A stretch of DNA of 28,219 bases, taken from positions 1 to 28,219 of the IMG/VR virus record IMGVR_UViG_3300027509_000031. One strand, given 5' to 3'. The notes beneath the pieces are model-generated. The model saw nothing but the letters and a program-made list of their open reading frames with translations, did no database searches and was not told the origin of the DNA. Both the position numbers and the translations under genes were made by a program. The stretch's first letter is position 1; every line of letters begins with the position of its first letter. This document shows, in pieces, positions 1-28,219 of this stretch. Source of the DNA: a virus.

Positions 1-513
1 CACTGGTGGGACCAGTATGCTGATTCTAATGGTTACTTAGGTAAAACTTATGGGCATCAAATTCGTAACTTTGATAGTCGTTGGGACCAATTTGCTTCTG
101 TTATTAACGAGCTTAAAAATGGAGGTAGAAGAGGGCATTTAACTTTTTGGAATCCTACTGAATTAAATGAAACTGCTTTACCTCCATGTTATACAGGAAT
201 GACATTTGTATTAACACATAATCAAACTGTATTAAACATGAATATGCAATTTAGAAGCAGTGATGTATTTTTAGGTTTGCCTTATGACTTTATTGTAGGA
301 GCAATGTTCTTAAAACATTTTGCTAAAGAGACTGGTAAAAAACTAGGTACGATTAAATATTCTTTAGACAATGCTCATATATATATGAATCATTTAAAAC
401 AGTGTGATAAATATTTAGTTTCTGAAACTTATAATTTGCCTGTCATAGATAAAGATAATAGAATTAAAGGCTATAAGTGTAGCCCTCATATTGAAGCTAA
501 ATTAAATAATTAA
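1..513 (+). CDS. Thymidylate synthase-fold enzyme, probably dCMP hydroxymethylase/methylase (5' truncated)
   Basis: The frame is open from base 1, so the true start lies upstream. The 170 visible residues follow the thymidylate synthase family: a YADSNGYLGKTYG segment, the catalytic cysteine in LPPCY (codon 63, 187-189), the phosphate-binding RSSDVFLGLP (from 253) and the HIYMNH motif (376-393). In classical ThyA the RS.D.fLGLPfN motif ends in an Asn that recognises the uracil ring. Here that position is Asp (LGLPYD, codon 96, 286-288). Known family chemistry links Asp at this site to dCMP in place of dUMP, as in T4 dCMP hydroxymethylase and in engineered Asn-to-Asp synthases. The His after the catalytic Cys is Tyr, and the usual hydrophobic C-terminus is replaced by EAKLNN. 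I infer a phage enzyme making 5-hydroxymethyl- or 5-methyl-dCMP for modified DNA. A divergent ThyA remains possible. The next gene starts 2 bases after the stop. Confidence 0.85.
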   Translation, partial: HWWDQYADSNGYLGKTYGHQIRNFDSRWDQFASVINELKNGGRRGHLTFWNPTELNETALPPCYTGMTFVLTHNQTVLNMNMQFRSSDVFLGLPYDFIVGAMFLKHFAKETGKKLGTIKYSLDNAHIYMNHLKQCDKYLVSETYNLPVIDKDNRIKGYKCSPHIEAKLNN

Positions 514-515
514 TT

Positions 516-725
516 ATGCATTATACTGAGCGAGCAAAAGAAATTGTCAATAAAGTTTATCAACCTACAGGTATTTTAAATCATACTCAAAGTAGCGCTT
601 TTATGTGGGAGTTCTCAAGCAAAGCGTCTGTTGAAATAATAGATGAAATACTAAAAGTTGTTGAAACAAGGCATGACAGAGAAAAACTAATATTACTTAA
701 AGAAGAAATACTTAAAAACAAATAA
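516..725 (+). CDS. Small helical protein of unknown function
   Basis: This 69-residue protein is not one I recognise. It is mostly charged and helical in character, with a central segment QSSAFMWEFSSKASVEIIDE and a Lys/Glu-rich C-terminus. It has no signal peptide, membrane segment or metal-binding cluster. It sits 2 bases after the thymidylate-synthase-like gene and 2 bases before the exonuclease gene, so the three form one transcription unit. The ATG at 516 is chosen because it follows directly on the upstream stop. The context of DNA precursor and exonuclease genes suggests an early, replication-related accessory protein, but nothing in the sequence proves this. Confidence 0.7.
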   Translation: MHYTERAKEIVNKVYQPTGILNHTQSSAFMWEFSSKASVEIIDEILKVVETRHDREKLILLKEEILKNK

Positions 726-727
726 AT

Positions 728-1315
728 ATGAACTTTTTAATTTTTGACACAGAAACAACAGGCTTTACAAAATATTGTGATGATAATGGTAAAGACTTAA
801 AAAACCACAACAGAATAACACAATTAGCTTTTATACTGTGTAATAATAAAGGCGATGAATTACATAAGTTTGAATCACTTGTTAAACCTAATGGTTGGTT
901 TATTCCAAATGAAGATTTTTTTAAAGAAAACAATATGTCTACAGATAGATGTGAAAAATACGGTATTCCAATATTTGATGCTTTAAGAGAATTACAAGAA
1001 GCTTTAAAAAGATGTGATTATAAAGTTGCTCACAACATTTCATTTGACAATAGAATGATAACAGCTGAAATGATAAAATCAAAAATAACAAAAGAATTAT
1101 TCCAATTTAAAAAAGGTTTATGCACAATGAGAAGTTCTAGAGATTTTGTTTTAGCTAAAGACAAAATGAATAGAACTAAAGCGCCTAATTTACAGGAACT
1201 TTACAAGTATCTTTTTAACGATACATTTGATGGAGCGCATGATGCTTTAGAAGATGTTAGAGCAACAAAGAAGTGTTTTTTAGAATGTTTAGATAGAAAT
1301 ATAATAACGCTTTAA
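728..1315 (+). CDS. DEDDh-family 3'-5' exonuclease (DNA polymerase III epsilon-like)
   Basis: The 195-residue protein carries all three motifs of the DnaQ/DEDDh exonuclease fold. Motif Exo I is FDTETTG with Asp7 and Glu9, Exo II is AHNISFDNRM with Asp107, and Exo III is HDALEDVRAT with His171 and Asp176. These acidic residues bind the two catalytic metal ions and the His activates water, so the protein should remove nucleotides from 3' ends of DNA or RNA. The length fits a stand-alone phage exonuclease rather than a domain of a polymerase. It is the last gene of the unit starting upstream of base 1; about 260 bases without a gene follow. Whether it proofreads, degrades host DNA or trims RNA cannot be told from sequence. 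Confidence 0.92.
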   Translation: MNFLIFDTETTGFTKYCDDNGKDLKNHNRITQLAFILCNNKGDELHKFESLVKPNGWFIPNEDFFKENNMSTDRCEKYGIPIFDALRELQEALKRCDYKVAHNISFDNRMITAEMIKSKITKELFQFKKGLCTMRSSRDFVLAKDKMNRTKAPNLQELYKYLFNDTFDGAHDALEDVRATKKCFLECLDRNIITL

Positions 1316-1391
1316 CACGGTTGATTTTAATCACTTCTAAGACACTTTTATTTTAAAAGAATGTTATTATACTTTAAATTTCTAAAAGCTC

Positions 1392-1409
1392 CAGAAAAAG
1401 CTGTTTCTG
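1392..1409. other. Hairpin in the 264-base gap after the exonuclease gene
   Basis: The gap 1316-1579 holds no gene I can support. It contains the small hairpin CAGAAA-6-TTTCTG, enclosed by a weaker AAGCT/AGCTT pair, but no T-run follows, so it is not a convincing terminator. The rest is very AT-rich, with promoter-like TATACTTT strings near 1369 and 1513 that miss the TAnnTTTG spacing by one base. Confidence 0.3.
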
Positions 1410-1548
1410 TCATTCCTGAAGCTTATTTGTTAATTATTAATATGTTGCTTTAATGTTTTATTTATTAATAACTTTAGCATAATTTTAGCACTTTATTTTT
1501 TATGCTTATACTTATACTTTGTATTTTAGCAATGTAATTAATAATAAC

Positions 1549-1563
1549 GATCTATAATAGATC
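1549..1563. promoter_or_regulatory. Perfect 6-bp inverted repeat, possible operator
   Basis: GATCTA-TAA-TAGATC is a perfect inverted repeat 17 bases before the ATG of the 141-aa gene. A symmetric site at this spot could be an operator for a dimeric regulator. It also carries two GATC sites. No T-run follows, so it is not a terminator. Confidence 0.4.
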
Positions 1564-1579
1564 ATAAAAACATGTAACA

Positions 1580-2005
1580 ATGGCAAAGAAAAAAAATTTT
1601 TTACTAGATTTAGTGAAACAAAGAACAGAGAGTAATGTTGTTAAATCCCGTTCAGGATCTGGAAGAACAACTTATTTAGACAGATTCGTTGGTGTTTTAA
1701 CTGACGAAGAAAATAATCCAACTGAACCAAAAGATCGAGTTGAAATCATCGCTGAAATTTCTGCTGAAATTTTACAAGAGCAGCTTGAAAAAGATGGTAC
1801 TTTAGATCAGTTCGAATTGACTGAATCAAAAGACGGTCCTTTTGACGTTATGTTGGCAGATATTAACCGTAAAGTTAAAGCGCAAGTTGCTTCAGCTATT
1901 GCTAATAACCAAAATTCAACTTCTATTTCTTACAACGAGAACTACAAAGACAAATGGGAAGTTGTTAAAGATGGTAAAATGGTATCTTTACAAGCTAAAG
2001 ACTAA
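1580..2005 (+). CDS. Phage protein of unknown function, paralogue of the minus-strand protein at 3635-3994
   Basis: This is a 141-residue soluble protein. Its N-terminus FLLDLVKQRTE and its C-terminal motif SISYNENYKDKWEVVKDGKM match the 119-aa protein encoded on the other strand at 3635-3994 (VVQQRTAELVK and SFSYNERFKDYELIKNGRM). The middle parts differ. The shared shape is a basic N-terminus, an acidic helical middle, a Ser/Asn-rich linker and a terminal SYNE..KD....K.G.M motif. I do not recognise the family. The gene stands alone between a palindrome upstream and a strong terminator at 2050-2116, and it uses more C/G-ending codons (CGT, GAC, AAC) than its neighbours, which often goes with high expression. 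That would fit an abundant early or DNA-binding protein, but this is inference. Confidence 0.85.
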   Translation: MAKKKNFLLDLVKQRTESNVVKSRSGSGRTTYLDRFVGVLTDEENNPTEPKDRVEIIAEISAEILQEQLEKDGTLDQFELTESKDGPFDVMLADINRKVKAQVASAIANNQNSTSISYNENYKDKWEVVKDGKMVSLQAKD

Positions 2006-2049
2006 TTGCTTTTCACAATGTGAATTATTGAATTAGTTCAAACAAAATT

Positions 2050-2116
2050 CCTCGCTCACTTTTTAAGTTTCGCCTCGTATCGCTACGAATAACGCTTAAA
2101 TCGGAGCGAGGTTTTT
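2050..2116 (+). terminator. Intrinsic terminator with long nested stem
   Basis: CCTCGCTC (2050-2057) pairs perfectly with GAGCGAGG (2104-2111), followed by TTTTT. Inside are two further nested stems, TTTAAG/CTTAAA and TCGTA/TACGA, giving one long hairpin. It ends transcription of the 141-aa gene. Confidence 0.85.
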
Positions 2117-2206
2117 ATTTTAAGACTGCTTTAAATTTTAACATTAATAATTTTTATTAGTCATTAATATAGTTTAAATTTACATAACATTAAAAACATA
2201 TAGAAA

Positions 2207-2362
2207 ATGGATGATTTATTAAAATTTAGTTTAGTGCAAATTAATTTGTATAATATGTACAGAAAAAAAGCGTTATCCGAAGAAGATAATTTAGCAGCTA
2301 AATCTTGGAATAAAAAAATTGTTAAAATCAAAAAAATTATAGCGATATTGTCTAATGACTAA
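2207..2362 (+). CDS. Very small basic protein, unknown
   Basis: A 51-codon frame starts at ATG 2207 after a terminator and an AT-rich leader. The product begins MDDLLKFSLVQINLYNMYRK and ends in a Lys/Ile-rich helix. Its stop overlaps the ATG at 2355 by eight bases, the tight packing and translational coupling seen between genuine phage genes. No family is recognised. The overlap and the lack of any other explanation for the segment support it as a gene. Confidence 0.6.
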   Translation: MDDLLKFSLVQINLYNMYRKKALSEEDNLAAKSWNKKIVKIKKIIAILSND

Positions 2363-2660
2363 GCAGCTCAAAATGGAAAACTTAAAAAGCATACCTAAAA
2401 GACTAAGTAAAAAATTAAAACTTGATAAAGATAAGCAAGTTGTAGAAACAATTTTTAAAACTAAAGAAAAAATTGATTTTACACCTAATGTAAAAAGCGG
2501 TAAAACTAAAATATTTTTCAACGAATTAAAAGCTAAAGACTACGCAAATCAAAAAAGATCTTATTCTTACGAAGCTCTTTGTAATGCGACAATTAGAATC
2601 ATATCAACCAATATTAATAAGTCAATGAAAAATATTCATTGCTTTGCGGTTCCTAAATAA
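2355..2660 (+). CDS. Small basic phage protein, unknown
   Basis: This 101-residue, very lysine-rich protein has the segment KSIPKRLSKKLKLDKDKQ near the N-terminus and FFNELKAKDYANQKRSYSYE in the middle. The charge suggests nucleic acid binding, but no motif is recognisable. The ATG at 2355 lies inside the stop of the preceding 51-codon gene; a second ATG at 2373 is an alternative start. The stop is followed seven bases later by the start of the next gene, so the three small genes 2207-2967 form one operon. Confidence 0.65.
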   Translation: MTKQLKMENLKSIPKRLSKKLKLDKDKQVVETIFKTKEKIDFTPNVKSGKTKIFFNELKAKDYANQKRSYSYEALCNATIRIISTNINKSMKNIHCFAVPK

Positions 2661-2667
2661 TTTAATC

Positions 2668-2967
2668 ATGAAAAAAACAGGAATAGAATTAATTGCTAAA
2701 GAAAGATCTGAACACTTTACAAAGCACAATAGAACTATTGAATATGATATTAACAATAATCATAATTTTCAATTAGGAGAAGCTGCTTGTAACTTATGTT
2801 ATGAAGCTATTGAAGAAATAGACTGCAGGCATACACCTCCTGTTGATTGGGATTTAAAAATTTGGCAAAAAATGTGCGATAAACCATATCAAGAAAGATT
2901 AGTTATTGCTGGAGCATTGATTGCGGCTGAATTAGATAGAATCAATAATATGGAAGGTCATGGATAA
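2668..2967 (+). CDS. Conserved-type small phage protein with KH.RT-E-D and AGALIAAELDR motifs
   Basis: The 99-residue product begins MKKTGIELIAKERSEHFTKH and contains QLGEAA, WDLKIWQKM and, near the end, ERLVIAGALIAAELDRI. Small proteins with this pattern (I..ER..Q..KH..t.E.D, then a central AA, then AGALIAAEiDR) are common in early regions of tailed phages and carry no assigned activity that I know of. I chose ATG 2668 over an in-frame ATG at 2644 because the product then begins at the conserved segment and does not overlap the upstream gene. A hairpin with a T-rich tail follows directly. Confidence 0.75.
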   Translation: MKKTGIELIAKERSEHFTKHNRTIEYDINNNHNFQLGEAACNLCYEAIEEIDCRHTPPVDWDLKIWQKMCDKPYQERLVIAGALIAAELDRINNMEGHG

Positions 2968-3025
2968 ATAGCAATCTAAACGTCAACGGTTTACAATCTG
3001 TATTAGTCAGGTGTTGCTATTTTTA
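2967..3025 (+). terminator. Probable weak terminator after the early operon
   Basis: AATAGCAA (2967-2974) pairs with TTGCTATT (3014-3021) and a T-rich tail follows. The long loop holds a small TAAAC/GTTTA hairpin. The stem starts on the last base of the stop codon of the preceding gene. Confidence 0.45.
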
Positions 3026-3027
3026 TT

Positions 3028-3188
3028 GAAGTTGGGGTGTGGTTACTCTATCCCCTCTTAGCAATCGGAGGCAAGAGAGAGAACAGCACACTGCTCGCTG
3101 TTAATAGATCTTCAGCACCATTAGTGCAACCCTAACTTCTTTAAACAAAGAAACCCGCTATTCGATATGAGTAGCGGGTTTCTTTTTT
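3028..3188 (+). ncRNA. Candidate structured non-coding RNA ending at a strong terminator
   Basis: This gene-free block is visibly richer in G+C than the surrounding DNA. GAAGTTGGGGT (3028-3038) pairs with ACCCTAACTTC (3129-3139) over 11 positions with one G-T wobble, closing a multi-branched structure. Inside are CTCTT/AAGAG, AACAGC/GCTGTT and GCAC/GTGC hairpins. Eight bases later comes a perfect 14-bp hairpin with a T-run, so an RNA of about 160 bases would have a defined 3' end. The 5' strand of the closing stem is one copy of the dispersed TGAAGTTGGGG motif. No known RNA class is recognised, and the strand is inferred from the terminator, which works both ways. Confidence 0.45.
3147..3188. 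terminator. Bidirectional terminator, 14-bp perfect stem
   Basis: AAAGAAACCCGCTA (3147-3160) and TAGCGGGTTTCTTT (3172-3185) are perfect complements with an 11-base loop. T-runs flank both ends, so it can stop rightward transcription from the early genes and leftward transcription from the minus-strand cassette. Confidence 0.9.
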
Positions 3189-3282
3189 ACATTAAAATCA
3201 TAGACACATCTTCTATTTCTAATTGCCAAAGCAGATACCTAAATTCCATTAAGAACTGCTTAACGTCTTCTCTATTTTCCAT
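3187..3282 (-). CDS. Tiny ORF (31 aa) at the end of the minus-strand cassette
   Basis: Starting at ATG 3282 on the minus strand, the frame encodes 31 residues beginning MENREDVKQFLMEFRYLLWQ, an amphipathic helix followed by a short hydrophobic end. Its stop touches the bidirectional terminator, the position expected for the last gene of a unit. Three copies of TCGTAC at 3307, 3318 and 3338 lie just upstream of it. No family is recognised, and it is too short to be sure it is translated. Confidence 0.4.
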   Translation of the reverse strand: MENREDVKQFLMEFRYLLWQLEIEDVSMILM

Positions 3283-3353
3283 TGTTATTGTTTTTAAATT
3301 AAGAGGTCGTACTTATTTCGTACTTTTAGTATTTAATTCGTACAACCCCAACT

Positions 3354-3434
3354 TCATTTTTTTTGCGCCCATATTATCATCGCTAATAATATGATGCAAC
3401 AAATCATTGTAAAATAAATTAATGGTTTCCACAT
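3354..3434 (-). CDS. 26-residue membrane peptide
   Basis: ATG at 3434 on the minus strand opens a 26-residue frame: an MWKP start, one hydrophobic stretch (YFTMICCIILLAMIIW) and a QKK end. This is the shape of a single transmembrane segment with a basic cytoplasmic tail. It starts 11 bases after the 43-residue membrane gene ends. The stop codon TGA is the first part of a dispersed TGAAGTTGGGG motif. It could be a lysis accessory, a type I toxin-like peptide or a membrane anchor; the sequence does not decide. Confidence 0.4.
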   Translation of the reverse strand: MWKPLIYFTMICCIILLAMIIWAQKK

Positions 3435-3444
3435 TTTATTATTT

Positions 3445-3576
3445 TTAAGTGTTAGATTTCACTAGTCTAAATAGCATTTTAAAGACTTTTAAGAGACCTT
3501 TAAACACTAAGATTATAGCTACTATAATTGATGCAATAAAAGCTCCTAGAAGCTTTAAAATTGTTTCATTTGACAT
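3445..3576 (-). CDS. Small single-span membrane protein (43 aa)
   Basis: The minus-strand frame from ATG 3576 encodes 43 residues. A hydrophobic segment (LLGAFIASIIVAIILVF, about residues 9-25) is followed by a basic amphipathic tail with repeated KxxxK spacing. This is a plausible one-span inner-membrane protein, such as a small holin-like or regulatory peptide. It begins just after the terminator at 3588-3616, so it is expressed either by read-through from the 119-aa gene or from a promoter I cannot see. It is paired with the 26-residue membrane peptide downstream. Confidence 0.5.
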   Translation of the reverse strand: MSNETILKLLGAFIASIIVAIILVFKGLLKVFKMLFRLVKSNT

Positions 3577-3587
3577 AATATTAAGTA

Positions 3588-3616
3588 TAAAAAAACCCGA
3601 CATTACATCGGGTTTT
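3588..3616 (-). terminator. Intrinsic terminator of the minus-strand 119-aa gene
   Basis: Read on the minus strand, AAAACCCGA-7-TCGGGTTTT forms a 9-bp stem followed by a run of seven T. It begins 19 bases after the stop of the 119-aa gene. Confidence 0.9.
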
Positions 3617-3634
3617 GATTAGTGATTGTTAGGT

Positions 3635-3994
3635 TTATTTCTTTCTTTTAATCACGCTTAACATTCGTCCGTTCTTGATTAATTCATAATCTTTGAATCT
3701 TTCGTTGTAAGAGAACGATGAATTGTTTTCTGAATTAGATACCGAAGTATCAAGACCGTTCTTAGAAGTCTTATGCGTCTTTTCTATAAGAGCTCCAAGA
3801 TCTTCATCTTTCATTGCTTCGACATCGACACCGCTTAATTCAATTCGTTTAGCGATGATGAGGTCGATTACATCTTTTCTACTGATCTCCTTATTTAAAA
3901 GGGTTTCTAATAGAAATTCGTTTGTGTTGAAAGTTGAACGGTTTTCTTTAACCAATTCTGCTGTTCTCTGTTGTACTACTTTTAAAATGTTCAT
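3635..3994 (-). CDS. Phage protein of unknown function, paralogue of the protein at 1580-2005
   Basis: From ATG 3994 the minus strand encodes 119 residues. The start is chosen because MNILKVVQQRTAELVK then aligns with the N-terminus of the 141-aa protein at 1580. An in-frame TTG at 4081 would add 29 residues. The C-terminus SFSYNERFKDYELIKNGRM matches the same relative's SISYNENYKDKWEVVKDGKM, with a Ser/Asn-rich linker before it in both. As in that relative, CG-containing and C-ending codons are more frequent than in neighbours. It has its own promoter box at 4117-4124 and terminator at 3588-3616. The function is unknown; two diverged copies on opposite strands in one phage suggest either subunits of one complex or stage-specific versions. 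Confidence 0.85.
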   Translation of the reverse strand: MNILKVVQQRTAELVKENRSTFNTNEFLLETLLNKEISRKDVIDLIIAKRIELSGVDVEAMKDEDLGALIEKTHKTSKNGLDTSVSNSENNSSFSYNERFKDYELIKNGRMLSVIKRKK

Positions 3995-4116
3995 AATGAT
4001 AGATTTATAATTATACATTATCTCACTTATATAGGCAGAGATATGCTCCTTACTTATATTGTTGTTATTACATGATGTCAAAGAACTTATATTCTTATTA
4101 CTTATTTATTTATATT

Positions 4117-4124
4117 CAAATATA
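4117..4124 (-). promoter_or_regulatory. -7 box TATATTTG, minus strand
   Basis: The minus strand reads TATATTTG, an exact match to the Bacteroidetes -7 consensus TAnnTTTG. It lies about 120 bases before the ATG at 3994, so the mRNA would have a leader of roughly 115 bases. That leader holds a stretch that resembles the coding sequence of the 57-aa gene at 4477-4650. Confidence 0.6.
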
Positions 4125-4167
4125 AAACTTAATAACGATACTTAAAAATATATTACGCTAAAGTTTT

Positions 4168-4244
4168 ATATGATTACCTAAGACCATCTACACGATGGTT
4201 TCGACTATTAAAGTCTCTTCAGTTAGGTTGTTATTTAATCATAT
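4168..4244 (-). ncRNA. Type I hammerhead ribozyme, copy 2
   Basis: On the minus strand all core elements are present in order. Inner stem I 5' strand is ACCTAA (4223-4228), then CTGAAGA (4216-4222), stem II GACT-TTAAT-AGTC (4203-4215), GAA (4200-4202), stem III ACCATC-GTGTA-GATGGT (4183-4199), and C17 at 4182. The stem I 3' strand is TTAGGT (4176-4181). A15.1-U16.1 and G10.1-C11.1 are kept. Stem I continues outward with ATATGATT (4237-4244) pairing perfectly with AATCATAT (4168-4175), leaving an eight-base internal loop on the 5' side, as expected for the tertiary contact with loop II. The outer 5' strand overlaps the last codons of the 57-aa gene. Self-cleavage is predicted between 4182 and 4181. 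Confidence 0.92.
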
Positions 4245-4404
4245 TTGGATGTAGATATATTTCAAGTATAATATCATTTATATTATCAAAAAATATAAAT
4301 GGTTCACCTGTCTCTATTTCATCGATTCTCCCTGAACCGTCTTTATTAATTATTAATTGGCAATTATCGTTTAATAGTGATAACAAATAATCTAATCTAT
4401 CCAT
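4231..4404 (-). CDS. 57-aa acidic protein upstream of hammerhead copy 2
   Basis: The minus-strand frame from ATG 4404 encodes 57 residues beginning MDRLDYLLSLLNDNCQLIIN and continuing with an acidic region (GRIDEIETGEP) and a hydrophobic-acidic C-terminus. It lies between the two hammerhead ribozymes, and its last codons form part of the stem I of copy 2. It starts about 24 bases after the end of copy 1. No family is recognised. The same layout, a 57-codon gene followed at once by a ribozyme, occurs twice in a row although the two proteins are not obviously similar. Confidence 0.65.
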   Translation of the reverse strand: MDRLDYLLSLLNDNCQLIINKDGSGRIDEIETGEPFIFFDNINDIILEIYLHPNMIK

Positions 4405-4427
4405 AATTTATTTATTTTAATTATTAT

Positions 4428-4477
4428 ATCCAAGACGTCTCACGACGTTTCGACCATTCAGGTCTCATCAGTTGAAT
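4428..4477 (-). ncRNA. Type I hammerhead ribozyme, copy 1
   Basis: On the minus strand: stem I 5' strand ATTCAA (4472-4477), core CTGATGA (4465-4471), stem II GACC-TGAAT-GGTC (4452-4464), GAA (4449-4451), stem III ACGTC-GTGA-GACGT (4435-4448), C17 at 4434, and stem I 3' strand TTGGAT (4428-4433) with one wobble. Every invariant core base of the hammerhead is present. Compared with copy 2, all three stems have different bases but stay paired, and loop II keeps the form U[GU]AAU. Cleavage is predicted between 4434 and 4433. The first stem base is the last base of the stop codon of the upstream 57-aa gene. Confidence 0.93.
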
Positions 4478-4650
4478 TAGTATTCTAAGTGATTTTGTAT
4501 CTTCTCTTCTATATAATTAAAGTCTTCCATTTCACTAATAACTAATTGATTAGCTCTTATTATAAGCATATAGCTCATTATACTTATATTGTATTTATTA
4601 CATAATCCTATGATCTTTCGATCTGATTCGATGGGTGATTTAATTGTCAT
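4477..4650 (-). CDS. 57-aa protein upstream of hammerhead copy 1, possible small DNA-binding protein
   Basis: The minus-strand frame from ATG 4650 encodes 57 residues beginning MTIKSPIESDRKIIGLCNKY, then NISIMSYMLIIRANQLVI and an acidic C-terminal helix. The sequence looks like short helices with a turn, so a small regulator is possible, but no family is recognised. The stop lies at the first base of hammerhead copy 1. Part of the coding sequence (LCNKYNIS) resembles the leader of the 119-aa gene, where the same frame would read SCNNNNIS, suggesting an old local duplication. A near-consensus promoter box lies about 24 bases upstream. Confidence 0.65.
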   Translation of the reverse strand: MTIKSPIESDRKIIGLCNKYNISIMSYMLIIRANQLVISEMEDFNYIEEKIQNHLEY

Positions 4651-4673
4651 ATCTATTGCTTTTTTGTTATATG

Positions 4674-4681
4674 TAAATATA
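4674..4681 (-). promoter_or_regulatory. Near-consensus -7 box for the hammerhead-bearing transcript
   Basis: The minus strand reads TATATTTA, 7 of 8 positions of TAnnTTTG, 24 bases before the ATG at 4650. It is the best placed candidate promoter for the two 57-aa genes and their ribozymes. The final base mismatch keeps confidence low. Confidence 0.35.
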
Positions 4682-4802
4682 GCTATATTGTTTTATTTGA
4701 TAAAGATCTAAGTGCTAAAGACCTGTTAAAGTTTAAAAGATTAAGGGGCCTGGGTGATCCCTATACCGCCGCACACGAACTTTTTTCCAATTATTTCCAC
4801 AC

Positions 4803-4811
4803 TTATACACA
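4803..4811 (+). promoter_or_regulatory. DnaA-box match TTATACACA
   Basis: TTATACACA fits the bacterial DnaA-box consensus TTATNCACA exactly. Weaker relatives containing TTTCCACA occur nearby (4792 and 5392 areas). One perfect box beside iterons is suggestive, not proof, of DnaA recruitment. Confidence 0.45.
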
Positions 4812-4934
4812 ACCGAGTAAACGGAAAAAGCAATCGCGACACGATCTTTAACAGTCGGCTCAGCTAGCGGTCATAGGAATCGTAGTAAAAAATGAAGTTG
4901 GGGGGTGTTGCTAATTAAGTGTGCGATCAAAGAG

Positions 4935-5317
4935 TTTGCGTTAAATTTACGTAGCAAAATAAGGTAAACGTAAATCTCGTGCTAACATAGGAAAAAAATG
5001 ACTCTTCAAATGCTAAGATTTGCGCTAAATTTACAAAAAACCGTGTCTAGAATTAGCAATTTGCGCTAAATTTACAATCATTTGCGCTAAAATCAATTTA
5101 TAACTAACTGAAAATCAAGATATTATAAATAAATATTAGCATTTACCATTTATTTTATAAAAACTTTTTTATTCTAAAAATGAAAATATATAGTATATGA
5201 ACTTGGGGGGGGCTTACATTTGCGTTTTAGCAGTTTTTATACCCTAACGTGCTGGAAATCAACAAACTAAAGTGTAAATCTAGCGTTTTGCAGATTTGCG
5301 CTAGGTTTGCGCTAATG
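4935..5317 (+). repeat. Iteron-like direct repeats, core TTTGCGCTAA
   Basis: Direct copies are TTTGCGTTAAATTTAC at 4935, TTTGCGCTAAATTTAC at 5019 and again at 5060, TTTGCGCTAAAATC at 5081, TTTGCGTTTTAG at 5219, TTTGCGCTAGG at 5295 and TTTGCGCTAATG at 5306. An inverted copy, GTAAATCTAGCG at 5274-5285, pairs with the 5295 copy. The two full 16-base copies are identical. Spacing is irregular (21 to 138 bases), unlike a CRISPR array and like iterons bound by a replication initiator or a repressor. Confidence 0.75.
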
Positions 5318-5345
5318 CCTTAAGTTGCTGAAAGTCAGCTATTTA

Positions 5346-5402
5346 CGTGTAAACGAGTTGCGGTAAAAGGGTTACGGGAGCTGAGTTACCTCGTTTCCAC
5401 AC
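5346..5402. repeat. Imperfect hairpin
   Basis: AAACGAG on the left pairs with CTCGTTT on the right, extended outward by GTGT/ACAC across a small internal loop and inward by GTAA/TTAC. It sits at the right end of the iteron field and could be a cruciform or a structured leader. Confidence 0.4.
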
Positions 5403-5458
5403 CCAACTTCAATAAATACAATCGTGATATACGTTGTAAAAATATGAAGTTTGGGTGG
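5398..5458. repeat. Hairpin built from two degenerate TGAAGTTGGGG motifs
   Basis: CACACCCAACTTCA (5398-5411 area) and TGAAGTTTGGGTGG (5445-5458) are near-perfect inverted copies of the dispersed motif. Between them ACAA.CGT/ACG.TTGT pairs as well, so the whole segment folds into one long hairpin. The same use of the motif as a closing stem is seen at 3028-3139. Confidence 0.55.
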
Positions 5459-5701
5459 AATTAGCAATTTTGAAAACCTTTTTTTATTACTACGTTTAAA
5501 ACTTAGCTGTTTAGGAGACTTTTAAGGAACTTTTAGAAAAAAAGAGTGTTAGAGTATTCTGGAAAAATTTGGAGGCAGTGGAGGCACTTTAAAACTCCAT
5601 CTGGAGCGTTCTGAAGTTAAAAATTTAAACAACTTTGACTGTTCGGAAATTTTTGACTTTTTTTACTGTGTTTTATTTTTTATATTATGAAATATTTTTC
5701 G

Positions 5702-5709
5702 TACATTTG
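5702..5709 (+). promoter_or_regulatory. -7 box TACATTTG before the packaging operon
   Basis: Exact TAnnTTTG match 24 bases before the ATG of the ribbon-helix-helix gene. It would start the long rightward transcript through small terminase, nuclease and large terminase. No clear TTG is seen at the -33 position. Confidence 0.65.
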
Positions 5710-5732
5710 CACATATCAAAATTTTTAATAAA

Positions 5733-5909
5733 ATGAGTGAAAAAATAGCTACAACTTTGAACATTGATAAAGATATAAAAACATCTTTTAAAATGGAATG
5801 TATTCGCAACGAAGTGGAAATGAGTGAGACTGTTGAACAGATGATGTTAGATTACACTAAAGTCAGCAAAGAGATGCATAATATATTAGAATCAAGTAAA
5901 AAAGAATAA
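5733..5909 (+). CDS. Ribbon-helix-helix (CopG/Arc-type) DNA-binding protein
   Basis: A 58-residue protein starts at ATG 5733, 24 bases after an exact promoter box. Its pattern is that of a ribbon-helix-helix regulator: a short beta strand (IATTLNID), a first helix (IKTSFKMECIRNEV), a turn, and a second helix (MSETVEQMMLDYTK) with the typical S-E-x-V-E-x-M-M spacing. Such proteins bind palindromic or repeated operators as dimers through the strand. It is the first gene of the packaging operon, and its stop is one base before the next ATG. Its position right beside the iteron and palindrome field suggests that it may bind there to control its own operon or replication; the actual target is not visible. 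Confidence 0.7.
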   Translation: MSEKIATTLNIDKDIKTSFKMECIRNEVEMSETVEQMMLDYTKVSKEMHNILESSKKE

Positions 5910-5910
5910 A

Positions 5911-6318
5911 ATGGCTGAAGGAGGAGTTTTTGAAGAATCTATAAAAAATTCCATGAAAGAAAAAATGGAAGCTATGCTTGATGAAAAGTCTGAATTGCCT
6001 GTAGTTAATAATCCAAAAGTTATAGCAATTATAAAAGAGAGAATTGAAGAAGGTGAAACTCAGTGGGACCTTTTAAAAAAAATGGTTGACGGAAGTTTAA
6101 CTGAAAGATTTATAAATGTTATATCTCAAATGGGAGATAAAGATTTTGCTAGAAATTATCTTAAGTTGCTAGAGCATTTTAAACCTAAAGTAACTAGAAT
6201 GGAAGGAGGTGAATTAGAGCAGCAAGATACAACTATTAATATTCAAACTGTAATAGTTAATGCTGATGGTGAAAAAGAGGTTATATTAATAGATGAAATA
6301 CAAGAAGATGAGTCGTAA
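5911..6318 (+). CDS. Probable terminase small subunit
   Basis: This 135-residue protein begins with an acidic-basic helical region, followed by a segment (RIEEGETQWDLLKKMVDGSL, about 48-67) that could be a helix-turn-helix, and by DKDFARNYLKLLEHFKPKVT, then an acidic tail. Helical proteins with a C-terminal 'yLkLleyfkPk' type segment upstream of a large terminase are common small terminase candidates in Bacteroidetes phages. The role would be recognition of the viral packaging site and loading of the large subunit. Identification rests mostly on gene order: it is the second gene of the operon, and the large terminase lies two genes further on. It overlaps the next gene by 11 bases. Confidence 0.6.
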   Translation: MAEGGVFEESIKNSMKEKMEAMLDEKSELPVVNNPKVIAIIKERIEEGETQWDLLKKMVDGSLTERFINVISQMGDKDFARNYLKLLEHFKPKVTRMEGGELEQQDTTINIQTVIVNADGEKEVILIDEIQEDES

Positions 6319-6676
6319 AACTGAAGATCAAATACAAAGTGAATGTTACGTTTGGTTTAATAACACATACAAAAAATTAAGAGGTTGTTTATTTGCTGTT
6401 CCAAACGGTGGAGCTAGATCAGCTTTGCAAGGTAAGATATTTAAAATGACAGGTGTTTATTCCGGTGTAGCTGATATGCTTTTTATGTATAAAGGTAAAA
6501 CATATTGTATTGAAATGAAAAATATTTACGGCTGTCAAAGTGAAAAACAAATAGAATGGGAAAAACACATTAAATCTCAAGGATTTTGTTACTATGTAAT
6601 TAGAGATTTAAAATCATTTAAAATATTAATAAACCAAATAATAGCAAACCATTTAATAGATGAAAAATTACAATAA
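6308..6676 (+). CDS. VRR-NUC domain nuclease
   Basis: The 122-residue protein matches the small stand-alone VRR-NUC family of PD-(D/E)XK nucleases. It has the N-terminal Glu-containing helix TEDQIQSECYVWFN, the FAVPNGGARS loop, GVYSGVADMLF with Asp57, IEMK with Glu69 and Lys71, and the QSEKQIEWE helix (Gln77-Glu85). This set is the complete active site. ATG 6308 is preferred because the domain begins there; an in-frame ATG at 6293 adds five residues. Related proteins act on branched or structured DNA. Its place between small and large terminase suggests a role in packaging, such as resolving junctions before or during DNA entry, in the slot where many phages carry an HNH nuclease. Confidence 0.88.
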   Translation: MSRKTEDQIQSECYVWFNNTYKKLRGCLFAVPNGGARSALQGKIFKMTGVYSGVADMLFMYKGKTYCIEMKNIYGCQSEKQIEWEKHIKSQGFCYYVIRDLKSFKILINQIIANHLIDEKLQ

Positions 6677-7022
6677 ATACATATCTTCATTAAGTAAAAA
6701 AGAGTTGGTAGAATTAATAGTTGGAACAAATGAAAAACCACCTTTATTACTTCCTGATGAACCTAAATTTAGTAGACCTCAACTTATTTGGGCAATGTTA
6801 AAGCTTAAAGGCTGGAATCTAAATAGTGTTGAACTTGAAGTTAATTATATAATTAATAAAATTCAAGGTCACAAATGGGATTTACTTTATAATTATAATT
6901 ATTTGAGATTTGATGTTAAAAAACCTTCTTTATACGTAGTTTTAATATTATTAATTTTTTCTTTATTTGGAATAATAATGATGTTTTGGTTAATATATAA
7001 TTTGATATTTGAATGGATATAA
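6660..7022 (+). CDS. Small protein with one C-terminal membrane segment, in the terminase operon
   Basis: The 120-residue protein has a soluble N-terminal two thirds that includes SSLSKKELVELIVGTNEKPP and a Trp-rich helical part (RPQLIWAMLKLKGW). A very hydrophobic segment, about residues 90-115 (YVVLILLIFSLFGIIMMFWL), runs almost to the end. It is therefore a tail-anchored or one-span membrane protein, which is odd inside a packaging operon. It overlaps the upstream gene by 17 bases and the large terminase by 10, so it is translated together with them. The family is not recognised. Confidence 0.65.
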   Translation: MKNYNKYISSLSKKELVELIVGTNEKPPLLLPDEPKFSRPQLIWAMLKLKGWNLNSVELEVNYIINKIQGHKWDLLYNYNYLRFDVKKPSLYVVLILLIFSLFGIIMMFWLIYNLIFEWI

Positions 7023-8314
7023 AAGTAACTAATACGTTTAATAAAACAGCAAAAGTTTATTATCCAGGAAAGTATAGACAAATAGTTAGTATGGGCGGAT
7101 CTCGCTCAAGTAAAACTTATTCTATACTTCAGCTCCTAATGATGGAGATGATAAGAAAAAAAAAGCTTAGAATAACTGTTTGGAGAGATACTAAAGTAAC
7201 ATGTAGAGCTACAGTTATGGAAGATTTCAAAAAAATAATAATGACCGATCAAACGTTATTTTTTAAGTTTAAAGAAAACAAACAGCTTGGAAGATTTACA
7301 TATTTGCCAACTGGTTCTGAAATATTGTTTGAAGGAGCTGATAGCGTAGGTAAAGTTTTGGGTGGAGCTCAAGATATAAGTTATTTTAATGAAATTACTG
7401 AATTTTCAAAACCAGTTTATTTACAAATAACACAAAGAACAGCTTTAACTGTATTTGCAGATTATAATCCATCTAAAGACTTTTGGTTAGAAGGGTATAA
7501 AAATGATCCTAGAACTGTTTTTATACACTCTTCATTTAAAGATAATGCTTTTTGTCCAGAAAATATAGTTGAACAATTAAATTCTTATGAGCCTTGGGAA
7601 ACTGGTAGTTATGAAGTTTCTGGTGCTGAAGTTTTATACAAAGGTTATCCAATATCTAGAAGTAATCAACCTCCTATAAATAAACTTAATGTTAAGCGTA
7701 AGACTGCAGATACTTATATGTGGTTAGTATATGGGTTAGGAATAGGTTCTGAAAAACCAAATCGTATATATAGAAACTGGATAAAAATATCTCCAGAAGA
7801 GTTTGACAGTTTAAATTACACAAGTTATTTTGGGCAAGACTTTGGAACGTCATCTCCTACAGCTAATTTAGAAGTAAAATACGATGGAGACGGAGGTTTT
7901 TATGTTTTCCCTAGGTTTTATAAACCACTATCTTCAATAGATCAATCTATATCTTCAATATTACAAAAAGATATACCAACAATGATTAAGCATACTAGTT
8001 TAGTTGCTTGTGACCCAGCTAAAAAAGAATATGTTAATATAATGCGTGATATAGGTTATTTAGCTGTTGAAGCTAAAAAGGGAAATAATTCTGTTTCGCC
8101 TGGAATAACAGTAGTACAAGGTTTTACGATATATTTTGTTAGCGGTTTAGATAAGCATTTAGCTGCGTTTAAAAAAGAATACGATAACTATTCTTGGGAA
8201 TTAGATAGATATGAAAAGCCAACTGATAACCCAGTTAAAAAAGACGATCACTATATGGATGCTTTAAGATATATAATAACTTATCTTGTAAATTATCTTG
8301 GTATAAAAATATGA
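7013..8314 (+). CDS. terL: Terminase large subunit
   Basis: The 433-residue protein has both domains of a phage packaging motor. The ATPase has the Walker A loop GGSRSSKT (28-35, Lys34), the Walker B strand ISYFNEI with catalytic Glu127, and the coupling motif DYNPS (150-154). The RNase H-like nuclease has Asp276 in YFGQDFG, Asp334 in ACDPA and the C-terminal acidic patch DDHYMDALRY with Asp411, Asp412 and Asp416. Length and motif spacing are normal for the family (roughly 400-500 residues). It pumps genomic DNA into the prohead and cuts it. The start at 7013 overlaps the preceding gene by 10 bases. A hairpin and a promoter separate it from the portal gene. Confidence 0.97.
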   Translation: MDIKVTNTFNKTAKVYYPGKYRQIVSMGGSRSSKTYSILQLLMMEMIRKKKLRITVWRDTKVTCRATVMEDFKKIIMTDQTLFFKFKENKQLGRFTYLPTGSEILFEGADSVGKVLGGAQDISYFNEITEFSKPVYLQITQRTALTVFADYNPSKDFWLEGYKNDPRTVFIHSSFKDNAFCPENIVEQLNSYEPWETGSYEVSGAEVLYKGYPISRSNQPPINKLNVKRKTADTYMWLVYGLGIGSEKPNRIYRNWIKISPEEFDSLNYTSYFGQDFGTSSPTANLEVKYDGDGGFYVFPRFYKPLSSIDQSISSILQKDIPTMIKHTSLVACDPAKKEYVNIMRDIGYLAVEAKKGNNSVSPGITVVQGFTIYFVSGLDKHLAAFKKEYDNYSWELDRYEKPTDNPVKKDDHYMDALRYIITYLVNYLGIKI

Positions 8315-8323
8315 TTATGCGTG

Positions 8324-8367
8324 AATAAACAAAAAAAATCTATTAAAAAAATTTTTTTTTGTTTATT
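8324..8367. terminator. 15-bp A/T hairpin between terminase and portal
   Basis: AATAAACAAAAAAAA (8324-8338) pairs perfectly with TTTTTTTTGTTTATT (8353-8367) around a 14-base loop. It could attenuate transcription leaving the terminase gene. The right arm and loop also belong to the promoter that follows. Confidence 0.5.
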
Positions 8368-8382
8368 TTCAAGGTACATTTG
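8342..8382 (+). promoter_or_regulatory. Promoter of the head genes, shared design with 23663
   Basis: ATTAAAAAAATTTTTT at 8342 is followed, 33 bases from its first base, by the exact -7 box TACATTTG (8375-8382). The same block with the same 33-base offset precedes the esterase gene (23663 and 23696). The box ends only five bases before the portal ATG, so the mRNA would be leaderless or nearly so. Confidence 0.65.
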
Positions 8383-8387
8383 TTTTT

Positions 8388-9686
8388 ATGAGATTAAGTC
8401 TACCTAAATTGAGCTGGCCTTCCTGGATGAGAAATGAGTCAGGAGACAGTTTTTATGATTTAACAAGTATACACAAATGGTATGAAGGAGCTTCTAATTT
8501 GCAGATGGCTCAAAACCACCCAATACTTACGCCTGCAATATTATTTGTATCTAAAATCTTCTCTCAAGCAAATTTTTCAGTAATACAAAAACATAGTAAA
8601 AATAAAATATTAGATCATAAATTTTTAGATTTAATTGATAATCCAAATCAATATCAAACTAAAGAGGATTTTTTAGAAACCTTAATGTTTGTTATGATAG
8701 CTCAAGGAGTTGCTGTTGTAGCTCAAAAAAAAATATTAGGTTTTGACGATGCAAAGTCAATGTTTGTTTTAGATAAAGATTTGATTAAATGGCCAGAAAA
8801 TTTTAATAAAAGAACTTTTAGGTCTACTAGTGAAAAAGCTTTAAATGAATTTATTATTTATGATAAAAATGGTGAAAATTCTAAGTTTAGAATAAAAGAT
8901 TTACTTTTCTTTTACGACTTACCAAACATGCTTAATAAAAATCCATTTACAGCTAAAAGTAGATTAGATGGATTAAGACAAACACTTATAAATACGCATG
9001 ACAGCCTTATAGCTAAAAATATAATTCTTAAAACAAATGGCAAAGAATTAATTTCTGGTAAAAAAGAAGGTTTCCCATTATCACCTGAAGAAAAAGAGCA
9101 AGTTGAAAATTTATTTAATAATAAAATAGGTTTAGCATTTAATCGCAAAAGAGGTGTTGTCACAAAATCTGATTTAACTTACAAATCATTACATATTGCG
9201 CTAAGAGATTTAGGCTTAGACGAAAGTGTAAAAGTAGACGGCAACATAATTTACAGTGCACTTCACATACCTAAAGACATTTTATCTTTAGAGGCTAAAA
9301 AAACAACATATAATAATTTTAAAGAGTCAATGGTATCTTATATACAAAATGAGATACAACCTTCATTAAATAGCGCTTGCGCGGTATTTAATAAAAATAA
9401 AGGTGATGACAAAATTATAGGCGATTACACGCACATGCCTATAATGCAATTTATATTGTTAGAAAAGTATGACGTTGTATTTAAACAAGCTACAGCTTTA
9501 AAAGCTTTGTTAATGGTTGGTATTCCACAAGAATTAGCATTGGAAATGGTTGATATTGACAAGCGAACTAAATTGGGAGAATTAATTCAAAATACTTCAA
9601 ATAATGGACAGCAAGAAAACAATGGCAACTCAAAAATTGAGTCAGAAAGAAAAAGAGCAATTGAAGAAGGAATTAGAATTGCGTAA
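8388..9686 (+). CDS. Portal protein (HK97-like)
   Basis: The 432-residue protein follows the large terminase and precedes the prohead protease, the canonical portal position. Family features include an N-terminal WYEGASNLQMAQNHPILTPAI segment, LLD-type NPNQYQTKEDFLETLM early in the chain, a central wing region, and the long helical LDESVKVDGNIIYSALHIPKDILSL part close to the crown. Twelve copies form the ring through which DNA enters and to which the neck is attached. The C-terminal 60 residues are Gln/Asn/Glu-rich and probably disordered. The ATG at 8388 is five bases after a promoter box. The last 65 bases overlap another small frame at 9622. Confidence 0.9.
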   Translation: MRLSLPKLSWPSWMRNESGDSFYDLTSIHKWYEGASNLQMAQNHPILTPAILFVSKIFSQANFSVIQKHSKNKILDHKFLDLIDNPNQYQTKEDFLETLMFVMIAQGVAVVAQKKILGFDDAKSMFVLDKDLIKWPENFNKRTFRSTSEKALNEFIIYDKNGENSKFRIKDLLFFYDLPNMLNKNPFTAKSRLDGLRQTLINTHDSLIAKNIILKTNGKELISGKKEGFPLSPEEKEQVENLFNNKIGLAFNRKRGVVTKSDLTYKSLHIALRDLGLDESVKVDGNIIYSALHIPKDILSLEAKKTTYNNFKESMVSYIQNEIQPSLNSACAVFNKNKGDDKIIGDYTHMPIMQFILLEKYDVVFKQATALKALLMVGIPQELALEMVDIDKRTKLGELIQNTSNNGQQENNGNSKIESERKRAIEEGIRIA

Positions 9687-9723
9687 TATTAAAGTTAAAG
9701 ATCATATAATTGTAAAAAAATAA
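9622..9723 (+). CDS. Possible 33-aa overlapping gene between portal and protease
   Basis: ATG 9622 opens a frame shifted from the portal gene and ends at TAA 9721-9723, two bases before the protease ATG. It encodes 33 residues starting MATQKLSQKEKEQLKKELEL, a highly charged helix. The exact fit into the gap, with the same stop-to-start spacing used elsewhere in this genome, is the only evidence. It may equally be chance. Confidence 0.3.
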   Translation: MATQKLSQKEKEQLKKELELRNIKVKDHIIVKK

Positions 9724-9725
9724 AT

Positions 9726-10499
9726 ATGTTTAAGATACCTGAATTTAAAACTGATAAAGAATTATTTGATTTTCTTGTAGAAAAAGAAAGTGATATTTTT
9801 TACGTTAAAAAATCTGCATTAAAATATGCTGATAGTTTTACTGGAGGTATTCAAACTTTAAAAGATTTTGGAATAGCATCTAAATCTAATTTAGCTGATT
9901 CAAATGAGTTGAAAGTTAAAGCTGTAATAAATACAACTAATCTTTTAGATTCACATGGAGATGTTCACATAAAAGGATTATGGGATAAATCTTTATCTGA
10001 AAACAAAAGAATAAAGCATTTACAAGAACATAAAATGGCTTTTGATAAAGTTATATCAGATGGCGATAGCTTAAAAGCATACGCTAAAGAATATAACTGG
10101 AAAGAACTTGGATATGATGTTGAAGGTAAAACTCAAGCTTTAGTTTTTGAATCTATAGTTAAGCGCGAAAGAAACGCTTTTATGTTTAATGAATATAAAG
10201 AAGGGAGGGTTGATAATCACAGTGTTGGAATGCGTTACGTTAAAATGATAACATGCATTAATGATGAAGATTATGGAGCTAAATATGAAGCTTGGCAAAA
10301 ATATTCTAAATTTGTAGTAAACAAAGTTGATTTAGAAAAAAGAAGATATTTTTGGGCTGTAACAGAAGCTAAAGCAATTGAAGGTTCAGCTGTGGTTTTA
10401 GGAAGCAATCAAATAACACCTACAATATCAATATCTGAAAATAAAACAATAAAAAATAAAAGAGTTTCTCCAGTAAAGAGTTGGCTGGAGATTAATTAG
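9726..10499 (+). CDS. Prohead maturation protease (HK97 serine protease family)
   Basis: The 257-residue protein has the signatures of the herpesvirus-like/HK97 prohead protease. VKAVINTTNLLDSHGDV leads into IKHLQEHKM with the catalytic His102, and VDNHSVGMRY holds the nucleophile Ser166. It should assemble inside the prohead and cut the N-terminal scaffold domain from the capsid protein, and then itself. It is followed by the capsid gene, whose product does have a coiled N-terminal region. It is a little longer than the smallest family members because of a C-terminal extension. The TAG stop is part of the first copy of a 17-base direct repeat. Confidence 0.9.
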   Translation: MFKIPEFKTDKELFDFLVEKESDIFYVKKSALKYADSFTGGIQTLKDFGIASKSNLADSNELKVKAVINTTNLLDSHGDVHIKGLWDKSLSENKRIKHLQEHKMAFDKVISDGDSLKAYAKEYNWKELGYDVEGKTQALVFESIVKRERNAFMFNEYKEGRVDNHSVGMRYVKMITCINDEDYGAKYEAWQKYSKFVVNKVDLEKRRYFWAVTEAKAIEGSAVVLGSNQITPTISISENKTIKNKRVSPVKSWLEIN

Positions 10500-10543
10500 C
10501 CGCGAAAGCACTAAGCTTTAAGTTTATAGCCGCGAAAGCACTA
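10497..10543 (+). repeat. 17-base tandem direct repeat in the major capsid leader
   Basis: TAGCCGCGAAAGCACTA occurs at 10497-10513 and 10527-10543, exactly repeated with a 13-base spacer. Each copy can form a small hairpin capped by a GAAA tetraloop (GC-GAAA-GC). The first copy begins with the stop codon of the protease gene, and the capsid ATG follows 48 bases after the second. A leader element that stabilises or regulates the capsid mRNA is plausible. Confidence 0.7.
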
Positions 10544-10590
10544 TAGCAAACAAAATAACAACTAATAATAATTTTTTTAAATCGTTAAAA

Positions 10591-11832
10591 ATGACGGAAG
10601 AAGAAAAAAGGCAGCAAGAGCAAGATAAAAAAATTGCTGACGCCTTAGACAAAAAGTTTAAAGAAACTCAAGATGAGCTTAAAAAACTTCAGGATGAAGG
10701 GGCTACAAAAAATGAGTTGAAAGAGGCTATTTCTGCAATTGAAAAACAAGGCCAAGCTCTTGAAGATTTTATTGAAGAAATGAAAGAAAAACGTATTGTT
10801 ACTATTCAAGAAAAATTTACATCTTTTCTTAAAGAAAATCAAAGCGAAATTAAAAATATTTACCACAAAGGTTCTGGTGAAATTGTTTTTAATCCCTATG
10901 AAGATGTTGACAAAGCGCCTGAAGACATTACCACAGGCAATGGAAATCAAATTGATGCCGTACCAAATGTAGCTGTTGCTAGATTAGGTGATTTTGACCT
11001 TAGAAACGATAATGGGCTTATTAGCCTCATGAACGTTTCCAGAACAGGAAAACCTTTTGCGACTTATACTGAAATGATTCCAAAAGACGGTGATTATGAT
11101 TTTGTAGCTGAAGGAGCTGAAAAGCCTCAAATTGATTTTAAATGGGAAACAAGACACCCTCGCCCCAAGAAAATTGCAGCTTATGAAATTTTAACTGAAG
11201 AAGCTGTAACTGATTACACGCGATTATCTTCTATAGCTCGCACATACTTAAGACAAAAACACGACTTGTTTAAAGTTAATGGATTGTACTTTGGTTCAGG
11301 TGCAGGTGAAATTCCTTCTGGAGTAACAACCTTAGCTAGAACATTTGTAGTTGGAGCAATGGCTGATAAATTTGAAAATGGAAAAAGTAATTTCATGGAC
11401 AAAATTAACGCTGTTATTACAGACATTTATACAACGCAAGCTTTTGCAGACGAAATGCCTAAAAAAGCAAATGTTGTTATGATTAGCCCCTTAGATTTTT
11501 TCTTAGAGTTTCAATCTGCTAAAGATGGCGATGGTTTGCCATTATATCCACAAGCTAGTCTTTTTAATTCTGTTTCAATTGGAGGAGTTACTATTCGCCC
11601 TTGGATTAAAATTCCAAATGGCAAAGTATTTGTTGGGGATATGAAAAAATACAATTTAGTTAATTATATTCCTTTTTCAATTAGAATCGGATGGATTAAC
11701 GACCAATTCATTACAAACAAATTTACAATGTTAGGAGAGAGTAGATTCTTTCAGTATGTTAAGAATCTTGATCTTAGCGCGTTTGTTTATGATGATTTAG
11801 CTACTATTGAAGCTGCAATTGAAGCTGCTTAA
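10591..11832 (+). CDS. Major capsid protein, HK97 fold, with N-terminal scaffold domain
   Basis: The 413-residue protein starts with about 75 highly charged residues rich in Lys, Glu and Gln (EEEKRQQEQDKKIADALDKK and onward), a coiled coil typical of the HK97 delta domain. A linker then leads into the capsid body from about residue 105. Family-typical parts include LISLMNVSRTGKPFATYTEM, the E-loop region with FVAEGAEKPQIDFKWE, YEILTEEAV (P-domain spine helix), VVMISPLDF and the C-terminal A-domain IPNGKVFVGDM. The neighbouring protease would remove the N-terminal domain during maturation. Codons are richer in C and G than in the tail genes, as often seen in very highly expressed genes. A weak A/T hairpin follows the stop. 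Confidence 0.93.
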   Translation: MTEEEKRQQEQDKKIADALDKKFKETQDELKKLQDEGATKNELKEAISAIEKQGQALEDFIEEMKEKRIVTIQEKFTSFLKENQSEIKNIYHKGSGEIVFNPYEDVDKAPEDITTGNGNQIDAVPNVAVARLGDFDLRNDNGLISLMNVSRTGKPFATYTEMIPKDGDYDFVAEGAEKPQIDFKWETRHPRPKKIAAYEILTEEAVTDYTRLSSIARTYLRQKHDLFKVNGLYFGSGAGEIPSGVTTLARTFVVGAMADKFENGKSNFMDKINAVITDIYTTQAFADEMPKKANVVMISPLDFFLEFQSAKDGDGLPLYPQASLFNSVSIGGVTIRPWIKIPNGKVFVGDMKKYNLVNYIPFSIRIGWINDQFITNKFTMLGESRFFQYVKNLDLSAFVYDDLATIEAAIEAA

Positions 11833-11871
11833 TAGAAAAAAATAATTTTTTAATTTATAAAGCAATATATT

Positions 11872-12069
11872 ATGGCTGAAGAAAAAGGCAAACAAGTTCC
11901 AACTGGTTATGTAGACGTTGAGTTTACTAAATCTCATGGATCTAAAAAAGTAGGTGATGTTGAAACATATCACAAAAGTACCGCTAACGCTTTAGTTAGT
12001 AAAATTAAAGTAGGTAAAATCATTAAAACCCACAAAGTTTATGAGCCTAAAAAAGTGGTAAAAGAATAG
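11872..12069 (+). CDS. Small virion-region protein, unknown
   Basis: The 65-residue, lysine-rich protein begins MAEEKGKQVPTGYVDVEFTK and contains SHGSKKVGDVETYHKST. The short beta-strand-like pattern recalls small head proteins found after the capsid gene (decoration or head-tail joining), but no family can be named. It sits 39 bases after the capsid gene and 15 bases before the connector gene. The leaders of this gene and the next share ATTTATAAAGCA just before their ATGs. Confidence 0.7.
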   Translation: MAEEKGKQVPTGYVDVEFTKSHGSKKVGDVETYHKSTANALVSKIKVGKIIKTHKVYEPKKVVKE

Positions 12070-12084
12070 ACTGATTTATAAAGC

Positions 12085-12759
12085 ATGATAACAAATACCA
12101 CATATTATAAAGGAGATATTTATATACCTGAAGCTAAGCCTTCTATAACGGAAGAACTACTTGAGACTACAAATAATTTTTCTGAAATAATAAGTGGTTA
12201 TGAAGAAGAGTGCTTTATTGATATATTTGGTTTCATTTTTTATAATGAGTTTGCTAGTCAATTGAATTTAGATAGGCCCACATTATTAAAAGATGAGGCG
12301 CATGAAAAATGGGGGTGGCTTTTAAATGGTCACTCCTATTTAGATGCGAGAACTAATAAGCTTAAGGCTTGGAGGGGAATTAGATTTAAAACCCCTATTA
12401 CAGCTGAAAAATATAATAGAAGTTTTTTAGCTTATTACGCATACTGTAGACACGAAAGAAGACAACATGTAACTAACACAACTGTTGGACAAATTAAAGA
12501 AAAGGTTAAAAACGCTCAAGTAGTAGCCCCGACCTTAAAAGTTGTTGACGCGTGGAATAAATATGTAGACATAGTTCAAGGCAAATGTAAATCCGAAAAA
12601 GTTATTTATAAGCATGAGTTATTAGGTTTAGATTATTACAAAGGTAACAAAGAAGTTAGCTTATACGATTTCATAAAAGACATGAATAAAGCATATACTG
12701 ATTTTTACAAAAATGTACATTTCAAAGACATAAGACACATAAACAGATTTGGATTTTAA
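12085..12759 (+). CDS. Probable head-tail connector (adaptor) protein
   Basis: The 224-residue protein is largely helical. It has IDIFGFIFYNEFASQ early, a Trp-rich middle (EKWGWLLNGHSY, KAWRGIRF), then SFLAYYAYCRHERRQHVTNTTVGQ and a C-terminal KVVDAWNKYVDIV helix before SLYDFIKDM. I know this arrangement from Bacteroidetes phages and prophages, where the gene directly follows the capsid genes and no activity has been shown to me. Gene order suggests the adaptor that docks to the portal. The stop overlaps the next ATG by one base (TAATG). Confidence 0.6.
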   Translation: MITNTTYYKGDIYIPEAKPSITEELLETTNNFSEIISGYEEECFIDIFGFIFYNEFASQLNLDRPTLLKDEAHEKWGWLLNGHSYLDARTNKLKAWRGIRFKTPITAEKYNRSFLAYYAYCRHERRQHVTNTTVGQIKEKVKNAQVVAPTLKVVDAWNKYVDIVQGKCKSEKVIYKHELLGLDYYKGNKEVSLYDFIKDMNKAYTDFYKNVHFKDIRHINRFGF

Positions 12760-13364
12760 TGAGTTCTACAAATACAATAATATTAGAGGATAAACTAGAT
12801 GATATATTTCAATATTTACCAGCAATGGTTGTTAGCGAAAACTCAGAAGGTTACAAACCAGTTTTTCATTTTGGAGATGAACATGAGATAAAAGTTTTTC
12901 TTAAAAAATACGAGCTTGAAAAACGCAAGCCTTATCCTCTTATTTGGTTGCTATATCCTTTCAAAGAAAAGCATATTGGTAAAACCTTGCAATTAGAAGA
13001 TTTACCATTAATATTAGCTGTAGATACAGATAAAAATCTTAGCAGTAAGCTTAGATTGAAAACAACGTATAAAAAAGTGTTAATACCGCTAATGAATATG
13101 GTTGTAGAGTCTTTAACTAAAGCTAGCACCGTTAAAATTAATAAAGAAAGAGAATTTGTAAAGTTTCCTAATTACAGTGATGATTTATTGTCTGGAGAAG
13201 AAAATTTTACAGGAGCTAGATGGGACGCAATAAAATTGTATCTATCATTTTCAATAAACAACGGTTGCTTAAGAGAAATAAAAATGAAAGGAAATCAAGA
13301 ACAGCAATTAGAAATTAATATACCAGCAATATCAACTGGTTTAAATAACGTATTAAAAATTTAA
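12759..13364 (+). CDS. Probable tail terminator or head-tail joining protein
   Basis: The 201-residue protein contains a YPLIWLLYPF strand, the alternating strand LQLEDLPLILAVDT, RLKTTYKKVLIPLMNMVVESL (a helix) and a C-terminal beta region. A strand-helix-strand order with a central 'yPlIwL' and '..R...tY..vL.Pl' is what I associate with tail-terminator-like proteins in phages of Bacteroidetes. It lies between the adaptor and the major tail protein, the place for tail completion and stopper proteins. The identification is by position and general pattern only. Confidence 0.5.
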   Translation: MSSTNTIILEDKLDDIFQYLPAMVVSENSEGYKPVFHFGDEHEIKVFLKKYELEKRKPYPLIWLLYPFKEKHIGKTLQLEDLPLILAVDTDKNLSSKLRLKTTYKKVLIPLMNMVVESLTKASTVKINKEREFVKFPNYSDDLLSGEENFTGARWDAIKLYLSFSINNGCLREIKMKGNQEQQLEINIPAISTGLNNVLKI

Positions 13365-13366
13365 AA

Positions 13367-13567
13367 ATGGCAAAAAATGAAGATAAAGTAGTTGTAAAAG
13401 CTGCTGAACCTAAAGAAAAAAAAATCTTTAAAGGTGAAGTTATAAGTGCTTTTACAGTAGGGTTTAAAAACCCTAAAAAATATGAAATCGGAAGTAATTT
13501 CGAAACTGATAATCAAAGCGTTTATCAAGATTTAATTAACAAGCAAAAAATTAAAAATGGAAATTAG
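13367..13567 (+). CDS. Small protein before the major tail gene, unknown
   Basis: The 66-residue protein starts with a Lys/Glu/Val-rich stretch, followed by GEVISAFTVGFKNPKKYEIG. The ending QDLINKQKIKNGN overlaps the next gene by 11 bases, so the two are coupled. No family is recognised. It could be a small neck or tail-initiation protein. Confidence 0.65.
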   Translation: MAKNEDKVVVKAAEPKEKKIFKGEVISAFTVGFKNPKKYEIGSNFETDNQSVYQDLINKQKIKNGN

Positions 13568-14492
13568 ATCAATAGCGAGCAAAAAAGCTTGCGGAGGCGC
13601 TAGAGGCGCTAATACCGGTAAATTAGGTTGTTTATCACTGTTTGGAACACCAACACACTTGATAGCACTTAGAAAAGGCACTGAAATATTAGGAACAGCT
13701 GATTTCAATTTAGCTTATTTAACAAACCTAATAAAAAAGGGCGACGCTATTCCTATTATTGGAGCTAGCGCTTTTGAAGACGTGTCATCAGAAGATGGTT
13801 ATTACACAAATTCAAAAGGTGGTAAAAGAAGAAACCTATTAGGTTTGCCTGAGTATAAATTAATGTTTGAAGAAGGCCATGATTTTTATAAAGAAATCGC
13901 TAAAATGACTACTTTCAAATCTTATGATTATATGATAGGAGACGACGAAGGTAATTGGATGTTAGCCAACAAATCAAATGGAAATTATCAAGGGTTTACA
14001 TCTGGTCATACAACAGCTGAATTAACTAAAAGAAGAATGGAAGGCGGAGACCCTGAAATGAAATCTTTAGTTGTTCAATTTTTAAATAGACTTCAATGGG
14101 ATGAAAATTATGATATTGTTCATGCTGAAAACTTGGATTTTGCTCCAGACGATATTCCTGGAATAAATGGAACTTTGATTGAGTTTGAAACTGTTCCAGC
14201 AAACAACGATACTCAATTATCTTTAAATGTCATGTTAGCGGCAGATAGAAATTCTTCAGTAGAAGGTTTATCAGAAGCCAACGTTTCAATTCAAGTTAAT
14301 GGAGCTACAGCTAATATAACCGCAGTAGCAGAAGCTACACCTGGAAATTACGTATTTACATTAGACGCTGCAGTAACAACTGGACAAACAGTAACTGTAA
14401 CGCATTTTAATGGCGATACAAATACGACAGTTGCCGAATCTAATGGAGTGCTGTATCGTAGTACAACCCCAACTTCAGCAGTTGTTGTTTAA
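13557..14492 (+). CDS. Major tail (tube) protein with C-terminal Ig-like domain
   Basis: The 311-residue protein has two parts. Residues 1 to about 205 are a beta-rich tail-tube-type domain (GKLGCLSLFGTPTHLIAL, then YYTNSKGGKRRNLLGLPEYKL and EGNWMLANKSNGNYQGF). Residues about 210-310 form a Thr/Ala/Asn-rich immunoglobulin-like domain with the repeated beta pattern VSIQVNGATANITAVAEA and TVTVTHFNGDTN. Ig-like extensions on tube proteins are frequent in siphoviruses and decorate the tail surface. Gene order (after the connectors and before the tail assembly genes and tape measure) supports tube identity. A copy of the dispersed motif, in reverse orientation, lies 15 bases before the stop and encodes TTPTSA. 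Confidence 0.85.
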   Translation: MEIRSIASKKACGGARGANTGKLGCLSLFGTPTHLIALRKGTEILGTADFNLAYLTNLIKKGDAIPIIGASAFEDVSSEDGYYTNSKGGKRRNLLGLPEYKLMFEEGHDFYKEIAKMTTFKSYDYMIGDDEGNWMLANKSNGNYQGFTSGHTTAELTKRRMEGGDPEMKSLVVQFLNRLQWDENYDIVHAENLDFAPDDIPGINGTLIEFETVPANNDTQLSLNVMLAADRNSSVEGLSEANVSIQVNGATANITAVAEATPGNYVFTLDAAVTTGQTVTVTHFNGDTNTTVAESNGVLYRSTTPTSAVVV

Positions 14493-14508
14493 ATTTTTGT
14501 TCTGTGTT

Positions 14509-14580
14509 CATCCGCTGTACTAGGATGCATGTTTTTTTAATGGGGCTTAATTAATGGCTTTTTTAAGCCCCTTAAAAAAA
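14509..14580 (+). terminator. Two hairpins after the major tail gene, likely attenuator
   Basis: First, CATCC-9-GGATG is followed by a T7 run. Then GGGGCTTAA (14542-14550) pairs perfectly with TTAAGCCCC (14563-14571), extended by T7AA with TTAAAAAAA on the outside. Together they probably reduce transcription of the downstream tail genes relative to the abundant tube protein. Confidence 0.6.
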
Positions 14581-14585
14581 ATAAA

Positions 14586-15059
14586 ATGATTCTATCGAGA
14601 TATAAATTAGCCTTAATACAATTTAATTTAACTTTAGAACAGGTTGTATCTAATATAATTAAAAAAAATGAAGGCGAAATTGTAGGCTTAGTTAAAAATA
14701 GATTATATCAAAAAGGTGTAGACGGCTCAGGGGATTTGATAACCCCAACCTATTCTAGGGAAACAATTCTATTGAAGAAAAAAAATAACAAACGCTCTTC
14801 GTTTGTTACTTTAAGAGAAAGTGGGCTTTTTTACAAAGGATTTTATTTACAACTTTCAGGGTTTGATTTAATATTAAATTCAAGCGACGAAAAGACGAGT
14901 GCTTTAGTAAATAAATACGGAGTAGATATTTTAGAGTTTACGGAAAATGAAAAAAAATTTATAATCAACGAGATTATAGACCCAGGAGTTGAAGCTAAAA
15001 TCAATTCTTTACCTTTCTTAACATCATCAACAGGAGAAATTGAATTAGATTTTTTTTAA
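14586..15059 (+). CDS. Putative tail completion/virion morphogenesis-type protein
   Basis: The 157-residue protein starts with an amphipathic helix and then reads RLYQKGVDGSGDLITPTYSR, TLRESGLFYKGFYLQLSG and LVNKYGVDILEFTENE. A helical N-terminus, 'G.I.P.Y', 'tLr.sG.fy.sf' and a C-terminal 'kYG..I..lt' is the pattern of gpG-like or tail completion proteins in many phages and prophages of Bacteroidetes. It lies after the tail tube gene, and its stop overlaps the next ATG by one base. Its role in joining or finishing the tail is inferred from these features. Confidence 0.5.
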   Translation: MILSRYKLALIQFNLTLEQVVSNIIKKNEGEIVGLVKNRLYQKGVDGSGDLITPTYSRETILLKKKNNKRSSFVTLRESGLFYKGFYLQLSGFDLILNSSDEKTSALVNKYGVDILEFTENEKKFIINEIIDPGVEAKINSLPFLTSSTGEIELDFF

Positions 15060-15658
15060 TGAAAAATAAAAAGTATTATACAAATTGTTCTGAACTACCC
15101 ATTTATAATTTTTTTGAATTTGCAGAAACTAAGGATTCCAACTTTTTAAAAGTTAATAAAAAAAATGAAGTTGGGGGTGACAAACTTGCAAAAGCGGCTT
15201 TTGATATACTTTGCGAATACAACGCTTTAACAGATAATAAAAAGCTTATAAAAAAGTATAAAGAGCAAATAAACGTTGAATACTTGGAAGCTAAGTATTA
15301 TGCAGCAAAAAAAATATTATCTTTATATATAGATACTTTAGATATAAACGTTTTGCTTTTAATTAAAGAGTTTGGTTTTCCAATAGATACAGCTAAATTA
15401 ATAATGCCGCAAATAAAAAGAATTAGTAGATCTTTATTAGGTATTAAAAATAGGCTTAAAATACACAAAGTAAAACTTGAAAAAATAAATTTAAAAACAT
15501 TAAAAGAAGTTGATGATTCAAAGGGAGATATTGAAAAAAATTGCATGTACTTAGAAGCTGGAATACCCTTATCTTATAGAATAGATATATATAAAGACAG
15601 CATAAAAAAGTATATTTATTGGAATCAAATTTTAGAAAGTAAAAATCCAAAACAATAA
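15059..15658 (+). CDS. Probable tail assembly chaperone-position protein
   Basis: The 199-residue, very lysine-rich helical protein opens with a YTNCSELPIYNFFEFAET segment, then has a central helical region and ends with CMYLEAGIPLSYRIDIYKDS. The N-terminal 'LPIYNF.E' start is one I associate with the gene directly upstream of the tape measure in Bacteroidetes phages. In other siphoviruses that slot encodes the tail assembly chaperones. I see no obvious slippery site for a programmed frameshift. The stop overlaps the tape-measure ATG by one base. A forward copy of the dispersed motif at 15166 encodes NEVGGD. Confidence 0.55.
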   Translation: MKNKKYYTNCSELPIYNFFEFAETKDSNFLKVNKKNEVGGDKLAKAAFDILCEYNALTDNKKLIKKYKEQINVEYLEAKYYAAKKILSLYIDTLDINVLLLIKEFGFPIDTAKLIMPQIKRISRSLLGIKNRLKIHKVKLEKINLKTLKEVDDSKGDIEKNCMYLEAGIPLSYRIDIYKDSIKKYIYWNQILESKNPKQ

Positions 15659-18600
15659 TGGGTAAATTAAAAATAAATGCTAAAGACGCCATAGCTCAAG
15701 TAAAAGCTTTAGTTATTCAAATAAATGCAATTAAGTCTGCATCTTCAAATATGAATAAGGCTAACAAGGCTAATTTTGCAGCTTTAGAGGCTAATGTAAA
15801 AAATTTAAAATCTACAATAGCATTATTGGGCAATAGAATAAATTATTTGTCGGCAAATTATAAATCTTTAGTTGCAACTCAAACTGCATCCACAAGCGCT
15901 ACAAAAAGAAATTCAAGTGCTAAATTAAAAAATGTAGCTGCAACCAATGCTAGCGCAAATAGTAATAAAAAATTAGATTTAAGTATAAGGGGTTTACTTA
16001 AGGCTGGAGGCTTATTATCTTTAGTTACTAATTTAGGATTTTTAGCTCTTAATGTTTTTAAAAATATTAAGACATTTGATTCGCTTAGTTTTACACTTGA
16101 AAAAATAACTAAAACATCTTTTGACTATGAAAATTCACAAAGATTTCTTTTAAAAATAACTCAAGATTATGGAGTGGAATTAGTTTCAACAACTTTAAGA
16201 TGGAGTAGGTTTTTAGCGGCTGCTAAAGAATCTGGTTTATCGCTTAGAGATACTGAAAATATATTTGAATCAATGACTAAAGCTGCTGCTACATTAGGTT
16301 TAAAAACTGATGAGTTAGCTAGTGTGTATTTAGCGCTAGAGCAGATGCTTTCTAAAGGAAAAGTTTCTACTGAAGAATTAAGAAGACAATTAGGCGAAAG
16401 ACTACCAGGAGCAATGGGTATAATGGCTGCATCAATGGGGGTAACGATTCCAGTATTAGATAAAATGCTTAAAAAAGGTGAAGTCTTATCAGCTGAAGTT
16501 TTACCTAATTTTGCTAAAGCTGTTGAAAGAGCTTACGGTATTGAAAATGCCGATAGAATAGAAACTTTAGTGTCTAAACAAAATAGATTAACTGCTAGCT
16601 GGCAAACTTTCATTAAAAACATATCTGAAGGAGATAGTGTAATTAAAAAAGTATTAGGAGGGTTTTTAGAATTGCTAAATGAGACTATTGATGGTTGGGC
16701 TAGAATATTTGCTACTGGAGAGCAAGAATTGAGAATAAAAATAATAGCTGATGAAAAAGAATTTAAAGAAAGTTTAAAAAAATCAGCAGCTAATTTTGTT
16801 GAATTAACTACAAATGGAAATGAACAAAATAAAGCTTTAGATATAAGGAAAAAAAATCTTGAAGCTAGATTAAAAACAGCTACAGGTGAAGAAATAAAAT
16901 TAATTAAAGATAGTTTAGATGAAATACTAGCTATAAGAATAAGAAAAGATAAAGAAGCTGAAGAAATATCAAAGAAAAATGCTGCTAAACAATTAGATGA
17001 AAAATACAAAAATTTTGTTACAGCTAGAGCTAAGTATGATGATTTAGTTGACAAATTTGAAGCTAAAAAAGAAGAATTAAGTAAAACTAAACCTGGAGCT
17101 TCATTTTTCTTAGGGGAAGATAAAGAATTAAAATCAGCTCAAAATCAATTATCAAAAGCAACTGCCGAATACAATATTTATAGAAAACTTGTAGAAGAGT
17201 CTGACGTTCAATTCATAGACGACGAAACTGTAACTAAAACTCAAAGAAATCTTAGAGCTATAAAAGACTTTACAATAAAGACTGCAAATGAAATTGCTGC
17301 CATATCATTAAACGCTAATAAAGATATTGTTGGAGATGAAACTATTGATTTAAGAAAAAGATTATCTGCAATAAAAGAATCTGCAAGATTAGAAACTTTT
17401 ATTAGAAAAAATGAGTTTGAAATTCAAAAGAAAGATGTAGAAGATAGTTTAGCTAAAGAGTTAAAATCATTAGAAAATTCTGTATCTAAAGGAAACCTAA
17501 CTAGAGAAAAATTTATTGCTAGGCAAAAAGAATTAGAAGATGAAAAAAATGCTCATATAAAATTTGAAGCTACAAGGCTTTTAGATGACTTATTAAAATT
17601 AAACAATAAATTTGCTAAGCAGTCAAAAGAAATTACTTTTAATACAACTAGTCAGTCAAGAGAAGATATTGTTAAAGATAAATTTTCTAAACAATTAATA
17701 GCCGCTAAAAAAGTTTTTAATGCCTCAAAGAAAACAGCTGCAGATAAAGAGCGTTTAGATAAAGAGTCAGCTAGAATAGCTATAGAAGCAGCTAATTCTG
17801 TTATACAAGTTAAAATTAGAATATTAAAAGAAGAAATTAAAATACTTGAAAAATCAGGTGAAGAAAATTCAGAATACATATCTAAGCTTAAAAGAGAAGT
17901 AAATTCTCTTGAAGCTTCAATGCAAATTAAAGCTACGTTAGACACAGCTGATTGGGATAAAGTATTTGATGAATCTATGGATTTAGCTCAAGCTTTTACC
18001 TCTTCAATAGGTGAACTAGTTGATTCTGTTTTTGAAAGAAAATTAGAATACATAGATGCTGAAATTGCCGCTGAAGAAGAAAAATACGATAGGTTAATAG
18101 CTTTAGCTGAAGGAGATGATGAGCAACAAGCTACTTTAGAAAGAAACAAAGAAGAGAGGCTAAAACAATTAGATAAAAAAAGACTAGATCAAGAACAAAA
18201 GCAAGCTAAAGCTAGAAAGAAATTTGCTTTAGCTGATATAGCAATATCTACCGCTAGAGCTATAATAGGAATATGGGCTGATTTTCCAAAAGATGATTAT
18301 GGTATAACAGCTGGAATTATGTCTGGAGTTGTAGCGGCTTTAGGAGCGGCGCAGGCTGCAACTGTTATAGCTCAACCAATACCTCAGTATAAAGATGGAG
18401 TTGAAAATTTATCTGAAAATCAAAAAGCTATGATTAACGATGGAGCATTCAAAGAGTACGTAGAAAGAAATGGTAGAATATTATCTACTGATAAAAAGAA
18501 CGCTGTAGTTGATTTAAAGAAAGGAGATACAGTCTATAAAAACTACGATGAAATGAGTTCTAAATCTGAATTGTTTAAAATTAAAAACATTAGAGCTTAC

Positions 18601-18747
18601 GCGTCTAGAGAAGAAGGTAAACTTTTAAAAGATGTTACAAAAGCTGTTTCAGATGGATTTAAAAAAGCTAAAAATATTAATAATATAAATTTAGAAACTT
18701 CTAGTAATGATAACTATAAGTCTTCTATTTCAAGATGGTCAAATTAG
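15658..18747 (+). CDS. Tape measure protein
   Basis: At 1029 residues this is the longest complete gene. The first 100 residues are Lys/Asn/Ala-rich coiled coil. A hydrophobic region (about 110-135) precedes a tape-measure N-terminal-type domain (about 140-300), with TLRWSRFLAAAKESGLSLRD and TEELRRQLGERLPGAMGIMA. Long charged coiled coils follow to about residue 850. A hydrophobic block (IAISTARAIIGIWADFPKDD through VVAALGAAQAATVIAQPIP, about 858-910) and IPQYKDGVENLS end the helical part; this 'aaQaatviaqPIPqYkdG' ending is typical of tape measures in Bacteroidetes phages. It sets tail length and probably helps DNA cross the inner membrane. It is followed two bases later by the next gene. 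Confidence 0.93.
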   Translation: MGKLKINAKDAIAQVKALVIQINAIKSASSNMNKANKANFAALEANVKNLKSTIALLGNRINYLSANYKSLVATQTASTSATKRNSSAKLKNVAATNASANSNKKLDLSIRGLLKAGGLLSLVTNLGFLALNVFKNIKTFDSLSFTLEKITKTSFDYENSQRFLLKITQDYGVELVSTTLRWSRFLAAAKESGLSLRDTENIFESMTKAAATLGLKTDELASVYLALEQMLSKGKVSTEELRRQLGERLPGAMGIMAASMGVTIPVLDKMLKKGEVLSAEVLPNFAKAVERAYGIENADRIETLVSKQNRLTASWQTFIKNISEGDSVIKKVLGGFLELLNETIDGWARIFATGEQELRIKIIADEKEFKESLKKSAANFVELTTNGNEQNKALDIRKKNLEARLKTATGEEIKLIKDSLDEILAIRIRKDKEAEEISKKNAAKQLDEKYKNFVTARAKYDDLVDKFEAKKEELSKTKPGASFFLGEDKELKSAQNQLSKATAEYNIYRKLVEESDVQFIDDETVTKTQRNLRAIKDFTIKTANEIAAISLNANKDIVGDETIDLRKRLSAIKESARLETFIRKNEFEIQKKDVEDSLAKELKSLENSVSKGNLTREKFIARQKELEDEKNAHIKFEATRLLDDLLKLNNKFAKQSKEITFNTTSQSREDIVKDKFSKQLIAAKKVFNASKKTAADKERLDKESARIAIEAANSVIQVKIRILKEEIKILEKSGEENSEYISKLKREVNSLEASMQIKATLDTADWDKVFDESMDLAQAFTSSIGELVDSVFERKLEYIDAEIAAEEEKYDRLIALAEGDDEQQATLERNKEERLKQLDKKRLDQEQKQAKARKKFALADIAISTARAIIGIWADFPKDDYGITAGIMSGVVAALGAAQAATVIAQPIPQYKDGVENLSENQKAMINDGAFKEYVERNGRILSTDKKNAVVDLKKGDTVYKNYDEMSSKSELFKIKNIRAYASREEGKLLKDVTKAVSDGFKKAKNINNINLETSSNDNYKSSISRWSN

Positions 18748-18748
18748 T

Positions 18749-21043
18749 ATGTACGATATAAGAGTAGATAAATCAAACCACGTAAGATTTAGACTTAAAT
18801 CTGCCGTTCAACCTGAGCTTAAAATAAAAGAGCCTTCAGGATGGAATAACGATGATCTTAATTTTGTTAGGCATGAAGATTATCATGGTATATTAATTGA
18901 ATTTACAGGAGATTTAACTTTTCATAAAGAAGCTAAAGAATATATTCAAGCTGATTTTGAAGCTTTAGGAATTAACTCTAATATGGAGCTTAAAAAATAC
19001 GAATTGACTGAAGTTGGGGGGGTTATTAAATGGGCTCTAGTTTATGTTGGATATGTTGATTACACTACTAAGTCAGAAGTCAATCATAATTTATCAGTTA
19101 AATTTAATTCTAATAAACTTGAAAATATTATTGACTCTAGAAAATCAGATGAATTTGATTTTGAAAGAGAGTATTCAATTGATGATGTTCTTTTAGAAAA
19201 GCTTAAAACAAATAGTACGGAATTAGATGGAATAGAATTATACGAAGACAATATATTATCGCCTATAACAGACCCAGATGATTTAAACTCAGATTATATT
19301 GAATTGGATGGAGGTAAGCAGAAAATAGATTTAATAGGAAATTCAAATGGAGTGAATGGAGTTTTCAATTATAGTTTTCCAATAATGAAAACAGATAAAG
19401 AAACAAGTAGTAGAATATCTTCTCCTGATGCTATGGATATAAATGTAGATCAAGCTACTAAAATGTTTTTTGTTGACTCAACAAATCCAAATGATTTTGA
19501 AAGTACAGATTTGAAATTAGATATATTTTACAATGTTGACGTTGATTTTAAAGTCGAAAGCTCTTCATCATTTAATAGAAGAAGTTTGATATTGCAATTA
19601 TGTAGATTAGTTAGACCTGTTGATGAATTAGAATATGAAATTGTTAGTGTAACAGATTTACATGAAGTCAATATAACTAATTTAGACTTAAATAATTTGA
19701 GCCATAGTGGCTCAATAAGAATAACTGATTTAGCTTATAATGAAGGTTTAATTTTAGGATTAAAACATATTATTAGTCCAGTCAGTGGGGTTGGTTGGAA
19801 TAGAAATATTCATCCACATACTTTTGCTTGGGTTAACTCTTGGAATATAAACGTATCTCTATTAACTAAAAAAGAAAAAACCACTAATCATGAATTTCTA
19901 TTTATACATGAAGCTGTAGATAGATTGATGAATATAATTACAAGTAGAAAAGATGCTTTTAATTCTAGATTATTTGGCAGAAAAGAGTTAGGTTATATTA
20001 ATGATGGCGAGTATGGATTAATAGGTATAATATCTGGTTATTGGATAAGAAATTTTGATTCAAGTTACGAATTATATAAGTCTATGACTTCTTCTCTAGA
20101 TGATATAATAGATTCTTTAAAAGCTGTTTTTAACATTGGAGTTGGAATAGAAATAATAGACGGAGTTCAAAAATTAGTTATTGAAGATTTAAAATATTTT
20201 TATCAAAATGAAACTGTAGTAGAGTTAAATAAAGAAATATACAATTATAAAAGCAAAATAAAAAAAGAAGATTATTTTAGTACTATTGAAATGGGATATT
20301 CTAAAGGAGGGGAATATGATGATGCTGTTGGTTTGGATGAGCCTAATAGAAAAACTAGCAGAATAACACCTATAAATAAAGTTTCAAATACTTACAGACA
20401 AGTTTCATCAATAAGAGCAGATGATATAGGTAGTGAGTTAATAAGAAAACTTCCAGCAGATTTATTTCCAAAAGAAGATACATCTCAAGATGATAACAAT
20501 TGGTTTTTAGATCTAAAAAGAAATATTGATAATATTGGAACTTATGTGCAAAAAGAGTGGGCAGATAGATTGAGATTTGAACCTGAAAATTTAAGCTATT
20601 CAAGCACATTCAAATCGTTTTTATTTACACCATTAAGAATGTTTTTTAGACACTCTTGGGTATTAAGAGCTGGAATGAATGAACTCATTAATTTATCTAA
20701 AAATGTATCTCATTCAGATTCAGATGGCAATTCAACATTAAAAACATGGTTTAAAGAAGACACAGAATCATTTTCCGAAGATCAATCTATACTTGTTAAA
20801 AAAATGAGTCCGCCATTGTTTAAGCCAAACAAAATAACTTTTAATCATAAAGTTGATAAAAATTTACTTAATTTAATATTAGGTAAAACACAAGTGTTAT
20901 ATAACGATGAATTAGTAATGGTTCCAAATTATTATTTTAAATTTAGTTTTTCAAACCCAGAGGGTAAAAAACAAAGCGGCTATTTAACATCATTTCAACC
21001 AAAAAGCGGCGAGTTTGAATTTATAGAAGCATATAACAATTAA
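18749..21043 (+). CDS. Large tail-tip/baseplate hub protein
   Basis: The 764-residue protein starts at ATG 18749, two bases after the tape-measure stop; an in-frame ATG at 18707 inside the tape measure is less likely. It begins MYDIRVDKSNHVRFRLKSAV and continues with IKEPSGWNNDDLNFVRHEDY and FTGDLTFHKEAKEYI, a distal-tail-like N-terminal beta domain known to me from tails of Bacteroidetes phages. A long beta-rich body with Asp/Asn-rich loops follows, and it ends with a SGYLTSFQPKSGEFEFIEA strand. Its position directly downstream of the tape measure makes a distal tail or hub role likely. A forward copy of the dispersed motif lies at 19009 (TEVGGVIK). Confidence 0.65.
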   Translation: MYDIRVDKSNHVRFRLKSAVQPELKIKEPSGWNNDDLNFVRHEDYHGILIEFTGDLTFHKEAKEYIQADFEALGINSNMELKKYELTEVGGVIKWALVYVGYVDYTTKSEVNHNLSVKFNSNKLENIIDSRKSDEFDFEREYSIDDVLLEKLKTNSTELDGIELYEDNILSPITDPDDLNSDYIELDGGKQKIDLIGNSNGVNGVFNYSFPIMKTDKETSSRISSPDAMDINVDQATKMFFVDSTNPNDFESTDLKLDIFYNVDVDFKVESSSSFNRRSLILQLCRLVRPVDELEYEIVSVTDLHEVNITNLDLNNLSHSGSIRITDLAYNEGLILGLKHIISPVSGVGWNRNIHPHTFAWVNSWNINVSLLTKKEKTTNHEFLFIHEAVDRLMNIITSRKDAFNSRLFGRKELGYINDGEYGLIGIISGYWIRNFDSSYELYKSMTSSLDDIIDSLKAVFNIGVGIEIIDGVQKLVIEDLKYFYQNETVVELNKEIYNYKSKIKKEDYFSTIEMGYSKGGEYDDAVGLDEPNRKTSRITPINKVSNTYRQVSSIRADDIGSELIRKLPADLFPKEDTSQDDNNWFLDLKRNIDNIGTYVQKEWADRLRFEPENLSYSSTFKSFLFTPLRMFFRHSWVLRAGMNELINLSKNVSHSDSDGNSTLKTWFKEDTESFSEDQSILVKKMSPPLFKPNKITFNHKVDKNLLNLILGKTQVLYNDELVMVPNYYFKFSFSNPEGKKQSGYLTSFQPKSGEFEFIEAYNN

Positions 21044-21052
21044 AGAATACAA

Positions 21053-23143
21053 ATGGCATTTTCAAAAATAACAATAACATTCGATCAACATTTTGAATCA
21101 GGCAGCCTGATTAAATTTGGATTAAAATCATCTAGCGGCGTAGAATTAGGGCCTTATTATGAAAGATACTTATCTAACTATAATCCAGGTAACGCTAAGG
21201 GTTATATTTATATAAATAATTCTTCTGGAAATAGTGAAAACGAAGCTGATACTATTATAACAGGTGAATTAGCTGCTTCTCTATATCAATCTAAATTTAA
21301 TTATGATTACAATGGAGATAGCAAATTTAATGTAGTAAGAAATGAAAGAATATTAGAAATAACTTTTAAATCTGAGGGCTATACATTTATAGATGTTGTA
21401 ACAGAAAATGCGCAACACGTAATAAGTAATGAAAATAGTCCAATACTTATTAATGCTAGATTAAATATAACATCTGATAATATAACAGCTTCTTTGACTC
21501 AACCGTTAATTAATTTTAATTTAGAATTAAACACTGATAAAAATTTTAACTATATAAAAATAAATAATGATTCTGAAGACTTATCTCTTAGCAATCAATT
21601 CAGTAGAGATCTTTTAAGAGATGTTAAGTATTTTATAGAGTTGCGTAGAAAAGATGCAAATGGAGACTTTGAAGCGTATACTAAATATCCTAGAACAAGT
21701 TTTTTATACATACCGAAGCTAACATCGAATAATTTTAAAATTGATACGTCTTCTTCTTTATCAGGAAGCTCTGCTAAAATTAAATTGTTAACATCTTCAA
21801 CTGTTTCTCACGAATACTCTGTAGATGGAGTGAATTGGCAAACAAGTACATCTTTTCACAATTTACCAAAAGGGCAAAACCATTTAAGAATAAGAGATAA
21901 CTATAACGGAAATTCTCTAGGCTCTCAAATAAGTATATTTTTCAACGTTACAGAGTATTCTTCTGATAAAGAAGAAATTATATTCATATCTAAAGCTAAT
22001 GCTTTAAGTTTTAAATTGCAACAGAATATTAATAATTTAACCGTATTTAAAAATAGTTTAAACAGTTTTGATAATGAATTTCATTACAATATAAATTATT
22101 GTCAAGAAGCATTGTTTCAAAACAACGATACTACAAAAATACAATTGAAAAGTTCTTTTGAAAATATTAATGTTAAACTAAGAAAAGATGATAATCAAGA
22201 ATTTAATATTGATCTTAATCAATTAACTGATAATATAAGTGTTTTTAAAGGAATGGACGCTACAATGATATATTATACATCTGAGAGCATAGCGGTTTAT
22301 TTCAACGGAGGCAATATTTATGATTCAGAAGAAAATATTGAAGAATCATACCAGTTAAATGGCGGTCTACCTAGTTTTGCTGAAGTAGGCAACACTGTTG
22401 AATTAAAAAATTACGGGGTTTTTAAAATAAAAGAAACTGTTTTTTTAGACTCTGTAAATAGTCAAGCTGTAATATTTGATGTAAATTTTAAGCCAATATC
22501 AGCAACTTCAATTATAGTTAAGTCTGTTCAAACAATATTAAATTACAACGTTTTTGATTTCACCTTATTTTGGAATATATACGGAAATGGCGTTTATGAT
22601 GTTTTAATAACGTTTGAAGACGAACAATTTGAAACAAAACATTATTTAAGTGAAAACATATTAATAGATGATATTCACGAAGGAACAGTTGCTATAAAGT
22701 ATTTTAACGATAACAATAGAGACATATTTTATAAATACAATATACATCATTTTATTAGAATACCATTATCTAATAAATCTATGATTATTCAAGACGAAGT
22801 TGAAAATATAATAACTGACAACTCAGTTCATTTAATATCTTCAATTGTAAGTGAGGGAGATTTATTTGAATTTGAAGAGATGAGTAGAGATGCTATACTA
22901 AAACTAACTATTGCTTTATCATGCGAATACGTTTTTATAAATGGAGAGGGATACATTAAAAGCGGACCATTTGAATTAGAAGATATTGAAAACACTAACT
23001 TAAACAAATTAATAGCTGCAATGCTTAAAACAAATAAAAATTACAGTAACCTTATAAACGAAATAGAAACAAACGATTTTGGAGATCTAGACGTAGAAAT
23101 TCCCGCTCTATTTGCAGGCAACCCCAACTTCATTAAATTTTAA
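21053..23143 (+). CDS. Large tail protein, beta-rich, probable tail-tip or receptor-binding component
   Basis: The 696-residue protein starts MAFSKITITFDQHFESGSLI. It is built of alternating beta strands with many Asn, Ser and Asp residues, including an Ig/fibronectin-like segment (KLLTSSTVSHEYSVDGVNWQ) at about 240-300. No catalytic motif is visible. Its place after the hub protein, and its size, fit a structural tail-tip or side fibre protein. It ends AGNPNFIKF, where the last bases before the stop form a reverse copy of the TGAAGTTGGGG motif. It starts nine bases after the hub gene and lies six bases before the next. Confidence 0.6.
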   Translation: MAFSKITITFDQHFESGSLIKFGLKSSSGVELGPYYERYLSNYNPGNAKGYIYINNSSGNSENEADTIITGELAASLYQSKFNYDYNGDSKFNVVRNERILEITFKSEGYTFIDVVTENAQHVISNENSPILINARLNITSDNITASLTQPLINFNLELNTDKNFNYIKINNDSEDLSLSNQFSRDLLRDVKYFIELRRKDANGDFEAYTKYPRTSFLYIPKLTSNNFKIDTSSSLSGSSAKIKLLTSSTVSHEYSVDGVNWQTSTSFHNLPKGQNHLRIRDNYNGNSLGSQISIFFNVTEYSSDKEEIIFISKANALSFKLQQNINNLTVFKNSLNSFDNEFHYNINYCQEALFQNNDTTKIQLKSSFENINVKLRKDDNQEFNIDLNQLTDNISVFKGMDATMIYYTSESIAVYFNGGNIYDSEENIEESYQLNGGLPSFAEVGNTVELKNYGVFKIKETVFLDSVNSQAVIFDVNFKPISATSIIVKSVQTILNYNVFDFTLFWNIYGNGVYDVLITFEDEQFETKHYLSENILIDDIHEGTVAIKYFNDNNRDIFYKYNIHHFIRIPLSNKSMIIQDEVENIITDNSVHLISSIVSEGDLFEFEEMSRDAILKLTIALSCEYVFINGEGYIKSGPFELEDIENTNLNKLIAAMLKTNKNYSNLINEIETNDFGDLDVEIPALFAGNPNFIKF

Positions 23144-23149
23144 ATTATT

Positions 23150-23632
23150 ATGACATTATCACAAAAATTACAATACGTAGTAAATGCGGTCAATAAATTT
23201 GTTGAAAACGCAAAAAATATTGGACAATTAGAATCTTATGATTTGCAAAGAAACGAAGAAGAGGCTTATATAGCTATATTTGTTCCAAATGATAATAAAA
23301 CTTTAAAAATAGATTTAGATGACTTTATAGATTATTATAAAGATTTTGCTATACAGCAACATAATCATACTATTGAAGAAGTTGAATCTTTACAGGCTAA
23401 ATTATTTGTAACAATTGAAGATACAAATAATAATGAATGGGATGTAAAAAAAGGAAATGGAAATGTTGATTTAAATGAATTTGAAAATAAAGATATAATA
23501 GAAGGTTGGGTTGATGGAGCTAATCAAAAACATTGGTTCAAAGGTATAATTATAGATGATAACTTTTTAATACCCGCGGATATAGGAGATGCTTCAAAAG
23601 TATTTAAAATAAATGAAATGCAGATACTTTAA
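23150..23632 (+). CDS. Small tail-region protein, unknown
   Basis: The 160-residue acidic protein has a helical start (LSQKLQYVVNAVNKFVENAK) followed by beta segments EEAYIAIFVPNDNKTLKIDL and a C-terminal IPADIGDASKVFKINEMQIL. It is the last gene of the low-G+C structural operon, followed by a promoter. No family is recognised. By position it may be a fibre-associated or tail-tip attachment protein. Confidence 0.65.
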   Translation: MTLSQKLQYVVNAVNKFVENAKNIGQLESYDLQRNEEEAYIAIFVPNDNKTLKIDLDDFIDYYKDFAIQQHNHTIEEVESLQAKLFVTIEDTNNNEWDVKKGNGNVDLNEFENKDIIEGWVDGANQKHWFKGIIIDDNFLIPADIGDASKVFKINEMQIL

Positions 23633-23662
23633 TAAATGACTTTCTATACGAAAAAAAAATCA

Positions 23663-23703
23663 ATTAAAAAAATTTTTTATTAAAAATAATACAACTATAT
23701 TTG
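23663..23703 (+). promoter_or_regulatory. Promoter before the esterase gene, same design as 8342
   Basis: ATTAAAAAAATTTTTT at 23663 and the exact -7 box TATATTTG at 23696-23703 stand 33 bases apart, first base to first base, as in the portal promoter. AAAAAATC precedes the block in both. The ATG at 23725 follows after 21 bases. Confidence 0.7.
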
Positions 23704-23724
23704 TTGAATCTAAATTGCGATCAA

Positions 23725-25260
23725 ATGAAAAACTTAGTAAAATTAATGTTTTTTTTGCTCTTACCTATTTACGGGTGTAGTCAAACTGTTTTAGACGTAT
23801 CAGAAGGTACTATGTATAAAGAGCAAACGGCAGCAGAAGTAGGTAATATTAATTTAACATCTTCATACAGAGGCTTTGTAAATAAAGCTGGAACATTACA
23901 ATATTGGAATGGAACAAGTTTAGTAGATGTTGTTTTTGGCTCAAATAATAGCAACGATTTTCTTGACTCAATAACAGAGTCAAACAGCGTGTTTACTTTA
24001 GGGGTTGGACTGCAAAACAGCCAAACCTTAGATTTAACTTCGCTTCATAATGATGCCAGAGCTTTGGCTTGGCTAACAAATCTTTATCCAAATTTAGATA
24101 TTGATTCGACTGACGACCCTGTCGCTAATAATTTGATTTACGTAAATCAAGGTAATGAAGTTGGTAATATGTCTATGGATTACAGAGTTTCTAATAATCC
24201 TCCGCACGGGGGTAGGGTTTATATTTCAGATTTCGAAACAACATTGGGTTCGAAAATGGGTATATTTAATATTGGACAAGGTTTTTATGACAACAACTCT
24301 ATTACCGAGTCGTGGAATAATTATTTACGAGTTGGCTCTAGTTTTCGCATTACTGTAAATCAAACCAGTTCGCAATCGGGAACGCCAGTAGTAACATCAA
24401 ACATTTTACAAGAGTTTTTGTTCGACGACGCTTACAATACTGATAATGATGTTGTACGTAAGATTAATTTAGATGCAGAGTTGTCGGCTTTAAGCGGCTC
24501 AGGCGACCCAGACCAAACATTAAGTATCAACGGCGATATTTTAACTCTTACTTCGCAGACAGGAAATCAAGATGTGTCTATTTCTTCTTCAGACACCTTC
24601 GATAAAAGTATTGTTCTGTTCGGGGACAGTATTACAGCAAATGAAACGGCTTATGTAGACAACTTAGAAAGTATATTCAGCAATGCAACATTCAAAAATT
24701 TTGCAGTAGCTGGGCAGCGAGTTACGTGGAATAGTTCTACCGTAGAATCTACCACTACAATTACAAATGGGAGCAACGACAATCGTCTCTGGAACTCTAT
24801 TAAAAAATGGGAGCAAGACCACCCCACAGATGAACCTGACATAATCATAATAGTGCTGGGTACAAACGATTACGCTTCAGCAATGGGCAGTTACAGCGAT
24901 GCCTACGCCCAAGATGTAAGCACTTTAGACCATTTAACTTTAGCGAACGCAACTAGAAAAGCCCTTTATTATTTAAGAGATAATCACCCAGAGGTTAGAA
25001 TATTTTGGTCTTTGCCTACACAATCCGCAGTAGCAAATAGACCCTATCTAACCATTTACAACATTGGAAATTTAATAAGAACAATGTGCAACCGATTGGG
25101 GGTAACAGTTATTGAATCTACAAGCGAATCGGGAATTATCGCCGAGTTAGAAAATGATGGTTCTAATGGCAAAATGCTTTCCGATGGCTTGCATTTCAAT
25201 ACACTAGGCGGTGAAGTTTTTGCGGACTATTTAAGTGGACAAATCAAAAATCAATTTTAA
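23725..25260 (+). CDS. Secreted or lipid-anchored SGNH/GDSL esterase with fibre-like N-terminus
   Basis: ATG 23725 gives 511 residues; an in-frame TTG at 23701 lies within the promoter box. The N-terminus MKNLVKLMFFLLLPIYGCSQ is a secretion signal with a lipobox-like IYGC. Residues about 20-290 are beta-rich and resemble a fibre stalk (KAGTLQYWNGTSLVDV). From about 295 to the end runs an SGNH hydrolase domain: block I FGDSI with Ser302, block II around AVAGQ, block III GTND with Asn381, and block V DGLHFN with Asp487 and His490. All catalytic residues are present. It should cleave acyl esters, for example O-acetyl groups on host polysaccharide. G+C rises sharply within this gene, a sign of transfer. 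It is followed two bases later by the giant fibre-like gene. Confidence 0.88.
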   Translation: MKNLVKLMFFLLLPIYGCSQTVLDVSEGTMYKEQTAAEVGNINLTSSYRGFVNKAGTLQYWNGTSLVDVVFGSNNSNDFLDSITESNSVFTLGVGLQNSQTLDLTSLHNDARALAWLTNLYPNLDIDSTDDPVANNLIYVNQGNEVGNMSMDYRVSNNPPHGGRVYISDFETTLGSKMGIFNIGQGFYDNNSITESWNNYLRVGSSFRITVNQTSSQSGTPVVTSNILQEFLFDDAYNTDNDVVRKINLDAELSALSGSGDPDQTLSINGDILTLTSQTGNQDVSISSSDTFDKSIVLFGDSITANETAYVDNLESIFSNATFKNFAVAGQRVTWNSSTVESTTTITNGSNDNRLWNSIKKWEQDHPTDEPDIIIIVLGTNDYASAMGSYSDAYAQDVSTLDHLTLANATRKALYYLRDNHPEVRIFWSLPTQSAVANRPYLTIYNIGNLIRTMCNRLGVTVIESTSESGIIAELENDGSNGKMLSDGLHFNTLGGEVFADYLSGQIKNQF

Positions 25261-25261
25261 A

Positions 25262-28219
25262 ATGAAAAAGATAACATTATTAGTACTTATTTTATTTTCC
25301 TTTCTAGCTTTTGCTCAAGAAAACGGAGCGCATATACCGGGATCAAATAACACCCCTAAATTAGTTGTAGAAAACGGACAGATAGGTTTGCAAGGGCAGA
25401 CTTTGTTAGACCTTCCTTCTGCCGAAAATCTAGGTTCGAATTTAGTAATTAACGGAACTTTTGATGCCGATACTAATTATTCGAAAAGTCGGGCAGTTAT
25501 AGCGAATGGAGTAGGAACTTTAGAAGTGCCAGCTGCTAGCAACTTCTCTTATTTGCGACAAGCTGTTACTTACGAGACGGGCAAAACATATAGAATCGAA
25601 TTTGACGAAATAGAAAGTCTGGAATCCGTCGGTCGTCAATATACGATTAGAGATACAGACGACACTAGTAGTAGCCCTGTTGGTAACAGCTTAACGATTA
25701 CGGCAGCTTCGGGAACTACCAAAAGAACGTTTGAGTTCGTTGCAACTTCGGACAGCGACCATGTGCAGTTATTTAGGTTGGGGCATGGCGGCTTGACCGC
25801 TCTGGATTGGGAAGTAGATTTTGACAATTTAAGCGTACGGGAAGTCATTCAAGCGAGCGCGTCTAATTGCACAATGCTAGAAGCTAATGGTCAGGATACT
25901 TTGCCAGATGATGCGGACTTATCAGCATGGTTGAATACAACAGGATTGGCACATTGCTGGCCTGATGGTGTTTATTACATCGCAAACCCTTTAACTCTAA
26001 CAGCTAGGCTTGCACTTTTTGTTAAAGAAAACCCGAACGCAGAAATTAGACTTCATTCTACCTTTCCCCTGAATACAGCAACTTTTGGCATTGACCTATC
26101 TAGTGTTGATCATTGGAATATAAGCATGAATTTTGCAGGCGATAAAGCGAGTAATGACGCTTTGAATAGCTTTGATAATGAGTCATATTTCTTTTATGCA
26201 GACGGTTCTATTTCGGGGAGGATTTACAATTCTAATTTTGATGAAGTGCCTAAAGCGGTCGTTAAGACTGTGGGAATGGAAAGTTTTACACAAGAAAACA
26301 CCGTGTCAACCAACGTAAGAAATTATGTGACATGGAACGAAAACACAACGGATAAGGTGTATTTAGAAAATAATACAGCTACTGGTATGGGATTGACAAC
26401 TCAAAACACAGGAAACACATTAGGGCAAACCCCTTTCTTCTTATCTAAAAATGACGAGCGTCATATAGTTAGAGGTATGTGGCTTAACGAGAATAAGAAC
26501 ACCCCTATAAAAGGAGAAGGTACTGAGCATATCGACTGGGAAAATCTACACCTAGACGGCTATGGGAAAGATGGCGCAAAATCCCATGAACTGGGAACAG
26601 ATGACGGTCAAACTTTTCGACTTGTAAATTACACTTCTAAGAACTTTAGAGGCATTGAAACCGATGCGGCAGCGCACGTATTGGTGAAAGATTTTGAAGA
26701 TGTCTATATGAGGCAAATTAAAATAAACGGAGGTATCTCCAATTCGGGAGCTATGAACGAATATGGTGTGTTTATAAATGGAATAGGCCAGCAAGCGAAC
26801 ATAGACATAGCAGGTGTTCAAATCGACGATGTGGATGATGCTTTTTTCTATGGCTACAACATTAAAGGTGTTATTGATAATTTTCACGGTAACAATTACA
26901 ACTTAGACCCTTCGATTACGCAAGGTGGTTATCAAATACAATTAGCTGATAATCTAACCATAAAAAATACCTCGTCAACCAATACGGTTAAACCTACCAC
27001 GGGTGATGGCTTCGGTTATTCGATTAGAGGTACTAACGTAACTTTTAAACACAACTACTCGAACAATTCAAAAAGTGTAGGTGTTTTAGCCAGCATTACA
27101 GGTGACTCGAAAGTTTGGGATTTTTCTAACAACAGAATTGAAAATTATTCCGATTATGGGTTGGGAGGTAGTAATCAAGCGGTAACTAACGTAGACGTTT
27201 TCAAATATGATAACAATGTAATTGACGGTACTAATCCTCTAAGATTTAGCACAGACAACGCAACTATTGGCACAATGTCAGCAGTAGGAAATCACATCAA
27301 GGCGGCTACCACTAATCTATTGACTTTAGTTGGAACGGGCACAATAGCTGAACTTAGTCATGGTTTCACAAGCGCCAATGGAGCCATTTCCAAATCCCCA
27401 AACATTGCCACTGGTGTTACGGTAACAAATGAAAATGATTTCGATGCTGGTGGTTCAGGCTCAGTTTCAACGGGTTTTCATTCTGTTTTAGATATAACAG
27501 GCAGTGGAGCGTTGACTTATACCAACCAAGTTACAGGAACAGGCTATCGTGTATATAATACAATTCGCTCAGGTACGGTTCAAAGAACACTAGATAATAT
27601 TAGAACCGGTCAGATAGACGAAAACTACTTCTTTACAATAGATGGTTCATCTCCAATTTTTGAGTTGTGTGAAGGAACGGCGACTATGAAAGGTAAAGGT
27701 AGAACTAATGAGAGTTGTTTTAGGTTAACTGATTGGGGTTCTGTCTCTGTAATTGAAGATACTGAAGGAGTGTTTAAAGTTAGTGGGGATGGCTTTGAGT
27801 GGTTCTCGCCTGCTACCGCAGAATATTATCCAACTGGCAACTTCGGTAGTCAAGGAACAGACGAAGCGAATAGCTTTGGCGGATGGACTGATAATATTGC
27901 CAGTACCGTACAGACTACTTACGCACAGGAAGGTACTTACGGTTTCTTATCTATGAACTCGGATAACGCTGCTTTTGCAAGACATTATATTAGTATTACA
28001 GGACTTCCTACAACAGGAACTAAAACTTTAACTTTCTGGGTAAATCAAGTGGCTGGTACAGATGGCAGCATACGTATAACTGAAGAAGGAAATAACACCG
28101 CTTTAGCTACCACTAGTCCAAATGTAATAGCAATTAGTGATACGCCTGGATGGAATGAAGTAACAGTCACAATAGCGGCGGCAGAAACTGGATTTAGACT
28201 AGCAATATTGCATCCAACC
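25262..28219 (+). CDS. Very large secreted beta-helix/CBM-like protein, probable tail fibre or glycan-binding protein (3' truncated)
   Basis: From ATG 25262 the frame stays open for 986 codons to the window end. I read every codon and found no stop. The start MKKITLLVLILFSFLAFAQ is a standard signal peptide. Residues about 60-200 look like a carbohydrate-binding jelly roll (NLVINGTFDADTNYSK, RQAVTYETGKTYRIEF, ending DNLSVREV). Residues about 210-800 are rich in Asn/Gly-turn repeats such as NNRIENYSDYGLGGSNQ, typical of right-handed beta-helices in tailspikes and polysaccharide lyases. From about 855 a second CBM-like module begins (SFGGWTDNIAS onward). G+C in sampled lines is about 45 percent, against about 25 percent in the tape measure. 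It pairs with the esterase as a receptor or capsule-degrading unit; an enzymatic role is not proven. Confidence 0.8.
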   Translation, partial: MKKITLLVLILFSFLAFAQENGAHIPGSNNTPKLVVENGQIGLQGQTLLDLPSAENLGSNLVINGTFDADTNYSKSRAVIANGVGTLEVPAASNFSYLRQAVTYETGKTYRIEFDEIESLESVGRQYTIRDTDDTSSSPVGNSLTITAASGTTKRTFEFVATSDSDHVQLFRLGHGGLTALDWEVDFDNLSVREVIQASASNCTMLEANGQDTLPDDADLSAWLNTTGLAHCWPDGVYYIANPLTLTARLALFVKENPNAEIRLHSTFPLNTATFGIDLSSVDHWNISMNFAGDKASNDALNSFDNESYFFYADGSISGRIYNSNFDEVPKAVVKTVGMESFTQENTVSTNVRNYVTWNENTTDKVYLENNTATGMGLTTQNTGNTLGQTPFFLSKNDERHIVRGMWLNENKNTPIKGEGTEHIDWENLHLDGYGKDGAKSHELGTDDGQTFRLVNYTSKNFRGIETDAAAHVLVKDFEDVYMRQIKINGGISNSGAMNEYGVFINGIGQQANIDIAGVQIDDVDDAFFYGYNIKGVIDNFHGNNYNLDPSITQGGYQIQLADNLTIKNTSSTNTVKPTTGDGFGYSIRGTNVTFKHNYSNNSKSVGVLASITGDSKVWDFSNNRIENYSDYGLGGSNQAVTNVDVFKYDNNVIDGTNPLRFSTDNATIGTMSAVGNHIKAATTNLLTLVGTGTIAELSHGFTSANGAISKSPNIATGVTVTNENDFDAGGSGSVSTGFHSVLDITGSGALTYTNQVTGTGYRVYNTIRSGTVQRTLDNIRTGQIDENYFFTIDGSSPIFELCEGTATMKGKGRTNESCFRLTDWGSVSVIEDTEGVFKVSGDGFEWFSPATAEYYPTGNFGSQGTDEANSFGGWTDNIASTVQTTYAQEGTYGFLSMNSDNAAFARHYISITGLPTTGTKTLTFWVNQVAGTDGSIRITEEGNNTALATTSPNVIAISDTPGWNEVTVTIAAAETGFRLAILHPT

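Follow-up and report, generated by a model that had tools for sequence, protein, structure and literature searches.

The window, the whole 28,219-base stretch of the virus record IMGVR_UViG_3300027509_000031 analysed here, encodes terminase, portal, major head and tape-measure genes on its plus strand. It belongs to a tailed phage, and from the style of its leaders and promoters our guess is a Bacteroidetes host; its positions 1-24000 gave no BLAST match to phages. On the minus strand, three open reading frames (ORF1 to ORF3) are accompanied by two type I hammerhead ribozymes, both on the coding strand of these frames (Table 1). The 57-codon frames that the initial annotation placed directly ahead of each ribozyme on the same strand are both present, and the final A of the ORF1 stop codon is also the first base of stem I of copy 1. 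ORF1 and ORF2 matched no PHROG at E 0.1 and gave no Pfam score above the cut-off, and the viral contigs contain no close relative of either; since both are orphans, their status as genes rests on their position and openness. Behind the cut of copy 2 no ORF of at least 40 codons begins within 99 nt, and the start of ORF3 follows at 190 nt (ATG) or 100 nt (TTG).

Table 1 Ribozymes, reading frames and predicted RNAs of the cassette, in window coordinates.
Feature	Coordinates	Strand	Description	Scores
ORF1	4477..4650	-	57 codons, orphan; TAA stop ends 5 nt ahead of copy 1 core	
Hammerhead copy 1, type I	4428..4477	-	Stem I ATTCAA/TTGGAT, stem II GACC/GGTC, stem III ACGTC/GACGT; loop II TGAAT; predicted cut 4434/4433	RF00163 35.3 bits; R1 55.9 bits; finder 15 bp
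ORF2 leader	4405..4433	-	29 nt, predicted to be left by copy 1 cut; 5'-OH expected	
ORF2	4231..4404	-	57 codons, orphan; open reading frame between both ribozymes	
Hammerhead copy 2, type I	4168..4244 (core 4228-4176)	-	Stem I ACCTAA/TTAGGT, stem II GACT/AGTC, stem III ACCATC/GATGGT; loop II TTAAT; predicted cut 4182/4181	R1 60.9 bits; finder 16 bp; fold z -3.63
252-nt RNA	4182..4433	-	Inferred product if both copies cut: leader, ORF2 and 3'-terminal ribozyme 2	
ORF3	3635..3991	-	Next gene downstream; 118 codons from ATG (148 from TTG 4081)	

Several other features surround the cassette. The products of 3635-3991 (-) and 1580-2005 (+) are paralogues (BLASTP E 1e-10, 25% identity), and a relative of the latter, 52% identical, is encoded by a terminase relative of the window (L142). 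A 26-nt direct repeat, 88% identical, occupies 4051-4076 and 4581-4606; through it, part of ORF1 recurs ahead of ORF3, which may look like a fragment of an ORF1 relative that was fused or has decayed at that place. Three iteron-like TTTGCGYTAAATTTAC repeats at 4934-5077 and a GAAGTTGGGG-like family with four copies within 3027-5459 possibly mark an origin. The GC content climbs from 26-34% to 39-41% in 24001-28000, and this GC-rich part does not stem from an error in a single assembly, because a second contig carries the identical sequence. One contig (L152) is identical to window 5558-28219 and extends 3.6 kb beyond; at its end, positions 1-128 are an inverted, 99% identical copy of window 5558-5684, for which an invertible segment, a terminal repeat or an assembly artefact are possible readings.

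Both copies have the core of a type I hammerhead as described in the available part of PMC3088659, namely C3 U4 G5 A6 N7 G8 A9, G12 A13 A14, the A15.1-U16.1 pair and H17, and both consist of three stems, of which II and III are closed and I is open. All three stems differ between copy 1 and copy 2 and yet remain paired, bearing out the compensatory differences that the initial annotation had pointed out. The minimum free energy fold is the hammerhead for both copies. Copy 2 folded together with its outer stem was better than 200 of 200 shuffles, while the energy of copy 1 is ordinary, with 38 of 200 shuffles folding as well and a centroid structure lacking stem I. The 8-bp outer stem already ascribed to copy 2 appears in its fold (4244-4237 with 4175-4168), together with an 8-nt bulge in stem I (4236-4229) that contains the ORF2 stop codon, features that bear on a possible tertiary contact between stem I and loop II; the fold of copy 1 has no outer helix. 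Our own finder, which requires CTGANGA, GAA, A15.1-U16.1, H17, three stems and at least 11 pairs, returned only the two copies when run on both strands of the window, and a single match (13 pairs), none with 14 or more, on one strand of 3 Mb of first-order Markov sequence derived from the window.

Covariance models gave a more divided answer. RF00163 (Hammerhead_1), which has the same type I topology and core as the window copies, passed copy 1 over its cut-off of 34 and left copy 2 below it at 22.3 bits, so that the Rfam check proposed in the initial annotation succeeded for one copy and failed for the other; taking the lack of a covariance match as refutation would strike copy 2 alone. RAGATH-1 (RF03152) aligns with the copies at the core, the inner stem I and the GAC that starts stem II, with scores (29.4 bits for copy 2, 22.2 for copy 1) far under its cut-off of 56.3 bits. 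We also used a model, R1, built from 31 phage hammerheads of 52 nt out of 81 eligible, all from viral loci with the window excluded. With filters off, R1 found copy 2 at E 8e-17 and copy 1 at E 3e-15, E-values that the tool itself describes as rough, and no further match in the window up to E 1. The window thus holds two complete type I hammerheads, real and correctly located: the strand, the sequence, the core with its stems and the positions of the predicted cuts are confirmed as first proposed, and the predicted cut 3' of each stop codon is backed by sequence, by structure and by the independent R1.

Relatives of the window found through the terminase gave no hammerhead. In a kin set of 29 loci picked via the terminase, RF00163 found nothing in 28 records (L151 excluded), and R1 found nothing in 35 loci (the 29 and six additional parts of those records). 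Because only L142 resembles the window left of 5558, the absence of ribozymes from the other relatives says little. L142, the sole terminase relative whose similarity to the window flanks the cassette site to the left and right, has no hammerhead, and the cassette is thus not conserved in known kin. The search of related phages for the same cassette, suggested at the outset, came up empty in the terminase kin; the layout recurs in other viral contigs.

Three pattern scans of viral contigs listed at least 333 loci. The finder, with at least 14 pairs required and near-identical contigs counted apart, confirmed a hammerhead in 242 of the 333 listed loci, at least 395 ribozymes in all, and two or more in 97 of them; the counts are not unbiased, because the search patterns fix part of stem II. 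The window itself falls in this grouping of arrays, with its two copies on the coding strand between genes. The layout was initially thought unusual, a view left unsupported by these 97 loci and the prophage examples described in the available part of PMC3088659. In all 61 multi-copy contig groups the copies lie on one strand. At the Rfam cut-offs none of 60 finder matches was reported in 14 loci chosen for many copies (12 viral, 2 genome contigs), and with E up to 1 only 6 of 17 finder matches in four loci appeared, all under the cut-off. Examples of arrays are eight tandem hammerheads on a viral contig (L358), where the stem I 3' strand is CGGGTA in seven of the eight and most of the variation in the 5' strand consists of G-U changes, and five on a contig titled as a Thermoplasmatota archaeon MAG (L414). 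Pair counts on an alignment of the ribozymes (A1) were discarded as proof, being circular, since the finder had selected paired sequences.

A pattern scan of genomes gave 44 matches, where about 90 would be expected by chance as estimated for even base use, and a full hammerhead was present in 8 of the 44 loci. R1 found nothing at E 1e-6 in 296 Bacteroidota genomes, under strict filters and without a positive control, which is weak evidence for absence, and nothing in three individually chosen Bacteroidota genomes; BLAST of two arrays against phages gave no match. Of the 157 genes that follow ribozymes, 30 with at least 80 codons were drawn at random and 20 of these were compared with PHROGs; six had a match: three of unknown function, an ATPase, an HNH endonuclease and a primase.

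Hammerheads were also present in named phages. A BLAST probe matched nine Elemovirus records, two of which are RefSeq copies, from Flavobacterium sp. BAL314. The two records examined have one ribozyme each, with the cut 28 nt ahead of an annotated gene. By eye, a 21-codon unannotated frame stops 5 nt ahead of the ribozyme core; our script, which requires longer frames, puts the stop at -76 (L415). Pelagibacter phage HTVC109P has one ribozyme (stop at -6, start at 13 nt) and the uncultured pelagiphage S35-C6 has two (stops at -14 and -25, starts at 35 and 41 nt), geometries that resemble the mode described below only loosely. Klebsiella phage phiKp_32 has one weaker, putative match of 35.2 bits. 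An antisense CDS is annotated over the Elemovirus ribozyme (L415 11962-12069) and the annotated start of HTVC109P gp05 falls inside stem II of its ribozyme (L421 1121); both are probably misannotations.

The position of the ribozymes between stop and start codons is sharply defined. We analyzed 320 unique viral ribozymes, 301 of them with enough flanking sequence, using open frames rather than curated genes. Of the 301, 84 have the stop of the longest upstream frame ending at -6 or -5 relative to the core, 21 have it at 0 and 47 at +4; in the +4 cases the catalytic CUGA provides the stop codon with its own UGA. The stop ended within -10 to +9 of C3 in 205/301, compared with 17/316 shifted sites and 31/305 sites on the opposite strand, and a start codon followed 20-39 nt behind the cut in 162/301, compared with 28/316 and 10/305, respectively. 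In a set de-replicated to one contig per related group (250 ribozymes in 154 groups, from viral loci and the genome contigs L409 and L414), the stop lies at -10 to +4 in 170 and a start at 15-45 nt in 178; 134 show both halves of this geometry and 116 do not. The leader has a median length of 29 nt over the 230 de-replicated ribozymes that have a start, and a Shine-Dalgarno-like motif is present in 145 of 222 ATG leaders. Some leaders (L217, L018, L081) show, by eye, a hairpin that immediately follows the stem I strand and lies close to where the 5' end is expected. Copy 1, with its stop at -5 and its 29-nt leader, is modal on both counts. Copy 2 is modal on the stop side only (-8), with no start at 15-45 nt, and the leader half of the design is inapplicable to it because no ORF start lies close behind. 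This recurrent geometry goes beyond the first reading of the locus and is drawn from the wider set rather than from the window alone.

Copies within one genome tend to share stem I. In 61 contig groups with at least two copies (167 ribozymes, L409 and L414 included, rows with short flanks or a stem I below 5 bp dropped), stem I identity within a contig was 0.76-0.78, compared with 0.42 when labels were shuffled, a shuffle that ignores kinship beyond the contig grouping. The corresponding values were 0.38 and 0.33 for the 10 nt upstream, 0.52 and 0.37 for the first 10 nt of the leader and 0.58 and 0.47 for stem III. When we took only copies with distinct stems III (51 groups, 125 copies), stem I identity was still 0.72-0.74 against 0.43, while that of stem III was 0.452 against 0.445, a value lowered by design through the choice of distinct stems. 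Stem I is shared also where the leader is unrelated, and its 3' strand is more constant than its 5' strand (30 pairs vs 11; 7 contigs vs 1), although the sample is small. When copies are taken as ordered pairs, the 5' strand of the first matches the 3' strand of the second at 6/6 positions in 46% of cases within a contig and in 5% between contigs. Sharing is not universal, as one contig (L004) has three different stems I.

Three simple explanations were not supported. If the hexamer were a genome-wide leader tag, it should precede genes away from ribozymes, but it did so for 38 of 904 such genes against 30 expected from permuted hexamers; on one contig (L278) it precedes 7 of 24. Overlap with the stop codon is unsupported as the cause, since the effect persists where the stop lies outside stem I (23 groups, 52 copies; 0.75-0.76 vs 0.43). 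Recent duplication is unsupported in the subset with distinct stems III, but the first 10 nt of the leader are shared too. A tentative and rather doubtful reading is that stem I is a genome-specific code, a near-identical hexamer pair kept across copies while stems II and III drift, by which the ribozymes would form a network with interchangeable cut ends or be read by one phage factor. If the network existed, it could allow strand exchange, ligation and circular or shuffled mRNAs. The window would be at most a loose case, because compatibility between its two stems I extends to just 5 of 6 positions.

The ribozymes of the window belong to a known kind of element. PMC3088659 (Perreault 2011), in the part available, describes clustered hammerheads flanking single genes in prophages and proposes that they process transcripts into single-gene mRNAs; in vitro cleavage is described there for tandem hammerheads from A. 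tumefaciens, A. caulinodans and C. scindens, and cleavage in E. coli for those from A. tumefaciens. Those clusters sit in prophages within host genomes, whereas the window comes from a viral contig. Overlap with the stop codon, leader length and the sharing of stem I within a genome do not appear among the descriptions in that part of the paper. The cleavage chemistry summarized in the available part of PMC6155905 is the basis for the 5'-OH leader expected here, and the same text calls the role of prokaryotic hammerheads an open question.

Taking together the observed motif, layout and recurrence, we consider it likely that the two cis-acting hammerheads process an mRNA between its cistrons and thereby free ORF2 as an RNA of 252 nt. 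On a minus-strand transcript, each ribozyme is presumed to cut after C17 in the intercistronic gap. The upstream gene would keep its full frame and have the folded ribozyme at its end, where a 2',3'-cyclic phosphate is presumed, and the downstream RNA would begin with a 5'-OH leader. Copy 1 would thus separate ORF1 from ORF2 and provide the ORF2 leader, and copy 2 would end the ORF2 message. The likely use is to divide one polycistronic transcript into messages that would be stable, be translated separately and have a fixed leader, and whose ends would be poorly used by 5'-phosphate-dependent and 3' nucleases. With the stop codon located within or next to stem I, a ribosome that terminates there would shield the 5' strand of this stem, so that folding and cleavage would follow the last ribosome. 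The single-gene RNAs with defined ends anticipated in the initial annotation would apply to ORF2, cut on both sides, and not to ORF1, which has no ribozyme before it; as no start lies near behind the second cut either, release at both ends would be limited to one gene out of three. The RiboJ insulator, an engineered self-cleaving hammerhead between promoter and gene, likewise yields a fixed leader before the start codon, whereas the window ribozymes are natural and lie between genes.

It could also be argued that the ribozymes mainly replace terminators, supplying a hairpin and a cyclic phosphate to the preceding gene and leaving the leaders as by-products. Copy 2, which comes after ORF2 and has no nearby ORF start downstream, would suit such a role, as would the presence of a single terminator-like site in 3400-5800 (at 3616-3592), but a pure 3' end has no need of the start codon that follows at the typical distance in most of the de-replicated ribozymes, and we regard this explanation as unlikely. 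That the motifs are inert or chance hammerhead-like sequence is hardly credible: the low Rfam score of copy 2, the unremarkable folding energy of copy 1 and the terminase kin lacking the motif might be taken in its favour, but the window has two matches of a quality not reached once in the simulated 3 Mb, the independent R1 recognizes both, and the pairing of three stems is kept through their sequence differences.

A further idea is that the shared stem I lets a ribozyme at the 3' end of one RNA hold the leader made by another copy and join the two, which would yield mRNAs that are circular or shuffled. The high cross-copy pairing within contigs and the sharing of stem I even where stem III is at background or the leader is unrelated are consistent with this, and natural tertiary contacts raise ligation by a Schistosoma ribozyme 2000-fold, according to the available part of PMC6155905. 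Yet the pairing that would make circles is no better than the reverse (16 better, 21 worse and 69 ties in 106 adjacent pairs), the authors of PMC3088659, in the part available, could not detect spliced or circular products, and in the window copy 1 and copy 2 cross-pair at just 5 of 6 positions both ways, so we find ligation improbable. Intercistronic processing in cis remains our preferred reading; simple cutting of an mRNA leaves the sharing of stem I unexplained.

The class of phage intercistronic hammerheads is probably undercounted, as indicated by the failure of Rfam cut-offs in the 14 array loci and by the annotated genes and starts that lie over ribozymes in two named phages. Because the common layout is sharp and the motif is present in cultivated Flavobacterium and Pelagibacter phages, its role can be tested by mapping RNA ends in a plain infection. 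The layout may serve the separation of neighbouring genes that share one transcript.
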